From assembly GCA_017451915.1 (NCBI GenBank), contig JAFTNJ010000003.1:17249-81248 (forward strand): a stretch of DNA of 64,000 nucleotides, written 5' to 3'. The position numbers and the translations under genes were made by a program. This stretch comes from Clostridia bacterium. GTDB taxonomy: Bacteria; Bacillota; Clostridia; Oscillospirales; CAG-272. Each line of letters opens with the position of its first letter. Position 1 is the first letter of the stretch. Below, in pieces: positions 1 to 64,000 of this stretch. Under the pieces are notes generated by a model. The model saw only the letters and a list, made by a program, of their open reading frames with translations. It ran no database searches and was not told the origin of the DNA.

Positions 1-467
1 CAGAAGGTATCAAACTCAAAAAGGATGTTGGTGCGATCGCGGAGCATCTCAAAGAAGATCTGTCCGTCCTCGTTGGGCCAGAACTCCTTGGAATGGTTAT
101 GGTAATGCAACCGCATTCCCGCGGCCTCTACCTTGGGCTGAAGCTCGTTGATGGTTTGGATGGTCTCCTCTGCCTGTTCCGCGGTCTTGAACTTTGAGGA
201 AGGAATGATAATATCCTTGCAGCCGATGGCCTTGTGCATAGCGATGACAGCGTCCACGTCTGCAGCCAGTTCCTTGATGCTCGTGTGGGTACTGCAGGCG
301 GTGAGTCCGTACTTTTTGAGCATCTCTGCCACGTCCTCGGGAGCATTTTCAAACAATCCGGCGGTTTCAACCAAAGAATATCCGATCTCGGCAACCTGCT
401 TCAATGCCTCTTCATAATTTGCCTGAGCAACGTCGCGCACGCTGTAAAGCTGTAATCCGTATTTCAT
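1..467 (-). CDS. Sugar phosphate isomerase/epimerase (xylose isomerase-like TIM barrel), partial
   Basis: The first 155 codons of a gene that runs off the left edge of the window. The N-terminus (MKYGLQLYSVRD) and the later motifs HTSIKEL and LHYHNHSKEF are typical of the xylose isomerase-like TIM-barrel superfamily. In that family conserved Glu and His residues bind a divalent metal and the enzymes isomerise or epimerise sugars or sugar phosphates. The start is the ATG at 465-467, preceded on the minus strand by an A+G-rich AAAGGATAAG ribosome binding site. The substrate cannot be told, and the C-terminal half is not seen. Confidence 0.85.
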   Translation of the reverse strand, partial: MKYGLQLYSVRDVAQANYEEALKQVAEIGYSLVETAGLFENAPEDVAEMLKKYGLTACSTHTSIKELAADVDAVIAMHKAIGCKDIIIPSSKFKTAEQAEETIQTINELQPKVEAAGMRLHYHNHSKEFWPNEDGQIFFEMLRDRTNILFEFDTF

Positions 468-571
468 AATCTTATCCTTTCTTAGATGAGATGTGTTCCC
501 CTACATTTTACCACAAAATTAAAAAAATGCAATAGTTAACAAAAAAATTGGAAAAGTTTCTTCTTCATTGC

Positions 572-600
572 TTGACTTCTTCAACAAAATGCAATATAAT
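572..600 (+). promoter_or_regulatory. Sigma-A promoter for the PAP2 gene
   Basis: TTGACT (572-577) and TATAAT (595-600) are separated by 17 bp, about 30 bp ahead of the PAP2-family start codon. Confidence 0.75.
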
Positions 601-632
601 GAAGGTAACCGTTTTGGAAAGGATGGATCGCT

Positions 633-1553
633 ATGAACTTTTTATATCTTTTGGAAGGACTCCGAACCCCATTTTGGGATAGCTTCTTTTCAACGATTAC
701 GCATTTTGGCTCCGAGACCCTGTTTATGGTCATTGCCCTGATCTTTTTCTGGTGTTTGGACAAGAAACGCGGTTATTATTTGCTGTTCGTTGGCTTTACC
801 GGCGTGATCTGCACGCAACTGCTGAAGATGAGCTTCCGCATTTCCCGTCCCTGGGTTCTGGATCCCGATTTTACCATTGTGGAAAGTGCCCGCGCCGATG
901 CTACCGGCTACTCCTTCCCCAGCGGTCACACCCAATGCGCCACGACCCTGTACGGCGGGCTGGCCAGAAGTGACCGTCGCCGTTGGGTACAGATCGGGAG
1001 CGTGATCCTGCTGCTTGCCGTTGCCTTTTCCCGGATGTATCTTGGTGTGCATACCCCCAAGGACGTTCTGGTCTCCCTGGGAGTTGGCACGCTGTTGGTG
1101 TTCCTCTTCTATCCTCTGATGCAAAAAGCCTTTAAAGATCCCAAGTGGATGTATGGAATCCTTGGCGGCATGAGTATCATTGCCCTGGCCAATCTGCTCT
1201 TTACCCTGCTTTATTGTCCCACCTTGGCCAACGTGGAGGCCGACAATCTGAACAACGCCGTAAAGGTGGCGTGGCAGCTGCTGTTTGTTACCCTGGCAAT
1301 GTTTATCATTTACCCGGTGGATCAAAAATGGATTCGCTTTGAAACCGATGCCGTATGGTGGGCACAGCTGATCAAGCTGATTGGCGGTCTTGCCCTGGTG
1401 ATTGGAGTTCGCGTTCTCCTCAAGTCTCCCCTGAACGCACTGTTTGGCGAGGGATTGGGAAGCGGCATCCGCTATTTTATCATGGTTTTGGTGGCCGGTC
1501 TGCTTTGGCCAATGGTCTTCCGCTTCTTCCCCAAATCCAAGAACAACAACTAA
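633..1553 (+). CDS. PAP2-family membrane phosphatase
   Basis: A 306-residue polytopic membrane protein with all three PAP2 (type 2 phosphatidic acid phosphatase) signatures: K65-x6-R72-P73, PSGH at 96-99, and S133-R134-x5-H140-x3-D144. The last two histidines form the phosphohistidine catalytic pair in this family. Likely substrates are lipid or polyprenyl phosphates at the outer membrane face. The C-terminal third adds further hydrophobic segments beyond the core domain. The gene is monocistronic, with its own sigma-A promoter and a terminator directly after the stop. The family call is secure; the substrate is not known. Confidence 0.9.
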   Translation: MNFLYLLEGLRTPFWDSFFSTITHFGSETLFMVIALIFFWCLDKKRGYYLLFVGFTGVICTQLLKMSFRISRPWVLDPDFTIVESARADATGYSFPSGHTQCATTLYGGLARSDRRRWVQIGSVILLLAVAFSRMYLGVHTPKDVLVSLGVGTLLVFLFYPLMQKAFKDPKWMYGILGGMSIIALANLLFTLLYCPTLANVEADNLNNAVKVAWQLLFVTLAMFIIYPVDQKWIRFETDAVWWAQLIKLIGGLALVIGVRVLLKSPLNALFGEGLGSGIRYFIMVLVAGLLWPMVFRFFPKSKNNN

Positions 1554-1599
1554 AAAAGAATGGCTCCCGAAGCAAATGCGTTCAGGAGCCGTATTTTTT
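1552..1599. terminator. Bidirectional terminator
   Basis: A GGCTCC...GGAGCC hairpin is flanked by A6 on the left and T6 on the right. It sits between the converging PAP2 and PTS IIC genes and can serve both. Confidence 0.75.
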
Positions 1600-1603
1600 G
1601 AAT

Positions 1604-2680
1604 TTATTCGGGAAGAGTCAGGTCACCGGGCTTGATCCATTTGATCTTGTAAAGAATCTCGGAAAACAGAAGCGTAAGGGTTGCGGGAAGCACAAAGCAG
1701 ATCAGAGCCAGACCGATCCAATCCTTGGCTCCTACCGCAACGGGATAGGCGGGATCAAACCATCCGAGAATGATGCCGATGGGGCCCAAAAGGCCGCAGG
1801 TTCCCATGCCGGAATTGATGGCCGCGCCGTACATTTGCATTCCGAAAACGCAGGTGGCCAAAGGACCGGTAATGGCCGAGGTAAGAATGGTGGGGATCCA
1901 AATGCGGGGATTATGAATGATATTGGGCATTTGCAGCATACTGGTTCCAATACCTTGGGAAACCAATCCGCCCCACTTGTTTTCCTTAAAGCTCATAACG
2001 GCAAAGCCCACCATCTGGGCACAGCAGCCGGCCACCGCCGCACCGCCGGCCATGGCAAGACCGGGAGCCAGAGAGGGATCGGCCAGGGCGGCCGCCGAAA
2101 GTCCCGAAAGTCCCAAGGCCGCACAAATGGCGGCACTGCTGATGGGAAGCGTGAGGGCGATGCCCACCACTACCGACACCAAAACGCCCATGATCAGGGG
2201 CTGCTGGGTCATGGCAAAGGCGATGATATCGCTAACCACGCCCACGGCCTGTCCGATATAGGGCGCAAACCAAACGCTGAGCAAACCGCCTACCAGGAGG
2301 GTGACGAAGGGAGTGACCAGAATATCGATCTTGGTCTTTTTGGAAACCAGCATACCAACCTCGGCCGCGATGATCGCAATGATCAGCACCGCCAAGGGGC
2401 CGCCCGCACCACCGTTGCTATTGGCCAGGGCTCCCACCGCCGCGCAGGAATAGACCACCAGAGGAGAAGCCTTGAGCGCAACGGCAATGGCTACCGCCAT
2501 GGCAGGGCCTGCCACGCTCTGTGCGCCCTTACCGATGGTGGTTAAAATTGAAAGTCCGGGAATCATTCCCAAAGCACTGAAGATGGTTCCAATCAGCAGA
2601 GACGCGAACAATCCCAGAGCCATGGCTCCCATCGCGTCGATAAAATAGCGTTTTGCGTAACGCTTCAAAACGTCCTTCAT
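1604..2680 (-). CDS. PTS IIC-type sugar transporter (EIIC_2 family)
   Basis: A 358-residue, very hydrophobic protein with about ten predicted membrane segments and Gly/Ala-rich loops such as GGAGGPLA and GTSMLQMPN. These match the PTS_EIIC_2 family of sugar-permease-like proteins. The start MKDVLKRY at 2678-2680 is chosen over an upstream ATG in the same frame because AGGAGGATT lies just ahead of it. No IIA or IIB gene is adjacent, as is usual for this subfamily. Transport of a sugar or related solute is inferred from the family; the substrate is unknown. Confidence 0.8.
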   Translation of the reverse strand: MKDVLKRYAKRYFIDAMGAMALGLFASLLIGTIFSALGMIPGLSILTTIGKGAQSVAGPAMAVAIAVALKASPLVVYSCAAVGALANSNGGAGGPLAVLIIAIIAAEVGMLVSKKTKIDILVTPFVTLLVGGLLSVWFAPYIGQAVGVVSDIIAFAMTQQPLIMGVLVSVVVGIALTLPISSAAICAALGLSGLSAAALADPSLAPGLAMAGGAAVAGCCAQMVGFAVMSFKENKWGGLVSQGIGTSMLQMPNIIHNPRIWIPTILTSAITGPLATCVFGMQMYGAAINSGMGTCGLLGPIGIILGWFDPAYPVAVGAKDWIGLALICFVLPATLTLLFSEILYKIKWIKPGDLTLPE

Positions 2681-2726
2681 AAACAATCCTCCTCTTTTTG
2701 CATTGCTTTGACGATTTATTGAAATA

Positions 2727-2755
2727 AGTATAGCACTTTTTATTTTCCAAAACAA
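2727..2755 (-). promoter_or_regulatory. Sigma-A promoter for the PTS IIC gene
   Basis: On the minus strand, TTGTTT (2755-2750) and TATACT (2732-2727) are spaced by 17 bp, upstream of the start at 2680. Confidence 0.65.
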
Positions 2756-2827
2756 GGAAAAAACATGACAAAGATTGATGGCTTTCTTTGTGCAAAACGA
2801 AAAAATTGCACAAAAAAGAGTTTTTTC

Positions 2828-2856
2828 TTGACATTTTCCCTTTTATCGAATATAAT
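2828..2856 (+). promoter_or_regulatory. Sigma-A promoter for the CPBP protease gene
   Basis: Perfect TTGACA (2828-2833) and TATAAT (2851-2856) with a 17-bp spacer. GGAGG follows at 2876-2880 and the start codon is at 2888. Confidence 0.85.
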
Positions 2857-2887
2857 CAAAGCAAGAAAAGAAAACGGAGGAATCCAC

Positions 2888-3853
2888 ATGAAGCTTTCCC
2901 TTCCCCAAAAAACAAACATGATTCAAGAAGCGCAACGCACCGGACGGGGACACCGTTGGGGACTTGAGATCCTGATCTTTTTGCTGGTATTTTTCATTTC
3001 TCAGGTCTTGATCTCCATTCCCGTTAGTGTGGCAACCGTAATTTGGATGTTCACGCTCGACGATATCTCGTCCTTCCTTTCCTCGGTCCCGGATATGCCT
3101 GATTGGCTGATGTTGGTTCAGCTCTTTGCCACGGCACTGACCACGGTTTGTGCCATTCTGTTTTGCCGCTGGATCGAGAAGCGCAGTGCCGCCTCCATGG
3201 GCTTGCGCAAAAAACGGATTGGTCGGGAATATCTGATCGGTACCGGTGTGGGGATCCTGATGATCTCAGCCACCGTTCTCCTTTGCACGCTGGGCGGATC
3301 GCTGACCTGGAGCACGGGATCCTTCTCTTTGGCGGTATGGCTCCTCTATCTTCTCGGCTTTCTGATTCAGGGAATGAGCGAGGAGGTTCTGTGCCGTGGA
3401 TACCTGATGGTTTCCGTGGCTCGCAAAAACGCCATGGTTCTGGCGGTAGCCGCCAATTCGGTGCTCTTTGCCCTGCTCCATATTCTCAACCCCGGAATTG
3501 GGATCCTGCCCCTGGTCAACATTGCCCTTTTTGGGGCCTTTGAATCGGTCTACGTGCTTAAGCGCGGGGATCTTTGGGGGGCCTGCGCCATTCACAGCCT
3601 TTGGAATTTCTTCCAAGGAAACGTATTTGGTGTGAGTGTGAGTGGCACAGGAAGCGGAACCTCGATCCTGCAAGCCACGGCGGTAGAAGGCAAGGAATGG
3701 CTGAACGGCGGTCTCTTTGGTGTGGAGGGCGGCGTTGCCGTAACGTTGGTAACAACGGTCGCTCTGCTGATTATTCTTTTCCTGGTTCCTACGAGAAAGG
3801 ATGAAATTGCCACGGCGGAGGAAGGACTCCCGGCTGAACCGTCCATAAAATAA
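2888..3853 (+). CDS. CPBP family intramembrane metalloprotease
   Basis: A 321-residue membrane protein carrying the CPBP (CAAX protease and bacteriocin-processing, Abi) motifs: E165-E166-x3-R170 (SEEVLCRGY), F194-x3-H198 (FALLH) and H236-x3-N240 (HSLWN). These residues form the metal-dependent active site inside the membrane. Bacterial members act in peptide processing, bacteriocin self-immunity or envelope protein cleavage. The start at 2888 follows GGAGG at a good distance; the longer upstream frame lies in the promoter. No bacteriocin-like gene is adjacent, so the substrate stays open. Confidence 0.9.
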   Translation: MKLSLPQKTNMIQEAQRTGRGHRWGLEILIFLLVFFISQVLISIPVSVATVIWMFTLDDISSFLSSVPDMPDWLMLVQLFATALTTVCAILFCRWIEKRSAASMGLRKKRIGREYLIGTGVGILMISATVLLCTLGGSLTWSTGSFSLAVWLLYLLGFLIQGMSEEVLCRGYLMVSVARKNAMVLAVAANSVLFALLHILNPGIGILPLVNIALFGAFESVYVLKRGDLWGACAIHSLWNFFQGNVFGVSVSGTGSGTSILQATAVEGKEWLNGGLFGVEGGVAVTLVTTVALLIILFLVPTRKDEIATAEEGLPAEPSIK

Positions 3854-3871
3854 ACCGTTGAATTATCCGTT

Positions 3872-3915
3872 AAAAAGAACTCTCTACGGAGCAGATCCGT
3901 AGAGAGTTCTTTTTG
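3872..3915. terminator. Bidirectional rho-independent terminator
   Basis: A 13-bp perfect stem (AACTCTCTACGGA with its complement) is flanked by A and T tracts. It separates the CPBP gene from the convergent histidine phosphatase operon. Confidence 0.9.
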
Positions 3916-3921
3916 AAAAAA

Positions 3922-4590
3922 TTATTCCACCGCCACACGGGCGTCCTTATCCATCATGTATTCCCGATCATTGCAAAGCAACAGCTTGGCAAAGCTTCCG
4001 TCATCGTTGAATTCGGCAACGGTAATCGAAGCGCCGAAGAATCCACGGGGAGCTTTGTCCGCAAGGATCTGTGCCGCATCCGCATCCTGCTCGGCCCAAA
4101 GGGTGGAAAAGGCGCGCATCATGCGACCGTGACAAAAGACGGCAACACAGCTACCGCGATGATCTGCAACGATCTCCTTCACTGCCGCTCCAACGCGCTC
4201 CCAGACCTCCTCCATACATTCCGAGCCCCTGGGACGCCGATCGGAACGGCGCATACGCATACTCAACCAAGAGTTGCTCAGCTCGGGATCCTGCTCCTCC
4301 ACCGCCTTCCAGGTTTGTCCCTCCCATTCTCCAAGGCAAACCTCACAAAAGCGAGGATCCATCTGCACCTCCAGGCCAAAAGCCTCGGCGGTGGGCTGTG
4401 CCGTTTGAATTGTGCGAATCAGATTGCTGGCATAAATCGCGTCGATGGGATAGGTTGCGCGCAGATGCTCGGCCAACCGCTTGGCCTGCGCGTGCCCCTT
4501 TTCTACCAAGGGATAATCCATGTGTCCACTACAAAATCCCATCTGATTGCCCAGGCTATGCGCGTGACGGATAAAAATAAAGGTTGTCAT
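3922..4590 (-). CDS. Histidine phosphatase family protein (copy 1, variant RHA motif)
   Basis: A 222-residue member of the phosphoglycerate mutase-like histidine phosphatase superfamily. The N-terminal motif is FIRHAHSLGN, so the usual RHG reads RHA, while the catalytic His is kept. Other expected elements are ASNLIRTIQTA, a mid-protein Glu region (CLGEWEG) and the second His in VAVFCHGRMM. The start at 4590 gives the family N-terminus; the longer frame would cover the intergenic region. It is the last gene of an operon with two paralogues and an MFS transporter. Likely a small-molecule phosphatase of unknown substrate. Confidence 0.88.
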   Translation of the reverse strand: MTTFIFIRHAHSLGNQMGFCSGHMDYPLVEKGHAQAKRLAEHLRATYPIDAIYASNLIRTIQTAQPTAEAFGLEVQMDPRFCEVCLGEWEGQTWKAVEEQDPELSNSWLSMRMRRSDRRPRGSECMEEVWERVGAAVKEIVADHRGSCVAVFCHGRMMRAFSTLWAEQDADAAQILADKAPRGFFGASITVAEFNDDGSFAKLLLCNDREYMMDKDARVAVE

Positions 4591-4648
4591 TGTGTTCTCC
4601 GGAACGCACAAGAAGCATGGTATCCTGCACGTTTCCTTTCTCTTTGTT

Positions 4649-5302
4649 TTAGAATCGGTGTTTCCCTGTGGACGTGATCTCGCCTTCCAGATGTTGGTTA
4701 TAGCCCATGGCCACCACCCGTTGGCAAACGGCGTCGTCATCGTATTCGGCAATCGAGATCGAGGCATTGCAATATTCCCCCACCAGGAAGGTCTCCCGAA
4801 ACTCGGGTCTGGCTTCTACCCAGGAAAGCACGGCACGGTGCAAGGGCCCCCAATGGGTAAAAACGGCAACGCATTTGCCCCGACTCTCGGCCAGCATACG
4901 CTCCAGAAAGGCGTTGACGCGAAGCTTTACCTGATCATTGGACTCGCCCCCTTCGGGAACCGCGTCCTCTCCGTTCGTTACGGCCAGATAGGTCTCCTTG
5001 AACTGAGAGCTCACCTGTTTTACCAACAGTCCCTCCCAAACGCCAACCGAGCGTTCACGCAAGGCGGGATCGGTTTGAATGGGAAGTCCAAAGGCCTTTG
5101 CCGTTGGCTCTGCGGTCTGAACGGCGCGCAGAAGGTCACTGGAGTAGATCTGATCAATGGAATAGTGCTGTTTTAGGTAGTCCGCCGTTTTTTGCGCCTG
5201 GAAAAATCCAAGCTTCGACAAGGGATAATCCTTCTGTCCGCAATAAAGCCCCAAACGATTCCCCTCACTCTGTCCGTGTCGAACAACGATCAACGTAATC
5301 AT
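4649..5302 (-). CDS. Histidine phosphatase family protein (copy 2)
   Basis: A 217-residue histidine phosphatase with the canonical VVRHGQSEGN start, SSDLLRAVQTA, the acid region RSVGVWEG and the second catalytic His in VAVFTHWG. It is closely related in layout to the genes on both sides, which points to tandem duplication. A GGGGAGCACC ribosome binding site precedes the ATG at 5302. Family members include phosphosugar phosphatases, phosphoglycerate mutases and CobC-type enzymes; no cobamide genes are nearby, so a sugar-phosphate role is more likely but unproven. Confidence 0.9.
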   Translation of the reverse strand: MITLIVVRHGQSEGNRLGLYCGQKDYPLSKLGFFQAQKTADYLKQHYSIDQIYSSDLLRAVQTAEPTAKAFGLPIQTDPALRERSVGVWEGLLVKQVSSQFKETYLAVTNGEDAVPEGGESNDQVKLRVNAFLERMLAESRGKCVAVFTHWGPLHRAVLSWVEARPEFRETFLVGEYCNASISIAEYDDDAVCQRVVAMGYNQHLEGEITSTGKHRF

Positions 5303-5324
5303 GGTGCTCCCCTTTCCCCGTTCT

Positions 5325-5972
5325 TTAAATCTGGTACTTCCCCGTGGAGGTGATCATGCCCCCCAGGTGATCGGCATATCCTACGCAACGGATGCGCGCA
5401 AGGGTACCGTTGTCATGGTATTCGGCCACCGTAACCGAGGAATTGCAGAACGGCACCTTCTCGTAGGTCTCCTTCAGCTCGGGCTTTTCGGTCCACCAAC
5501 GCTGGATGATCTTTTGAATAACGCCCCAATGGGTAAAGAGCGCCACACATTTGCCGGGATTCTCCGCAAGAATACGGTCGACCTCCGCGTTGACCCGCGC
5601 CCGCATATGACGGTGCGTTTCCCCCCCCTCGGGGGCAACCGCTCCGTCGTTCATCCAAGCCTGGAACAGGTCCATGTCAATAGGAGCGGAACGCGAAATT
5701 CCCTCCCAGATCCCCGCATTGATCTCGCGCAGCTCTTTATCGGGACGAATCTCCAACCCCAAGGCACGCGCCGTGGGAGCCGCGGTTGCCATGGTGCGGC
5801 TCAGATCGCTGGCGTAGATCACGTCAATCGGATAGGTATCCTTTAAATAGTCGGCAGTCATGTCGGCCTGCCGATAGCCCAATTCCGAAAGCGCAAAATC
5901 GGTCTGTCCCGATCGCAGCAGCTGTAGATTGGCGATACTTTCTCCATGGCGAACAAGGATAAGCGTAATCAT
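5325..5972 (-). CDS. Histidine phosphatase family protein (copy 3)
   Basis: A 215-residue paralogue of the two downstream genes, with LVRHGESIAN, ASDLSRTMATA, REINAGIWEG and VALFTHWG. Its ATG overlaps the stop of the upstream MFS gene in a 4-bp ATGA, indicating translational coupling. The longer open frame that starts inside the MFS gene is rejected for that reason. The coupling suggests the phosphatase acts on something the transporter brings in or exports, or on its phosphorylated product. The substrate is unknown. Confidence 0.9.
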   Translation of the reverse strand: MITLILVRHGESIANLQLLRSGQTDFALSELGYRQADMTADYLKDTYPIDVIYASDLSRTMATAAPTARALGLEIRPDKELREINAGIWEGISRSAPIDMDLFQAWMNDGAVAPEGGETHRHMRARVNAEVDRILAENPGKCVALFTHWGVIQKIIQRWWTEKPELKETYEKVPFCNSSVTVAEYHDNGTLARIRCVGYADHLGGMITSTGKYQI

Positions 5973-7171
5973 GATTGAGAACTCCTTTTCAGTAGATCTT
6001 TTTTTGCAGTAACAATAACAACGATATTCAAAATTGGGAAGATCAGAGCCACGCAGAAGGCGTAACGGAGATCTCCGGAGAACCAGCCCGCCACCGTGCC
6101 GGCAACCGAGGGGCCAACCAGACACCCCGCATCCCCCGCCACCGCCAAAAGGGCAAACATGGCAAGACCGCCGCGGGGCATCCGCTCGGCGGCATAGCTC
6201 AGGGTTCCCGGCCAGAAAATGCCAACCCCAATGCCGCAGAGGGCACAGCCTGCCAGGGCAACGGCAGGAATGGGCGCAAAGGCGGCCAAAAGATAAGCAA
6301 CGATGCAAACGGTACAGCTGGCAAGCATTGCCTTTTCCAAGCGAAGACGTTGATTGTATTTTCCGTAAAGGGCGCGACAAAGTCCCATCATCAAAGCAAA
6401 CATACAGGGACCCAGCAGGTCACCCAAGCTTTTTTCTACCCCCAGGGTAGCCTCCACAAAGCTGGAAGCCCATTGGCTCATGATCAGCTCGGAGGCACCT
6501 GCGCAGAGCATCATCAGCAAGAAGCTCCAAAAAACAGGGGTTTTAAAGAGATCCAAAGCACCGCTCCCCTTGCCCTTTTCTTTATCCGAAGGCAAACGGT
6601 AGATGGGCACCACGCAAAAGGCAATGGCCCCAAGCAAAGGAATGATGGCCCAAAAGAGCGGGAGAAACTGCCAGTATTCCTCAATCGGAAAGAAAGAAAA
6701 GTAGATTCCGGAGAACAGGACCACACCGGCCTGTCCCCAGCAGTAAAAGGAATGTAACAGGCTCATGTTCCCCGATTTTCCTTCGGTGGGACAAGCCTCC
6801 ATCAGGGGGCTGATGACCACCTCGGTAAAGCCGCCGCCAATGCCAAGGAGCCCCTCGGCCAAAAGCAATCCGAAAAAAGGGGGAAGACACGCGGGAAAGA
6901 CGGCAAGTCCAATCAATCCCACCACGGTGGCGAGATGGGCAAACACGAGAGAAACGCGCAGATTGAGACTTTTGGAGAAGAGAGACGCTACAAGATCCAC
7001 CGAAAGCTGTACCAAAAAATTAACGGCGATCAATGCGCTGATCTGCCCCACCGTCAGCCCATAGGAGCGCTGAAAGGTCAAATATAGAAGGGGGGCCAGG
7101 TTGATACAAATTGCCTGGGTAATATAGCCGTTATAGCAGGCCAACATGGTGGAACGATGGGTCAATTTCAT
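5969..7171 (-). CDS. MFS transporter
   Basis: A 400-residue major facilitator protein with about 12 hydrophobic segments and a central hydrophilic loop near residue 200 (SDKEKGKGSG). The layout resembles sugar-type MFS permeases of the FucP class: an N-terminal MLACYNGYITQAI segment and a Gly-rich repeat half with CGIGVGIFWPGTLS. It is the first gene of an operon with three histidine phosphatases and has its own sigma-A promoter. A role in uptake of a sugar or sugar-like compound is inferred from fold and neighbours only. Confidence 0.85.
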   Translation of the reverse strand: MKLTHRSTMLACYNGYITQAICINLAPLLYLTFQRSYGLTVGQISALIAVNFLVQLSVDLVASLFSKSLNLRVSLVFAHLATVVGLIGLAVFPACLPPFFGLLLAEGLLGIGGGFTEVVISPLMEACPTEGKSGNMSLLHSFYCWGQAGVVLFSGIYFSFFPIEEYWQFLPLFWAIIPLLGAIAFCVVPIYRLPSDKEKGKGSGALDLFKTPVFWSFLLMMLCAGASELIMSQWASSFVEATLGVEKSLGDLLGPCMFALMMGLCRALYGKYNQRLRLEKAMLASCTVCIVAYLLAAFAPIPAVALAGCALCGIGVGIFWPGTLSYAAERMPRGGLAMFALLAVAGDAGCLVGPSVAGTVAGWFSGDLRYAFCVALIFPILNIVVIVTAKKDLLKRSSQS

Positions 7172-7213
7172 AACTCGGGTACCTCTGTGTTACAATCCTT
7201 TTGGGTTCCACCT

Positions 7214-7242
7214 ATTATAACACACCTTTTTCCCTTTGTAAA
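7214..7242 (-). promoter_or_regulatory. Sigma-A promoter of the MFS/histidine phosphatase operon
   Basis: Minus-strand TTTACA (7242-7237) and TATAAT (7219-7214) with a 17-bp spacer, about 45 bp upstream of the MFS start. Confidence 0.75.
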
Positions 7243-7290
7243 GGAAAAACGGGAAAAACTTTTCTTTTTTTATAAAATAAAAAATAGGTA

Positions 7291-7319
7291 TAGACATTTG
7301 TGTTTTTTTTTGGTATACT
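7291..7319 (+). promoter_or_regulatory. Sigma-A promoter for the VanZ-like gene
   Basis: TAGACA (7291-7296) and TATACT (7314-7319), 17-bp spacer. GGAAAGGAGG follows just before the start at 7351. Confidence 0.7.
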
Positions 7320-7350
7320 TTTAATATATCCCACGGAAAGGAGGAACGCA

Positions 7351-8088
7351 ATGAAGAAAAAAGCCCTGTTGCCTGCAGCATGGAAGGCCGCCGACACCTG
7401 GATCCTGCTCTTTGCATGGCTCTTTCTTTCCTTCTTTCTCTATGCCGAGCTATTGGACTACGTAAGAATAGGACCGGTGTTCCGCGTACTGTTGCTCCTT
7501 GTGATCGGTCTGCTTTGCTATTTAGGGGGCGTGCTCCGCGTAATGCGCACCGGAGATCCCTCCTTTATGCGCCGACTGATCTTCGTCTTTTTTGTCCTCT
7601 ACCTCTACCTGCTCCTTTCTCTGACTCTGCTGGATGCCACCCTCCGCCAAGGAAGCGACTCGATCTACGGAACGGTGGATAACGAGCGGCAGGTCTATCT
7701 TTCCCGCTTTTTCAATCCCATTCCCCTGCGCAGCATCTACCACGTCTATCTCCGTGGCTTTGTAAAGGGCTACGTCAGCTTTTACAACACCGCCGTCAAT
7801 TTGGTGGGAAACCTGTGTGTTCTCATCCCCTTTTCCTTTTTCCTTCCCCACTTTTTCCCAAAACAACGGCGCTGGTATTGGTTCCTGCTCTCGATCCTTG
7901 CCATTGCCCTTTTCATTGAGCTTTTGCAATTTCTTTTTATGGTTGGCTCCTGTGACGTGGACGACCTGATCCTGAACACCCTGGGAGCGTTCCTCGGCTA
8001 CGGGCTTTTGAAGCTCCCACCCCTGCGCCGCCTGGTGAAGAAAGCCACCTTTGGAACCGCAAAAAAAATGCCTGGCAAAGAAGCGTAA
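7351..8088 (+). CDS. VanZ-like family membrane protein
   Basis: A 245-residue membrane protein with four to six hydrophobic segments. The C-terminal VanZ signature is clear: NLVGNLCVLIPF, an acidic segment ELLQF, then SCDVDDLILNTLGAFLGYG. VanZ proteins are linked to low-level teicoplanin resistance, but most chromosomal homologues have no proven role. The start at 7351 follows a strong ribosome binding site; an upstream in-frame ATG lies in the promoter. The stop is followed at once by a terminator that overlaps the last codons. No vanHAX genes are present, so a glycopeptide role is not supported. Confidence 0.85.
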   Translation: MKKKALLPAAWKAADTWILLFAWLFLSFFLYAELLDYVRIGPVFRVLLLLVIGLLCYLGGVLRVMRTGDPSFMRRLIFVFFVLYLYLLLSLTLLDATLRQGSDSIYGTVDNERQVYLSRFFNPIPLRSIYHVYLRGFVKGYVSFYNTAVNLVGNLCVLIPFSFFLPHFFPKQRRWYWFLLSILAIALFIELLQFLFMVGSCDVDDLILNTLGAFLGYGLLKLPPLRRLVKKATFGTAKKMPGKEA

Positions 8089-8113
8089 TCCGCTCCTTGT
8101 CAGGCATTTTTAT
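8061..8113. terminator. Bidirectional terminator
   Basis: An imperfect long hairpin (ATGCCTG...CAGGCAT) with A8 before and T5 after. It overlaps the 3' end of the VanZ-like gene and lies against the convergent deacetylase-esterase gene. Confidence 0.8.
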
Positions 8114-8114
8114 A

Positions 8115-9509
8115 TCATTCTCCGAATACCGCCTTATGGGCCGCCTCTTGCAGGATCTGCGCCTGCGCGTCATTCTCTACCCCAAAGTGATACTTTACGC
8201 CGATGGGCGAGGTACGGTAGAGGGTTGCATAATGGCAAAGAGCCGCCAGATAGGTCCCCGCCGGCGAGGGGTGGGTCTTATCCTCGTGATAGAGGTTGAT
8301 CTCGGGATGGTTCTTGTAAACGTCGAGGAACGCGTCACCCACGGGAGATACGGTGGCCTTGGTCTCCTCACCGATGGCGCGGTAGGATTCGGCCAGTGCG
8401 AGGCTCATGCCCTCGGGGGTCCAGCCGAAGGTTTCCAGATCCTGATTCCCGTCCTTGCGCCCCCAGGTTTGGTAAAAGATGGGGCGAGCACCGATGGCGC
8501 GAATCTTTTCGCAAAGGCTGCGGGAGGCTGCGAAGAATGCCTCCTGATTGCTCACGGGAGTGTGGCTCTGCTCCTGCAAGAAAACCACGTCATAAGCATC
8601 GGGCTTCAATTTTTCGGCAACAACGGCTCCCTTTTCGTTCTCGGGGTCATTCATCTGCGATAGTCGATAGCCCCCCTTGGTCACCTGATCCACGGTCAAG
8701 CGGTAGCCTTCGCCTCGGGCCACATCGGCGAACACGTTCCACAGCTCGTTGACGTAGGTGTAGCTGTTGCCGATGAACAGGATCCGCAGATCCTGATTGC
8801 ACTCGCGACGGGTATAATTCTCTCCCAAAAGAACCTCCTTATTGGTTCCGTAGAAGATATCATCGTGCCCCGAGATCAGCTTGCAGAATTCCTCCATCTT
8901 ATCCCAGGAGTTATCGATATCAAACTCATAGGCGTGTCCCCAAACATAGAAAATCTGGGGCGTTTCGGGCTTCATTTCGATGAATTCCTTTGCCATGGCA
9001 AAGAGCTTATCCCAGTTGCAATGGTGGACGTTTGCCTTAAAGCGCAGAAGATCGGTTTGCGGTTCAAAGGAATCGGTATGCTTTGTGGTACGGGCATAGG
9101 CGGCGGTGGTGTGATTCTTCATAATATTGATCACACGGTCATCGAAATCGCCGCAGGGGAAAACGGTTCCCACCACCTCGTAGCCCACCAGCTCCGACAG
9201 CTTTTGCATATCGTCCTCCACCTGGCGGATCACCTCATGATCCGAAACCCGAGGCAGGTGGGCGTGGGTCAGGGTATGCCCTGCTACCTCGTGACCTGCG
9301 TAAATTCCCGGCACCTCACAGGGCTGGGGCTTGCAATGGGCAACCGTAACCCCCTCTCGAATGAGGGCTCGGGCAACGCCCAGCTTGTCATAATTGATGT
9401 TGAAGGTACACTTCAATCCGTATTTGTTGAACAGGTGGATCAATCTCTGATCCTGGGTCACCGCATCGTCATAGCTGAAGGTGACCGCCTTCATTTTTCC
9501 TTGAAACAT
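8115..9509 (-). CDS. Polysaccharide deacetylase-SGNH esterase fusion protein
   Basis: A 464-residue two-domain protein without a signal peptide. Residues 5-235 look like a NodB-type polysaccharide deacetylase: TFSYDDA with D14-D15, the metal-binding pair H78-x3-H82 (GHTLTHAH), FPCGDFD at 117-123 and the later YVWGHAYEF. Residues 241-464 look like an SGNH hydrolase: LFIGNSYTY with S249 as nucleophile, Gly of block II near 280, LQEQSH and the D410-x2-H413 pair in HEDKTHPS. Both halves would remove acyl groups from carbohydrate. AGGAGAACC precedes the ATG. A cytoplasmic site suggests action on imported glycans or oligosaccharides. Confidence 0.85.
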   Translation of the reverse strand: MFQGKMKAVTFSYDDAVTQDQRLIHLFNKYGLKCTFNINYDKLGVARALIREGVTVAHCKPQPCEVPGIYAGHEVAGHTLTHAHLPRVSDHEVIRQVEDDMQKLSELVGYEVVGTVFPCGDFDDRVINIMKNHTTAAYARTTKHTDSFEPQTDLLRFKANVHHCNWDKLFAMAKEFIEMKPETPQIFYVWGHAYEFDIDNSWDKMEEFCKLISGHDDIFYGTNKEVLLGENYTRRECNQDLRILFIGNSYTYVNELWNVFADVARGEGYRLTVDQVTKGGYRLSQMNDPENEKGAVVAEKLKPDAYDVVFLQEQSHTPVSNQEAFFAASRSLCEKIRAIGARPIFYQTWGRKDGNQDLETFGWTPEGMSLALAESYRAIGEETKATVSPVGDAFLDVYKNHPEINLYHEDKTHPSPAGTYLAALCHYATLYRTSPIGVKYHFGVENDAQAQILQEAAHKAVFGE

Positions 9510-9530
9510 GAGGTTCTCCTTATTGAAAGG

Positions 9531-10154
9531 TTATTTTTTCTTATACAGACGGAACATATCCATATGCTCCTCGGCCTGGATCCCCAGCGTCAACAAAAAC
9601 GCAAGGGTACTCATCAGCGTCAAAATGCCGGCCATGGCGACATCGGGCAAAAAGAAGAAGCAGGCCCGCACATCCAAGCCAAAATACGCCTTGTAGAGAT
9701 ACGACAGCAGATGGGGTAAGCAGGCGGGAACCAGAGGAAAGAGCCCGACCACCACGTAGCAGATCCTGCCGGGACAAAAGAACTGCAGCCACCGCTTGCT
9801 CCGATTGGCCATTCGGTCCGTGGGCGGATAGGAAAATGCACGGCACGAGAACACAGCACTTGCAACGGCCACTGCGGCGTGTACCAAAAGCAACAGCATT
9901 GACAACACCGCAAAGGTCAGAAGCACGTAGGAAAAGAACACCGCCTCTTGCGTGGCATTCTCGGCCTTCAAAAGGGCTCTGCACTCGCTCCAGGTGTTGC
10001 CAAAAAGCTCCCAGGAGCTGACGGTTTCGTGCACTTCACCGTTATAAATGAAATAAATATGGGGCAGGCAGGCGTAGATCAGCAAAAGAGTGCCGACAAG
10101 GATGGGAAAGAGATAAGCCAGGCGGATCCAACCGCGTTTTTGCGCCGACGGCAT
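9531..10154 (-). CDS. Hypothetical membrane protein
   Basis: A 207-residue protein with about five hydrophobic segments (LAYLFPILVGTLLLIYACL near residues 12-30, then around 75-95, 125-145, 160-175 and 180-195). I recognise no family motif. The start at 10152-10154 lies 2 bases after the upstream HD gene's stop, so the two are almost certainly co-transcribed. The longer upstream frame overlaps that gene and is rejected. The last residues are basic (RLYKKK), suggesting a cytoplasmic C-terminus. Function unknown. Confidence 0.7.
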   Translation of the reverse strand: MPSAQKRGWIRLAYLFPILVGTLLLIYACLPHIYFIYNGEVHETVSSWELFGNTWSECRALLKAENATQEAVFFSYVLLTFAVLSMLLLLVHAAVAVASAVFSCRAFSYPPTDRMANRSKRWLQFFCPGRICYVVVGLFPLVPACLPHLLSYLYKAYFGLDVRACFFFLPDVAMAGILTLMSTLAFLLTLGIQAEEHMDMFRLYKKK

Positions 10155-10156
10155 AA

Positions 10157-10750
10157 TTATTTCAGCTCCCCGGCCAGTTTTCCTTCCATGAGGAAGGCAG
10201 CCTCCATATCGGCACAGCAAACGGCATAGGCCAAGGGGAACATCTCCAGGGCGCGACCTACGTTGTTGGTATCCTCGGTGCCCGAAAAGCCCATGTGGTA
10301 GCGAATGGCAAAGGCCTCGTCACGGGTCAGACGCATAAAGCCGGACACGATGTACACCGACTTCTCTCCGTGACCGTAAGGAAGATTGTCCTCGATGGTA
10401 TAATAGGGAGCGCTCACCCATTTTCCGGTCTCGTCCTTGACGTTACGGAAGGAGGTCTTATAAAAGTTCACCTTGCAGATATCGTGCAAAAGTCCCGCGA
10501 TGGCAATGCTCTCGTCGCTGTACTCTATGCCGTAAAGCTCCTTCATGCGGGGACGGTTCAGGATATCCACCAGGCAATCGTAAACGTTCAGGCTGTGCTG
10601 CAGCAGGCCTCCCTCGTGGGCACCGTGGTAGCGGGTAGACGCGGGCGCGGTGAAAAAGTCACTCTTTTGCAGGAACTCCAGCAGCTTATCCGAGCCCTCA
10701 CGGGTGATCTTCTCTTGAAAAATTTGCATAAAGCGTTCTTGGTTGGTCAT
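10157..10750 (-). CDS. HD domain-containing protein
   Basis: A 197-residue HD-superfamily phosphohydrolase. Metal ligands are visible in order: the first His in GGLLQHSLNV, the HD pair in AGLLHDICKV, the next His in YGHGEKS and a further one in IRYHMGF. The frame starts at MTNQERFM with GGAAGAACC upstream and ends 2 bases ahead of the downstream membrane protein. HD enzymes of this size act on nucleotides or are of unknown role; no synthetase domain is fused. The gene heads its own transcription unit. Confidence 0.85.
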   Translation of the reverse strand: MTNQERFMQIFQEKITREGSDKLLEFLQKSDFFTAPASTRYHGAHEGGLLQHSLNVYDCLVDILNRPRMKELYGIEYSDESIAIAGLLHDICKVNFYKTSFRNVKDETGKWVSAPYYTIEDNLPYGHGEKSVYIVSGFMRLTRDEAFAIRYHMGFSGTEDTNNVGRALEMFPLAYAVCCADMEAAFLMEGKLAGELK

Positions 10751-10791
10751 AGGTTCTTCCTTCCCAAAATCATTCGTATTTGTTTTCTTAT

Positions 10792-10820
10792 ATTTTATCA
10801 TGTATTCGGGGAAAAGTAAA
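10792..10820 (-). promoter_or_regulatory. Sigma-A promoter for the HD-domain gene
   Basis: Minus-strand TTTACT (10820-10815) and TAAAAT (10797-10792), 17-bp spacer, upstream of the start at 10750. Confidence 0.6.
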
Positions 10821-10833
10821 GTGAATTTTCAAA

Positions 10834-10879
10834 AAAAGAATTGCGGGAAGAAGAATTTCTTTTTCCCGCAATTCTTTTT
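10834..10879 (-). terminator. Rho-independent terminator after the APH-like gene
   Basis: A 14-bp stem (AAGAATTGCGGGAA with complement) followed on the minus strand by a T-rich run. It marks the 3' end of the long cluster reaching up to 20.9 kb. Confidence 0.85.
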
Positions 10880-11663
10880 ACCCAAACACCTCCGCGGCGG
10901 CGACAAGGCGGAGCATATCCTCCTCCACGCGGTCACGCCCGTAGGCGTCGAAAAAGCGCTCCCGATAGGCGTCGGTCTTCAGGTTAAAGTTCAGCGTCCA
11001 TGCCCCCCAAAACAGATCCACGTGGCGGTCGCCCACGCCTCCGTTTCCAAGGTCGATAAATCCGCTGAACGCCCAATCCTTCAGCATAATATTGGGCAGA
11101 CAGTAATCCCCGTGAAGCAGGGTGTCGTTTTGGAAAAGATGTCCGTTTTTCGCAACTACGTCCCAAGCCTCCTGGGCTGAGGCGTAGCCCCAGTTGTCGG
11201 GAAACAGGGAGGAATCGTAGTTCCCTTCCCGATAATTCCGCTCCGCCGTGGCGAGATAGGTCTCCATGCGGTCACGAACGGGACAGTCGGAGGGATCCAG
11301 CTCATGGAGCGCGCGCAACCGCTCCGCCAAAAGATCGCACAGGCGTTTCGGGTCCTCCAGATACGTGGCGTGGGTGCAATCCTCGCCCTCCACACGGGCA
11401 GTCAGGAGCCAATCCTTCTCTCCCGAAAGATACTCCAGCACCTCCGCGCCCAAGCCCTTCCCGTGGAAGTAACGATCCAGTTGCGCTTCCCTTTCCAAGG
11501 TGCCCTTTGGCGCGGATTTGAGATAATATCCCCCCTCGCGGTCAATGAAGATCACACGCGCCTCGGGAGAGCAGCTGCTATCGTAAACGGGCGCTCCCTC
11601 CATTAAGGGATGAAAGGATGCGGGATATTCGGAAAGTGTGGGGGTGATCAGGGTTCGTTTCAT
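10878..11663 (-). CDS. APH(3')-like aminoglycoside phosphotransferase family protein
   Basis: A 261-residue kinase-fold protein of the APH/choline kinase superfamily. The length and C-terminal half fit the APH(3') group: LLHGDYCLPN with catalytic D186 and N191, then SGFIDLGNGGVGDRHVDL with the metal-binding D204. A plausible ATP-binding Lys is K49 in YYLKSAP. In APH(3') enzymes this fold phosphorylates the 3'-hydroxyl of kanamycin-type drugs. CAGGAGAAA precedes the ATG at 11663. It sits among metabolic hydrolases with no mobile-element marks, so it may be a cryptic resistance gene or act on an amino sugar. Confidence 0.8.
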   Translation of the reverse strand: MKRTLITPTLSEYPASFHPLMEGAPVYDSSCSPEARVIFIDREGGYYLKSAPKGTLEREAQLDRYFHGKGLGAEVLEYLSGEKDWLLTARVEGEDCTHATYLEDPKRLCDLLAERLRALHELDPSDCPVRDRMETYLATAERNYREGNYDSSLFPDNWGYASAQEAWDVVAKNGHLFQNDTLLHGDYCLPNIMLKDWAFSGFIDLGNGGVGDRHVDLFWGAWTLNFNLKTDAYRERFFDAYGRDRVEEDMLRLVAAAEVFG

Positions 11664-11691
11664 AATTTTCTCCTGTAAAAAGTCGTTTGAA

Positions 11692-12489
11692 TCATATGGT
11701 GATGGGGGTAATGGCAAAGGGCGTTTCAATGGCGGCGTTGGCGGCGGCAACGGAAAGCTGCTTTTCCCCCTCACTCACGCCCTCGGGAGCCCATTTTATG
11801 CCATCGATGGAGATTCCCGTCAGGGCCTTTAAAAAGGTGAGCGAAGCGATGTATCTGCCGTGGATATAGCTCAAATGAAAACCGTCACGGCTGAGCTTGT
11901 CCACAAGCTGGGTGGTACGGGCGTTCTGGATCGCCGTTCCCGTGGGTGAAAGGACATCCAACCCCTTGGCGGGAAGCACTGCCGCCTGCGTGGTCTCCAA
12001 AAGGCTTTGATACATCAGCATCTGGTCACCATTGTAAGAGGTAATCTCGTGATGATGACTGTAGGGCTCGGCTACCCAAGCCATGTTGAAGGCAATTTTT
12101 GCCCCCGACCAAGCCAAGCCCTTGACGTATTCGATGAGCGCGGGAAGCTTTTCGTAGGACTCTACCGATGTATAGCGGCTTTTGTCCTTGGTTCCGTGCT
12201 GGATCGAGATCCAGTCCCAGTCACATTCCTTCAGCGCGTCGCTGATCTTGTGCTCGGGCGTTTCCCTCCAGCCGTCCCCCGTATTTTGAAAATAGCGGTA
12301 AGCCGCCAGATCGTTCTCGGCGTTGTAAAAATGCTTGTTCAGAGAGCATCCGCCAATATACAGGTTGCCAAGCTTGACCGATTGGTAGCCAAGAGACAGA
12401 GCAACGTTGGCAAGATGCTCCATGGTATCCATGGAAAAGCTGTTCCCTATGGAAAGGATCTTTAAGGACTTCAAATTCTGATTGTTCAT
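11692..12489 (-). CDS. DUF4886/SGNH-hydrolase-like protein (copy 1)
   Basis: A 265-residue protein with the SGNH block I motif ILSIGNSFSMD near the N-terminus, NLYIGGCSL as block II, a third block WISIQHGTKD and a closing DGFHLSYIHGRY that supplies the catalytic His. This arrangement fits DUF4886, a family of putative esterases seen with carbohydrate-use genes. MNNQNLK at 12487-12489 is the start just downstream of the SASA esterase gene, 7 bases apart. It has a paralogue at 18792-19517. No signal peptide is seen, so action is likely cytoplasmic. Confidence 0.82.
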   Translation of the reverse strand: MNNQNLKSLKILSIGNSFSMDTMEHLANVALSLGYQSVKLGNLYIGGCSLNKHFYNAENDLAAYRYFQNTGDGWRETPEHKISDALKECDWDWISIQHGTKDKSRYTSVESYEKLPALIEYVKGLAWSGAKIAFNMAWVAEPYSHHHEITSYNGDQMLMYQSLLETTQAAVLPAKGLDVLSPTGTAIQNARTTQLVDKLSRDGFHLSYIHGRYIASLTFLKALTGISIDGIKWAPEGVSEGEKQLSVAAANAAIETPFAITPITI

Positions 12490-12496
12490 CACAATC

Positions 12497-13261
12497 TCAT
12501 TCTCCTTTTTGGAAGATGGTGGAAAGCCCCTCGTACGCCTTGGCGTAGCGGAGACCGAACTCGCGCAGGGAGACCGAATCAAAATGGATGCCGTCTGCCT
12601 TGAGGGTCAGCCCCTTCGAGGACACCACCGAGCACAGGGGAAGCTCCTTGGCAATGGCATGGAAATTTTCGTTCATCTGAGGGATGCGCACACCCCTCCC
12701 GTAATGCTCGGGGTCAATCAGCTCGGAAAGCTCCCCAATGATCACGGGAACCGCCTCGGCACCAAGATCGCGGCGCAGGGATGTAATCATGGTCAGAAAG
12801 CGATCCTTATAGCTGTCTACCAGCTCTTGATTATTGCAATCGCTCTCCCCCTGATGCCAGAGAATACCCGCCAGCTTGGAGGTGCGCAGAGCCAGCTTTG
12901 TCATCATCACGGCATGATCGTAAAGGATCTCTCCAGGCATCCATTGGTTGAGCCTGGTACCGCCATCGGCGCAAGGAATTAAGCCCACCTTGCAAGCATT
13001 CGCCTTGGCAACGGCATCGGCAAAGGAGGCGGCAAGGCAAACGCCGCTGTGATAGAGCCCCGACAAAATGGCGCGGTCGGGGTTGATGGGCTCGCTCATG
13101 GTCTGCCAGCGCCCCATGCGGAGCATACGGCAGTTCTTGTTCTTAATCGGCTCCACGTCGGTGAATTCCCCCCGCCCCGCCATATTGGATTGACCGATGA
13201 GCAAAAAGGAGTAGATCGGCTCCTCCTGCTCACGCAATCCGTCCTTGATCAGATCGTTCAT
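12497..13261 (-). CDS. SASA-domain carbohydrate acetylesterase (sialate O-acetylesterase-like)
   Basis: A 254-residue protein with FLLIGQSNMAGRG (nucleophile S25), the conserved LWHQGESD block, and LKADGIHFDSVSLREFG carrying the catalytic Asp and His. These are the marks of the SASA/carbohydrate esterase family 6-like group, which removes O-acetyl groups from sialic acid or xylan. No secretion signal is seen. The ATG at 13261 is one base after the stop of the upstream metallo-beta-lactamase gene, implying one mRNA. The true acyl substrate is unknown. Confidence 0.88.
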   Translation of the reverse strand: MNDLIKDGLREQEEPIYSFLLIGQSNMAGRGEFTDVEPIKNKNCRMLRMGRWQTMSEPINPDRAILSGLYHSGVCLAASFADAVAKANACKVGLIPCADGGTRLNQWMPGEILYDHAVMMTKLALRTSKLAGILWHQGESDCNNQELVDSYKDRFLTMITSLRRDLGAEAVPVIIGELSELIDPEHYGRGVRIPQMNENFHAIAKELPLCSVVSSKGLTLKADGIHFDSVSLREFGLRYAKAYEGLSTIFQKGE

Positions 13262-13262
13262 A

Positions 13263-14102
13263 TCAAATCTCCAGGGTCAAGCCGTCGTAGGAGACATTGA
13301 AGCCGATCTTGGCGGCAGACTCGGAAAGCTCGTCATGCAAAGGATTGCCGTTGTGAGAGAAGTGGTTGACGTAACAAACCGTCTTTTCGTCCACCGCCCC
13401 CATCTCGCGCAGTTTTTCCAACACCTCGGCATTGTGGTTCAGACCCATGTGCGATCCCGTGGGCTTGGAAAGCAGATGGGCGTTGGTGCAATCCAGGGAG
13501 ACCATATCAAAGTAAAGCCCCTTCTCTTTGATGTAATCAAACACCTCTTCAAAGAAGAAGCCGGTATCGTGAGCGTAAAGGATGGTCTTTCCTTGATATT
13601 TCAGGGCGTAGAAGAGAGCCAGCTTGCCCTCGCTATCCCCCGAGTGACGCGCGGGGAACGGGATCAGCTCATATTCTCCAAGGGTCATGGACTCAAAGGG
13701 CTTGGCAACGTGATATTCCAAAATTACGTCCTTTTTGGCTCCCGCCAGATCCTTTTGCATCCGCTCCCAAAGCTGCTCGGAGCAAACGATCCCGAGCGTT
13801 TCCTCCGCCATGTTATGGGCGTAGCATCCGCCATGGCGAAGCAGATCGGTGGCATAGTAATGATCGGAATGGCTGTGGGTAAAAACAATGTACTTAATCT
13901 TATCGCCGCGAATGCCGTGCATATGGAAGTGCATCATGCTATCGGGGGGGAAATCCATCAAAAGCTCGTCGTTGATGATGGATTGGGAACGGGTACGGAA
14001 ATTCTTTCCGCCTCTCTCCCTTGCTGTTGCGCAAACCTCACAGTTGCAAAACACCGCGGGCATCCCTTCTGCCGCCGCAGTTCCCAAATATTGAAATTTC
14101 AT
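13263..14102 (-). CDS. MBL-fold metallohydrolase, PhnP-like (copy 1)
   Basis: A 279-residue metallo-beta-lactamase-fold protein. FTHSHSDHY is the main metal site; an N-terminal FCNCEVC Cys cluster and LGTAAAEGMPA resemble PhnP, the phosphoribosyl 1,2-cyclic phosphate phosphodiesterase. Later ligands are in ARHSGDSE, AHDTGFF and the C-terminal NHFSHNG. A second, diverged copy is at 17509-18303 and both end in a YDGL motif. No phosphonate genes are nearby, so cleavage of another cyclic or di-ester phosphate is as likely. It overlaps nothing and sits one base from the SASA gene. Confidence 0.85.
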   Translation of the reverse strand: MKFQYLGTAAAEGMPAVFCNCEVCATARERGGKNFRTRSQSIINDELLMDFPPDSMMHFHMHGIRGDKIKYIVFTHSHSDHYYATDLLRHGGCYAHNMAEETLGIVCSEQLWERMQKDLAGAKKDVILEYHVAKPFESMTLGEYELIPFPARHSGDSEGKLALFYALKYQGKTILYAHDTGFFFEEVFDYIKEKGLYFDMVSLDCTNAHLLSKPTGSHMGLNHNAEVLEKLREMGAVDEKTVCYVNHFSHNGNPLHDELSESAAKIGFNVSYDGLTLEI

Positions 14103-14138
14103 AGTTGATTCCTCTCCTTTTGATATGTATTTTCTTGT

Positions 14139-14936
14139 TTAAATTACAAACTTGTCGCTCTCTTGCAAATCCAAAATATCAATGGTGCGAGCGGTGATCC
14201 GCTGAACCTCCTCAAAATCTGTAAGAAAATGGGCGTCACTGCCGAAATAAAATTTACATCCGGCCTTCTTTGCAATGCGGAACATCCGATAAATACAATC
14301 CACCTCTTCCTTGGCGCAATCCATTTCGGAAAGGTTCAACTCAATGCCCACGCCCACCTCGGCGGCCCTGGCAAAGAGTCGCTCCATCTCCTCGCTCGGG
14401 ATCAGGTCCAGGGAATGGAGATAGTCCTCTCTCGGTCTCTTGTGAAGCATCAGACAGCAATTCAGATGAGCAACGCCCATTTTATGATAAGGCAGGTCCT
14501 TGTGCAAAAACGCATCCAAACGCTCCACCCAAAGCTTGGCGCGGGATTCGGGCGTTTTGGGATCGTCCTCGGGAAGTGCCAAAGCCATGTGCAGATGGGT
14601 TGTGGGAATGATGATAAAATCAAAATCATCAAAACGCTCGGGAGGAAGTCCCAGCCTCATGTGGCGATCCATCTCACACTCGCAGCCAAACAGAAAGCGT
14701 ACTCCCTCTACCTTGGGCAAAGGCTTGATCTGACTGATGTGCTCAAAGTTCTGCGTTTCGTACCAAGGGCTGGCACCGGGAACGGCGCTATCCCAATAGT
14801 GGTCGGTGATGCAAATGGTGGAAAGATGATTCTTTAACGCATACTGCAGGATATTCTCCTTGGTCTGCTCGGGGTCCTTGGAGCACCGTGACAGATTGGA
14901 GTGAATGTGCAGGTCGTGGTCAAAGGTGAATTTCAT
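14139..14936 (-). CDS. PHP-domain phosphoesterase
   Basis: A 265-residue PHP (polymerase and histidinol phosphatase) protein. The first metal-binding motif is HDLHIHSNLS, followed by TICITDHYWD, GCECEMD and PTTHLHM. The closing block is KFYFGSDAHFLTDF. Members include histidinol phosphatases and phosphoesterases of nucleotides or cyclic phosphates. AAGAGGTAACAAC lies ahead of the ATG at 14936; the longer frame to 15038 runs into the next gene and is rejected. Together with the PhnP-like neighbour it suggests phosphate-ester breakdown, but this is an inference. Confidence 0.85.
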   Translation of the reverse strand: MKFTFDHDLHIHSNLSRCSKDPEQTKENILQYALKNHLSTICITDHYWDSAVPGASPWYETQNFEHISQIKPLPKVEGVRFLFGCECEMDRHMRLGLPPERFDDFDFIIIPTTHLHMALALPEDDPKTPESRAKLWVERLDAFLHKDLPYHKMGVAHLNCCLMLHKRPREDYLHSLDLIPSEEMERLFARAAEVGVGIELNLSEMDCAKEEVDCIYRMFRIAKKAGCKFYFGSDAHFLTDFEEVQRITARTIDILDLQESDKFVI

Positions 14937-14973
14937 GTTGTTACCTCTTTTTTTAGTTTGCATTAAAAAGACG

Positions 14974-15489
14974 TTAAAGCTCGAAAATGGTTTCCCGACG
15001 GGGACGGATCTCCGAATGAAAGGGGGCGGGAGCCGCATCCTCGGCAGGATAGCCCATGGGCATGAGGGCGGTCACGGTGACCGACGGAGGCAATCCCAGG
15101 GCGGCCTTGACCTCCTCCGAGTTGAATACGCCAACCCAGCAGGAGCCGATGCCCTCCTCCCGGGCGGCAAGCATCATGTGCGTAGTAACAATGGCGGCAT
15201 CGGTCTCCCCCGAGGGATGGCCGTCCATGCGTTTGTTCTTCCAGCAGAGCTCCCGATCATAGCCAATGACCAGGATCGTGGGAGCACCGAAGGTGAAGCG
15301 GCAGATCTCTGCCAGCTTTTTTCGATTCTCCTCGCTCGTAACCACGTAGATTTTTTGCGGTTGGAAATTGCAGGCCGTAGGGGCTACCCTTCCGGCCTCC
15401 AGGATCCGTTCCATTTTTTCGCGCTCAATGGGCTTGGATTGATAGGAGCGCACCGAATACCGCTCCTTGGCAAGCTCTAAAAATGACAT
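14974..15489 (-). CDS. Nitroreductase family protein
   Basis: A 171-residue FMN-dependent nitroreductase-fold protein. The N-terminus KERYSVRSYQSKPI carries the Arg-Ser-x-Arg-like FMN-binding motif, followed by ILEAGRVAPTACNFQPQ, and a later GSCWVGVF segment. The compact size fits the NADH oxidase/nitroreductase group whose members reduce nitro compounds, flavins or unknown substrates. The start at 15489 follows AAGGAGGAGCTT, a very strong ribosome binding site. It lies within the hydrolase cluster with short gaps on both sides. Confidence 0.9.
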   Translation of the reverse strand: MSFLELAKERYSVRSYQSKPIEREKMERILEAGRVAPTACNFQPQKIYVVTSEENRKKLAEICRFTFGAPTILVIGYDRELCWKNKRMDGHPSGETDAAIVTTHMMLAAREEGIGSCWVGVFNSEEVKAALGLPPSVTVTALMPMGYPAEDAAPAPFHSEIRPRRETIFEL

Positions 15490-15499
15490 AAGCTCCTCC

Positions 15500-16102
15500 T
15501 TACTGTGGAATATAAAAGGTTTGCTCGGGACCGGTATCACGCATCAGGGTTTTGGGATCCCGATAACGGAACAGGAACAGGAGCGTAACGTAAAGGTCGC
15601 CGCTGCATCCGCCAATATGGAGCCCCAGCAAAAGCAGTGCGCCAAAATAGTAGAGTGGATTGGCGAAATACAACAAAATGGCTCCCAGAACAAAGACTAC
15701 GTCAAAGACCAAAAAGGGTGCCAACAGAGCCACCAGAGCGGTCTTGCGATAGGTATAGATCCCGGGAACGCCACAAAAAGCACAGCTCCAACTGATACCA
15801 AAGGTCAGCTTTTCTCCCGTCAACGCCTTGTACGCAATGCCGTGCACCAGCTCGTGAAGCACGATGTAGATCAACATGGACACCATGAGAAGCAGGGGGA
15901 ACAGCAGGGTGGCAAGATCCTGCGTTGCCGTATAGGTAAATCCGTCCTTGAGCAGAGGGATCAATCCCACGCCAACCGTGAGCACCATAATTACCAGGGC
16001 AATCAGATTGAAAATGATTCCCACCTTTTTATCTTTGGCGTTGATCGAAAACACCGGGGCGTAGCTCGCGGGCAATTCTTTTTCAAAGGTTTTGGTTTTC
16101 AT
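15500..16102 (-). CDS. DUF3267 family membrane metalloprotease-like protein
   Basis: A 200-residue membrane protein with four or five hydrophobic segments. The zincin motif HELVH (in VLHELVHGIAYKAL) lies in the middle and fits DUF3267, a family of putative membrane zinc peptidases. A later GLHIGGCSGDLYV segment, with a conserved Asp, could supply a third ligand. Its ATG overlaps the stop of the upstream gene by 4 bases (ATGA), so it is translationally coupled to the Nudix-like protein. Substrate unknown. Confidence 0.82.
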   Translation of the reverse strand: MKTKTFEKELPASYAPVFSINAKDKKVGIIFNLIALVIMVLTVGVGLIPLLKDGFTYTATQDLATLLFPLLLMVSMLIYIVLHELVHGIAYKALTGEKLTFGISWSCAFCGVPGIYTYRKTALVALLAPFLVFDVVFVLGAILLYFANPLYYFGALLLLGLHIGGCSGDLYVTLLFLFRYRDPKTLMRDTGPEQTFYIPQ

Positions 16103-17487
16103 TTGGGTCCCTTCCCTTCTTTTATCTCTTTCTTTTTTGTTTTCTTCCATTGCTTTTTGCTGTCTTTTACAACTGCAGACAGGGTGGCAAGTTGCTTGGC
16201 ACTGTAAAGATGGAACATCAAAAGACGCAAATAGGTGGACGGATGATACTCCCCTTGATTGTCAGGATACCCCAGCAAAATGCTTCGCACGTCATTCTCG
16301 GAGCATTCCCGGAACTCGGTTGTGTTTTCGTTGGCGTCAATATTCAACTCTTTGGTCTTTTTCAAGGTTTCGGCGGTAATCTTCAATTTCAAAAGACAAG
16401 TCAAAGCCACGTTATAAATATCTCCTTCGAAATCCACGCTCAAAACACGTAACGAGTCCATATCTACGTATTCCTCCAATTCGGAGATGCCCTGCTCGGT
16501 CAGCGTGTCCTCGTCAATATCGAATTCCTCTTTCAGCGCACGCTTGACCCAACGCGTTACAAAATTGGGATAGGCTTCGCCCTTTGCATCATTTAGAAAA
16601 TCTTCTCTTTCAATCTGCTCTCCCAGCGTGGCAGCCCACGTGGAGGGGTAATCGTTTGATTTTACAGGGCTGATCTTAGACAAAATCACGTTGCCTTTGC
16701 TTGAAACCAGGATCAAATGCAAGCAAAAGCTGTTGATCAACGTATCCTCCGTACGGTCTAACGTTTGGAGAAACATCTGACGAATCGCATCCTCCTGGGG
16801 TTTGGGCTCCACCGGTCGGTTTTGGTTGTCCAATCTGCGGAGATAATCCCAGGAAAACTGCAATTGGGACCACTTTGTTTTTTGCAAGCGAATCTCCACC
16901 TTGTTCCCTTTCATACTCCGCTCCACGTGCCGCACCGCATACCGATCCCGATCATCCCCACGGCGACGAATGGTGTCGATCTTACGGCTATTCCGGCAGT
17001 ATTCTTCATAGGCGGCATCATCGTATCCGATCAGATTGGCCTTGCCATCGGAAAAGGAATAGGCGCCGTCGACCCTGCTGTTTCGCAGATCGATGTAAAT
17101 ATCCTCAGGCATCCAGCCTCCCGGATTTTTGGGAATACAAATCGTCTTGTTATATCCCCAGGAATAGGCACTCATTTTGGATTGATTCAAAAGCGGATCG
17201 GTGTGATCCTCCATGATCTTCAAAAAGGAATTCTCAATCTTTTTGGACACCCGGACACGATCAAATACCACGTTGAAAATCCAGAGAAACGCCACAACCG
17301 CCGCTCCGATCCACAAAAGGACAATGGAAAGCTTGGAGAAATTAAATACGCCGTAAGCTACCTCCACAAGAGAGGAAGAATCGGAAATATGCTCCACAAC
17401 GATCCCCGCCAGATAGGAGAGCCAAATACTTAAAAACTTATTTTTAACAATTTCAGAAATCTTATAGATCCTCAATACAAGACTCAT
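16099..17487 (-). CDS. Two-TM protein with a Nudix-like C-terminal region
   Basis: A 462-residue protein. Residues 20-75 hold two hydrophobic helices (near 22-35 and 54-72), followed by a hydrophilic region. Residues about 270-390 resemble a Nudix fold: WAATLGEQIERED, then RWVKRALKEEFDID, which loosely fits the Nudix box spacing of Gly, Glu, Arg-x-x-x-Glu-Glu, followed by Gly/acidic strands. No known full-length family comes to mind. Two-TM plus Nudix layouts occur among predicted nucleotide-signalling effectors, but no cyclase or sensor gene is next to it. The Nudix call is tentative. Confidence 0.55.
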   Translation of the reverse strand: MSLVLRIYKISEIVKNKFLSIWLSYLAGIVVEHISDSSSLVEVAYGVFNFSKLSIVLLWIGAAVVAFLWIFNVVFDRVRVSKKIENSFLKIMEDHTDPLLNQSKMSAYSWGYNKTICIPKNPGGWMPEDIYIDLRNSRVDGAYSFSDGKANLIGYDDAAYEEYCRNSRKIDTIRRRGDDRDRYAVRHVERSMKGNKVEIRLQKTKWSQLQFSWDYLRRLDNQNRPVEPKPQEDAIRQMFLQTLDRTEDTLINSFCLHLILVSSKGNVILSKISPVKSNDYPSTWAATLGEQIEREDFLNDAKGEAYPNFVTRWVKRALKEEFDIDEDTLTEQGISELEEYVDMDSLRVLSVDFEGDIYNVALTCLLKLKITAETLKKTKELNIDANENTTEFRECSENDVRSILLGYPDNQGEYHPSTYLRLLMFHLYSAKQLATLSAVVKDSKKQWKKTKKKEIKEGKGPK

Positions 17488-17508
17488 CGTCCATACCTCT
17501 CGTAACGG

Positions 17509-18303
17509 TTATACCGTAACACAAAGCCCATCGTAAGCAACGTGAGCACCGAAGGCACGTACAATCTCCTCGGTCTCATGATGAGGCTTATGCAATGACG
17601 GCGCCAAGTGGGAAAGATAGATTGCCGTTTGGTCATTGATGATCTTTACCGTCCGCAACGACGGGAGCATCAAACGGATCATGGGAATGCTGTTGTGCTC
17701 GGCAAAACGCAGATCCCCCTCGTAATCCCCCACCGTACAGTCAAAGACGGCAAGATCCAGCTTGGCTCCGCGAAGGAAGCGATAGGTAGGATGCAGGAAC
17801 CAGGCACCGTCACACCCGTAAAAAATCTTTTTACCGTCTTTTTCCAGCAAAAGATGCTGGGGGAAGGCCTCGGGTGCATGGTTGGCAGGCAATCCGGTAA
17901 GCTTGGTACCGTCGGCCATGCAGTAGGTTTCCAGCGGTGCCATGGGCATTAGCCGAACATTCTCCATGGCCTCCACCGAGGCATCCCGATGGATCCAAAG
18001 GCGCAGAGGCGAGGAGCACTCCCGCGCAATGGCGGCAATGTGCGCCGCTTGAAAATGGTCTCCGTGGAGATGGGTCACGATCACGTCGGTGATCTGTCCC
18101 GAAGGAATCCCCAGGATCCGCAGGGACTCCGGGGTATGAACGCCGCAATCCACCAGCACAGACTCATTGATCAGCATAGCCGAGGAACGGCGGGCATCCT
18201 TATCGAAGCAATTCTTGTAATCGGTTTGCAGGCGTTTGGAAAAATCCGCGGCACAGGTGCCGAGAAACTGCAAGCAAAACGTGGTTTCACTCGTGTTACA
18301 CAT
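17509..18303 (-). CDS. MBL-fold metallohydrolase, PhnP-like (copy 2)
   Basis: A 264-residue metallo-beta-lactamase-fold enzyme with the core motif VTHLHGDHFQ, a LVDCG strand before it and later metal-site segments ANHAPEAF, GCDGAW and IYLSHLAP. It is a diverged paralogue of the gene at 13263-14102; both share LGT near the start and YDGL at the end, but this copy lacks the N-terminal CxC cluster. The start MCNTSE at 18301-18303 has AAGGAGAAAG just upstream. Probably a phosphodiesterase or related hydrolase. Confidence 0.85.
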   Translation of the reverse strand: MCNTSETTFCLQFLGTCAADFSKRLQTDYKNCFDKDARRSSAMLINESVLVDCGVHTPESLRILGIPSGQITDVIVTHLHGDHFQAAHIAAIARECSSPLRLWIHRDASVEAMENVRLMPMAPLETYCMADGTKLTGLPANHAPEAFPQHLLLEKDGKKIFYGCDGAWFLHPTYRFLRGAKLDLAVFDCTVGDYEGDLRFAEHNSIPMIRLMLPSLRTVKIINDQTAIYLSHLAPSLHKPHHETEEIVRAFGAHVAYDGLCVTV

Positions 18304-18323
18304 ATCTTTCTCCTTTGAATCAT

Positions 18324-18773
18324 TCAATCCGGCTCCAGCGTCATGGTTACGTGAGGGATGCCCTCCTCCAAAAAGACGGGCGAGGCCTCCACAAATCCAA
18401 GACGCCGATAGAAACCGCAGGCGTGCTGTTGAGAATGCAAAACGAAAGTACGGCAAGGCATGCGCCGACGGATTGCGGGAATGGCCTCCTGCATGAGGCG
18501 GGTGCCGTATCCCTTGCCGTGGGGAATGGAGAGAACTCTGCCGATCTGAACCGCGTCCTCCTCGGTACGGTACGCGCGCAGATAGGCCAGAATCCTGCCG
18601 TCCTGCTCCAGGAAACAATGCAAGCTATCGTAATCCACGCCGTCAAAGTCCCGGCAGACGATGTGCTGCTCCATCAAAAAGACTTCGGTTCTAGCCCGCA
18701 CGATCTCATAGAGCTCTTTGGTAGTCAATTCGTCAAAAAATTTAATCTTCAGAGTTCCTTCCAACACAGACAC
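18324..18773 (-). CDS. ElaA-type GNAT N-acetyltransferase
   Basis: A 149-residue GNAT protein matching the ElaA subfamily in layout: LYEIVRARTEVFLMEQ near the N-terminus, the DFDGVDYDSLH acidic stretch, IGRVLSIPHGKGYGTRLMQEA as the acetyl-CoA pyrophosphate loop, and YRRLGFVEAS plus EEGIPHVTM at the end. ElaA proteins have an uncertain acceptor. The gene is spaced by about 20 bases from both neighbours in the hydrolase cluster and is probably co-transcribed. Confidence 0.9.
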   Translation of the reverse strand: MSVLEGTLKIKFFDELTTKELYEIVRARTEVFLMEQHIVCRDFDGVDYDSLHCFLEQDGRILAYLRAYRTEEDAVQIGRVLSIPHGKGYGTRLMQEAIPAIRRRMPCRTFVLHSQQHACGFYRRLGFVEASPVFLEEGIPHVTMTLEPD

Positions 18774-18791
18774 TCCTTTCGATAGCGGGTT

Positions 18792-19517
18792 TTATCCACC
18801 CGTGACCGCATTGATCGCGTTGATAACGGTTGCGCGCTCCTGCTCGGTCACCGGCTCGTCGAACTCATCAAAGGTATTATTGGAAACGTCCTTCCCTGTA
18901 AGGGTCTTGAACCAACAAAGGGCCAACAGATAACGCCCTGCCCCCCGCGAGGCGTGGTAGGTATCCCGATGCACCTTCTCTATGCCGCTTTGAGAGGCGA
19001 GAAGCATGGCCTTGCCGCAAGGAATGATGGCATCGGCTTCGATGGCCTTAGCCGCGCGCTCGTAGCACTCCTGCGCCCGCGCAAACATCTCCTCGGGGGT
19101 ACGGTAGCCCATTTTTTCCAGCAGACGCTTGCTGTCCTTTTCGTATGCCCAGGTCTGATGGATCAGGATCTTGGCATGGGGACAGTATTTTCGGACATAC
19201 GCAGCCAGGGCCTCGACGTAGGGAGAATAGGTTTGATATTGGTCGCTGTAATGGCTGGCCTGCTGAAGGGTAACGTAGTCCCAATCGTCGCTAACCAACG
19301 CCTGACGAATGGACACCTTGATGCCGGTCTTTTCACCGTTGAACTCAAAATCGTATGCGGCGTTGTCATCCAGCATATTAAGATAATGACTGCGCAAGGA
19401 GCAGCCGCCAATGTAGAGATTGACGGCTTTGAGTGCCACTCCGTCATGCTTGGCGATATCATGCAGATACCGATGGGCATCCTGGGAAAAGCTGTTGCCA
19501 ATGGATAAAATCTTCAT
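18792..19517 (-). CDS. DUF4886/SGNH-hydrolase-like protein (copy 2)
   Basis: A 241-residue paralogue of the gene at 11692-12489. It begins directly with MKILSIGNSFSQD (block I nucleophile Ser), then LYIGGCSLRSHYLNM, YVTLQQASHYSD and HRDTYHASRGAGRY with the putative catalytic Asp/His. The family is a set of putative carbohydrate esterases. The absence of a signal peptide again suggests a cytosolic substrate. It sits between the GNAT and glutamine amidotransferase genes of the cluster. Confidence 0.83.
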   Translation of the reverse strand: MKILSIGNSFSQDAHRYLHDIAKHDGVALKAVNLYIGGCSLRSHYLNMLDDNAAYDFEFNGEKTGIKVSIRQALVSDDWDYVTLQQASHYSDQYQTYSPYVEALAAYVRKYCPHAKILIHQTWAYEKDSKRLLEKMGYRTPEEMFARAQECYERAAKAIEADAIIPCGKAMLLASQSGIEKVHRDTYHASRGAGRYLLALCWFKTLTGKDVSNNTFDEFDEPVTEQERATVINAINAVTGG

Positions 19518-19556
19518 AACGCACCTCTAATACAAGAATCGATGAATGATACAAAT

Positions 19557-20258
19557 TTACGATTGACAGGCGATGATAAAATCACCGAAGAGCGATCGAT
19601 TGCAGGCGTCGATCTCAAACAGGCGCTCGGGGTGCCATTGGTAGGCCCGCAGATAGCGCGCCCCGCGCAAGCAGAAGGCCTCCACAACCCCGTCATCGGC
19701 CAGCGCCATGGGTTCAAGATCGGCTCCCAATGCCTTGACCGCCTGATGATGAAAGCTGTTTGCCGTCATGCGCTTGGAGGAGATCAGAGCGTACAAGGGG
19801 GTATTTTCCAGGATCTGCACCTCATGGGACGGTGCAAACCGCGGCTCGGTTTGCTTGTGTGAGATCGGCCCCGGACGCTCGCTGGGCAGGTCCTGATAGA
19901 GGGTTCCTCCCAGGGCCACGTTGACCAGCTGAGCACCGCGACAAATGGCCATGATCGGCTTGCCTGTAGGAAGCACCCGCTCCAAAACACCAAACTCCAG
20001 CTCGTCACGTAAGGGTTGGATCGCTCCGCAGGTTGCCTTGGGTGTCTCTCCATAATACTTTGGATCGATATCTTCCCCACCCGTGAACAAAAAGCCATCG
20101 CAAAGCTCGACAAAGCGATCCCGTGTGGACGCCTCGGTAACGTAGGGCAACAAAAGCGGAAAGCCCCCCGAGCACTCAATGGCGTTCACGTAGGAAATTA
20201 AAATTCTCGTGCTTTTCTCGGAATCGATCTCTCCGAGAATTCCAATGATAGGTTTCAT
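19557..20258 (-). CDS. Class I glutamine amidotransferase-like hydrolase (gamma-Glu-GABA hydrolase family)
   Basis: A 233-residue stand-alone class I amidotransferase of the peptidase C26/PuuD type. The catalytic triad is visible: C106 in MAICRGAQ, H209 and E211 in YQWHPE. FLFTGGEDIDPKYYGE and NSFHHQAV are also typical of this family. PuuD splits gamma-glutamyl-GABA in putrescine breakdown; other relatives cut gamma-glutamyl amides or folyl-polyglutamate. No putrescine genes are near, so the substrate is open. The start at 20258 has a weak AAGGCAATCC ahead of it. Confidence 0.88.
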   Translation of the reverse strand: MKPIIGILGEIDSEKSTRILISYVNAIECSGGFPLLLPYVTEASTRDRFVELCDGFLFTGGEDIDPKYYGETPKATCGAIQPLRDELEFGVLERVLPTGKPIMAICRGAQLVNVALGGTLYQDLPSERPGPISHKQTEPRFAPSHEVQILENTPLYALISSKRMTANSFHHQAVKALGADLEPMALADDGVVEAFCLRGARYLRAYQWHPERLFEIDACNRSLFGDFIIACQS

Positions 20259-20282
20259 AAGGATTGCCTTTCTACTGAATAC

Positions 20283-20930
20283 TCAGCACCCAATATTATC
20301 GGCAGAATACTTTTCCAGCTCAAAGCCTTCCACCTTGATCTCGGCGGCCGAAATTCCCAGCTCACCGCAGATCACCGAGAGCACCTTGCCACCCATGTAG
20401 GCCGCGCCCGCGGGGGTGTTGTAGTGTGTCATGTCCGAGCAACATTCAGCGGGGGCGTTTTTGGTATGGGCATAGAGATCGTTGATCAGGGTATCGGTTC
20501 CCTTCAAAGTCTCCAGAGCCACGGCGTTGTAGCGTTCAATGATGGCATTGTGACGGTGGAAGATGGGACTTTTGTAGCCTTCCTCACGCACAGCAGTGGA
20601 GGTAGCAAAGACCACCTTTGCCTTTGGGAAAAGAACCCCGATCCGCCGCCGGATGCGTCGAAGCATCTCGGCGTAATGCTCGGGAGAGGAGATGGGCTCG
20701 TCGTCATAGAGCTCGACCACATCCCAAAGGCCCGAATTCCAATGCACCAGATCCACGTCATCGGGCCATTCGCCCTTTTTCTTCCAATCGTGGAGATAGC
20801 GCAGAGTGTATTGCGAAAACTTGCAGTTCTCCGAAGGATAATAAACCTCGGCCACGCCGTCCAAGGCCTCTTTTACATACTTGTCGTACCCCATGCGGAT
20901 GGAGTCACCGATCAGAACGATTTTTTTCAT
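20283..20930 (-). CDS. SGNH/GDSL hydrolase family protein
   Basis: A 215-residue SGNH hydrolase. Block I is KIVLIGDSIRMGY (nucleophile Ser in GDS), block III HWNSGLWD supplies the Asn position, and CSDMTHYNTPAGAAYMG holds the catalytic Asp and His. It is the promoter-proximal gene of the minus-strand hydrolase cluster. AAAGGAGCAACAAC precedes the ATG at 20928-20930, and the longer frame up to 21011 enters the repeat and is rejected. Likely an acyl-carbohydrate esterase or lysophospholipase-like enzyme. Confidence 0.87.
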   Translation of the reverse strand: MKKIVLIGDSIRMGYDKYVKEALDGVAEVYYPSENCKFSQYTLRYLHDWKKKGEWPDDVDLVHWNSGLWDVVELYDDEPISSPEHYAEMLRRIRRRIGVLFPKAKVVFATSTAVREEGYKSPIFHRHNAIIERYNAVALETLKGTDTLINDLYAHTKNAPAECCSDMTHYNTPAGAAYMGGKVLSVICGELGISAAEIKVEGFELEKYSADNIGC

Positions 20931-20968
20931 GTTGTTGCTCCTTTTAATATGTTGGATGTGATTGTATG

Positions 20969-21160
20969 TTTTTCCTCGTTTCAAAATCAGGGCGTTTTTG
21001 ATTTTAAACACTGTACTCGTAGGGGCGAACTGTGTTCGCCCGCATAATTGGGTAAAATTTTCTTCTTTTCGGGCGAACGCAGTTCGCCCCTACGGGGTTT
21101 ACGGTGATTTCTCGTCAGACACACGACACTCTCAATATGAGGCAAGACTCCAAAAGGCAT
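20969..21160. repeat. Interspersed element with a degenerate rlmD 3'-end copy (copy 1)
   Basis: This 190-bp stretch matches 22619-22810 at both ends. The left part (20969-21028) shares a TTTTTGATTTT block and GTAGGGGCG. The right part (21085-21140) shares CGCCCCTACGGG and then CGTCAGACA.ACGACACT. On the minus strand 21113-21160 reads MPFGVLPHIESVVCLTR, clearly the C-terminus of an RlmD-type methyltransferase. The centre holds a long inverted repeat (GGGCGAACTG...CAGTTCGCCC) that differs from the second copy but keeps the palindromic form. Confidence 0.8.
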
Positions 21161-21195
21161 CAAAATGTGGACTGTTGTTTCAAAAGTCCTAATTT

Positions 21196-21966
21196 TTACA
21201 GGTGTTCTTCGAAAAACGTACTCATGAACCCGTTTTGGGTCAGGAAATCGAATGTTGCGCTCAATTTTTTTTCAAAATTCGGTTGATAACGGGGATAATC
21301 CGGGTAAAAATACTGCTCATGAATCATCACCTTGATAAAGTCACGGGATTTTAGCTCGTTTAGCCGAGATAATATTTCTTCTGTTGCGTGAAGATTCAAA
21401 ATAATATCAATCCCCGCGTAAGAGACGCCATTTTGTGAAACGATCTCTCCACGTCGTATCAAACCGCACTCTTGGGCGGTATTTTGATACGATGCGCGCG
21501 GCGAATCCTCAGTTCCGTATAATCCAAGCAGCCCTTCAACACCGTTATCCTTTAACGCCCCAAGCCCCTGATGGGTGGCAAGACAGTAATGAAGTGTGGT
21601 GGTTCTGCCAAGCGCGAGGGGTGAGGCGAAACGGACGATTTCACGATGAACGTTTTGACAGTCGCCGGATACCTCATCATATCCCGCATGCTCGTAGGGC
21701 TTTACGTTCTCGATTCTTGCGTGGAAAGAGAGCTTTAACCAATCGCTATTATCCTGCCATTCATCCTTATATCGATCAGTCATATGGGATAGATCAAAGC
21801 CCTCGACCTCATAAAAGAGATTGAGTTGCACCTTCACTCCGTATTTTTGATGTAACCGCTTATACATGTTGAAGTACGGATGTTCAAAAATACTCCCGTA
21901 AGTACCGTGGGTGAGTTCCTTGAAGCAACGAATATTATCGTCAACGGTAAAACAAAAGCTTTTCAT
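21196..21966 (-). CDS. Polysaccharide deacetylase-like protein
   Basis: A 256-residue protein that starts FCFTVDDN, the form of motif 1 of NodB-like deacetylases (the D-D pair). SFHARIENV, TTTLHYCLATHQG and VMIHEQYFYPDYP fit later His-containing motifs, though the match is weaker than in the gene at 8115. AAGGAGAAAAA lies before the ATG at 21964-21966, and part of that site belongs to a relic of rlmD. Codons are more AT-rich than in nearby genes. With its flanking repeats this points to acquired DNA. Probable carbohydrate deacetylase. Confidence 0.65.
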   Translation of the reverse strand: MKSFCFTVDDNIRCFKELTHGTYGSIFEHPYFNMYKRLHQKYGVKVQLNLFYEVEGFDLSHMTDRYKDEWQDNSDWLKLSFHARIENVKPYEHAGYDEVSGDCQNVHREIVRFASPLALGRTTTLHYCLATHQGLGALKDNGVEGLLGLYGTEDSPRASYQNTAQECGLIRRGEIVSQNGVSYAGIDIILNLHATEEILSRLNELKSRDFIKVMIHEQYFYPDYPRYQPNFEKKLSATFDFLTQNGFMSTFFEEHL

Positions 21967-21971
21967 TTTTT

Positions 21972-22023
21972 CTCCTTGTGAGACAGAGGGCACTTTCGAT
22001 GTGGGGCAAGAGTTCAAAAGGTA
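21972..22023 (-). repeat. Degenerate copy of the rlmD 3' end (copy 2)
   Basis: On the minus strand this 52-bp stretch reads IPFELLPHIESALCLTRR, similar in frame to the RlmD C-terminus (HVESVVCLTRK at 22775-22810). It is closest to copy 1 at 21113-21160: both share CAAAAGG followed by CTTGCC on the coding side, which the intact gene lacks. It lacks the palindromic part found with the other two copies. Confidence 0.75.
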
Positions 22024-22040
22024 TATTTTATAATCTGCGG

Positions 22041-22547
22041 TCAAGCCAACTCAAGATCAACAAATTCCTTTTTCGCATCAACAAATTTCAACGAAAGCCA
22101 ATCAAATCCAATGGATTTTGCTTGCTCCCAATCCAAAGTTCCATACATCAATATGACCTCGCCGTTTTCGTTGAATTCATATTCTTCTCGTTCATCTTCG
22201 TAATCAATTGAGTATCCAAGCGCAATTTGCACTTTCCCGCTATAATACTCATAATGTTTTAATTCTCTTGTAGCGTCATCGCATGGTTCATTGCAAAACA
22301 TTGCATCATATCCGTGCTTCATTCCGTCAAAAATAGTGAACTCTTCGTTTGTTTCAGGATCTTTCGCAACAATCAAGCATGGAAATTCGGCATCGACAAT
22401 ATATGGTATTTTTTTAATTTTCACAGTATCTCCGTAAAAATATATTTCTAAATTTGTGTTGCCTGTGGAAGAAGCAAGTATTCCAACAGTAGAATCTTTT
22501 TTCTCTTTTACATCTGTTATGTATTTTTCTAAATAATAAGGTATCAT
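22041..22547 (-). CDS. Hypothetical protein
   Basis: A 168-residue acidic protein with no motif I can place. It is predicted to be mostly beta and soluble, rich in Tyr, Glu and Asp (YEDEREEYEFNENGEV), with no signal peptide or membrane segment. Codon use is clearly more AT-rich than in its neighbours, and the gene lies between two rlmD-tail copies, both signs of transfer. Small acidic orphans like this are often immunity or accessory proteins, but nothing here proves it. Confidence 0.65.
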   Translation of the reverse strand: MIPYYLEKYITDVKEKKDSTVGILASSTGNTNLEIYFYGDTVKIKKIPYIVDAEFPCLIVAKDPETNEEFTIFDGMKHGYDAMFCNEPCDDATRELKHYEYYSGKVQIALGYSIDYEDEREEYEFNENGEVILMYGTLDWEQAKSIGFDWLSLKFVDAKKEFVDLELA

Positions 22548-22618
22548 TTCTTTTCCCCTCTCGATATGTGAACCATTACTGCTGTAAATGAGAGTTTCGA
22601 GTTTTGCTCAAAAGTAAC

Positions 22619-22810
22619 ATTTTTCCTATGCAAAATTGGGACGTTTTTGATTTTGAGCACGAGATTCTTTGTAGGGGCGGGCATTGCCCGTCCGTTTTTA
22701 TTTATCGCTTATTTTTCGTTTTCTGACGACCAAACACCACGCAAGCGTGGCAGTCGCCCCTACGGGCTTTGCGGTCATTTTCGCGTCAGACAAACGACAC
22801 TTTCGACGTG
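22619..22810. repeat. Interspersed element overlapping the native rlmD 3' end
   Basis: This is the second full copy of the 190-bp element described at 20969-21160. Its right end (22775-22810) is the real C-terminal coding part of rlmD (HVESVVCLTRK). The left end is an AT-rich block with TTTTTGATTTT and GTAGGGGCG. The centre carries different inner palindromes (GGGCATTGCCC, and CCACGC paired with GCGTGG), so only the outline is kept between copies. Confidence 0.8.
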
Positions 22811-24154
22811 CCCCGTCCTCGGAAACATATCAACCGGCGTAACCTCACCGATTTCGTATCCGAGTTCCTTGAAAAGAACACAATCCCTCGCCAACGTATC
22901 GGGATTACAAGAAACATAGACGATATGATTAAAATTCCGTTTAGCAAGATAGGAAATCAACTCGGGCGTGCTGCCCTTTCGGGGCGGGTCGAGGATCACC
23001 GTGGCGTTTTCGATCCTGCCGTGGGAATTCTCGGCGTTCTCCAAAAGCCTTTCGGCGTCTGACGCGTCGCCGCAGTAGAAAAAGGCGTTCTTGATATTAT
23101 TTCTTTCGGCGTTCTCGGCGGCGCACTTTGCGGCTTCGTCCACGATCTCAATGCCGATCACTTCCTTGGCTTTGTCCGCCATAGAAAGCCCGATGGTGCC
23201 GATGCCGCAGTAGAGATCCAACAGGGTCTCGTTTCCCGTCAGCTCTGCCTTCTCCTTGGCAATGCCGTAGAGCATCTCGCAGGCGTTTCGGTTGACCTGA
23301 TAGAAGGAGCCCGCCGAAATATTGAATTTCAAACCGCAGAGCTCGTCCTCGATCCAAGCCCTTCCCGAAAGGAGGCGGTACTCCTTTCCCAGCACCACGT
23401 TGGTGCTTTGGGTATTGGTATTGAGCAGAATACTCTTGACCTGCGGGAATTCTTTTTCCAAGCCCTCGCAGAGCTCCTTTTCATGGGGCAAGCCCTTGCC
23501 ATTGACCACAAGGCAGACCATGATCTCCCCGGTTTTGGCTCCCGTGCGGAGGTAGATATGGCGCAACAGCCCCTTGCCGCTTTCCTCGTCGTAGGCCTTG
23601 ATATGATTGCGATTGCAAAAATCGCAGATGTAGGCCGTCAGCGCGGCAAAAACGGGGGGCTGGAGCTTACAATCGTCGGCGGGTACCAGACGATGGGTAC
23701 CCGTGGCGAAAAAGCCCACCTCCACGCCGTTTTTGCCGTTTCGGACGGGATATTGGGCCTTATTTCGGTAGCCCGTCAGCTCTCCCGTGTGGACCACGGG
23801 GGCGATCTCCACGTTGGTCAGTCCTGCCTTGCGGAAGGAATTCTTGACGTATTCCCGCTTCATTTCCAATTCGTGCTCGTAAGACAGATGACGGTAGACG
23901 CATCCGCCGCACCCTTTTGCCTTACAATCGGCCTCGCAACGCCAAGGGGAGGGCTCGATCAGCCGCTCAATCCTTGCCACCAGGTAATTTTTGGTCACCT
24001 TGATCACGCGGGCATCCAACCGGTCTCCTGTGACGGCATCCCGTACGAAGACCACCTGTCCGCGGTTGTTTTCACCATCCCGCAGATGCCCCACGCCGCA
24101 ACCAAGGTTATTGATCTCCTCTATGGTGAGGGTAATAATGTCATTCTTTTGCAT
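22775..24154 (-). CDS. rlmD: 23S rRNA (uracil-C5)-methyltransferase RlmD/RlmCD family
   Basis: A 459-residue RumA-type enzyme that makes m5U in 23S rRNA. The order is a TRAM RNA-binding domain (residues 5-60), a [4Fe-4S] Cys cluster (C73, C77, C82, C85), the GYRNKAQYPV region, SAGSFYQVN, the SAM site LDLYCGIGTIGL, ILDPPRKGS, and the catalytic Cys in VYVSCNPDTLARD. In Firmicutes one such protein often modifies both U747 and U1939. Its ATG overlaps the stop of the phosphatase gene by one base. The 3' end serves as the repeated element of the region below 22.8 kb. Confidence 0.95.
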   Translation of the reverse strand: MQKNDIITLTIEEINNLGCGVGHLRDGENNRGQVVFVRDAVTGDRLDARVIKVTKNYLVARIERLIEPSPWRCEADCKAKGCGGCVYRHLSYEHELEMKREYVKNSFRKAGLTNVEIAPVVHTGELTGYRNKAQYPVRNGKNGVEVGFFATGTHRLVPADDCKLQPPVFAALTAYICDFCNRNHIKAYDEESGKGLLRHIYLRTGAKTGEIMVCLVVNGKGLPHEKELCEGLEKEFPQVKSILLNTNTQSTNVVLGKEYRLLSGRAWIEDELCGLKFNISAGSFYQVNRNACEMLYGIAKEKAELTGNETLLDLYCGIGTIGLSMADKAKEVIGIEIVDEAAKCAAENAERNNIKNAFFYCGDASDAERLLENAENSHGRIENATVILDPPRKGSTPELISYLAKRNFNHIVYVSCNPDTLARDCVLFKELGYEIGEVTPVDMFPRTGHVESVVCLTRK

Positions 24155-24825
24155 CAGGCGTAAAACTCCTTGCCGTTATCAAGGCACAGGCATCCCAATT
24201 TACCTCCCTCGGATGCGCCGCAATCCAGGAAGATACTGCCCTCGCCCCGCTCGATTTTTCCGCTTCCCGTGGGAACGTGACCCACAATTATCGTGGCATT
24301 CTCCAGCAATGCATAGGAAGGATCCAGAGGCTCGGAGAAAAAGTCCTCGGGCAGGTAGTCCTCAAGATCGGAGTCGGGCTCGTAATCGGCAATGCCCGCG
24401 TGAACCAGCACGTAACGCTTGCCGCCGACCCGAAGATCCTCAAACAGGGTCAGATCCTCCAGATACTCCAGCACACCCTCGCGGGCATCATTATCCAGGG
24501 CACGGAAGGCCTCCAGGGTCACCTGGCCGCCGTCCTGCACCCAAGCCGTCATGTCGGCAATATATTCGGGATCGGGCGAGGCTCCGCTCTTGAGCATCTT
24601 GTCAAAGCCTGCCAGCATCCGTGCCGCCAGGTAGTCGTGCTCGCCGGCAATGCAGTAAACGTTGAGGCGCACCGAGAGATCCTCGATCAGCTCCATGCAC
24701 TCCTCACCGTAGTCTAACAGATCTCCGAGAATATACAGAACGTCCTCCTCCTTGAATTGGATCTGGGAGAGGATGGACAAAAATTTTTGATAGCTTCCGT
24801 GAATATCGGACATTACGTAGGTCAT
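24154..24825 (-). CDS. Metallophosphoesterase (Ser/Thr protein phosphatase-like)
   Basis: A 223-residue calcineurin-like phosphoesterase. Metal-binding motifs are in order: YVMSDIHGSY (DxH), YILGDLLDYG (GDxxDxG), IAGEHDY in the GNHD position, LVHAGIAD and the closing IIVGHVPTG. The small size resembles PrpA/ApaH-type phosphatases that act on phosphoproteins or dinucleoside polyphosphates. The GNHD motif reads GEHD here, a notable change. The gene is coupled to rlmD by a one-base overlap and follows the nif3-like gene by 15 bases. Confidence 0.88.
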   Translation of the reverse strand: MTYVMSDIHGSYQKFLSILSQIQFKEEDVLYILGDLLDYGEECMELIEDLSVRLNVYCIAGEHDYLAARMLAGFDKMLKSGASPDPEYIADMTAWVQDGGQVTLEAFRALDNDAREGVLEYLEDLTLFEDLRVGGKRYVLVHAGIADYEPDSDLEDYLPEDFFSEPLDPSYALLENATIIVGHVPTGSGKIERGEGSIFLDCGASEGGKLGCLCLDNGKEFYA

Positions 24826-24840
24826 AACGTTGCTCCTTTT

Positions 24841-25608
24841 TTAAATGCATTTTACGGGATTGCTGTTGGTAACGATAACGGTTGCATCGGGAATCGCCTC
24901 CAGAACCAGCTCCCGAATCCGCTCGCAAACGGCGTTCTCGGTATGAAAATGCCCGGCGGCAATGAGATTCATTCCACGCTCGGGGGCATCCGTGAGCTGA
25001 TTGTGCTTTAGTTCCCCCGTAACGTAGGTATCGGCACCGGCCTTGGCGGCGGCGTTCACGTCACTCGATCCGCTCCCGCCCAACAGCGCAACCCGACAGA
25101 CCTCCCGTCCCGCATCGGAATACTGCAGACCGTTGGCCCCGGTGATCTCCTTGACAAAATGTGCAAAGGCGTCCAAAGTCATGGGAGACGGGAGGGTGCC
25201 AATGCGTCCGATGGTCTCTCCGTTCTCCCCAAAGGGCACCACGTCACGCAGGCCGAGAGCGTTGGCGAAGACGTCGTTTACGCCGCCCTCCACTGCGTCC
25301 AGGCGCGTATGGAAGCTCATGGCGGTGATCCCCGCCGACAGCAGAGTGATCACTTTTTTAGCCACGGGATCCCCCGGATGCAGGGCCCGCAAAGGCGAGA
25401 AGATGAGGGGATGATGGGAAACGATCAGATCGTAGCCCCCTTGTACGGCCTCGTCGATCACGGCGGCTGTAATATCCAACGCGATCAGAACCTTTTTTAC
25501 CTCAACCTGCGGGTTGGCACAGCACATCAGGCCGTCGTTGTCCCAGTCACAGGAGAGCGCGGGCGGAATCTTCTCATTCAAAAATGCGTAAAGCTGTTGC
25601 ACGTTCAT
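24841..25608 (-). CDS. Nif3-like dinuclear metal center protein
   Basis: A 255-residue Nif3/DUF34 family protein. The markers are WDNDGLMCC, VSHHPLIFSPLRAL (the metal-binding HH pair), SFHTRLDAVEGGVND and the C-terminal GHFHTEN. The family forms hexamers with two metal ions per subunit; some members act on GTP cyclohydrolase-related substrates but the general role is not settled. The ATG at 25606-25608 overlaps the trmK stop in ATGA, the usual arrangement of these two genes in Firmicutes. No extra central domain is present. Confidence 0.92.
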   Translation of the reverse strand: MNVQQLYAFLNEKIPPALSCDWDNDGLMCCANPQVEVKKVLIALDITAAVIDEAVQGGYDLIVSHHPLIFSPLRALHPGDPVAKKVITLLSAGITAMSFHTRLDAVEGGVNDVFANALGLRDVVPFGENGETIGRIGTLPSPMTLDAFAHFVKEITGANGLQYSDAGREVCRVALLGGSGSSDVNAAAKAGADTYVTGELKHNQLTDAPERGMNLIAAGHFHTENAVCERIRELVLEAIPDATVIVTNSNPVKCI

Positions 25609-26300
25609 GATTCTAATTTCTCCAATCGTTGGGTTAATACTTGAAGCATTCGTTGCTCCTCGGCGGTGTCCGCCGTTTGGGACCGCGCCTTCCCCTGCAA
25701 AACCTTTTCCAGCACCGTGCGCTCGTGACGCACGAAGTCGGCAAACAGGGGCGGGTTGGTTTCTATATTCCATCTGCCCAAAAGCAGTTCTTCTTCATTG
25801 TACGCCGTGTTTTTTCCACAATAAACGGCGTGGACGGTTTGGTAGATCTTTCCGCTCCGACTCAAGCCCTCCCCAAGGATGGCAAAGCCGTGACTCACCA
25901 GATACTGCCGCAGGATCGCGGCGCGGGACATGGGCTGAAGAATCAGACCGATCCCCGGATTCCTGACCCAAGGCGCCTCATCCAGGATCTTGACGATCAG
26001 CTCACCACCCATGCCAAAGATCATAACGTCGTCGGGAGCGAACTCCTCAACACCGTGCAAGCCGTCGGTCAATCGGGTGCCAATGGCGCCCTCCAATCCG
26101 GCGGCGGCAATGTGCTCTCTGGCACTCTGCAAGGGACCTTGATTAATGTCACAGGCAAGGGCCGCGGAGCAGATCCCGCGGTGGACAAGATAGATGGGAA
26201 GATAGGCGTGGTCGGTGCCAACGTCAACGCAACGGCCTCCCGGTTTGAGAAAGGGGACCGCGCTGAGTAAGCGGGCGTCGGGCTGAATGATGGTGGTCAC
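25605..26300 (-). CDS. trmK: tRNA (adenine-N1)-methyltransferase TrmK
   Basis: A 231-residue class I SAM methyltransferase of the TrmK family, which makes m1A22 in tRNA. Markers are the SAM-binding CVDVGTDHAYLPIYL, the paired ACDINQGPLQSAREH, and the characteristic VMIFGMGGELI and LQPMSRAAILRQYL. A C-terminal coiled-coil-like segment (residues about 190-231) is typical. It is the first gene of a four-gene operon: trmK, nif3-like, phosphatase, rlmD. The start is the ATG at 26300 behind AAGGAGAATC. Confidence 0.93.
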   Translation of the reverse strand: MTTIIQPDARLLSAVPFLKPGGRCVDVGTDHAYLPIYLVHRGICSAALACDINQGPLQSAREHIAAAGLEGAIGTRLTDGLHGVEEFAPDDVMIFGMGGELIVKILDEAPWVRNPGIGLILQPMSRAAILRQYLVSHGFAILGEGLSRSGKIYQTVHAVYCGKNTAYNEEELLLGRWNIETNPPLFADFVRHERTVLEKVLQGKARSQTADTAEEQRMLQVLTQRLEKLES

Positions 26301-26347
26301 GGAAGATTCTCCTTTTCGTAAGCGATCAAAATAGTGGGAAATAGAAA

Positions 26348-26371
26348 CAAAGGCAGACTTTCGCCTGCCTG
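26348..26371 (-). terminator. Probable terminator after the DUF1858 gene
   Basis: A short AGGCAG...CTGCCT hairpin with a TTTGTTTC tract on the minus strand, 11 bases past the DUF1858 stop. Confidence 0.5.
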
Positions 26372-26381
26372 TGTATCTTTT

Positions 26382-26585
26382 TTACTTTTTGGATGCCAGG
26401 AAGCTGTTGATCTGCTCGATCAGCGCATCGGCGTCGGTACCGTGAACGGCGCAAGCGTCCTCAATGGACTCACCGCGAGAGGCGGGGCATCCAAGGCAGT
26501 GCATGCCAATGGCGAAGAAAAATTGCGCGGTTTCGGGATCAAAATCCAAAACGTCGCCAATGATGGTCTTTTTGGTAACGGTCAT
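26382..26585 (-). CDS. DUF1858 domain-containing small protein
   Basis: A 67-residue protein matching DUF1858: DVLDFDPETAQFFFAIGMHCLGCPAS, with a conserved CxxC, and a second Cys region SIEDACAVHG. Such proteins are found with hybrid-cluster or iron-sulfur enzymes and are thought to act in redox chemistry, but their role is unproven. The MTVTKKT start at 26585 sits well after a perfect sigma-A promoter; the longer frame covers that promoter and is not used. Confidence 0.88.
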   Translation of the reverse strand: MTVTKKTIIGDVLDFDPETAQFFFAIGMHCLGCPASRGESIEDACAVHGTDADALIEQINSFLASKK

Positions 26586-26639
26586 TTGTTCTTTGTCCTT
26601 TCTATACATATTTGGCCGAGGGATCGGCACTCTACCGAT

Positions 26640-26668
26640 ATTATACCCCAAAACCCTTCCTCTGTCAA
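26640..26668 (-). promoter_or_regulatory. Sigma-A promoter for the DUF1858 gene
   Basis: Perfect TTGACA (26668-26663) and TATAAT (26645-26640) on the minus strand with a 17-bp spacer. Confidence 0.85.
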
Positions 26669-26733
26669 TGCGTAAAAGCATTTTTTTCATGAAATTCCAA
26701 AGAAAAAAGGACGGGAAATCTATTGGGTTTCTC

Positions 26734-26762
26734 TTGACAATTCCCGTGGAACCTGCTATAAT
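26734..26762 (+). promoter_or_regulatory. Sigma-A promoter for the holB operon
   Basis: Perfect TTGACA (26734-26739) and TATAAT (26757-26762), 17-bp spacer. It is divergent from the DUF1858 promoter. Confidence 0.88.
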
Positions 26763-26807
26763 TAAAGTGGTATTAAATTGCCATAGAACGGCAGAAAGGG
26801 GCTACGA

Positions 26808-27845
26808 GTGAAACAGGCGTTTACCGACGTGATCGGCAACCGGGCGTTGCGACAAAAGCTTTTTACCGATATTACCCAAAGCAAGCTCTCCCACGCCTAC
26901 ATTCTGGAGGGTGCCGCCGGCACCGGAAAGCATATGCTCGCCCTGCGGATTGCCGCCGCTCTTGCCTGTGAAAACTCTACCCGCGACGAGATTCCCCTGC
27001 CCTGTATGCAATGCCCCTCTTGCCGCAAGATCCTCTCGGGGAACTCCCCCGACGTGATCTTTATCAACCGCAAGGAAAAGGCAACCCTGGGTGTGGAAGT
27101 GATCCGCGAGTTGAAGAACGACGTTTTTATTGCCCCCAACGATCTGGACACCAAGATCTATCTTTTGGAGGACGCGCACCTGATGACCACGCAGGCGCAG
27201 AACGCGTTTCTTCTGACCCTGGAGGAGCCCCCGGCCTACGTTCTCTTTCTCCTGCTTTGCGAAAGTGCCACGCCGCTGCTGGAAACCATTCGCAGTCGCG
27301 CTCCGGTGCTTCGCACCGAGCCCTTACCTACGGAGGAGATGCGGATGCACCTCTGCCGCACCCGGGAGGACGCCGCCGCTCTGGCCAAGGCCAATCCTCG
27401 GGAGCTGGACGAGATCCTGGTTTCGGCCAACGGCTCCATGGGCCGTGCCATTACCCTGCTTCACGCCACGGCGAGAAAGCCGATTCTGGCGCGCCGAGAG
27501 CAAGCGCGGGAATTTATTTCCCTGCTTTCCGGCAGTCGCAACAGTCAACGGCTGATGCGCTTTTTGACTCACGCAACCCAGCAAAAGCGAGAGGAGTTGG
27601 TGGGACTGATGGGCGTTTTGCTCCTTTGTTTGCGCGACCTTCTGCTCTCCAAGCAGACCGAGCAGGCTCCCCTTTGCTTCTTTGCCGATCGGGAGGAAGC
27701 CCTCAACCTTGCCTATACCTTTACCACGCCGGAGCTGCTTCGGCTATGTGATCTGGTCACCGAAGCCTGTGACCGTCTTCAAAAAAATGCCAACGTCCGC
27801 CTGACCCTCCTCTCCTTAGCGGCAGGGGCCGGCTTGTTACAATAA
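26808..27845 (+). CDS. holB: DNA polymerase III subunit delta'-like (clamp loader)
   Basis: A 345-residue AAA+ clamp-loader protein. EGAAGTGKHMLALRIA is the P-loop near residue 35, four Cys in PCMQCPSCRKI form the zinc module, IYLLEDAHLMT is Walker B and LLTLEEPP plus IRSRA follow as in delta' and tau. It should act in loading the sliding clamp. Translation starts at GTG (26808-26810) after GAAAGGGG. The SRC motif of functional delta' is varied (TIRSRAP), which is common for this subunit. The ricT gene follows, a frequent order in Firmicutes. Confidence 0.9.
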   Translation: MKQAFTDVIGNRALRQKLFTDITQSKLSHAYILEGAAGTGKHMLALRIAAALACENSTRDEIPLPCMQCPSCRKILSGNSPDVIFINRKEKATLGVEVIRELKNDVFIAPNDLDTKIYLLEDAHLMTTQAQNAFLLTLEEPPAYVLFLLLCESATPLLETIRSRAPVLRTEPLPTEEMRMHLCRTREDAAALAKANPRELDEILVSANGSMGRAITLLHATARKPILARREQAREFISLLSGSRNSQRLMRFLTHATQQKREELVGLMGVLLLCLRDLLLSKQTEQAPLCFFADREEALNLAYTFTTPELLRLCDLVTEACDRLQKNANVRLTLLSLAAGAGLLQ

Positions 27846-27887
27846 CACCCGCAACACGCGGAGACAGAAAGGATTTCCCGGTTCAAT

Positions 27888-29369
27888 ATGGAAAACAACC
27901 AAAACAATCACTCCAGCGGCGAGCAACAAAAAAAGCATCCCGCAAATGAGGGCGGCAACCACCGCAACCGCCGCCGTCATTCCCATAACCGCCATCACCG
28001 TCCCAAGACCAACGACGGCGAAAAAGCGGCAAGCTCCTCCGGCGGTACCATGGACAAGTCCTTCTTTACCCCGGGAGAAGCCAAAACGGCACCCCAGGAG
28101 GCACCTCACGGAGAAAAGAAGCAAAATACCAACCAAGGTCAAAATCAGAACAATCAAAATAATAATCAAAGCAAAAAGAACAAGCCCAACAACAACGAAA
28201 AGCCAAAGGAGAGCAAGGACAAGAACCGCAACCATTCGCGGAACCGCGGCCGTCATCACCGCGCTCCCGAGCACTCTCCCTACAATCCCTACGAGGAGGT
28301 ACGCCCCGAGGAGCTTTCCCTGGAGGAGCTGCGCGCTCGCATCGTGGTGAAATCTGCGGGGGAGGACAGCGCAAAGCCAGCACCGGAGCCCCTTTCCCCG
28401 GTCCTCATCACCGATCTTCCCACCGAGGAAACCGACGCCGAGCCGCTGAACGTGGATCACATTTTGAACCCCACCGCCACCGAGGAGGAGCCGGTTACCA
28501 AAACGGAGGTGGTTGGTATTCGCTTCCGCACCAGCGGAAAGATGTACTATTTTGACCCCCGTGGTCTGCAGATCAAAAAGGGCGAGCAAGCCATTGTGGA
28601 AACGGCAAGAGGCGCTGAGTTTGGAGACGTTTGTATGGGCAATACCATGATCAACGCCGCCAAGATCGTGTCTCCTCTGCGCCCCGTGCTTCGCGTAGCC
28701 ACCCCCGAGGATATTCGACACGATGCCGAAAACCGGGAAAAGGAAAAGCAGGCGCTGGCCACTTGCCAGGAGCGCATCCATGCGCACAAGCTGGAAATGA
28801 AGCTGATCGACGTGCAGTACGCCTTTGACAATTCCAAGCTCCTGTTCTACTTTACCGCGGACGGAAGAATCGACTTCCGCGATCTGGTTAAGGATCTGGC
28901 ATCGGTCTTCCGTACCCGTATTGAGCTGCGACAGATCGGTATTCGTGACGAGGCAAAGATCCTTGGTGGTCTGGGTGCCTGCGGACGTCCGCTGTGCTGC
29001 TCCACCTTCCTGCCGGACTTTGCCCAGGTTTCCATTAAAATGGCAAAGGATCAAAACCTATCTCTCAATTCCGCAAAAATTTCCGGCGTGTGCGGCAGAC
29101 TGATGTGCTGTCTGCGCTATGAATCCGAGGTCTATGCCGAGGAGATCCGTTTGACTCCCGGTCACGACACCGTGGTAAAAACCGAGGACGGCATTGGCAC
29201 GGTGATCTCCTCCAATCCCTTGGCCGGCACCATCCGCGTGATCCTGAAGGACTCTCCCGATACCCCCGCAAAGCAGTATCACCGCTCGGCGGTCACCGTA
29301 ATTGGAAAGAATAGCCGGGAAAATCACGGCGGAAAATCGGATTCCAAGGAACAAACCGAAAAAAAATAA
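27888..29369 (+). CDS. ricT: PSP1-domain protein RicT (YaaT, stage 0 sporulation) with a long N-terminal extension
   Basis: A 493-residue protein. Residues 208-480 carry the PSP1 domain (VVGIRFRTSGKMYYF), with the Cys-rich signature GACGRPLCCS and SGVCGRLMCCLRYE that binds iron-sulfur clusters in the RicA-RicF-RicT complex. In Bacillus this complex helps RNase Y mature mRNAs and is needed for sporulation and competence. The first ~200 residues are an Asn/His/Lys/Arg-rich disordered extension, roughly doubling the usual ~275 residues. The gene follows holB by 42 bases, as is normal. Confidence 0.9.
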   Translation: MENNQNNHSSGEQQKKHPANEGGNHRNRRRHSHNRHHRPKTNDGEKAASSSGGTMDKSFFTPGEAKTAPQEAPHGEKKQNTNQGQNQNNQNNNQSKKNKPNNNEKPKESKDKNRNHSRNRGRHHRAPEHSPYNPYEEVRPEELSLEELRARIVVKSAGEDSAKPAPEPLSPVLITDLPTEETDAEPLNVDHILNPTATEEEPVTKTEVVGIRFRTSGKMYYFDPRGLQIKKGEQAIVETARGAEFGDVCMGNTMINAAKIVSPLRPVLRVATPEDIRHDAENREKEKQALATCQERIHAHKLEMKLIDVQYAFDNSKLLFYFTADGRIDFRDLVKDLASVFRTRIELRQIGIRDEAKILGGLGACGRPLCCSTFLPDFAQVSIKMAKDQNLSLNSAKISGVCGRLMCCLRYESEVYAEEIRLTPGHDTVVKTEDGIGTVISSNPLAGTIRVILKDSPDTPAKQYHRSAVTVIGKNSRENHGGKSDSKEQTEKK

Positions 29370-29409
29370 GACATTTACGATAAATTTTCAATTTTTTTCG
29401 AAAAAACAG

Positions 29410-29437
29410 TTGCAAAAATCGAAAAATATGATACAAT
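29410..29437 (+). promoter_or_regulatory. Promoter for the ferredoxin gene
   Basis: TTGCAA (29410-29415) and TACAAT (29432-29437) with a 16-bp spacer; AGGAGG at 29455-29460 follows. Confidence 0.65.
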
Positions 29438-29469
29438 ATAGGTATCACAAAAATAGGAGGTATAAGACG

Positions 29470-29640
29470 ATGGCATATAAGATTACTGATGATTGCGTAT
29501 CCTGCGGTGCTTGCGTTGATGCTTGCCCTCTGGAAGCCATTTCCGAAGGTGATGGAAAGTATGTGATTGATCCCGACAAGTGTGCCGGCTGCGGCGCTTG
29601 TGCTGACGCTTGCCCTGTGGGTGCTCCCGTAGAGGCATAA
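29470..29640 (+). CDS. 2[4Fe-4S] ferredoxin
   Basis: A 56-residue clostridial-type ferredoxin with two complete cluster motifs, CVSCGACVDACP and CAGCGACADACP. It carries low-potential electrons in anaerobes, for example for pyruvate:ferredoxin oxidoreductase and hydrogenase. The ATG at 29470 follows AGGAGG by 9 bases; the longer in-frame upstream stretch is not coding-like. It has its own promoter and probably its own terminator, fitting high expression. Confidence 0.96.
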   Translation: MAYKITDDCVSCGACVDACPLEAISEGDGKYVIDPDKCAGCGACADACPVGAPVEA

Positions 29641-29660
29641 TTACATCTCCATCCAAAACA

Positions 29661-29706
29661 AGGGCGAAGCAGGCGACCGTATGATCACTCGCTTCGCCCT
29701 GCCTTT
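29661..29706 (+). terminator. Probable terminator after ferredoxin
   Basis: A 10-bp stem (AGGGCGAAGC with complement) and a 20-base loop, followed by a short T-rich run (CTTTATT). The T tract is weak. Confidence 0.55.
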
Positions 29707-29730
29707 ATTCAAGAAAGGACGCTTGGTTTC

Positions 29731-30546
29731 ATGTCTCTCCCCCATCTTCTTCCCGACGAGCGGATCGACCGCGTGAATGAGGATCTTTCCCTGATCCAAA
29801 AAAAGCAGGGATTGACCTATGGCACCGATGCCTTCCTGCTCGCCGCCTACATCCGTCCCCAACCGCGCGGCATTGCCGTGGAGCTTGGCAGCGGCACCGG
29901 AATCGTCTCCTTTTTGATGGCGTCCAAAAACAAAGCCGCCGGGGTGTATGCGGTGGAGATCCAGGAGTCCTTTGCTGAGCTGATCGCACGGAATGCGGAA
30001 ATCAACGGTCTTAACGAGCGGGTGACTCCCCTTTGTGCCGATCTGCGCGAGCTTTCTCCTGCGCAATTTGGCAAGGAGGTGGATCTGGTCTTTTCCAATC
30101 CCCCATATATGAAATGCGACACGGGAAAGCGAAATCTTCACGATGAAAAATTCATCGCCCGTCACGAGGTGTTTGGCGGCATTGCCGACTTTTGCGCCTG
30201 CGCGGGACGGTTGCTCCGCTTTGGAGGTCGCTTCGTATGCGTTTGGCGTCCCGATCGACTGACCGAGCTCCTGGCCGCCATGCGTGACGCCGCTCTGGAG
30301 CCCAAGCGAATGACACTGGTCCACGCCGACGCCCAAAGTGAACCCTGCGCGGTCCTGATCGAAGCCGTCAAAGGCGGCATTCCCTCTCTGCGCGTGACTC
30401 CGCCCTTATTGCTCTACCAACCTCGGGAGGTCGGGCAAAGCTCCCGCGTCCTCACCCCACAGGCGCAAGATATTTATCAGCATTGCATATTTTCGGGCAT
30501 CTTTGATCCCGATGAAAATAGAAAACCAGTAAGAAAGGAACCCTAA
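29731..30546 (+). CDS. tRNA1(Val) adenine-N6-methyltransferase TrmN6-like
   Basis: A 271-residue class I SAM methyltransferase. VELGSGTGIVSFLM is the SAM loop, YAVEIQESFAELIARNA follows, and LVFSNPPYMK is the catalytic NPPY used by N6-adenine methyltransferases. The N-terminal LSLIQKKQGLTYGTDAFLLA segment is typical of TrmN6 (YfiC). The expected product is m6A37 in tRNA-Val. AGAAAGGACG precedes the ATG. It heads a run with a small TM protein and a TtcA-like gene. Confidence 0.88.
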   Translation: MSLPHLLPDERIDRVNEDLSLIQKKQGLTYGTDAFLLAAYIRPQPRGIAVELGSGTGIVSFLMASKNKAAGVYAVEIQESFAELIARNAEINGLNERVTPLCADLRELSPAQFGKEVDLVFSNPPYMKCDTGKRNLHDEKFIARHEVFGGIADFCACAGRLLRFGGRFVCVWRPDRLTELLAAMRDAALEPKRMTLVHADAQSEPCAVLIEAVKGGIPSLRVTPPLLLYQPREVGQSSRVLTPQAQDIYQHCIFSGIFDPDENRKPVRKEP

Positions 30547-30549
30547 ACT

Positions 30550-30750
30550 ATGAAAAAAAGTGTAAAAATTGCTCTTGGTGTCAGCACCGCCATTCTCGCA
30601 ACCGCTGCCGTTGCCGAAATCGTTTATCAGCTGAAGTCCATTAAGAAGATCCTGGCCAACGCCGAGGTAGACGAAGTAGAGCTGGATGACCTCTTTGATG
30701 AAGAAATTGCCGCGGAAGAAGCCTTTGCGGAGCTTTCGGACGCAGAATAA
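30550..30750 (+). CDS. Small single-TM protein with acidic C-terminus
   Basis: A 66-residue protein: a basic start (MKKSVKIA), one hydrophobic helix at about residues 6-26, and an acidic tail (DEVELDDLFDEEIAAEEAF). No family is recognised. It begins 4 bases after the methyltransferase stop with AAGAAAGGAAC as ribosome binding site, so it is real and co-translated. The acidic cytoplasmic tail could bind a basic partner. Confidence 0.75.
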   Translation: MKKSVKIALGVSTAILATAAVAEIVYQLKSIKKILANAEVDEVELDDLFDEEIAAEEAFAELSDAE

Positions 30751-30780
30751 TCCAAAGGAACTGCCATTGGCAGAGAACGT

Positions 30781-31545
30781 ATGGAACACATCAAACGTAT
30801 TTTAAGCTTTACAAGACGGGCGCTTGACGACTACGGTATGATAGCGCCCGGAGATAAGATTGCCGTCGGGGTCTCCGCTGGAAAGGATTCCCTGACGCTT
30901 CTTTGCGCTATGGCCGAGCTGCGCCGTTTTTATCCGATCCCCTTTGAACTGATCGCCATTACCATTGACATGGGCTTTGAGGGGGCTGATTTCTCTCCCA
31001 TTGCAAAACTGTGCGAGGAGCTGGACGTTCCCTATCACGTCATTCCCACCGAGATCTCCAAGATCATTTTTGACGTGCGGAAGGAAAAAAATCCCTGCTC
31101 TCTTTGCGCAAAGATGCGCCGCGGTGCGCTGCACAACGCCGCAAAAGAACTGGGATGCAACACGGTAGCCCTGGGTCACCATTTTGATGACGCGGTGGAA
31201 ACCTTTATGCTCAATCTCTTTTTTGAAGGTCGCATTGGATGCTTCTCCCCCGTCACCTATCTGTCCCGTGTGGGGATCAAGCTGATCCGCCCCATGCTCT
31301 ACATGCCCGAAAAGGACGTGCGCTACTTTGCCAACAAGGTGGAGCTCCCGGTGGTAAAATCCTCCTGCCCCGCCGACGGCAACACCCAGCGGGAGGAAAT
31401 GAAGCAGCTTCTTGCCACGCTGGAAAAAAAGCACGACGGTCTACGCTATCGCATCTTTGGTGCCATGCAACGGGGAGAGATCGACGGATTTCGCGAGATC
31501 TCGCCCATGAAAGGATTCAAGGCGTACAAGGAAGAGGAAGAGTAA
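30781..31545 (+). CDS. TtcA-like tRNA thiolation protein (PP-loop ATPase)
   Basis: A 254-residue N-type ATP pyrophosphatase. The PP-loop VSAGKDS is at 31-37, C106-x2-C109 (NPCSLC) and C196 (SSCPAD) match the iron-sulfur and thiolation Cys of TtcA, which makes 2-thiocytidine at position 32 of tRNA. LGHHFDDAVETF also fits. Clostridial paralogues exist, so the exact tRNA target is not certain. It lies 30 bases downstream of the small TM gene and is probably in the same operon as trmN6. Confidence 0.88.
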   Translation: MEHIKRILSFTRRALDDYGMIAPGDKIAVGVSAGKDSLTLLCAMAELRRFYPIPFELIAITIDMGFEGADFSPIAKLCEELDVPYHVIPTEISKIIFDVRKEKNPCSLCAKMRRGALHNAAKELGCNTVALGHHFDDAVETFMLNLFFEGRIGCFSPVTYLSRVGIKLIRPMLYMPEKDVRYFANKVELPVVKSSCPADGNTQREEMKQLLATLEKKHDGLRYRIFGAMQRGEIDGFREISPMKGFKAYKEEEE

Positions 31546-31589
31546 ATTCATCTTATGGATCGCCGATTGGATCGTGCGGATTCCTTATC

Positions 31590-31780
31590 CACTTTTCTTT
31601 TTGACACCAAAGGCGCAAAAAGAAAAGTTCACAAAAGAAAAACGCCGTAAGGGATTTTCGCCCTCTGCGGAGGGCGAGGAGGGCTACGCGCCCTCCACCG
31701 CGCCACCTTTTGAAAAAGGTGGACGAAAACTTTCACATAGGGTTTGTGCCAATTTTTTAGTTTGACGAAAACTTTCACAG
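31590..31780. repeat. Interspersed non-coding repeat-like element
   Basis: The 266-bp gap between the ttcA-like and ygiQ-like genes holds this palindrome-rich stretch. It has hairpins CGCCCTC...GAGGGCG and CCACCTTTT...AAAAGGTGG. A 16-bp direct repeat, GACGAAAACTTTCACA, occurs at 31722-31737 and 31764-31779. It has no coding potential and resembles short interspersed repeats common in gut Clostridia. Confidence 0.6.
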
Positions 31781-31811
31781 CAATTAGCGTTATTACTTAC
31801 AAGGAGCAATT

Positions 31812-33788
31812 ATGGAAGCAACGGGATTTTTGCCCCTGTGCCGCGCTGACATGGAGGCGCGGGGCTGGGATGCACCGGATTTTGTATACGTAACGGGAGA
31901 TGCCTACGTGGATCACCCGTCCTTTGGCGTTTCCATCATCTCCCGAGTTCTGGAGGATGCCGGCTTCCGCGTTGCCATCCTCTCCCAGCCCGATTACAAA
32001 AGTGCCGACGCCTTCAAGGAATACGGCAGGCCCCGTCTGGGCTTTCTTGTTACCTCGGGCAACATCGACAGCATGGTAGCCCACTACACCGCCGCCAAAA
32101 AGAAGAGAAGCTTTGACTACTACTCCCCCGGCGGAAAAATGGGCAACCGCCCCGACCGCGCCGTGATCGTCTACTGCAACCGCATCCGCGAGGCCTTTGG
32201 CGACGTTCCCATCATTTTGGGAGGCTTGGAGGCATCCCTGCGCCGCTTTGCCCATTACGATTATTGGGACGACAAGGTGCGCCGCTCGGTGCTGGTGGAC
32301 AGCCGTGCTGACCTGTTGACCTACGGCATGGGAGAAAAGATCCTGGTTCGCATTGCCCAGCTTTTGGACAAGGGAGTTCCCATCCGAAAGATCCGTGACG
32401 TGCGTGGAACCGTTTATCTCTGCAAGCCCGACGAGCCGATCCACTACGATGTAGCCGCAACCTTTGATTACAACGAGCTGAAAGAAGACAAGCGCAAGTA
32501 CGCCGAGGCCTTTGGTGTCCAGTACAAGAATCAGGATTCCATCAACGGCCGTGCCATCTGCGAGCTCTACGACAATAAATTATTAGTACAGAATCCCCCC
32601 ATGCCTCCCCTGGAGCGGGATGAGCTGGATCACGTCTATTCCCTCCCCTATATGCGCGCCTACCATCCATCCTATGAGGCGGCGGGAGGAGTTCCGGGAA
32701 TTGAAGAAGTCCAATTTTCCATCACCCACAACCGCGGCTGCTTTGGCGGCTGTAACTTCTGCGCCCTGGCCTTTCATCAGGGACGCACGGTGCGCTCGAG
32801 AAGCGTCAAGAGCGTGGTGGAAGAAGCCAGAAAGATCACCCAACTCCCCACCTTTAAGGGATATATTCACGACATTGGCGGTCCTACGGCGAACTTCCGC
32901 TATCCCGCCTGTGACAAACAGCTGAAGGACGGTGTCTGCGCCGGTCGGAAATGCCTGGCTCCCAAGCCCTGCCCCAACCTCAAGGTCAGCCACACCGAAT
33001 ACATGAAGATGATTGAGGAGGTGGAGGCACTTCCAAAAATCAAAAAGGTCTTTATCCGCAGCGGTATTCGCTTTGACTACCTTATGGCCGACAAGGACGA
33101 TTCCTTTTTCACAAAGCTGGTACGGGACAACGTAAGCGGTCAGCTCAAGGTTGCCCCCGAGCATTGCTCCGCCAATGTTCTCGGTTGCATGGGCAAACCC
33201 GAGTTTGGCGTCTATGAGGGATTCAGAAGCAAATTCTTTGACATTACCAAGAAACTTGGCAAGGAGCAGTATCTGGTCCCCTATCTCATGTCCAGCCATC
33301 CAGGCTCGACTTTGAATGACGCCATTGAGTTGGCGCTCTGTCTCAAGCGGAACGGCTACGCCCCCGAGCAGGTGCAGGACTATTATCCCACCCCGGGCAC
33401 GGCATCCACGGTCATGTACTACACGGGGATCAACCCGCTGAACATGAAAAAGGTCTACGTTGCCACCGATTATCATGAAAAGCAGCTCCAGAGAGCCCTG
33501 TTGCAATTCAACCGCCCCCAGAACGCCGACCTTGTCCGCGAGGCATTGACAAAGGCGGGACGAACCGACCTCATCGGTCACGGCAAGGATTGCCTCGTGC
33601 GCCCGGCAAGTGCCCCGGTACCCCATTCCCATCGCAAATCGGAAGCGCCGAAGACCGGTGAACGAAAACAACGGAGTCGTGGAGCCACTACCCACGCCAA
33701 GTCTCCCAAAAGCAGACAATCCGAGCCAAGAAAGCAACGATCAAACAAGGCAAAGGATGGAAAGCCGATGAATAAGAGAAAGAAATAA
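31812..33788 (+). CDS. YgiQ family radical SAM protein (UPF0313)
   Basis: A 658-residue protein. The N-terminal part (FVYVTGDAYVDHPSFGVSII) and the central radical SAM site C310-x3-C314-x2-C317 (NRGCFGGCNFCALAFHQGR) define the YgiQ family. IHDIGGPTANFRYPAC and APEHCS are further family motifs. The reaction is unknown. Residues from about 600 on are a basic disordered tail (RKQRSNKAKDGKPMNKRKK). AAGGAGCAATT precedes the ATG, and a strong terminator follows. Confidence 0.94.
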   Translation: MEATGFLPLCRADMEARGWDAPDFVYVTGDAYVDHPSFGVSIISRVLEDAGFRVAILSQPDYKSADAFKEYGRPRLGFLVTSGNIDSMVAHYTAAKKKRSFDYYSPGGKMGNRPDRAVIVYCNRIREAFGDVPIILGGLEASLRRFAHYDYWDDKVRRSVLVDSRADLLTYGMGEKILVRIAQLLDKGVPIRKIRDVRGTVYLCKPDEPIHYDVAATFDYNELKEDKRKYAEAFGVQYKNQDSINGRAICELYDNKLLVQNPPMPPLERDELDHVYSLPYMRAYHPSYEAAGGVPGIEEVQFSITHNRGCFGGCNFCALAFHQGRTVRSRSVKSVVEEARKITQLPTFKGYIHDIGGPTANFRYPACDKQLKDGVCAGRKCLAPKPCPNLKVSHTEYMKMIEEVEALPKIKKVFIRSGIRFDYLMADKDDSFFTKLVRDNVSGQLKVAPEHCSANVLGCMGKPEFGVYEGFRSKFFDITKKLGKEQYLVPYLMSSHPGSTLNDAIELALCLKRNGYAPEQVQDYYPTPGTASTVMYYTGINPLNMKKVYVATDYHEKQLQRALLQFNRPQNADLVREALTKAGRTDLIGHGKDCLVRPASAPVPHSHRKSEAPKTGERKQRSRGATTHAKSPKSRQSEPRKQRSNKAKDGKPMNKRKK

Positions 33789-33793
33789 AAAGC

Positions 33794-33825
33794 AAGAAGG
33801 TATCGCATAATGCGATACCTTCTTT
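33794..33825. terminator. Bidirectional terminator
   Basis: AAGAAGGTATCGCA and its complement form a perfect stem, with T4 on the right. It separates ygiQ from the convergent XRE operon. Confidence 0.88.
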
Positions 33826-33836
33826 TGATGGAACGC

Positions 33837-34043
33837 TTAAAGCTCCTCAAACAATTCTCCCACGGAAACGCCAAGGATCTTGGCCAAATCGGGAAGCAGG
33901 ATCACGTCGGGATAGCAGATCTCCCGCTCCCACTTGGAAACCGCCTGGGCACTCACTCCCAGCAATACGCCAAGCTCGTTTTGACTCATCCCCTTCTCCC
34001 GACGGTAATCGAGAAGCATGGAAGCAATGCGAAGCCGTGTCAT
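33837..34043 (-). CDS. XRE-family helix-turn-helix regulator
   Basis: A 68-residue one-domain regulator with a classic XRE HTH: LLDYRREKGMSQNELGVLLGVSAQAVSKWEREICYPD, followed by LPDLAKILGVSVGELFEEL. It is just the DNA-binding domain, like Cro-type proteins. The ATG overlaps the stop of the ArsR/DUF2087 gene by 4 bases (ATGA), so it is the last of four coupled genes. Targets are unknown; the operon itself or the divergent phage-like module at 35.8 kb are candidates. Confidence 0.9.
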   Translation of the reverse strand: MTRLRIASMLLDYRREKGMSQNELGVLLGVSAQAVSKWEREICYPDVILLPDLAKILGVSVGELFEEL

Positions 34044-34591
34044 GTCTTATCATCCTTTTGTACCACGCGGTAGATCTCATGGTCTCTCGTCATCAGACCG
34101 CAGGCGATCATCTCCCGCCGCAGGGTGCAATAGTCCTCATGGTATTCCGCAAGAATCTCGCTCACCTCTCGCTCGGTGTAGTCGATTCCCACCGCAAACC
34201 GCTCCAGCAGCTTTTGCAATACGATCTCCCGCTTTTTTCGTTGTACGGGAATGGTGGTCAGCTTGCCGTACCGAAAGAAATGCTCCAGCACCTCTCTGCG
34301 GTATTTTTCGTCGGCATCGGGGACACGCGCGGGACAGATCACCAGCTCCCGCAGAGTGCGGTCGAAAGCCTTTTGATTCAAGGAATAAATGATATAAAAC
34401 TGCGAGCGCGCCGAGGTGACCAGGCCTACCTGCTCCATCTTTTTTAGGTGATAGCAAACGGTGGCGGGAGCCAGGGAAAGGGTGGCGGCCAACTGCTCCA
34501 CGTAGGAATCCTGCTTTGCCAGAATGTTGATGATATCAAGCCGCGTTCCATCGGAAAGTGCCTTTAACAGCTCTATTGCCGCATTTTTCAT
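34040..34591 (-). CDS. ArsR-type HTH regulator with DUF2087 domain
   Basis: A 183-residue protein. Residues 5-75 are a winged HTH of ArsR type (LSDGTRLDIINILAKQDSYVEQLAATLSLAPATVCYHLKKMEQVGLV). No ArsR metal-site Cys cluster is seen. Residues 115-180 match DUF2087: VQRKKREIVLQKLLERF, then YTEREVSEIL and LRREMIACGLMTRD. DUF2087 is usually fused to HTH domains. Both ends overlap neighbours by 4 bases, so it is translationally coupled up and down. Confidence 0.88.
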   Translation of the reverse strand: MKNAAIELLKALSDGTRLDIINILAKQDSYVEQLAATLSLAPATVCYHLKKMEQVGLVTSARSQFYIIYSLNQKAFDRTLRELVICPARVPDADEKYRREVLEHFFRYGKLTTIPVQRKKREIVLQKLLERFAVGIDYTEREVSEILAEYHEDYCTLRREMIACGLMTRDHEIYRVVQKDDKT

Positions 34592-35091
34592 AGGCGCTCC
34601 TCCAAGGCGGTGGGATAAACGCCTTGCTCTTTTCGCCACCTGCGCCAATCTGCCAGCACCGATTCTACCACCGCCGTTTTGATTTGCAGTTCAAAGACAT
34701 TCGCTGCACTTCCTTTGGTTTGCGCCACTTTCAGCTCCGTGCGGTAATTCTTGAGGAATTGGCTATCCATCCAAACCTCTCCGTACAGGGCGGCGGTCAT
34801 CTTTAGCTGTTCCTCATGAGCGGATTTTTGAAAGTGATCCAATAGCTTGGGGTATTCCTTTAGAAATTTCGGCATACGATTACATTTGGTTGCAATCACT
34901 TTTCCACGCTCTCCAAGTACGTTGTAAAGGAGACCTGCGTGCAAGCAAAGACTATACATTCCCTGTTCGATCATAAGTGCCTTCCGCTCGGTTTTGGCAC
35001 TCTGATCCAATGTTTGAAGCTTTTGATCGCAAGCATTTTTACGGGCAAGCACGATCTCCGCCAATGCGCTTTCTATTTCAATCGCAGTCAT
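34588..35091 (-). CDS. Hypothetical protein (coupled operon, gene 2)
   Basis: A 167-residue, mostly helical soluble protein I do not recognise. It begins MTAIEIESALAEIVLARKNACDQKL and holds a YSLCLHAGLLYNVLGERGKV segment. No signal peptide, membrane helix or clear motif is seen. GGAGGTGAAAATT lies ahead of the ATG at 35089-35091. It overlaps the upstream gene by 14 bases and the ArsR gene by 4, so its product probably works with those regulators. Confidence 0.75.
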   Translation of the reverse strand: MTAIEIESALAEIVLARKNACDQKLQTLDQSAKTERKALMIEQGMYSLCLHAGLLYNVLGERGKVIATKCNRMPKFLKEYPKLLDHFQKSAHEEQLKMTAALYGEVWMDSQFLKNYRTELKVAQTKGSAANVFELQIKTAVVESVLADWRRWRKEQGVYPTALEERL

Positions 35092-35575
35092 AATTTTCAC
35101 CTCCGCTCTCTTTCCATGCATCCCTGAGGGCATCCACCGCAAAGCGATGCCCCTCCAAATAGGTGCTCAGCTCCACTCGTTCCCAATCGTTGGCAAGAGG
35201 GAGCTTTTTTTCTTTTTCTTCCATCAGTGCCCTTGCGAATTCCAGGATCCCAAGGTAAAGCCCCACATCGGGCCGACGCGCGGGAGAGGCAGTGGAATAC
35301 AGTTCCATCGCCTTGCTGTTTTTCGAAAAGACCTCGTAAGCATAAGAGATCAAATAGCAGGTCTCCTCATTGCTCCGTCGCAAGCGGTAGGAATTGTAGA
35401 ACATCACGTAAATATTGGCAATGCCGGCCTCACGGTATTTGGCGCATTTGTAGGCGGCGATCTCCTGCTTCTTTTTGGCAGGGTCCCGATCCAACGCCTG
35501 GGTGAATTCCGTCAGACGCGTCATTTCCGTCTTCATTCGATGGCTTGCAAGGGTATAAAACAAGGATGCTTCCAT
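35078..35575 (-). CDS. Hypothetical protein (coupled operon, gene 1)
   Basis: A 165-residue helical protein of unknown family and first in the four-gene operon. It has a basic/aromatic middle (YVMFYNSYRLRRSNEETCYLISYAYEVFSK) that looks like a helical-repeat segment. CGAAAGGAGGGATGACCCT precedes the ATG at 35575; an out-of-frame ATG lies within that stretch. No membrane segments. Its divergent neighbour is the small terminase at 35807. Confidence 0.75.
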   Translation of the reverse strand: MEASLFYTLASHRMKTEMTRLTEFTQALDRDPAKKKQEIAAYKCAKYREAGIANIYVMFYNSYRLRRSNEETCYLISYAYEVFSKNSKAMELYSTASPARRPDVGLYLGILEFARALMEEKEKKLPLANDWERVELSTYLEGHRFAVDALRDAWKESGGENYDCD

Positions 35576-35701
35576 AGGGTCATCCCTCCTTTCGTGACCT
35601 CATTTTAGCACATCCCGTGAGGCTTGTCAATAGTGTTTCGATAATTTTCGAATCACTTAAACCAATGGTTGAGAAAAGGAAGAACGGTGGATGGAGATGG
35701 C

Positions 35702-35740
35702 GGCACACCTTGGCCAAGCGTGGCACACCTTGGCACACTT
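35702..35740 (+). repeat. Tandem GGCACACCTTGG repeats upstream of the phage-like module
   Basis: GGCACACCTTGG occurs at 35702-35713 and 35722-35733, and GGCACACTT at 35732-35740, in the 231-bp gap between the divergent operons. This could be a regulator operator or a packaging-start site. Otherwise the gap holds no gene and no clear promoter that I can see. Confidence 0.55.
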
Positions 35741-35806
35741 TTGAGGGGTAGAATTTAGGAGCACAGAACAACGGGGGTCCCGAAAAAAGGAGGTGTTGCC
35801 CTTGGT

Positions 35807-36220
35807 ATGATGCACCCTTGCCAGGAGGACGGCACTACCGTATTGGAAAGCGCGGTAGCATCGGACCGTCTTCCCGAGCTCCTAAATCAATATCTGCAAA
35901 GCTGTCGCGGCTCACCTGAAGACAACAAAGGCAAGCACGCCTCATCCACCTTTCCCAACCTTGCCGGCTTTTGCCGCTGGCTGGGATGCGGAAGGACCGA
36001 GATCGATGCCCTGCAAAGCACCAATCCGCTCCTGTACGATCGCATCTGTACGGTCCTGGAGGACGAAGCCCTGAACTCTGAGCTCTCGGCCTCGATCCTC
36101 ACCGTTTATCTCAAGCAACGCCTGGGATACGGCGAGCCCTCCACGGCCAAAACCTCGGCGCCCCAGGGGGAACAGCTTCAGCTGGTGTTTGAGCATGATA
36201 TCCTGCAGGACGGCTCCTGA
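35807..36220 (+). CDS. Putative phage small terminase subunit
   Basis: A 137-residue protein. FPNLAGFCRWLGCGRTEIDALQ is an HTH-like segment typical of the N-terminal DNA-binding domain of some phage small terminases, followed by a helical region with LSASILTVYLKQRLGYG. The call rests mostly on position: the stop overlaps the large terminase start by one base (TGATG). Two ATGs (35807 and 35810) are possible starts; AGGAGG is 13 bases ahead, a rather long gap. It should recognise the DNA to be packaged. Confidence 0.7.
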   Translation: MMHPCQEDGTTVLESAVASDRLPELLNQYLQSCRGSPEDNKGKHASSTFPNLAGFCRWLGCGRTEIDALQSTNPLLYDRICTVLEDEALNSELSASILTVYLKQRLGYGEPSTAKTSAPQGEQLQLVFEHDILQDGS

Positions 36221-37545
36221 TGTCTAAGGAAACCGTGCGCTACATCAAAGGCGTTCCCAACGAACGGCAAAAGCTCTTTTTTGCCTCCCGTGCGCGTTAC
36301 ACCGCCTACGGCGGCGCGCGAGGCGGGGGAAAATCCTGGGCGCTCCGCCGAAAGCTGGTTGGTCTTTGCTTGCGCTACCCCGGGATCCGCTGTCTTTTGG
36401 TCCGCCGCTCCCTGGGAGAGCTGAAATCCAATCACGTACAGCCCATGCTCACCGAATATCAGGGAGTGGTTCACTACCATGAAGGGGAAAAGCAACTGCA
36501 ATTTCCAAACGCAAGTACCATCTCCCTGGGCTACTGCGCCTCGGATCGGGACGCGCTCCGCTACCAAGGACAAGAATACGACGTCATCGCCATCGACGAG
36601 GCAACGCAACTGAGCGAATATCAGTTTTCCATTTTTAAGGCCTGTCTGCGCGGTGTGGGTGACGTTCCCCGTCGGATGTACCTGACCTGCAACCCCGGTG
36701 GTGTTGGCCACGGTTGGGTCCGTCGCTTGTTTGTGGATCGCGTCTACCGTCCCGATGAATGTCCCGAGGACTACTGCTTTATTCCGGCACAGGTCTATGA
36801 CAATCCGGTGTTGATGAAGGCCGATCCCGACTATGTTCGGCAGTTGGAAAGTCTGCCGAAAAAAATGAAGGACGCCTGGCTCTACGGGAGGTGGGACGTG
36901 TTTGAAGGACAGTTCCTGCCCGAATTCCGGCAAGACGTCCACGTCTGCTCCCCCGAGGAGATCCCCACCCAGCTGCGCTATTTTGCCGCCATGGACTACG
37001 GCTTTGATATGCTTGCCGCCTACCTTTTGGGCGTTGACCGAAAAGGAAATCTTTTCGTACTGCGCGAGGTCTGCGTCAGCGAACTCACCTTGCGCCGCGC
37101 CGCGGCAGAGGTGGCAAGCCTATGCCGGGGATATGCGGTGGAGTACGTTACCGCCTCCCCGGACCTTTGGAATCGACGGCAGGACACCGGCAAAAGCGGT
37201 TTTGAGATCATGCAAGCCGTGGAAGGAATGCCCTCCATGGTTGCCGCGGACAACCGCCGCGTTCCCGGCTGGCGGGTCCTGCGGGAATATCTTTGCCCTA
37301 CGGAGAATTCCCCCGGGATTCGCATTTGCCACGCCTGCAGGACGCTGATCCGTTCCCTTTCGGCCCTCCTCTGCGACCCTCTGCGGCCCGAGGACGCCTC
37401 GGATACCCCGCATGAGATCACCCACGCTCCCGAGGCCCTGCGCTATGCGGTGATGAGTCGGATCCAAGCCTTTGCAGACGTCAACGAGCCCGACCGTAAT
37501 TTTCGCTTTCCAAAAAAAACAAAGCATTTTTTTGCCTTGGATTGA
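36220..37545 (+). CDS. Phage terminase large subunit
   Basis: A 441-residue DNA-packaging ATPase/nuclease. The Walker A loop GGARGGGKS lies at 31-39, Walker B DVIAIDEA at 121-128, and the coupling motif TCNPGG at 156-161. The nuclease domain begins at AAMDYGFD with D259, and SPDLW later supplies further acidic metal ligands. All motor and nuclease residues look intact, so the enzyme is probably active. It is encoded directly after the small terminase. In phages it pumps DNA into the prohead and cuts it. Confidence 0.95.
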   Translation: MSKETVRYIKGVPNERQKLFFASRARYTAYGGARGGGKSWALRRKLVGLCLRYPGIRCLLVRRSLGELKSNHVQPMLTEYQGVVHYHEGEKQLQFPNASTISLGYCASDRDALRYQGQEYDVIAIDEATQLSEYQFSIFKACLRGVGDVPRRMYLTCNPGGVGHGWVRRLFVDRVYRPDECPEDYCFIPAQVYDNPVLMKADPDYVRQLESLPKKMKDAWLYGRWDVFEGQFLPEFRQDVHVCSPEEIPTQLRYFAAMDYGFDMLAAYLLGVDRKGNLFVLREVCVSELTLRRAAAEVASLCRGYAVEYVTASPDLWNRRQDTGKSGFEIMQAVEGMPSMVAADNRRVPGWRVLREYLCPTENSPGIRICHACRTLIRSLSALLCDPLRPEDASDTPHEITHAPEALRYAVMSRIQAFADVNEPDRNFRFPKKTKHFFALD

Positions 37546-37599
37546 TCTGCTTTTCTTCTGTGCAAGCAGAGTTTTTCCGGCAAAATGAAAGGAGAACAC

Positions 37600-39318
37600 A
37601 TGTCTAAAATCAGGCCGGAACGAGCCTATGCCAAGGTGAGCATTTCCTCCTTTGGCGGAATCAACGGAAACGCAGACCTTTGCGCCAACGCGGCGGCGGA
37701 TATGCGGAATTTTCGAATCTGTCCCGACGGATCCCTGGAAAAGCGCTGCGGCTGGACCTCCCAATACCAATTCACCCACGCCGTCAGAGGTGTTTGGCAA
37801 GGATCGCTGAACGAAGGATATTTTCGGTTTGCGGTTGCGGGGAACACGGTCTACCGTATTCTGGAGGACGATTCCCTTTCCTCCATTGGAACCATTGACG
37901 GCTACTACAGCTTGGTGCATTTTGCTCGGTACCGGGAGCGTCTTTATCTTCTGGACGGCACGGTGATCCGCATCTACGACCCCTCGGCCGATCGGTTTAC
38001 CGAGGCCTTGGGCTACGTCCCTCTCTACGGCTATAATTGGCACCCCACCAATCTTGGGGACATCCGGGAGCCCTTGAATCTGCTATCCCAAAAGCTTCGC
38101 GTTCATTATTTGAATACGGTGGGCAGCACCGTGATCAATCTTCCCTTTTTTGCACAAAGCATTGACTGCGTGCGCGTCAACAACAAAACCGTAACCGATT
38201 ATTCCTTCCTTGCCGGCAGTGACTATCTGACCCTGGCATCCGGGGAGCTTGGCAGTACGGTAGAGGTTGCCTTTACCATGAGTGGCGACAACGATCTGGG
38301 ACAGCAGCTGCAGAAAACCGTCTCCAGCTTTTTGTACCGCGACGGAACCCTGGAAAAGCTTCTCCTGTACGGTGCGTCCCAAGGCTACCGTCTGTTCTGC
38401 TCCTCCACCGTCACCACGGAAATGCTGAACTATTGCAAGGTCTTTTATTCCAACTGCGATCCGCTCTACGTACAAGGCAATCAAACGCTGATGATCGGTG
38501 ACGCGGATCATCCGATCACCGCCCTTGCAACCAACTACGATCGCGTTCTGGCGTTTCACACGGGCGGAGCCTGGTCGGTCAGCTTTTCCAACGACGGAAG
38601 CCAGGTCTTTGCCTACCCTGCGCTGACGGATATTGGATGTACCGCAAAGGGGGCGGCACTCTCCTTTGGAAACGATATCATCGTGGTCAATCAAAGCGGT
38701 GTGTGCCGTCTGCACTCCACCTCCTCCGATCCCGACAGCTTTACGGTGACCAATCTCTCGGAGAAGATCGCCGGAAAGCTGGGCGCGGGAATTCGAGAAA
38801 GCGCTTGTCTTTTCTGGGATCCCGTGCAACAGGAGCTCTGGGTCCGCGACTCCACCGAGCCTGAGGATGGACTGGTTTGGATCTGGAACGCCTCACTCAA
38901 GGAATGGTACAGCTTTGACGGTATTTTTGCCTCTTTCTTCTTTTCTCTCAATGGGAGCATTGCCTTTGCCGCCGACAGTCGGGTCTGCGTTTTTTCCTCC
39001 ACGCAATATACCGATGACGGACAGGCCTTTGAGACCTACTACCAAAGCGGCTATCAAAGTTTTGCGCATCCCGAAGCCATCAAGCGCGGGTTGCGTTCCT
39101 CCCTTTGTGTCAAAAATGACCGCTCGGAGCTGTTCCTGACCGTAAACACCGAAAACGATCACCGACAGATGCGCTTTTTGGGAACCTCCTCCGTCCATCC
39201 CTGCCATTTTGACCGTCGAATCGCCCTGGGACGCTTTCGCTTCTTCTCCTACCGTCTCTCCTGCACGGGGAGCACGGCCCTTCGCGTCTTTTTGGCAAAC
39301 TTTTTTACCAGTCTTTAA
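37600..39318 (+). CDS. Phage structural protein, P22 gp10-like (stabilisation/nozzle) candidate
   Basis: A 572-residue beta-rich protein. The N-terminus SSFGGINGNADLCANAAADMRNFRICPDGSLEKRCGW has the 'F-GG-N, AxxMxN, DG-L-xR-GW' form found in packaged-DNA stabilisation and nozzle proteins of podoviruses. Repeated short strands with aromatic turns suggest a beta-propeller. AAAGGAGAACAC precedes the start at 37600. Its place between large terminase and portal is unusual; in P22 the equivalent gene lies after the coat gene. The assignment is moderate. Confidence 0.6.
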   Translation: MSKIRPERAYAKVSISSFGGINGNADLCANAAADMRNFRICPDGSLEKRCGWTSQYQFTHAVRGVWQGSLNEGYFRFAVAGNTVYRILEDDSLSSIGTIDGYYSLVHFARYRERLYLLDGTVIRIYDPSADRFTEALGYVPLYGYNWHPTNLGDIREPLNLLSQKLRVHYLNTVGSTVINLPFFAQSIDCVRVNNKTVTDYSFLAGSDYLTLASGELGSTVEVAFTMSGDNDLGQQLQKTVSSFLYRDGTLEKLLLYGASQGYRLFCSSTVTTEMLNYCKVFYSNCDPLYVQGNQTLMIGDADHPITALATNYDRVLAFHTGGAWSVSFSNDGSQVFAYPALTDIGCTAKGAALSFGNDIIVVNQSGVCRLHSTSSDPDSFTVTNLSEKIAGKLGAGIRESACLFWDPVQQELWVRDSTEPEDGLVWIWNASLKEWYSFDGIFASFFFSLNGSIAFAADSRVCVFSSTQYTDDGQAFETYYQSGYQSFAHPEAIKRGLRSSLCVKNDRSELFLTVNTENDHRQMRFLGTSSVHPCHFDRRIALGRFRFFSYRLSCTGSTALRVFLANFFTSL

Positions 39319-39330
39319 GAAAGGAGCAAT

Positions 39331-40875
39331 ATGAATATTTCAACAACCAAGGCATGGCAGCAATACGAGGCCGGCAAGGAATACAACCGCCGCATCGGAT
39401 TGTATGAGACCATGCGCAGAAACGAACGTTTCTACCGTGGAGATCAGTGGAAAGGCAGTACGTCGGAGCTTCCCCATCCCGTGTTCAATCTGACACGGCG
39501 AATTACCGACTATCTGGTTTGCGCCGTAGCACCGCAAAATCTCTCCATCACCTATACCGACGATAAACTCCCCTTTCTGGAGAACGCGCAGGTAAAAAAT
39601 GCGGTGCTGGAAGGTCTTTCCCTGCTTGGCAAAAACGCCTCCTACCGGTGGAAGCAAAACAAAATGAACACCCAAGCCTACCAGGCTCTGTTGGACGCCG
39701 CCATCTCCGGCGACGGCGTCTTTTACTGCTGGTGGGACGGCTCGGTGAAAAACGGCCAGCCCTTCCTGGGGGACATCCGCACCGATCTGATCGACACGGC
39801 CAACTTTTTTGTGGCCGACGTCAATCGCGCCGACGTACAGTCCCAGGATTACATCCTTCTCTCGGGCCGGGCAACGGTGGAATCCCTCCGTCAGGAAGCC
39901 CGGAACGCGGGAATGAAGGAAGCCGACGTGGAAAAGATCGTTGGGGACTCCAATTTTGAGCCCGCCTTTGGAGATTACTCCAACACCGAGCTCCCCGGAA
40001 GCGACAAGGCCACCTATCTGATCTGCTTCTACCGTGAGGGCAACGAGGTGATCTTTGAAAAATCCACCCGCAACGCGCTGATCCGTCGCGTGAACACCGG
40101 CTTGAAATACTATCCGGTGGCTTATTTCAACTGGTACCGAACCAAAAACAGCTTTCACGGCTCTTCTCCCGTCAGCGACCTGATCGCCAACCAAAAGTAC
40201 ATCAACACCGCCTACGCCATGGCCATGAAGCACATGAGCGACACCGCCTTCTCCAAGATCATCTACGACAAATCCCGAATTCCCGAATGGACCAACGAGG
40301 TGGGAGAGGCCATTGCCGCCGTGGGTGGCGGAAGTGTTTCCGACGCGGTATCGGTGGTGGGTGTGGGAGATATGCAGGAGGGCTACCTGGACCTGATCAC
40401 CAACGTGATCGAAACCACCAAGGATATGATGGGCGCGACCGAATCGGCCCTCGGTGACGAAAAAGCGCAAAATACCAGCGCGATCCTGGCACTTCAAAAA
40501 ACATCTCAGCTTTCCCTGGCACAAGTGCGTTCCAATTTCTGTCAATGCATTGGCGAGTTGGCGGTGATCTGGGCGGATATGCTTTGCGCCTACTGCCCCC
40601 GGGAACGTTTGCTGGCCTTTGACGGAAAGGAAGAGCTGCAGGCCGCATCCCTGAACTACGCCCTTCTCCGCGAGGAGCTGTTGCGTTCCTCGGTGGAGAT
40701 CGAGGACGTTGGCCAGTATACCCCCTCCTATACCGTCACCGTGCTGAACAAGCTTCTGGACAGCGGCCAGCTGACTACCGAGGAGTACTTGCGCCTGCTT
40801 CCCGCGGGCACCGTCATGGATCGGGAGCGACTGATCCACACCATCCAACAGAAAGGAGCGTTAAAAAATGAATGA
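39331..40875 (+). CDS. Phage portal protein
   Basis: A 514-residue protein with portal features: an N-terminal YETMRRNERFYRGDQW segment, the YFNWYRTKNSFHGSSPVSDLIANQKYINTAYAMAMKH core and the helical ETTKDMMGATESALGDEKAQNTSAI region. The portal forms the 12-subunit ring through which DNA enters the capsid. AAGAAAGGAGCAAT precedes the ATG. The 3' end overlaps the next gene by 8 bases. The protein is full length with no sign of decay. Confidence 0.88.
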   Translation: MNISTTKAWQQYEAGKEYNRRIGLYETMRRNERFYRGDQWKGSTSELPHPVFNLTRRITDYLVCAVAPQNLSITYTDDKLPFLENAQVKNAVLEGLSLLGKNASYRWKQNKMNTQAYQALLDAAISGDGVFYCWWDGSVKNGQPFLGDIRTDLIDTANFFVADVNRADVQSQDYILLSGRATVESLRQEARNAGMKEADVEKIVGDSNFEPAFGDYSNTELPGSDKATYLICFYREGNEVIFEKSTRNALIRRVNTGLKYYPVAYFNWYRTKNSFHGSSPVSDLIANQKYINTAYAMAMKHMSDTAFSKIIYDKSRIPEWTNEVGEAIAAVGGGSVSDAVSVVGVGDMQEGYLDLITNVIETTKDMMGATESALGDEKAQNTSAILALQKTSQLSLAQVRSNFCQCIGELAVIWADMLCAYCPRERLLAFDGKEELQAASLNYALLREELLRSSVEIEDVGQYTPSYTVTVLNKLLDSGQLTTEEYLRLLPAGTVMDRERLIHTIQQKGALKNE

Positions 40876-41524
40876 AGAAGTATGTTCGTTTCATCAAGAC
40901 CCATTGGATGCAAATGGGAGCGATCCGATACCGGAGGATGCTGCAAGCCTTCCGGAAACAGAGTCGGTTCTCCCATCTGCGGCAACGATAGAAGAAAGGA
41001 GTGATACCGATGAAGAAAGGAGTGATGAAGTTGAAGAAGATTCTGCAACAGATCCTGAAGATTCTGTTCTTTGTGCGGATCCCGGTCAAGGCGCTGATCC
41101 TGACCCTGGATATGCTCCGGAGCAAGAAGCCCAAGTCGGAATTGATGAGCTGCGAAGCCAACTGACACGGTTGCAAAAGGAGCTGGATCAACGGGACGCC
41201 CTCCTTCGCCGTATGGGGCAGGAGTGCGAGGAATTTGGGGTCCTGTACCCCGAGGTCTCCTTTGCAACACTCCCCGACAGCGTATGGGAGGACGTGCGTC
41301 ACGGGATTCCTCTGGCGGCGGCCTATGCCCTTGCCGAACGGCGCAGATCCCATACCGCCCAATCCGCCCTGCAAAGTAACCAACAAAACGCCACGCGTTC
41401 CGCCGGCGCTCTGGAAGGAACGCAAGCCGATTATTTTTCCCCCGCCGAGGTTCGGGCAATGAACCAAAGCGAGGTGCGCGCCAACTATCACAAAATCATG
41501 CAATCCATGCAAAAATGGAGATAA
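40868..41524 (+). CDS. Putative phage scaffolding protein
   Basis: A 218-residue protein. The first ~95 residues are very acidic and disordered (EERSDTDEERSDEVEED), followed by a coiled coil at about 93-120 (DELRSQLTRLQKELDQRDALLRRMG). The C-terminus is basic (NYHKIMQSMQKWR). This layout, and the place between portal and coat, fit a capsid scaffold. The DNA for the acidic part has a local duplication (GAAAGGAGTGAT twice within 20 bases). No protease domain is fused. Confidence 0.8.
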   Translation: MNEEVCSFHQDPLDANGSDPIPEDAASLPETESVLPSAATIEERSDTDEERSDEVEEDSATDPEDSVLCADPGQGADPDPGYAPEQEAQVGIDELRSQLTRLQKELDQRDALLRRMGQECEEFGVLYPEVSFATLPDSVWEDVRHGIPLAAAYALAERRRSHTAQSALQSNQQNATRSAGALEGTQADYFSPAEVRAMNQSEVRANYHKIMQSMQKWR

Positions 41525-41566
41525 TCCCATTTTAAAATAACAAAACAAGAAAGGAATTATAACATT

Positions 41567-42406
41567 ATGGCTATTACCAATTTTATTCCCACCGTATGGA
41601 GCGAAAATCTTTACCAGGCTCTGGACAAGCAGTACATCGCCGTTGCAAACTGCAACCGCGAATACGAGGGCGATATCCGCGAAAAAGGCAGTGTTGTTAA
41701 GATCTGCGGCATTGGCGACATCAGCGTCTCCGACTACCTCAAGGGCTCGAACATGACCGCCCCCGAAGCCCTCTCCGACACGGTTCGTGAGCTGCACATC
41801 AATCAGGCCAAGTATTTCAACTTCCAGATCGATGACATCGACCGCACCCAGGCAACGCCCCAGCTGATGGCCCTGGCAATGAAGAACGCCGCCAACGCCC
41901 TTGCCAACGCCGCCGACCGCTATATTTACAACCTCTACGATCAGGCCGGTCTTTGCAAGAATCTGACCGTTGCCGGCGGCGACGAGGTGATCAACCACCT
42001 CATTGATGCCCGCACGCACCTGATGGAGAAAAACGTGAGCGATCCCAAGGATATTATCATTGAGGTCTCTCCCGCCGTTGCCTCCATGATCATGAAGGCC
42101 AAGATCAATCTGGCCAGCGACAACACCGACACTCTGGAGAACGGTTGCATTGGCAACGTGGGCGGCTGTAAGGTCTTTGTTTCCAATAACATTGTTCAGG
42201 AAGAGGACGAGAGTGGCATGATCCACAACTGCATTGTACGCACAAAGCGTGCCATCGCCTTTGCCGAGCAGCTCTCCGAGATCGAGGCTTACCGTCCCGA
42301 GCTCCGCTTTGCCGACGCCGTAAAGGGCCTGCATCTCTACGGTGCCAAGGTGGTTTATCCCGAGGAGATGGTTACTCTGAGTCTGACGGTTCCCACCGTT
42401 GCCTAA
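41567..42406 (+). CDS. Phage major capsid protein (P22 coat-like)
   Basis: A 279-residue coat protein. The N-terminus MAITNFIPTVWSENLYQALDK and the stretch KICGIGDISVSDYLKG, followed by INQAKYFNFQIDDIDRTQ, are characteristic of P22 gp5-like coats found in Firmicutes phages. The C-terminus (AVKGLHLYGAKVVYPEEMVTL) is also typical. AAGAAAGGAATTAT lies ahead of the ATG. The HK97 fold is expected; no maturation protease gene is present. Coordinates and frame are intact. Confidence 0.92.
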   Translation: MAITNFIPTVWSENLYQALDKQYIAVANCNREYEGDIREKGSVVKICGIGDISVSDYLKGSNMTAPEALSDTVRELHINQAKYFNFQIDDIDRTQATPQLMALAMKNAANALANAADRYIYNLYDQAGLCKNLTVAGGDEVINHLIDARTHLMEKNVSDPKDIIIEVSPAVASMIMKAKINLASDNTDTLENGCIGNVGGCKVFVSNNIVQEEDESGMIHNCIVRTKRAIAFAEQLSEIEAYRPELRFADAVKGLHLYGAKVVYPEEMVTLSLTVPTVA

Positions 42407-42424
42407 GCGAGGTGAGCGGTCCCT

Positions 42425-42820
42425 ATGACCTGCCGCGAGCTTTACGAGGCAGCTCTGCGCTTGGTGTGTGAAAACGCCGAGAACGGTGATGTTTCCGACT
42501 ACGAGGATCGCGCCGGCTACATTCTGGCCACCGCGGTAACCCAGTGCGCCCCATTGGATGCGCTCTATCGCAAAGCCACGGGCGGTTCCGCCGTGCCCCT
42601 CCCCATGGGCGTTTATCTGGATCTGGACGCGGACTTTCCCCTGAGTGATATCTTCTCGGCCGCCGTGCTCCATTACCTGTGCGCCATGCTGGTGCTGGAC
42701 GAGAACGAAGCCATGAGCGATGCCTTCTTTGAGAAGTACACCGACGCCATTGCGTTGATCCAATCCTCGCTCCCCTTTGTTGGGGAGTCGATCACCGATC
42801 GCTATCAAGAGCTGATCTGA
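42425..42820 (+). CDS. Putative phage head completion/connector protein
   Basis: A 131-residue helical, acidic protein (YEAALRLVCENAENGDVSDYEDRAGYILATAV...). It has no clear motif, but a small helical protein directly after the coat gene usually is the head-tail adaptor (P22 gp4-like). It is the last gene of the phage-like module and a strong terminator follows. AGGTGAGCGGTCCC precedes the ATG; the gap from the coat gene is 18 bases. Confidence 0.6.
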   Translation: MTCRELYEAALRLVCENAENGDVSDYEDRAGYILATAVTQCAPLDALYRKATGGSAVPLPMGVYLDLDADFPLSDIFSAAVLHYLCAMLVLDENEAMSDAFFEKYTDAIALIQSSLPFVGESITDRYQELI

Positions 42821-42830
42821 TCCCTTTTTT

Positions 42831-42868
42831 GGGGGAGCCCCTACCGCACAGCGGCAGAGGCTCCCCCT
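42831..42868. terminator. Bidirectional terminator closing the phage-like module
   Basis: GGGGGAGCC...GGCTCCCCC hairpin, T6 on its left and CTCTTGT on its right; between the module and convergent spoIIE. Confidence 0.75.
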
Positions 42869-42886
42869 CTTGTATTCTTATTTGAA

Positions 42887-45364
42887 TCATTCCTGCTCGC
42901 CCTCCAGGATCCGCAGGGCCACCGCCGAGCAATCGTCATGCTTTTCTGCCTCCGAGGCGTGGAGACAAATCTGATAGACGATCTCCTCCGGCGTTTGCTC
43001 TCCCACGCGGGACAAAAAGGTGATAAGCCACTCGGTTTTCTCCTCGGTCTCCGGCAAGATCCCGTCGCTCACCATCACCACCGTATCCCCCGGCTTGAGT
43101 ACGAAGGAGGTCTCCCGCATCTCCACCCCCGGAAGGATCCCAATGGGGGCAGTTCCGATTTGCAGCTGATGCACCGCTCCGCCACGAATGATAAAGCTGG
43201 GAGCTGCTCCGCCTTTCAAAAAGGTGGCCTGTGCCGTGACCAGATCCAGCTCCAAGAGGTCGATCGTGGAGGAACATTCCCGCACACTCCCCACCTCTCG
43301 GGAACAGATCAGATTGTTGAGCATTCGCAAGGAGGTTCCCGCCCGGTTCCCGGCCCGAAGCATTTTTTCCAAGAACACCGAGCATAAGTTGGAGGTAAAA
43401 GCGGCCTCGGTGCCGCTCCCCATACCGTCGCTGATCAGCGCGTAAAAATAATCTTTTTTATTCGAAAAGAGATTTACCGTATCCCCGCTGATCCCGCCAT
43501 CGGCCGACACGTTGTTCCGCGCCCCCAGGACCGCAATGCTTCGCTTGGCCTGCAGGGTCATGGTGCTGACGTTATTCTCCACCTCAAACACCGGCCGCCC
43601 CAAGGAAAGACCGCACATCTCCCCCAGGTCACTTCGCAGAGTTTCCACCGTTACCTTGGCGTGGTCCACCGAAACGTCCCGCAAAAGGATTCGACGGCGA
43701 CGTTTTCCGTACACCGCAACACTTCCCGCACGGATGCCCGCATCACGCAGATATTCACCGATCCTACGCTCCCATTCCTCGTCAAATCGGTATTCTCCGT
43801 CATCCTCCTCCAAGGCATCATTGATAATTTTGGCAGTGGCCTCGTAATCCATGGCAAAGATCTCGGTACGGTTGTTATGAAGCATCTCCCCGGTCAGGCG
43901 GGCGCAATCCCCATTGATCTTTTCCAGGATCTGCTCTGCCGCTTCACAGCGGCGCAACAGGGCCTGAGACATCTGCTCCTTCTCCACACGCCCGTGGGTA
44001 TGCAGACGCGAGATCAGAAGATTGACGGTGTTCAAAGTAGCGGAGTATTCCAAGCCCCAGCAAATGCTTTTGTTGGGACAGTCACAGCAAGAAGCGTCAA
44101 AGGCGGCGTCACAGATCTGCCGCAGATCCAGCGTTCCCGGACGGCGAAACCGATCGCTGAGATTGTAAAACATCTCGGAAAGGGAGGAAAAAGCCTCGGA
44201 GATTCCGCGAAAACGCTCGTTGGCATCCTGATGCCGCTGATCGGTCATCGGTGCCTTGGGTTCTGCCTCCACGGGGGTTGCCGAGGGCTTGTCCGTGACC
44301 TCCAGCTTGCAGGACAGCGAGAACAGTGCGCCCGCCAACAAGCCCGTGGGCAAAAAGCTCCAGACCGCTCCCGGCCCTCCCACGTACATTGCCCAGGCCG
44401 ACATGGCAAAGATCGCCGTGACCATCCCCGCATTCGGGGCCTCTTTTCTTTTGGGAAGGGAAACCAACAACGCTGCCAGCAGGAAGGAGGGAGCGTACAA
44501 GGGCGCATACAGAAGGCCAAACAAAACGCCTCCCACGGCTCCCGTGACCGTTCCGTAGCGATGGCAAAGAACAAAGATGAAAAGGGTTGCCAGGGTCACC
44601 GCCAGGGAAAGCCCCCAAAGCTCCACCTCCCCCGCCGCCCAGACCATGGAGCCAAGCAATGTCAGCTGTGACACGCGTTGCAGGAGCCAATGTCGCTGCC
44701 CATCCCGACACAGGGCGTAAAGAAGGATCGCAAGGGGAGTAACGGCAAGGGCAAAAATGGCCGCGAACAAATCGTAATAGAGAAAGCCGCCCGCAATGAT
44801 CCGATACAAAAAGATCAAAAAAACGCAAACCTCTCCCAAACAGATCCGCAGGCGCAGGCTCTCGTTCAACGCCTCGCGAAGCTCCCGTCCCACAAGAAGC
44901 AGACCTTGCAGAAGCGGAAGTCTCCCCCATTGGGGCTTGTCCTCCCGATCCTTTTGCTCCGACTCCTTCGTGGCCGTTTTGGGAAGCAAGCGCTCCAGCT
45001 TTTGGCGCAATGCGGCGGGAAGCTCCACCCCTCCGTTGGAGGCCTCGCCCATCCACCGAGTTACCAAAAGCACCAGGGCGGCGGCGCAATATACGCAGAT
45101 GTAGACCACGGGCATTTGTACGTCCGAGAGTGCGGCTCCCAATAGTCCCAGCAGGATGGGAACGGTATGTCCCCCGGCGGCGCACAGCAGAGCCAGCCCC
45201 AGGGGATTGGCACCAAACAGCAGGGGCGCGCGCCCCAAAAGATAAGCCGCCCCCAGCCAAAACAGTTCCCGACGAAGCCATAACAGGCTCCGCCGCCCCC
45301 AGCCTTCCTCTGCCACGCCCCTGACGCGCTCCTCTTGGTTTCGTTTTTTTGCTTGCTCTTGCAT
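42887..45364 (-). CDS. spoIIE: Stage II sporulation protein E (SpoIIE phosphatase)
   Basis: An 825-residue protein. An N-terminal run of about ten membrane helices (residues 35-330) is followed by a linker with cluster-like Cys (SCCDCPNKSICWG) and a C-terminal PPM/PP2C serine phosphatase domain (about 600-820): YFYALISDGMGSGTEAAFTS, GDTVVMVSDGILPE and HDDCSAVALRI hold the metal-binding Asp. SpoIIE dephosphorylates SpoIIAA to activate sigma-F in the forespore and helps place the polar septum. This is strong evidence for a spore former. Length matches B. subtilis SpoIIE. Confidence 0.95.
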   Translation of the reverse strand: MQEQAKKRNQEERVRGVAEEGWGRRSLLWLRRELFWLGAAYLLGRAPLLFGANPLGLALLCAAGGHTVPILLGLLGAALSDVQMPVVYICVYCAAALVLLVTRWMGEASNGGVELPAALRQKLERLLPKTATKESEQKDREDKPQWGRLPLLQGLLLVGRELREALNESLRLRICLGEVCVFLIFLYRIIAGGFLYYDLFAAIFALAVTPLAILLYALCRDGQRHWLLQRVSQLTLLGSMVWAAGEVELWGLSLAVTLATLFIFVLCHRYGTVTGAVGGVLFGLLYAPLYAPSFLLAALLVSLPKRKEAPNAGMVTAIFAMSAWAMYVGGPGAVWSFLPTGLLAGALFSLSCKLEVTDKPSATPVEAEPKAPMTDQRHQDANERFRGISEAFSSLSEMFYNLSDRFRRPGTLDLRQICDAAFDASCCDCPNKSICWGLEYSATLNTVNLLISRLHTHGRVEKEQMSQALLRRCEAAEQILEKINGDCARLTGEMLHNNRTEIFAMDYEATAKIINDALEEDDGEYRFDEEWERRIGEYLRDAGIRAGSVAVYGKRRRRILLRDVSVDHAKVTVETLRSDLGEMCGLSLGRPVFEVENNVSTMTLQAKRSIAVLGARNNVSADGGISGDTVNLFSNKKDYFYALISDGMGSGTEAAFTSNLCSVFLEKMLRAGNRAGTSLRMLNNLICSREVGSVRECSSTIDLLELDLVTAQATFLKGGAAPSFIIRGGAVHQLQIGTAPIGILPGVEMRETSFVLKPGDTVVMVSDGILPETEEKTEWLITFLSRVGEQTPEEIVYQICLHASEAEKHDDCSAVALRILEGEQE

Positions 45365-45844
45365 ACCCTTCCTTTCCGCGCGCCGCGCAAAGGCATGGGC
45401 GACACGCTTTCCCGTTTTTTCTTTTTTTCCACTCTATTTTACACCAAATTGCACGTGGAAAGGGTCGAAAGCGATGGGTAAAAAAAAGGAAGTTTGTGAT
45501 GGAAAACCGCAAAAAAGAAAAAAGAAGCGCCGCATGGGACGCTTCCTTGAAAAAAGAAGGACGATTGCTGGGGGGAGAGGTCGCAAAATCCTTGCTTTTG
45601 TCGGTCGAAAAACCGATATTTTCATAAGATGGAACGCGAAGGGCAAAAAACTTTGTTTTGCGGTTGCCCGCATATTTGTTTTTTTGCTGACGACATTCGC
45701 CTGCCGGAGAAGCATCCGCCGAATTTTCGATCACTTCTCTCCTCGTCAACCGCAGAGCGGTCTGGCGCTATCCACAGTCCCGGATTTGTGGGAGGATCTT
45801 TCTTTTCTTTATAAGGCGCAAACGATTGATTTTCTGAAAAAGAG
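45365..45844. other. 480-bp intergenic stretch without a convincing gene
   Basis: A purine-rich, low-complexity stretch between spoIIE and the hexapeptide-repeat gene. The only sizeable plus-strand frame (45474-45848, 124 codons) gives a Lys/Arg-rich product with one hydrophobic segment and a GGAAAGGG-like site ahead of it; I do not consider it well supported. I see no tRNA, riboswitch or clear terminator here. Confidence 0.5.
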
Positions 45845-46525
45845 TTAGTCGTGCTTGGTTACAATACAACCCGAGGCTTTGTAAATACTGTTCTCGGGAA
45901 TATATCCGCGCACGGCCGAAAGCGGATATACGTTGCTGTGAGAGCCTATGACGGTGCCGGGATTGAGGACGCTTCCGCATCCCACCTCCACAAAATCTCC
46001 CAGAATGGCTCCCAGCTTGCGGCAACCGGTGGCAATCTTCTCCTCACCTACGCGAATTGCAACGTTGGTCTTGTCGCTCTTTACGTTGGAGGTGATGGCT
46101 CCGGCACCCAGATGGGACTTGTATCCAAGGATCGAATCCCCCACGTAATTGTAGTGCGGGACCTGTACCCCGTCAAACAGGATACAGTTCTTCAGCTCCG
46201 TGGAATTCCCCACTACGGCACCGTCCCCAACCAGGGCCGCGCCGCGAATGAACGCGCAATGCCGCACCTCGGTCCCATGTCCGATGATACAGGGGCCGCT
46301 GATGCTTGCCGTGGGCGCGACCACGGCATCCTTGGCGATCCAAACATCCTCTCCTACGCGGCGATACTCCTCTGCCGAAAGGGTGGCGCCGATCTCCTGG
46401 ATCATCCCGGGAATCCGGGAAAGGATCTCCCAAGGATAGGTAACGCTTGCCAGATAGGGAGCCGCCAGTGTGTGCTCGGGCGAGCCAAACAGGGACGACA
46501 CGGTGAGCAGATCCGTAGCCTTCAT
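45845..46525 (-). CDS. Left-handed beta-helix acyl/nucleotidyl transferase-like protein (GlmU C-terminal type)
   Basis: A 226-residue protein dominated by hexapeptide repeats (WIAKDAVVAPTASISGPCIIG, then VGDGAVVGNS) that fold into a left-handed beta helix. Motifs such as HYNYVGDSILG and NPGTVIGSHSNVYPLSAVRG resemble the acetyltransferase half of GlmU. The pyrophosphorylase half is missing. The ATG at 46525 is chosen because AGGAGG is 7 bases ahead; a GTG at 46531 is closer than ideal. It follows glmM by 2 bases, pointing to UDP-GlcNAc synthesis or a related sugar acyltransfer. Confidence 0.8.
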   Translation of the reverse strand: MKATDLLTVSSLFGSPEHTLAAPYLASVTYPWEILSRIPGMIQEIGATLSAEEYRRVGEDVWIAKDAVVAPTASISGPCIIGHGTEVRHCAFIRGAALVGDGAVVGNSTELKNCILFDGVQVPHYNYVGDSILGYKSHLGAGAITSNVKSDKTNVAIRVGEEKIATGCRKLGAILGDFVEVGCGSVLNPGTVIGSHSNVYPLSAVRGYIPENSIYKASGCIVTKHD

Positions 46526-46527
46526 AC

Positions 46528-47904
46528 TCACGCCTCCTCTGCCAGACCGCGGGAGCGGATCACCTGCAGGATCGCGTCAACCACAGACTCACATTCCTCC
46601 ACCGTAGGTGCCTCGCACATCACGCGGATCACCGGCTCGGTTCCGCTCTTGCGAAGCAGAACGCGCCCCCGCTTGCCCAAGGTCGCCTCGGCCTCGCCAA
46701 TGGCGCGTTGCACCTCCGCATCCTCGCACACCGCCGTTTTGTCGGCTACCCGCAGATTTTTGCAGGTTTGAGGGAGCATCTTGACCGGCTCGGCCAGCTT
46801 GGAAAGAGGTTGCTTGTTACTTACCACAGCCTCCATGATCTTGATGGCCGTCAGGATCCCGTCTCCCGTGGTGGCGAACTTGCTCATGATCACGTGCCCC
46901 GACTGTTCCCCGCCAAGGCAGTTCCCGGTCTCCAGCATATTCTCATAAACGTAGCGATCCCCCACGGTGGTTTGCACGTAGTTGATCCCGGCCGCCTCCA
47001 GGGCACGATAAAGCCCCAGGTTGGACATGATGGTGGTAACTACGGTGTTGTTGACCAGCTGCTCCTTTTTGCGCAGCTCGCAGGCAAGGATATACAGCAT
47101 GTGGTCGCCGTTGACCACCTCACCGTGCTCATCCACCGCAATGCAACGGTCAGCGTCTCCATCAAAGGCAAATCCAATATCCAGCCCCTGCTCCTTGACG
47201 TAGCGCGCCAGGGATTCGATGTGGGTGGAGCCGGCATTGCGATTGATGTTGAGGCCGTTGGGCTCGGCGTGAATGGTGTAGGTGCGGGCGCCCAGGGCGT
47301 CGAACACGCTCTTGGCGATCATCCATGCACTGCCGTTGGCACAGTCCAACCCGATTCGGAAATTCTTAAAGGAATATCCCGAAAGCGAGATCAGATAGCC
47401 AATATAACGGTTTCGTCCGGCGGCGTAGTCGATGATCTGTCCCAGATCCGCTCCCTTGGCAAAGGGCAGATCTGCTTCGGTTACCCCAAGAGATTGCAGA
47501 TCGCCGTCCAGATAGGCTTCGATCCGCTCGATGGTCGTGTCGTCGATCTTCTCCCCCTTTTCATTGACCAGCTTGATGCCATTGTCGGTATAAGGGTTGT
47601 GACTGGCGGAAATCATGATCCCGCAGTCAAAATCGTCTCCTGCCACCGCATAGGAAACGCTTGGGGTGGTTGTGACGTGAAGCATATAAGCATCGGCCCC
47701 CGAGGCAGTCAATCCTGCCACGATGGCGTATTCGAACATATAGCTGGAGCGGCGGGTGTCCTTTCCGATCACCGCCCGCACCTTATGCTCGCCGCCCTTG
47801 GAATAGTACCATCCCAAAAAGCGTCCGATCTTATACGCATGCTCCGACGTCAGCGTAACGCCGGCTTCCCCGCGGAAGCCGTCGGTTCCAAAATATTTTC
47901 CCAT
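46528..47904 (-). CDS. glmM: Phosphoglucosamine mutase
   Basis: A 458-residue alpha-D-phosphohexomutase. KYFGTDGFRG opens the protein, the phosphoserine is S101 in ISASHNPYTDNG, the metal loop is DGDADRC near 240 and the sugar-binding GGEQSGHVI and C-terminal RKSGTEPVIRVM are present. It turns glucosamine-6-phosphate into glucosamine-1-phosphate for peptidoglycan. A near-perfect sigma-A promoter precedes it. The downstream hexapeptide protein likely takes part in the same pathway. Confidence 0.95.
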   Translation of the reverse strand: MGKYFGTDGFRGEAGVTLTSEHAYKIGRFLGWYYSKGGEHKVRAVIGKDTRRSSYMFEYAIVAGLTASGADAYMLHVTTTPSVSYAVAGDDFDCGIMISASHNPYTDNGIKLVNEKGEKIDDTTIERIEAYLDGDLQSLGVTEADLPFAKGADLGQIIDYAAGRNRYIGYLISLSGYSFKNFRIGLDCANGSAWMIAKSVFDALGARTYTIHAEPNGLNINRNAGSTHIESLARYVKEQGLDIGFAFDGDADRCIAVDEHGEVVNGDHMLYILACELRKKEQLVNNTVVTTIMSNLGLYRALEAAGINYVQTTVGDRYVYENMLETGNCLGGEQSGHVIMSKFATTGDGILTAIKIMEAVVSNKQPLSKLAEPVKMLPQTCKNLRVADKTAVCEDAEVQRAIGEAEATLGKRGRVLLRKSGTEPVIRVMCEAPTVEECESVVDAILQVIRSRGLAEEA

Positions 47905-47966
47905 ATTTGTTATTTTCCTCCGTTTTGTAATTTGCGCCTTAAGGAAAAGAAAATAACCTATTGATT

Positions 47967-47995
47967 AGTATAGCACAAAACGGGGAAAATGTCAA
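47967..47995 (-). promoter_or_regulatory. Sigma-A promoter of glmM
   Basis: TTGACA (47995-47990) and TATACT (47972-47967) on the minus strand, 17-bp spacer, about 60 bases before the start. Confidence 0.85.
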
Positions 47996-48026
47996 TGCTA
48001 TTTTCTCTCTGTGCAGGAAAGAGCTG

Positions 48027-49067
48027 TCAATTCTCCGGCGTTTTTTGGGATCTTTGATAGGTGTTCTTCTGACTGCATCCCGCACGGCCGCCACCGGCAC
48101 AAGCGCAAGCGCAGGCGCAAGCACAGCCGCGTCCGCCGCCACCGCCGCCTCTGGAGGCATTGTGTTTGTTTTGGGCTCTGGTATAATGAGGATTGACGTG
48201 TCCGTAAACGTGAACATGGTATCCGTAGCCACGGATAAAGCCCCGTCCCCGATGATAGGAAACGTAACAATCCACGATGTAAACCTCGGCGATCCCCAGC
48301 AAAAGAATGAGAAATACGCAAACAAAGATGCCGGACACCTTTTCCGAATGCAATTCGTCCCAGACGCCGCTGTCGTCAAAGGCGCGGTAGAAGATCGGGG
48401 TTGCGGAGGGAAACGCATCGGAGGTGTAGCGCGCCTGAAGAAGGGCGTAGCTGCCGCAGGGCATACTTCCCTCCCAAACGTAGCCTCCCTCCCGGTGCTG
48501 ACCGTTGGTCTGTACCAGATCCTCGCTCTCCTTCCAGAAGAAGCGGTAATATTCCACGGGGGTAGCGTTGAACCAGCCGGGAACCAGCTCAAAGAAGCGA
48601 CCTTCGTCATCGGCGCAAAGCAGGTTTTGCTGATTGACGGTAAAGGAAAGGGTCAAACGCTCCAAAGCGACGTAGGGACGGTCCAGATAAAGGCGGAGAG
48701 AGGTATAGCCATCCTCCTCGTAACGCTCGGCACGGGCGATGTTGCTTGATAAGGACGCGTGATCCACGGAATAATTTTTATTGGGCATTCCGATCTCCAC
48801 CCAGGTCAGATCCTCCGAGGGATCCAACGCCTGCCATACGATGGTATAGGTCATGTTCAACGTGCCGTTGGATTGCGGCTCCACCACAATGGCATACTCC
48901 TCAATCACGTCCTGGGGCTGAGGGTCAATGTGGCAGGCCGCAAGCAGCAAAATCAACTGCAATAAAACGAGGAAGCAGAGTCCCACCGTGTATCCCGTGG
49001 GAAAGGTTCGGTTCTTTTTAATGTTCTCCTCGGAATAAGGATCGGTTACTGTTTTTTTCTTTGCCAT
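48027..49067 (-). CDS. Membrane protein with Gly-rich (Cys-Ala)5 C-terminal tail
   Basis: A 346-residue protein. A hydrophobic helix at 27-45 ends in LLAAC45, so it is either a TM anchor or a lipobox. Residues 50-240 look like an extracytoplasmic beta domain (EYAIVVEPQSNGTLNMTYTIVW), similar in style to DUF2207-type proteins. A second helix spans 246-268, followed by a His/Tyr/Gly-rich linker. The tail has six Gly (307-312), five Cys-Ala repeats (315-324), then GGGRAGC331. With N-in and two helices the tail would face the cytoplasm. The radical SAM gene lies 4 bases upstream. Function unknown. Confidence 0.75.
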   Translation of the reverse strand: MAKKKTVTDPYSEENIKKNRTFPTGYTVGLCFLVLLQLILLLAACHIDPQPQDVIEEYAIVVEPQSNGTLNMTYTIVWQALDPSEDLTWVEIGMPNKNYSVDHASLSSNIARAERYEEDGYTSLRLYLDRPYVALERLTLSFTVNQQNLLCADDEGRFFELVPGWFNATPVEYYRFFWKESEDLVQTNGQHREGGYVWEGSMPCGSYALLQARYTSDAFPSATPIFYRAFDDSGVWDELHSEKVSGIFVCVFLILLLGIAEVYIVDCYVSYHRGRGFIRGYGYHVHVYGHVNPHYTRAQNKHNASRGGGGGGRGCACACACACAGGGRAGCSQKNTYQRSQKTPEN

Positions 49068-49071
49068 GGGA

Positions 49072-50445
49072 TCACTCTCCTTTCTCTTTGCGGAAGGGGC
49101 AGGACAACGCCTCCACATCTCCCATTCCGCGCAGGGCCTGACATTTGGGATGCTTCCAAATATCGGCAAACTCTTGCGTCAGTAAATTTCCAAGTCCCGC
49201 GTCGCTTCCCAGCCAGCTCTGACAGGGCACCGCGGTACCGTCGGGGGCCACCGCCATATTGGAAAGGGCCGCGCCGCAAGCGGGAACGTTCATGGAAAGG
49301 GACTCCAAGCGCTCCTTGGAAATCAAGCCGGGGGAGGTGAAGTCGATCTCCATGCCATTGGCGTCGCAAAAGGCCTTGGCTTGACGGACGATGTCCCAAA
49401 GCTCGTCGGAGGTCAGGTCATTTTCCGGATGTCCCTCGGTGGCGCCACCCGTGCAGATGAGTCCGCTCAGGGTCACAAAGCGTACCCCAAGGCTGTGCAA
49501 AAAGTTCAGGGTAGCAGAATAATCGCGGTTCTGACGGCACAGAGGCGTGTTGACACTAACGTCCAGCCCCGCCGCCAGGGCATTGCGAATGCCCTGCACC
49601 GTACGGGCGTGTCCCTCGCTCCCCACCAGGGCGTTGTGAACCGTTGCGTCCGACGAATAGAGGGTGACCTGCAGGCTGTCCAGGCTGGCCTCCTTCAGCG
49701 ATGCCACCAGCTCCGGCGTCAACAGCACGCCGTTGGTATTCAAGCGGGTCACAAACCACTTGGAATAGGAGATCAGCTCGGCAAGATCGGTACGTTGCGT
49801 GGGCTCGCCCCCGGTAAAGGTAAGCATGGGTACGCCAGCGCGACGCAGCTTGTCGATGATCTTCTTCCAATCCTGGGTCTCAAGCTCCCGCATGGCGCCA
49901 AAATGCTGTCCCGCCGCATAGCAGAAGCGGCATTTTTGGTTGCACTTCCAGTTGCCTTCCCCGTCGGTCATGGCACTGACCATAAGATCCATTCGATGGG
50001 GGGCCTGCATATACGGGGCATATTCCCGCACCGAAAGACGCTCCGGGGTCACCTCGGGATCCTCTCCCCGTGCCACGGCAAACAGCATATCCATCATCCA
50101 TTCCAGATCCTCGCCAAGCTTTTCGCGTCCAATCAAGGGATAGGCTTTTCGACAGCGAGCAAGGGTATGCTCCAGGATGTCGGCCTCGTCCTTCTCGGTG
50201 ATGGGGCAACCGTCGTAGCGATTGACCTCCTCCATCAAAGAGGAAAGCAGAATGGCCCAGGAATACCCCAGGGGCAACAGATAGTAGCCGTTGAGCACGG
50301 CGATGTAGGAGGGATTACCGAACAGACGGAAGCGCGGAGGAATCAGGTGGATCCGCACCACGCCCGGCCCCTCGGGATTGAAGGTACAGTGACACACGCC
50401 CTTTTGATAAGCGCGGTACTGGGCGATCTTGTTGGAAATACTCAT
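49072..50445 (-). CDS. Radical SAM/SPASM-like protein
   Basis: A 457-residue radical SAM enzyme. The cluster motif is C168-x3-C172-x2-C175 (KCNQKCRFCYA), GGEPT follows, and the C-terminus has SPASM/auxiliary-cluster features: NVPACGAALSNMAVAPDGTAVPC and later SCPFRKE. About 160 residues lie before the radical SAM core and contain HLIPPRFRLFGN, a region I cannot place. Such enzymes often install cross-links in peptides or proteins. The next gene, 4 bases on, encodes the Cys-Ala tail protein, a natural candidate substrate. AGGTGAAGCT precedes the ATG. Confidence 0.88.
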   Translation of the reverse strand: MSISNKIAQYRAYQKGVCHCTFNPEGPGVVRIHLIPPRFRLFGNPSYIAVLNGYYLLPLGYSWAILLSSLMEEVNRYDGCPITEKDEADILEHTLARCRKAYPLIGREKLGEDLEWMMDMLFAVARGEDPEVTPERLSVREYAPYMQAPHRMDLMVSAMTDGEGNWKCNQKCRFCYAAGQHFGAMRELETQDWKKIIDKLRRAGVPMLTFTGGEPTQRTDLAELISYSKWFVTRLNTNGVLLTPELVASLKEASLDSLQVTLYSSDATVHNALVGSEGHARTVQGIRNALAAGLDVSVNTPLCRQNRDYSATLNFLHSLGVRFVTLSGLICTGGATEGHPENDLTSDELWDIVRQAKAFCDANGMEIDFTSPGLISKERLESLSMNVPACGAALSNMAVAPDGTAVPCQSWLGSDAGLGNLLTQEFADIWKHPKCQALRGMGDVEALSCPFRKEKGE

Positions 50446-50485
50446 AGCTTCACCTCAAAAAATGATTTCAAAAAACCTTTCATTT

Positions 50486-50514
50486 ATTATATCACATCTT
50501 TGGCTCGTTGAAAA
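50486..50514 (-). promoter_or_regulatory. Promoter for the radical SAM operon
   Basis: Extended -10 TGATATAAT (TATAAT at 50491-50486) with a weak -35 TTTTCA 17 bases away. It lies in the 358-bp gap 50446-50803 shared with the pckG promoter; I see no other feature in that gap. Confidence 0.55.
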
Positions 50515-50695
50515 GAGAAAAGTCAAAAATGGATTTTAAAACGACAAAAAATGCAAAAATCAAGTTTTTTGACGCTATCCGGTTTCTTTTTCTACGCATT
50601 TTTGCAAATTTGACATTCAAACGATGCATATTCTCCAGCTTGGAAGCCGAAAACATTTAAAATTATGAACAAATCGTAACCTTTTGAAAAGGCTA

Positions 50696-50724
50696 TTGAA
50701 AAAAGACGAAAAAGAGTGTAAAAT
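50696..50724 (+). promoter_or_regulatory. Sigma-A promoter of pckG
   Basis: TTGAAA (50696-50701) and TAAAAT (50719-50724), 17-bp spacer, leaving an untranslated leader of about 70 bases. Confidence 0.65.
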
Positions 50725-50803
50725 ATATACTGGGTGACAAGGTGGCTTGTTACCAATATTGTTGTAAATTGAAATAATTCACTATAAAAAAAGGAGCAAC
50801 ATC

Positions 50804-52588
50804 ATGACCAACAACAAGCATGTTTTGGACTGGATCAAGGAAATGTCCAATCTGGTTCAGCCCGAGAAGATCGTTTGGATCGACGGAAGCGAGGAACAGA
50901 CCAACGCTCTGCGCGCAGAAGCTTGCGCCAGCGGTGAGTTGGAGCCTCTGAACCCCGAAAAGTACCCCAACTGCTACCTGCACAGAACCGCTGTGAACGA
51001 CGTAGCCCGCGTTGAGAACAGAACCTTCATCTGCACCCGCAAGAAGGAAGATGCCGGTACCATCAACAACTGGATGGATCCCCAGGAGTGCTACGCTACC
51101 CTCTCCAAGCTCTACAAGAACTCCTACAAGGGCAAGACCATGTACGTAATTCCCTACTCCATGGGTGTGGTTGGCTCTGATTTTGCAAAGATCGGTATTG
51201 AGCTGACTGACTCGATCTACGTGGTTCTCAACATGATCATCATGACCCGTGTTGGCAAGAACGTAATTGAAGCCTTGGGCGACTCCGCCGATTTCGTTAA
51301 GGGTCTGCACGCCGTTGCTGACTGCGACGAGGAGAAGCGCTACATCTGCCACTTCCCCGAGGACAACACCATCTGGTCGGTCAACTCCGGCTACGGCGGA
51401 AACGTTCTGCTGGGTAAGAAGTGCTTCGCACTCCGCATTGCATCCTACCTGGGACGCAAGGAGGGCTGGATGGCCGAGCATATGCTGATTCTGGGCCTGG
51501 AAAATCCCCAGGGCGAGATCAAGTATATTTCCGCCGCATTCCCCTCTGCCTGCGGTAAGACCAATCTGGCAATGCTCATTCCTCCCGCCATCTTCAAGAA
51601 GGCCGGCTATAAGGTTTGGACCGTAGGTGACGACATTGCCTGGATCCGTGTGGGCGAGGACGGCGGCCTCTACGCCGTGAACCCCGAGAACGGCTTCTTT
51701 GGCGTGGCTCCCGGTACCAACGAGCACTCCAACTACAACGCTCTGATGACCGCGCAGAAGAACTGCATCTTCACCAACGTGTGCCACAACCTGGACGACA
51801 ACACCGTTTGGTGGGAAGGTCTGGATAACAATCCTCCCAAGAACGCGCTCAACTGGAGAGGCGAGAAGTGGGATTACACCAAGTACGACAAGAACGACAA
51901 GGTTGGTACCTCCGGTGCTCACCCCAACTCCCGTTTCACCGCAATGGCATCCAACTGCCCCTGCATTTCTCCCGAGTTCAACAGCCTTAAGGGCGTTCCG
52001 CTGACCGCCATCATCTTTGGTGGACGTCGCGCAAAGACCGCTCCCCTGGTTTACGAATCCCGCAACTGGCAGCACGGTACCTTCGTAGGCTCCATCATGG
52101 CCTCCGAGACCACCGCAGCCGCAGCCGGTGCCGTTGGTGTGGTTCGCCGCGATCCCATGGCTATGCGTCCCTTCGTTGGCTATGATATGGGCGACTACTT
52201 TGCTCACTGGTTGAGCATGGGCAAGAAGATCCCCAACGCTCCCAAGATCTTCCACGTAAACTGGTTCCGCACCGATGCCGAAGGCCACTTCATTTGGCCC
52301 GGATTTGGTGACAACATGAGAGTTCTGCTCTGGATCCTGGACCGTTGCGCAGGCAAGGTAGACGCTGTGGAAACGCCCATCGGCTTTGTTCCCAAGGCAG
52401 AGGACATCAATATTGAGGGACTTGAGGACGTGACCATTGACACCATCCGCGACCTGCTCACCATTGACACCGAGAGCTGGCTGGAAGACGTTGAGAACAT
52501 CAAGGCCTTCTACAAGCAGATCGGTGACCGCGTTCCCGCAGAGCTCTACGACGAGCTTGCCATTCTGGAAGCAAACCTGAAGAAGTAA
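50804..52588 (+). CDS. pckG: Phosphoenolpyruvate carboxykinase (GTP)
   Basis: A 594-residue GTP-type PEPCK. The P-loop FPSACGKTN is at 246-254 with hyper-reactive C250 and K252; YGGNVLLGKKC and FGGRRAKTAPLVYE are further signatures of this class. It interconverts oxaloacetate and phosphoenolpyruvate with GTP/GDP. Most Firmicutes use the unrelated ATP enzyme; in anaerobes this one can also run toward CO2 fixation. Codon use is strongly biased (for example AAG, AAC, CTG), suggesting high expression. AAAAAAGGAGCAACATC precedes the ATG. Confidence 0.97.
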   Translation: MTNNKHVLDWIKEMSNLVQPEKIVWIDGSEEQTNALRAEACASGELEPLNPEKYPNCYLHRTAVNDVARVENRTFICTRKKEDAGTINNWMDPQECYATLSKLYKNSYKGKTMYVIPYSMGVVGSDFAKIGIELTDSIYVVLNMIIMTRVGKNVIEALGDSADFVKGLHAVADCDEEKRYICHFPEDNTIWSVNSGYGGNVLLGKKCFALRIASYLGRKEGWMAEHMLILGLENPQGEIKYISAAFPSACGKTNLAMLIPPAIFKKAGYKVWTVGDDIAWIRVGEDGGLYAVNPENGFFGVAPGTNEHSNYNALMTAQKNCIFTNVCHNLDDNTVWWEGLDNNPPKNALNWRGEKWDYTKYDKNDKVGTSGAHPNSRFTAMASNCPCISPEFNSLKGVPLTAIIFGGRRAKTAPLVYESRNWQHGTFVGSIMASETTAAAAGAVGVVRRDPMAMRPFVGYDMGDYFAHWLSMGKKIPNAPKIFHVNWFRTDAEGHFIWPGFGDNMRVLLWILDRCAGKVDAVETPIGFVPKAEDINIEGLEDVTIDTIRDLLTIDTESWLEDVENIKAFYKQIGDRVPAELYDELAILEANLKK

Positions 52589-52599
52589 TTCATAAATAT

Positions 52600-52637
52600 A
52601 AAAAACGGCGTTGAGATCATCTCAACGCCGTTTTTTT
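52600..52637. terminator. Strong bidirectional terminator
   Basis: AACGGCGTTGAGAT and its complement form a long stem with A and T tracts on both sides, between the convergent pckG and ligA. Confidence 0.93.
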
Positions 52638-52641
52638 GCGT

Positions 52642-54804
<2,163 letters not shown>

Positions 54805-54833
54805 TTATTTTTGTTATTTTTCTTTGTTTCATC

Positions 54834-54862
54834 TTTACATTTGGCAAAAAATATGATATACT
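54834..54862 (+). promoter_or_regulatory. Sigma-A promoter of hpf
   Basis: TTTACA (54834-54839) and TATACT (54857-54862), 17-bp spacer, ahead of the start at 54918. Confidence 0.7.
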
Positions 54863-54917
54863 ATATTTGCGGGTAATATCTCCCGCGCGATTCTCAAAGA
54901 AAGGTAAGGTCCGCACT

Positions 54918-55445
54918 ATGAAGATTACCGTAATTGGCAGACAAATGAACGTCTACGAGGACATGAAGAGCCTGATCAACAAGAAACTGGCAAAGCTGGA
55001 CAAATTTTTTACCGCCGAGGGCGACGCCACCGTCACCTTGAGCAGCAAACATAATGAACGCAACATTGAAATTACCATCTCGGCTGCGGGCACGCTGTTC
55101 CGCAGCGAGGTAGGAGCCGACAGCTTCCGCGATGCTTTGGACAGCGCGGTGAATAATATTGAGCGGCAGATCCGCAAGAACAAGACCCGCTTGGCACGTC
55201 GGATGCGGGAAACCTTTGCGGAACCCGCCATCGAAGAATTTGACGACACTCCCGTGGATGAGGAAACCATCATTCGTACCAAGTCCTTCCCCATCAAGCC
55301 CATGTCTCCCGAGGAGGCCATTTTACAAATGAATCTCCTGGGACACCAGTTCTTCGTTTTCATCGACGATCAGACCAACGCCACCTGCGTGGTCTACGCC
55401 CGCAAGGACGGTGCCTACGGTCTCTTGATTCCCGATCAGGAATAA
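54918..55445 (+). CDS. hpf: Ribosome hibernation promoting factor, long form
   Basis: A 175-residue protein. Residues 1-95 match the HPF/RaiA domain (ITVIGRQMNVYEDMKSLINKKLAKLDKFF), and 115-175 the C-terminal dimerisation domain (IIRTKSFPIKPMSPEEAILQMNLLGHQFFVF, with YGLLIPD at the end). The long form joins two 70S ribosomes into inactive 100S dimers in stationary phase. The ATG at 54918 starts the conserved N-terminus. Monocistronic, with its own promoter and terminator. Confidence 0.96.
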   Translation: MKITVIGRQMNVYEDMKSLINKKLAKLDKFFTAEGDATVTLSSKHNERNIEITISAAGTLFRSEVGADSFRDALDSAVNNIERQIRKNKTRLARRMRETFAEPAIEEFDDTPVDEETIIRTKSFPIKPMSPEEAILQMNLLGHQFFVFIDDQTNATCVVYARKDGAYGLLIPDQE

Positions 55446-55460
55446 GACGGAAGGCAGTAA

Positions 55461-55499
55461 AAAAAGAAAGCCACCGGTTACACCGGTGGCTTTCTTTTA
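55461..55499. terminator. Bidirectional terminator
   Basis: AAAGAAAGCCACCGG with its complement and a 4-base loop, flanked by A and T tracts; lies between convergent hpf and the DUF554 gene. Confidence 0.92.
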
Positions 55500-55500
55500 T

Positions 55501-56331
55501 TTAAGCAAACAATGCCGATACCCAATCCGAGACGGGAACCAAGAGAATGGGCAGGAGCACCGCGGGGAGATAGTTGGTGATCTTGAGCTTGGCGTCCAAC
55601 AAAATATTGAGGGCCAGACCAATGATCAAAAGCGATCCCACGCCGCTCATGCAGGTAATGACCTCGGTGGTAAGATAGGGGGCGATCCATTGCGCCAGGA
55701 GAGTGATGCTTCCCTGAAATACCAAAACGAAGACCGACGAAAACAACACTCCAATCCCCATGGTGGAAGACAGAATGATGGAGCTGACCAGGTCCAGGAT
55801 CGATTTGGTGTACAGCATACTGTGGTCTCCCAAAAGTCCGCTCTGGAGGGAGCCGACAATGGTCATGGAGCCCACGCAAAAGAGCAGAGACGCCGAAACA
55901 AAGCCCTGGGCCACCTGGCCCTCCTTGGCCTGGGAAATGGCCTCGACCTTCTCTCCCAAGCGGTTAAGGCCGTGATCCAGTCGCAACAGATATCCGATAA
56001 TTACGCCAATCACCATGGAAAAGATGATTACAAAGGTCTGCTCACTCCCCAACGTCTTTACCAGCTGAAGTGGGGCATCGGGAGAGGTGACGTAGCTTCC
56101 CTCCAGGGCATCCCGGATCTGATCGTTGACCGCGGCCTTGATGGCACCGGAAACGCCAATGCCCAGCACGCACAGCCCCAAGCCCTTAAAGATGCCGTCC
56201 GAGAGGGATTGTACCCACTCACGCCGTCCCTTTCCGTTTAACAAATATCGCTTGATCAACAAGCCAACCAGAGAACCGCAGACCACCGTTAGCACGTTGA
56301 ACAGGGTTCCCCACAGGCGAAATTGCTCCAT
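55501..56331 (-). CDS. DUF554 family membrane protein (YdfK-like)
   Basis: A 276-residue protein with about seven membrane helices. GTLFNVLTVVCGSLVGLLIK at the start, FCVGSMTIVGSLQSGLLGDHSML in the middle and the Gly-rich end (GVGSLLIIGLALNIL) fit DUF554, a family of possible transporters. It is somewhat longer than YdfK (about 230 residues); the extra part is a loop near residues 78-95 (SYVTSPDAPLQLVK). It has its own promoter. The function is unknown. Confidence 0.88.
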   Translation of the reverse strand: MEQFRLWGTLFNVLTVVCGSLVGLLIKRYLLNGKGRREWVQSLSDGIFKGLGLCVLGIGVSGAIKAAVNDQIRDALEGSYVTSPDAPLQLVKTLGSEQTFVIIFSMVIGVIIGYLLRLDHGLNRLGEKVEAISQAKEGQVAQGFVSASLLFCVGSMTIVGSLQSGLLGDHSMLYTKSILDLVSSIILSSTMGIGVLFSSVFVLVFQGSITLLAQWIAPYLTTEVITCMSGVGSLLIIGLALNILLDAKLKITNYLPAVLLPILLVPVSDWVSALFA

Positions 56332-56414
56332 CTTCTCTCTTTTTTCCTTTCCAATCCACGCGCATACTTGGTAACTTTCCAGAGAACGCGTTCATTTTCC
56401 AAAAATCGACTATT

Positions 56415-56443
56415 ATTATACCAAAATGCACCGCAAAAAACAA
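56415..56443 (-). promoter_or_regulatory. Sigma-A promoter of the DUF554 gene
   Basis: TTGTTT (56443-56438) and TATAAT (56420-56415) on the minus strand with a 17-bp spacer. Confidence 0.7.
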
Positions 56444-56469
56444 GGGAAATTCCAAAAAATTTGAAATTC

Positions 56470-56499
56470 GTTCACCAAAAGACGAGGAACTCATAGAAT
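56470..56499 (+). promoter_or_regulatory. Possible mother-cell (sigma-E/sigma-K) promoter
   Basis: CATAGAAT (56492-56499) resembles the CATANNNT -10 of sigma-E/K, with TTCACC about 16 bases upstream. It lies just ahead of three genes with spore-wall-type domains; no sigma-A site is seen there. Low certainty. Confidence 0.3.
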
Positions 56500-56532
56500 G
56501 TTAGGGAATTCAACCTTGGAAGGAGGAAACAA

Positions 56533-56967
56533 ATGAACGCATCCTCAAGCCAACCCCAGCTTACGGGAACCGGCTATTTGATCGTCCACGTCACCACAGC
56601 CCGCGGAGCCATCCCTCTGGAGGGGGCGCTGGTGACCATCCGTGACTATGAGGCCGATGAGGAAAACGGCGGCACGCTGGTGTCGTCCCTGGTCAGCGGT
56701 GCCGACGGGAACACCGAGCTGCTTGCCTTGAAGACCCATCCCCGCTCCGAATCCCTTACCTCGGGCAATCCCAAGCCCTACTCCACCTACGTGGCCGAGG
56801 TGCGGCTGGAGGGATTTTCGGACCAGACCTTTATTGGTATTCCCATTTTTGACGGCATCGTTGCCATTCAACCCGTGGATCTGATTCCCCTCCCCGAGCA
56901 ATCGGGTGCCCTGCCCTCCTCCCCGGAAAACAATCGCTTTTTTGAGAACGTCGAAAACGATCTCTGA
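56533..56967 (+). CDS. Hypothetical protein with carboxypeptidase regulatory-like (transthyretin-type) domain
   Basis: A 144-residue protein. GYLIVHVTTARGAIPLEGALVTIRDYE and the later VAEVRLEGFSDQTFIGIPIFDGIVAIQPVDLIP have the beta-sandwich pattern of carboxypeptidase regulatory-like domains, where a short ligand or linker domain is added to larger proteins. No signal peptide is present. TTGGAAGGAGGAAACAA precedes the ATG. It stands first of three genes whose other two products bind peptidoglycan, so a spore or wall role is likely. Confidence 0.75.
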   Translation: MNASSSQPQLTGTGYLIVHVTTARGAIPLEGALVTIRDYEADEENGGTLVSSLVSGADGNTELLALKTHPRSESLTSGNPKPYSTYVAEVRLEGFSDQTFIGIPIFDGIVAIQPVDLIPLPEQSGALPSSPENNRFFENVENDL

Positions 56968-57001
56968 TCGGCTACACCACAGGAAAGGAGCTTGCTCTGC
57001 A

Positions 57002-58399
57002 ATGCCACAGCTTCCCATCATACCGCAAAACATTACCGTTCATCTGGGACCGCCCGACAGCGCCGCCGAAAACGTGACCCTTCCCTTTTTGGATTACATT
57101 GCCAACGTGGCCTCCAGCGAGATCTATCCCACCTGGCCCGAGAACGCCATTCGCGCCAATATGTACGCCCAGATCTCCTTTGCCCTCAATCGGGTCTACA
57201 CCGAATACTACCGCACCCGGGGCTATGATTTTGACATCACCAACACCACCGCCTACGATCAATTTTTTGTCAATGGGCGAGATATTTTTGAAAATATCCG
57301 CCAGATCGCCGCCGAGCTGTTCAACGATTACATTCGCAGAAGCGGGAGCGTCGAGCCCCTCTTTGCCCAATATTGCAACGGGACCACGGTCTTTTGCGAC
57401 GGACTTTCCCAATGGGGGACAGTGGATCTGGCCAATCGCGGCTATACCCCCTTTGAGATCCTGACCTATTACTACGGCGACAACATTGAGCTGGTGCGCA
57501 ACGCCCCCATTGAAAACAGCACCACCAGTGCCCCCACGGTGGCTTTGCAGTTGGGCTCGGCCAATGACGACGTGCGCATTGCCCAGCTCCGCCTCAACCG
57601 CATCTCGGCCAATTTCCCCTCCATTCCCAAGATCGTTCAGGTGGACGGGATCTATGGCACCGATACCGAGGCCGCCGTGCGCCGTTTTCAGGAGATCTTC
57701 CAGCTCACCCCCGACGGCATCATCGGAAAATCCACCTGGTACACCATTCAAAACGTCTATATTGGGGTCAAGAAGCTCAACGATCTCAACTCCGAGGGCA
57801 TCACCTTGGAGGAGGTGACCCAGCAATACCCCGGCGTGCTGGAATCCGGCAGTCGCGGCGGCGGGACGCGGAACCTGCAGTTTTTCTTGAATTATCTTTC
57901 CGGCTTTTACGAAACCATTCCCCCGGTGACTGTGGACGGAGTCTTTGGCCCCACCACCGAGGCGGCGGTGCGTGCCGCCCAGCGCACCTTTGGGCTACCC
58001 GAGGACGGCGTGGTGGGAGAACAAACCTGGAATCAGATTTACCGCGCCTACCGCGGCATCGTCACCACCATCCCCCTGGAATACGTGGAGGGCTTTACCG
58101 TACCCTATCAGGGAGTTCCTCTCCGCATCGGTGCCGAATCCGAGGAGGTGCGACTACTTCAAGAATACCTGAACTACATCGCCCTCTCCTTCCCCTCCAT
58201 TCCCACCGTGTCGGTTACGGGATACTTTGGCCCTCGCACTCAGGATGCGGTGATCGCCTTTCAGACCCTGGCGGGGCTGGAGCCCAACGGCTTGGTGCAA
58301 TCCACCACCTGGACGGCCATTACCGATCTTTACAATTCCCTTTACACCGGCGCCCAACTGCAAGAGGGACAATACCCCGGCTTTGAAGTTGGCGCCTGA
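57002..58399 (+). CDS. SpoIID-like domain protein with three peptidoglycan-binding repeats
   Basis: A 465-residue protein. Residues 10-165 hold a SpoIID/LytB-like segment: FLDYIANVASSEIYPTWPENAIRANMYAQISFALNR, with a catalytic-type Glu, and CDGLSQWGTVDLANRGYTPFEILTYYYG. SpoIID is the peptidoglycan glycosidase of engulfment. Three PG_binding_1 repeats follow (about 185-255, 285-350 and 375-450), each with a G-x-F/YG-x3-x-A-V core. No signal peptide is seen, as is common in spore-cortex relatives. The start MPQLPII at 57002 is chosen over an upstream in-frame ATG inside the previous gene. Confidence 0.85.
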   Translation: MPQLPIIPQNITVHLGPPDSAAENVTLPFLDYIANVASSEIYPTWPENAIRANMYAQISFALNRVYTEYYRTRGYDFDITNTTAYDQFFVNGRDIFENIRQIAAELFNDYIRRSGSVEPLFAQYCNGTTVFCDGLSQWGTVDLANRGYTPFEILTYYYGDNIELVRNAPIENSTTSAPTVALQLGSANDDVRIAQLRLNRISANFPSIPKIVQVDGIYGTDTEAAVRRFQEIFQLTPDGIIGKSTWYTIQNVYIGVKKLNDLNSEGITLEEVTQQYPGVLESGSRGGGTRNLQFFLNYLSGFYETIPPVTVDGVFGPTTEAAVRAAQRTFGLPEDGVVGEQTWNQIYRAYRGIVTTIPLEYVEGFTVPYQGVPLRIGAESEEVRLLQEYLNYIALSFPSIPTVSVTGYFGPRTQDAVIAFQTLAGLEPNGLVQSTTWTAITDLYNSLYTGAQLQEGQYPGFEVGA

Positions 58400-58412
58400 A
58401 GCAGGAGGAACC

Positions 58413-58949
58413 ATGCCCACTACCCAATCCAACGAAAAAAACGCCATTTCCCAGCTGCAACGATTTCTGCGCCGTGTCTTTTTTGACGATCCCTCGGTAC
58501 GTCCTCCGCCCGTAGACGGCATTTTTGAGCGGGATACCGAGGTCGCGCTCCGGGCCTTTCAACGCGCCCAGGGGCTCCCCGAGACCGGGCGAGCCGACCA
58601 GGCCACCTGGGAGCGATTATTTGACGCCTACCGCGCCGCTCTGGCCCTCACTTTTTTGCCCGAGCCCGTGGAGCTCTTCCCGGCCATTCCCTCGGATTAC
58701 GCCCTGCGCCCCGGCAGCCGCGGCTTTGTGGTAACCGCTCTGCAATATATGCTTGGTGAGCTGCAATACAACTACGACAGCTTTCCTCCGGCTCTGATCA
58801 ACGGAGAATACGACGAGACAACCGCCCGGACCGTACGCCGCTTTCAGGAGCTCAACGGTCTTCCCATCACGGGAGAGACCGATCGCTTGACCTGGAATCG
58901 GGTCACCGACCAGCACAACACCCTGGCGCGAGGCTACCAAGCCGAGTGA
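58413..58949 (+). CDS. Protein with two peptidoglycan-binding domains
   Basis: A 178-residue protein made of two PG_binding_1 repeats: residues 12-65 (VDGIFERDTEVALRAFQRAQGLPETG) and 95-160 (INGEYDETTARTVRRFQELNGLPITG). There is no catalytic domain, so it may target or bridge cortex or wall. GCAGGAGGAACC is a perfect ribosome binding site for the ATG at 58413, 13 bases after the SpoIID-like gene. Domain duplication from the upstream gene is likely. Confidence 0.9.
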   Translation: MPTTQSNEKNAISQLQRFLRRVFFDDPSVRPPPVDGIFERDTEVALRAFQRAQGLPETGRADQATWERLFDAYRAALALTFLPEPVELFPAIPSDYALRPGSRGFVVTALQYMLGELQYNYDSFPPALINGEYDETTARTVRRFQELNGLPITGETDRLTWNRVTDQHNTLARGYQAE

Positions 58950-58968
58950 TTCGCCGAAGGAACGAGAT

Positions 58969-59012
58969 TAAAAAATGAGGGGAGTCCCATGCAATGCCGC
59001 ATTGGACTCCCC
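58969..59012 (-). terminator. Terminator for the SASP gene
   Basis: GGGGAGTCC...GGACTCCCC hairpin (58979-59012), followed on the minus strand by TCATTTTTT. It lies 130 bases past the SASP stop. Confidence 0.65.
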
Positions 59013-59141
59013 CCGGTCGATCATGCCGTTTCGCCTCCGAAACAAATCCGACCAACCAAGAATCCCGCCGAAGCGCCGAGGACGGTACAACGAGTCGACG
59101 CTCCGTCAAGGATCCCGGGGCTCACACCCCTATTTTTCTTC

Positions 59142-59339
59142 TTATTTCGTCTTCAGAGAGTTCTCGTAGGACTCGATCATCTTCTTGACCATCTGTCCGC
59201 CAACGCTGCCGGCCTGCTTGGAGGTGAGGTCACCGTTGTAACCCTGCTTCAGGTTTACACCAACCTCGCTTGCAGCTTCCATCTTGAATCTTTCCAGGGC
59301 TTCCTTTGCCTCGGGAACAAGAGCCTTGTTGCTTGCCAT
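59142..59339 (-). CDS. Alpha/beta-type small acid-soluble spore protein
   Basis: A 65-residue SASP. The family core is complete: KMEAASEVGVNLKQGYNGDLTSKQAGSVGGQMVKKMI, with the EVGV site near the GPR protease cut. These proteins coat spore DNA and guard it against UV and heat. Expression should be in the forespore under sigma-G; I cannot place a clear sigma-G box. The ATG at 59339 follows AGGAG by a short gap. It is clear evidence of sporulation. Confidence 0.97.
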   Translation of the reverse strand: MASNKALVPEAKEALERFKMEAASEVGVNLKQGYNGDLTSKQAGSVGGQMVKKMIESYENSLKTK

Positions 59340-59357
59340 CGTTTTTTCTCCTATTCT

Positions 59358-59389
59358 GAACGGTTCTCAAGAAATTATGTAAACCGTTC
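59358..59389. promoter_or_regulatory. 8-bp inverted repeat upstream of the SASP gene
   Basis: GAACGGTT (59358-59365) and AACCGTTC (59382-59389) form a perfect dyad with a 16-base gap, in the 5' region of the SASP gene. The rest of the 324-bp gap to 59663 holds only the next terminator. Confidence 0.4.
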
Positions 59390-59601
59390 ACGTATTTGCA
59401 AACAACTTACACAATTTTTGTTTCCCGCTCGATTTTATCTATATCATTGAGCGCGTTTTACCGCGGCTCTGTCATTATTGTTCGCCGCGAAAATCAAAAT
59501 ATGAATGGAAATAGTTTGCAGAAAAAAAGAATTTTTGCTCGAAGGTTGCTCCAGATCGGCACCACAGCAATTCGATTTTACCAAAGGTCATGACGAAAGC
59601 A

Positions 59602-59634
59602 AAAAAAGCACCTGCAGAACCGTTCTGCAGGTGC
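59602..59634 (-). terminator. Terminator of the solute-binding protein gene
   Basis: GCACCTGCAGAAC with complement and a T7 tract on the minus strand, 30 bases past the stop at 59664. Confidence 0.9.
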
Positions 59635-59663
59635 CCTTTTATGATCATAATTATTAGCGTTTT

Positions 59664-61148
59664 TTACTTTTCCCGATAGGTGTCAACAATCTGCTGGAAG
59701 GAGGACTCCAACGCGCTCTTATTGGAGGCGTAAACCGAAGCCCAGGAGTATTTTGCGGGATTCAGGTAGCAGTTCTTAACCAGGTTACCGGGCATGGAGC
59801 TGTACACGCGGGAGAACAGATAGGTAAAGTCAAAGGTAACGCTATCCCGGATCAGGTCATACATCTCAGCCAATCTCTCATCGGGAGCGTAGCGAAGCTT
59901 TACGTAGGTCTCGTAGTACATGGGGTCGATCTGACGATGTGCCTCGGAGGCCATACATTCCATCACGGCACTGGAGCAATCCAGGTCCTTGACGTTATAA
60001 GGCAGGCACCAGGTATCGTGGCAGTTTGCCACGTGGGTGTAGTAGCGCTCCTGCTCGGAGTTCATCTTGGGCATGGGAACCACGCCGTAGTTATAAGCCT
60101 CCTCCGAGGCCGCCAATTTTTCGGAAAGCATGACGCTGGCACAATAAAAATATGCGCGGTGCTCCATGAACATCTTGAACTGGGAGCTATCGTAGGCGTA
60201 AACATCGTTGGAATCCAGGAAGGTCACCATGGTAGAGATGAAGGTCTCGATGTGGTCTCCGCCCAGGAGCGAGACGACCTCGTCGTTTTCCACCTTGGCA
60301 AACTGATTGCCAAGGCCGAAGAACCAGCAGTCCATTTTGGATTTGGTGGCGGTAACGCAGCCAAAGATATCCCCGTCACCCACCTTACTGTCGGCATCGG
60401 CATCCTCATAGGTCTCCTTGATCATGGCAGACAGATTCTCAATGGTCCACTCGTTACTTGCTACCAGGGTATAGGGGCTTTCCATATTTCGTTTTTCCAG
60501 CATCTCGTTGTCGAAATACATCGCCATCATATGGTCCAAAAGCCCATAGCTTCCGCTCTCCACCAGGCAGTAGAGCTGATCGTTTACCACCATTTCCCGC
60601 AGGTAGACCGAGGGCCACCAGGGAGCCGAAAGATCGATGTACTCGGTATCGTACAGGTTGGCAGCGTAGCCACGCACCGCCACCATCTGGGGTACCAGAT
60701 TGTAAGCGATGACGCCGTCGTAAGGATCTCCCGAATCGCTGTTGGTCTCAATACGGCCAATAAACGTGGAGATATTATCTCCCTCGCCGGGCTGAAAATC
60801 CCATTCCAGCTCCACGCCCAGGCGTTCCTCCACCGTGGCATTGCGCTCGTAGATCACCTTACCGATGGTGTCGGTGTCATCCTCGCCGGAGTTCCAGAAT
60901 TGATGCTTTCGATTGTCATTGCCCAAAATTTTAAAGCCGCGGTTGTAGTCCAGCGCCGGCAGGGCATCCTTCAAAAATCCGTTGGGGTCCAGATTGGATT
61001 CGGTGGTCACAGCCCCGTTCTGTTCCCCACCCGCGGTACCGGTGTTGGTGCCGGTTCCCTCGGTTTGGCAGGCCGCCAGAAGGAGCAGGAGGGAGCAGGT
61101 CGCCAGCAAGGCTGCCAACAGCTTGGTAAAACGGAATCTCTTTTTCAT
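59664..61148 (-). CDS. Extracellular solute-binding lipoprotein (orphan)
   Basis: A 494-residue lipoprotein. MKKRFRFTKLLAALLATC is a signal peptide and LLAAC27 the lipobox, followed by a Gly/Thr/Asn-rich linker. The body (RIETNSDSGDPYDGVIAYN, NEWTIENLSAMIKETYEDADAD) resembles family 1 solute-binding proteins for sugars or oligosaccharides. It would capture ligand for an ABC importer, but no permease or ATPase is near. A sigma-A promoter and a terminator mark a single-gene unit. Confidence 0.85.
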   Translation of the reverse strand: MKKRFRFTKLLAALLATCSLLLLLAACQTEGTGTNTGTAGGEQNGAVTTESNLDPNGFLKDALPALDYNRGFKILGNDNRKHQFWNSGEDDTDTIGKVIYERNATVEERLGVELEWDFQPGEGDNISTFIGRIETNSDSGDPYDGVIAYNLVPQMVAVRGYAANLYDTEYIDLSAPWWPSVYLREMVVNDQLYCLVESGSYGLLDHMMAMYFDNEMLEKRNMESPYTLVASNEWTIENLSAMIKETYEDADADSKVGDGDIFGCVTATKSKMDCWFFGLGNQFAKVENDEVVSLLGGDHIETFISTMVTFLDSNDVYAYDSSQFKMFMEHRAYFYCASVMLSEKLAASEEAYNYGVVPMPKMNSEQERYYTHVANCHDTWCLPYNVKDLDCSSAVMECMASEAHRQIDPMYYETYVKLRYAPDERLAEMYDLIRDSVTFDFTYLFSRVYSSMPGNLVKNCYLNPAKYSWASVYASNKSALESSFQQIVDTYREK

Positions 61149-61201
61149 GTTGATATCCTTTCCATCCTTGTATAAATTCCGAATTGCAAAGTTCGGTTTG
61201 C

Positions 61202-61226
61202 GAAAGCGGCGGACACCTCCGCTTTC
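61202..61226 (-). promoter_or_regulatory. Hairpin at the 5' end of the solute-binding protein mRNA
   Basis: GAAAGCGG (61202-61209) pairs with CCGCTTTC (61219-61226). It begins about where transcription should start below the -10 box, so it could be an operator or a 5'-stabilising stem. Confidence 0.4.
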
Positions 61227-61232
61227 ACTAAA

Positions 61233-61260
61233 ATTATATCACACAAAAAAGGCGTGTCAA
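61233..61260 (-). promoter_or_regulatory. Sigma-A promoter of the solute-binding protein gene
   Basis: TTGACA (61260-61255) and TATAAT (61238-61233) on the minus strand with a 16-bp spacer. The rest of the 318-bp gap holds the hairpin and the rlmL terminator only. Confidence 0.75.
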
Positions 61261-61407
61261 GGTTTTTTTCGCCTTTTTTCCTTCCCTCAAAAAAGTTTGT
61301 AAAATCTATCTAACAAAAAATTGTCTTTTTCCGAAAAAAAAGAGCGTTGAGGTCAAGATAGTACAAATCGCCTGTGGATTCCCTTGGCTTCCAAAAAATC
61401 TTGACAT

Positions 61408-61447
61408 AAAAATAGGACTGCTCCTGCGGGTGGATCAGAAGCAGTCC
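61408..61447 (-). terminator. Terminator of the RlmL-like gene
   Basis: GGACTGCT...AGCAGTCC hairpin followed on the minus strand by TATTTTTATG. Confidence 0.75.
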
Positions 61448-61466
61448 CGGATAAATAATAGAATTC

Positions 61467-62594
61467 TTATTTGTTTTTGGGGCGGAAATACTGGTACAGG
61501 AAGCAAGGGATCATGCCGTTGTACAGCTTGCGCACCTTGTCGGCTCGTTGCCCGTAAAATCGCTCGAATTGGGGGTGCGAGGTGATGATATAGATCTGCC
61601 AGGGGGCCAGAGCGGAAAAGGCCTTGCCCATATCCCGGTAGAGCTGCTCGGCCTCGGCGGGGGTCATGAGACGCTCTCCGTAGGGAGGATTGCAAACCAC
61701 GGTTCCCCGACGGTCAAGCTTTTGAATCTTCCGCGCGTCGGCCTGGAAGATATTGATATATTCCTCCACGCCCGCGCGCAGAGCATTCTCGTAGGTCACG
61801 TCCAGAATGTTCTCGTCAATATCCGAGGCGTAGACCTCAAAATCCGCATTTCGTTTGACGGCGGCCTCCGCGGCCTCGCGGGCGTCTGCCCATGCCCTTT
61901 GCGGAATTTGGGAAAAGGCCTCGGCGGCAAAGGAGCGGCCCAAGCCGGGCGCGCGGTTGGCAAGGATTTGCGCCGCCTCGATGGCAATGGTACCCGAGCC
62001 GCACATGGGATCCCAGAAAAGCACGTCCTCCCGAGGACGGGAGGTCAGCGCCAAGGCTGCGGCAAGGGTCTCCCGCAAAGGCGCGGCGCCCGAGGCGGGA
62101 CGGTAGCCCCGCTTGTGCAGAGGCACGCCGCTGGTATCGATCATCAGGGACGCCACGTCCTTGAACAGGAAGAATTCGATTTGGTATTTCGCCTCAGTCT
62201 CGGCAAACCACTTGACACCATACTTCTCGGAAAGACGGCTGACCACCGCCTTTTTGACAATGCTTTGACAGTCAGGCACCGAAAACAGCTTGCTTTTGAT
62301 GGCGTGTCCCTTGACGGGAAAGGCATCGAGCTTGCCGATCCATTCCTCCCAAGGAAGTCCGCGTACGCCTTCGAACAGCTGGTCAAAGGTGGTGGCGGGG
62401 AATTTTCCCAGCAGAACAAACACGTGCTCGGCAAGTCGCAGGTGAATATTGGCCTTGGGAATATCCGAAAGCTCGCCCTCAAAGGTGACGCGTCCGTCCA
62501 TGGTGTCCAGACGCTTCCAGCCCATGGCGTCGATCTCCTCTCCCAGGAGCTTTTCCAATCCAAACAAACAGGTGGCAACCAGCGCAAGTTTCAT
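61467..62594 (-). CDS. THUMP-domain class I SAM RNA methyltransferase (RlmL/YpsC type)
   Basis: A 375-residue enzyme. The N-terminal part (MKLALVATCLFGLEKLLGEEI) and THUMP region (about 50-155) bind RNA. The catalytic UPF0020 part has LHKRGYRPASGAAPLRETLAAALA, LFWDPMCGSGTIAIEAA as SAM loop and VVCNPPYGERL as catalytic motif. The family makes m2G2445 in 23S rRNA; the exact target in Firmicutes is less certain. It is transcribed alone from a promoter facing that of asd. Confidence 0.92.
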   Translation of the reverse strand: MKLALVATCLFGLEKLLGEEIDAMGWKRLDTMDGRVTFEGELSDIPKANIHLRLAEHVFVLLGKFPATTFDQLFEGVRGLPWEEWIGKLDAFPVKGHAIKSKLFSVPDCQSIVKKAVVSRLSEKYGVKWFAETEAKYQIEFFLFKDVASLMIDTSGVPLHKRGYRPASGAAPLRETLAAALALTSRPREDVLFWDPMCGSGTIAIEAAQILANRAPGLGRSFAAEAFSQIPQRAWADAREAAEAAVKRNADFEVYASDIDENILDVTYENALRAGVEEYINIFQADARKIQKLDRRGTVVCNPPYGERLMTPAEAEQLYRDMGKAFSALAPWQIYIITSHPQFERFYGQRADKVRKLYNGMIPCFLYQYFRPKNK

Positions 62595-62631
62595 CTTTTA
62601 CCTCAAAATACACAAAAATTTACTGAATTCT

Positions 62632-62660
62632 ATTATACTATTCTCCAAAAAAAATGTCAA
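62632..62660 (-). promoter_or_regulatory. Sigma-A promoter of the RlmL-like gene
   Basis: Perfect TTGACA (62660-62655) and TATAAT (62637-62632) on the minus strand, 17-bp spacer; back-to-back with the asd promoter. Confidence 0.82.
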
Positions 62661-62667
62661 GAAGGTC

Positions 62668-62696
62668 TTGCAAAAAAAAAACAAATGTAGTATAAT
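62668..62696 (+). promoter_or_regulatory. Sigma-A promoter of asd
   Basis: TTGCAA (62668-62673) and TATAAT (62691-62696) with a 17-bp spacer. Confidence 0.78.
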
Positions 62697-62755
62697 ACTG
62701 CATATATTGATTCTGCTGAAGCTTTTTTCAGAGAAATAAGAAAGGATCTTGACAC

Positions 62756-63832
62756 ATGAGCAAAATGAAAGTTGGCGTAATTGGCGCCACCGGTATGGTT
62801 GGTCAGCGTTTTTTGACGCTGTTGGAGAACCACCCCTATTTTGAAGTTACGGTGCTTGCGGCATCTGCACGCTCCGCGGGCAAAACCTATGAGGAGGCCG
62901 TTGGCAACCGTTGGAAGATGACCACGCCCATGCCCGAGCAATATAAGGATATGGTGGTTATGGACGCCGCAAAGATCGAGGAGGTAGGCAAGCTCTGCTC
63001 CTTCGTTTTCTGCGCCGTAGATATGAAAAAGGAAGAGATCAAGGCATTGGAGGAGGCCTATGCCAAGGCCGAGATCCCCGTGGTTTCCAACAACTCGGCA
63101 AACCGTTGGACGCCCGACGTTCCCATGGTGATTCCCGAAATCAACGACGCACACCTGGAGGTGATCGCGGCACAGAGAAAGCGTCTTGGCACCAAGCGCG
63201 GCTTTATTGCCGTAAAGCCCAACTGCTCGATCCAGTCCTACGTTCCCGCCCTCACGCCTCTGCGCAAGTACGGCATTAAGGAAGTGGTAGCCACCACCTA
63301 CCAGGCCATCTCCGGCGCGGGCAAGACCTTCCGCGAGTGGCCCGAGATGATCGACAACGTCATCCCCTTCATTGGCGGCGAGGAGGAAAAGAGCGAGCAG
63401 GAGCCTCTGCGCGTTTGGGGTAAGGTTGAAAACGGCGAGATCGTTAAGGCTGATGCTCCCATCATCACCACCCAGTGCATCCGTGTTCCCGTGACCGACG
63501 GTCACACCGCGGCAGTATTCGTTCGCTTTGAAAACAAGCCCACCAAGGAAGAAATTCTGAACGCTTGGAAGAACTTCTCCGGCAAGCCCCAGGAGCTCAA
63601 GCTCCCCCATGCTCCCGAGCAGTTCATCACCTATTTTGAGGAAGACAACCGTCCCCAGGCAAAGCTTGACCGCGACATCTACGGCGGTATGGGCGTAACC
63701 GTGGGCAGACTCCGTGAGGATACCGTGTACGACTACAAGTTCGTAGGTCTTTCCCACAACACCCTGCGCGGTGCTGCCGGCGGCGCAGTCCTCATCGCAG
63801 AGCTTCTCTATAAGGAAGGCTACTTTGATTAA
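62756..63832 (+). CDS. asd: Aspartate-semialdehyde dehydrogenase (archaeal/fungal-type)
   Basis: A 358-residue enzyme. The NADP-binding GATGMVG is at 10-16, the catalytic C157 lies in VKPNCSIQSY and a conserved His in VPVTDGHTA. SGAGKTFREWPEMIDNVIPFIGGEEEK is typical of the archaeal/fungal subgroup, which differs from the usual Gram-positive enzyme. It makes aspartate semialdehyde for lysine, diaminopimelate, threonine and methionine. AAGAAAGGATCTTGAC precedes the ATG. A terminator follows. Confidence 0.96.
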   Translation: MSKMKVGVIGATGMVGQRFLTLLENHPYFEVTVLAASARSAGKTYEEAVGNRWKMTTPMPEQYKDMVVMDAAKIEEVGKLCSFVFCAVDMKKEEIKALEEAYAKAEIPVVSNNSANRWTPDVPMVIPEINDAHLEVIAAQRKRLGTKRGFIAVKPNCSIQSYVPALTPLRKYGIKEVVATTYQAISGAGKTFREWPEMIDNVIPFIGGEEEKSEQEPLRVWGKVENGEIVKADAPIITTQCIRVPVTDGHTAAVFVRFENKPTKEEILNAWKNFSGKPQELKLPHAPEQFITYFEEDNRPQAKLDRDIYGGMGVTVGRLREDTVYDYKFVGLSHNTLRGAAGGAVLIAELLYKEGYFD

Positions 63833-63836
63833 TCAT

Positions 63837-63861
63837 AACCACCCGTCAAACGGGTGGTTTG
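63837..63861 (+). terminator. Terminator after asd
   Basis: AACCACCCGT...ACGGGTGGTT hairpin directly after the stop, with only a short T tract. Confidence 0.65.
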
Positions 63862-64000
63862 CACGAGGGCTAAAAGCCCAATAGGACCGGCCAGCGGCTC
63901 AAGCCGCTGGCTTTTGCTTTGCAAAAGCTTTGAGCAAACTCACCCTCCATAATCGAGAGCGCAAACAACAGTAAGCCTTCCCCAGTGGGGGAAGGTGGCA
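63862..64000. repeat. Interspersed repeat-like sequence at the window edge
   Basis: A non-coding stretch with a strong hairpin GCCAGCGG...CCGCTGGC followed by TTTT (63890-63915), then AAGCCTTCCCC...GGGGAAGG, a palindrome of the type scattered through gut Clostridia genomes. It runs off the right edge, so the full element is not seen. Confidence 0.55.

Follow-up and report, generated by a model that had tools for sequence, protein, structure and literature searches.

Does a radical SAM enzyme modify the end of the membrane protein encoded beside it? The question is raised by two adjacent genes in a 64,000-nucleotide stretch of DNA from a Clostridia bacterium (contig JAFTNJ010000003.1), hereafter the window, one of which encodes a protein ending in a glycine-rich run of Cys-Ala repeats. 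The locus is laid out as follows.

49072..50445, minus strand: radical SAM/SPASM enzyme P0002, 457 aa (Pfam Radical_SAM and SPASM over their cut-offs; alignment with 59 relatives)
49077..49081, minus strand: AGGAG, resembling a ribosome-binding site, for the second gene and within the end of the first (sequence)
48027..49067, minus strand: membrane protein with Cys-Ala tail, P0001, 346 aa (translation; relatives)
48066..48149, minus strand: Gly6-RG-(Cys-Ala)5-GGGRAGCSQK tail, residues 307-334, the presumed modification site (translation; relatives)

P0001 starts 4 bases past the stop codon of P0002, behind AGGAG. P0002 matches Pfam Radical_SAM (E 1.3e-22) and SPASM (E 6.5e-8), and these domains, the coordinates and two hydrophobic segments in P0001 bear out the initial annotation of a SPASM-like radical SAM gene just upstream of a two-helix protein. 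No Pfam or NCBIfam family matched P0001 at E 1. P0002 matched 66 NCBIfam models, but the 25 that scored best were not close to their curated cut-offs, nor were the 25 best for an alignment of 60 enzymes (of the 73 sequences at hand). Accordingly, no curated name was found for either protein. No Rfam family reached its gathering score between positions 46000 and 52700. In translation, P0001 ends in GGGGGG-RG-CACACACACA-GGG-RAGC-SQKNTYQRSQKTPEN (in full, GGGGGGRGCACACACACAGGGRAGCSQKNTYQRSQKTPEN); the end first described as Gly6-(Cys-Ala)5-Gly3 is indeed there, with an Arg-Gly between Gly6 and (Cys-Ala)5 that the description had omitted. The tail uses mixed codons, TGT/TGC for Cys and GCT/GCC for Ala.

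A whole-protein search found a P0001 relative in 4 of 60 genomes, namely the window's own and three others, all from the 35 genomes of the same genus. The three relatives are 51-56% identical to P0001 and carry CACACACACAGGGRAGCSQK letter for letter, one of them with an extra Cys-Ala, and in all three the enzyme lies directly upstream at 65-68% identity to P0002. Since relatives this divergent keep CACACACACAGGGRAGCSQK unchanged together with the same enzyme, the tail is not a chance feature. The patchy distribution within the genus, where many of these genomes are incomplete, suggests a cassette that has been gained and lost. At the level of the class, the genes are co-inherited: profiles of the tail, of the enzyme (E up to 1e-50) and of the ectodomain without the tail each match 11 of 391 genomes, and these are the same 11, the window's own included. 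The chance of two such sets of 11 in 391 would be 1.4e-21 for independent genomes, which these are not, because four of them belong to one genus. When ectodomain proteins lacking the tail were sought in the 391 genomes, the seeming mismatches were contig ends. In G434 and G290, the contig with the ectodomain stops within the tail or the Gly linker and a tail stands at another contig end, pieces that we infer to belong together; a second copy in G251 is cut within the ectodomain, so that any tail would lie beyond the contig.

With P0001 alone as the query, no relative was found in the genome-contig database or among plasmids, and an alignment was needed. A scan of named-species genomes with aligned tail proteins returned at least 592 stretches with the tail pattern, 167 of them encoding a relative, and the best 80 were kept, chosen by the tail and its protein and not by the enzyme. 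In 79 of these best 80 loci the enzyme adjoins the tail gene on the same strand (77 upstream, 2 downstream), partial enzymes at contig ends, as in L045, L049, L051, L070, L074 and L101, being counted as present. The exception, L062, has no enzyme; its tail gene is cut at the start and lies beside an unrelated large frame. The initial annotation had named tail homologues mostly without a radical SAM neighbor as the result that would speak against it, and this is not what we see. By their titles, 33 of the 80 loci come from Lachnospiraceae and most others from Clostridia or Clostridiales, with some from Eggerthellaceae, Coriobacteriaceae, Bacilli, Anaeroplasma and Acholeplasmatales; where a title names a source, it is mainly rumen or gut. 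L030 comes from a metagenome bin labelled Pseudobutyrivibrio ruminis. Such tails are present in Clostridia database entries. No third gene recurs in more than 13 of the 80 loci, as judged from unannotated clusters of frames of at least 100 residues at loci of which many are contig-cut. The enzyme and the membrane protein are a recurrent two-gene cassette of gut and rumen bacteria.

The tails themselves were compared in a set of 79, drawn from 74 loci; six of the 80 do not contribute, four with a split tail frame (L053, L071, L077 and L093) and two with a contig that ends in the tail (L038 and L079). Five to nine Cys precede the AGGG element, and 0-43 residues follow the motif. The search pattern dictated the last three Cys of each tail; of the 317 others, 292 are followed by Ala, 19 by Val, 4 by Gly, and 1 each by Phe and Ser. 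GGGRAGC varies as little as the repeat does, though it lies partly within the search pattern. Tail conservation among the 80 carries a bias from the search, which used tail peptides, and the same tail-selected loci supplied the ectodomain profile. In the 78 of the 79 tails counted, CACACAGGGRA is spelled in 78 different ways. It is therefore the protein sequence and not the DNA that is kept, as the initial annotation had claimed, and on this ground we reject DNA slippage as the origin of the repeat. In six pairs of paralogues, each pair sharing one enzyme gene, identity is 44-63% between outside domains and 86-95% between tails; such pairs add little, since random pairs show the same contrast (mean identity 46% for the outside domain and 86% for the tail).

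The body of the membrane protein was examined in alignments of 38 of the 80 tail proteins and of 36 of those 38. Its parts in P0001 are these.

48933..48989, minus strand: first hydrophobic segment, residues 27-45 (hydropathy)
48354..48920, minus strand: presumed outside domain, residues 50-238, faintly like the N-terminal domain of DUF2207 (alignment; hhalign 55%)
48273..48329, minus strand: second hydrophobic segment, residues 247-265 (hydropathy)

The tail proteins are 307-505 aa long in 77 of 79 rows, the other two, of 269 and 285 aa (L062 and L035), being cut. By simple hydropathy, 65 of the 80 have two hydrophobic segments, 10 have three and 5 have one. At the last of these, the tail side carries a mean net charge of +2.0 and the other side -2.2; the tail side is more positive in 66 proteins, equal in 5 and less positive in 9. 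A tail side that is mostly the more positive should be cytoplasmic, together with the enzyme, which agrees with the location predicted at the outset. Outside the tail, two CxxC pairs are found in 49 of the 80 proteins and three in 2. Against 20 DUF2207 sequences (L170 and others picked by longest frame), the outside domain aligned over 161 columns with P 1.2e-4. The DUF2207 model (PF09972) matches 7 of 12 and 22 of 38 tail proteins at E<1, at best with 0.0022; these matches are below the gathering cut-off (one member scores 14.3 bits against 24.4), and P0001 itself gives no match.

What the enzyme follows was examined in its distant relatives. Among 299 genomes of the phylum, 12 besides the one that holds the window encode a distant relative of the enzyme (E 1.6e-42 to 2.4e-102), and a Cys-repeat protein, of the type (CA)n, CVSCACA or (ACHS)n, adjoins all 12. 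In six of these partners the outside domain is recognizable (E 4e-23 to 3e-31) and the tail is of the CVSCACACVSCACACACAGG type; one of the six, L202, is contig-cut and ends in the tail. The ectodomain profile did not match the bodies of the other six at an E limit of 10 with HMMER filters on, the frame of L208 lacking the start of its body; their C-terminal repeat is CACACACACASSGGCT in three, CACACACACAGGGGCT in one and a run of 9 or 10 (ACHS)-type units in two. The tail, in other words, persists on bodies that have changed. Where the repeat is (ACHS)n, Cys is followed by His and Ala precedes Cys in 15 of the 16 cases counted; Ala therefore need not follow Cys. As a control, we took 20 ordinary DUF2207 genes from 17 of 60 genomes, with flanks of mostly 4-5 kb, one locus (L217, the same as L170) being represented by its 655-residue frame. 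No flanking frame at the 20 loci matches the enzyme profile (E 1e-5) and none has (CA)3. The 19 complete proteins lack a Cys-rich tail, with 0-2 Cys in their last 60 residues (the 20th is cut by a contig end), and 12 of the 20 have a Gly-rich C-terminal stretch. Judged by these neighborhoods, the enzyme follows the tail and not the body, which makes the tail very probably the enzyme's substrate. The initial proposal that a membrane-protein tail is the substrate thus gains comparative evidence, in adjacency at 79 of 80 loci and in an enzyme that goes with the tail. The proposal is thereby supported in part, its thioether links and uncleaved tail being conjectural.

TPM and LemA genes lie beside the f154 relatives, by Pfam in L197; by resemblance of translations, TPM lies beside the tail genes in L198-L201 and LemA in L198 and L200. 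In L198 and L200, the open frame continues past the tail into a further membrane segment and a TPM-like domain, and the tail may there be an internal loop.

The enzyme itself has these parts.

49966..50445, minus strand: N-terminal domain, residues 1-160, possibly peptide-binding and RRE-like (own conserved core)
49921..49944, minus strand: CxxxCxxC radical SAM cluster motif, residues 168-175 (all three Cys in 88/88 aligned enzymes)
49099..49278, minus strand: reduced SPASM region, residues 390-449, with Cys 390, 408, 435 and 449 (Cys conservation in the alignment)

Pfam SPASM is present in all 60 aligned enzymes. Cys 390 and 408 are kept in 88 of 88 enzymes, Cys 449 in 85 and Cys 435 in 70, so that the window's subfamily retains all three Cys of the radical SAM motif and, for the most part, four in SPASM, whereas the distant group has a fuller C..C.....C...C set. 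With fewer Cys, the region is reminiscent of the twitch-type domain of the sactisynthase SkfB, an enzyme described with such a domain in an excerpt of PMC8326336. SkfB is also the closest solved structure by sequence (E 3.9e-20), followed by a tetraether synthase, PqqE, BtrN and others. Among PDB entries, 5wgg, which we take to be CteB, is a weaker match (E 1.1e-8); 5v1q is presumably SuiB. The N-terminal domain has a conserved core of its own (H19, P24, G28, R31, P36, N52-G53 and P58). Compared with 25 PqqD sequences, it gave hhalign 26% and P 7e-4 over 31 columns; PqqD is absent from the 25 families listed of the 65 Pfam families matching the 60 enzymes, and no RRE protein is among the names of 13 PDB matches.

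Taken together, we find it fairly probable that the two genes encode an enzyme and its substrate and that the tail is modified by Cys-S-Calpha(Ala) thioethers on a membrane protein that is retained. The membrane protein would insert so that its beta-rich domain faces outward and its Gly-rich Cys-Ala tail lies in the cytoplasm. There the enzyme would bind the protein (contact of the constant GGGRAGC[ST]xKDFY end with the enzyme's N-terminal domain is one possibility), form a 5'-deoxyadenosyl radical and abstract hydrogen atoms from tail residues. Cys sulfur would then be joined to the radical-bearing residues, with Ala alpha-carbons as the likeliest acceptors, and several such thioethers (sactionines) would turn a flexible tail rich in thiols into a stiff one with few, which stays on the membrane protein. 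As for the bond, the acceptor Met of the SkfB substrate can be changed to Ala with activity kept (excerpt of PMC8326336) and Ala is a natural acceptor in ruminococcin C1 (excerpts of PMC12395415 and PMC6779426), which makes Cys-S-Calpha(Ala) the most economical guess and our best one. Several points stand against this reading: the match to SkfB spans the radical SAM core, common to PqqE, BtrN and a tetraether synthase, which have other chemistry, and the co-inheritance could reflect an enzyme that needs the protein for something besides tail modification. The (ACHS)n variant, the one locus without the enzyme, the search bias toward the tail and the reversed charge in 9 of 80 proteins count against it as well.

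A stricter form of the thioether reading is that each Cys sulfur is bonded to the alpha-carbon of the neighboring Ala, so that the tail would be a run of six-membered thiomorpholinone rings. This is quite a long shot; if true, it would explain the alternation of Cys and Ala and the freely varying copy number, and under it the Ala before Cys in (ACHS)n would also close a six-membered ring. One such ring, from Cys and N-methylornithine, is described for enteropeptin (excerpt of PMC12395415), and the ring size suggests that these two residues are neighbors. A run of them would be a rigid covalent rod at the cytoplasmic surface of the membrane and, as a protein backbone, something new in kind.

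Some other alteration of the tail is doubtful but deserves to be kept in view: epimerization, a beta-thioether (lanthionine-like, at the Ala methyl), or a modification of Gly, Arg or Ser in GGGRAGCS. RiPP radical SAM enzymes include epimerases and makers of beta- and gamma-thioethers (excerpt of PMC8326336), and the constancy of GGGRAGC fits with a target outside the repeat; however, the strict Cys-Ala alternation and its variable copy number before AGGG point to the repeat.

We hold it unlikely that the tail is a metal or cluster chelator (CxCxC), with an enzyme that docks on it, takes a cluster from it or acts elsewhere, and no bond in the tail. Alternating Cys would in principle be a good thiol chelator, the CxxC pairs outside the tail are in keeping with this, and zinc-ribbon models match a few of the 38 aligned tail proteins (4 and 3 members). 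A chelator has no need of the intervening Ala, yet Ala is by far the commonest residue after Cys, with Gly and Ser scarcely seen, and the enzyme and the tail share the same genomes.

It is very unlikely, in our view, that the tail is a RiPP core on a large membrane-anchored precursor, to be modified, cleaved and released. The position of the tail near the C-terminus, behind a flexible Gly- or Ser-rich linker, would suit release, and the related enzymes SkfB and AlbA yield released peptides (excerpt of PMC8326336). Against this, no third gene recurs beyond the small share of loci given above, the tail probably faces the cytoplasm, and the frames that run on past the tail in L198 and L200 are evidence against release. 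These explanations overlap with one another and with the thioether reading, since release or another bond is compatible with much of it, and their probabilities do not sum to one. Finally, a pairing due to sampling accident, or slippage in the repeat, is practically negligible given the spellings, the adjacency and the identical distribution in 391 genomes, even though the repeat is G+C-rich and several contigs end in it or in the linker.

From a biological perspective, most of the radical SAM peptide chemistry known so far concerns small secreted peptides, and the comparative evidence would extend it, across many bacteria of gut and rumen, to a tail on a membrane protein that is retained. A recurrent unnamed family gains a defined enzyme-substrate pair, with a repeat that is simple to test, and radical SAM chemistry is linked to the poorly understood DUF2207/LemA/TPM membrane proteins; the system may yield a new cross-linked, polymer-like protein element. 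A role in membrane or envelope stress is no more than a guess, by analogy with the DUF2207/LemA/TPM proteins; a Streptococcus mutans DUF2207 mutant is stress-sensitive (excerpt of PMC10457818) and DUF2207-LemA pairs have been reported (excerpt of PMC12631010). Among the titles and beginnings of abstracts listed from open-licence literature, we found no description of this enzyme-tail pair, and radical SAM together with DUF2207 gave no match in that literature. Searches with the tail strings gave unrelated topics among the matches listed, which were presumably to nucleotide strings.

How does the cassette compare with known systems? With the sactisynthases (SkfB; subtilosin, SKF, ruminococcin C and enteropeptin), it shares a radical SAM domain and a C-terminal domain of SPASM or twitch type. 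In sactipeptides, as far as the excerpts cited go, Cys is the donor and Ala a known acceptor; here we infer the same bond. Sactipeptide precursors are short, with leaders of 8-29 and cores of 26-44 residues (excerpt of PMC8326336), whereas the partner here is a membrane protein of 300-500 residues with hydrophobic segments in all 80 cases, and no third gene that could be a protease or exporter recurs in more than 13 of the 80 loci. P0002 scores 47 bits against the SkfB equivalog TIGR04403, whose cut-off is 300 bits.

The SCIFF/ranthipeptide maturases (CteB) also act on a Cys-rich sequence with a radical SAM/SPASM enzyme, and to that extent the parallel drawn in the initial annotation holds; it is a loose one, as SkfB is the best solved match. 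The SCIFF precursor is a small six-Cys peptide without membrane segments, a definition that a membrane protein of 346 aa does not fit. We file the cassette neither as a sactipeptide nor as a SCIFF system, because it lacks features that help to define each of them.

ACGX-system radical SAM (TIGR04340) matches 50 of the 60 enzymes at E 1e-10 or better, at best 7.5e-18. Its name presumably refers to Ala-Cys-Gly-X repeats, which would be close to the (ACHS)n variant. Its cut-off is 400 bits; the distant relative L203 scores 63.3 bits, and the model is absent from the 25 best for P0002, the lowest of which scores 45.1 bits. Cluster 59, in the excerpt of PMC9062424, has peptides with up to six Asp-Cys repeats beside a radical SAM enzyme and a recombinase, their chemistry being unknown; both are dipeptide Cys repeats, there Asp-Cys on a peptide and here Cys-Ala on a membrane protein. 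DUF2207 proteins have the layout of the tail protein, a signal, a beta-rich outside domain and a membrane segment, and the ordinary ones sampled have neither the Cys-rich tail (19 complete proteins) nor the enzyme nearby (20 loci). The kind of chemistry is a known one, and the difference lies in the proposed substrate, a dipeptide Cys-Ala tail on a membrane protein that is retained.

Beyond the Cys-Ala repeat, two CxxC pairs lie outside the tail in 49 of the 80 tail proteins kept as the best of 167 relatives, and three in 2 of the 80. At loci L019, L020 and L022, the pairs sit between the membrane segment and the tail, in an arrangement resembling a zinc ribbon.

Metagenome contigs carrying the tail gene stop within the Cys-Ala tail, immediately 3' of it or within the Gly linker (L024, L026, L035, L038, L076, L079, L154, L158 and L202), so that the database sequences of many tail proteins may be cut short. 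In L023 (8528-9328) and G374 C1 (~2354704-2357495), a frame judged transposase-like by its translation separates two parts of the tail gene; the gene looks interrupted there, and the enzyme gene upstream is intact at both loci.

The cassette is also present in L043, whose label, Victivallales, is far from those of the other loci; this locus is possibly misbinned or mislabelled. In the window, plus-strand frames at 39331-42820 resemble phage portal, scaffold and capsid proteins, judging by translations alone, and could represent a prophage remnant.

Variant architectures occur at loci of distant enzyme relatives:

L198 2367-4499, single frame with the outside domain, Cys tail, further membrane segment and TPM-like domain
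L200 2446-4389, single frame of the same composition
L207 6155-7849, protein with ACHS-type tail
L208 3163-4629, protein with ACHS-type tail

The L207 and L208 tails differ from the Cys-Ala type in having nine or ten ACHS-type units, and their genes adjoin a distant relative of the enzyme. This ACHS-type tail recalls, by name, the ACGX system (TIGR04340 radical SAM).
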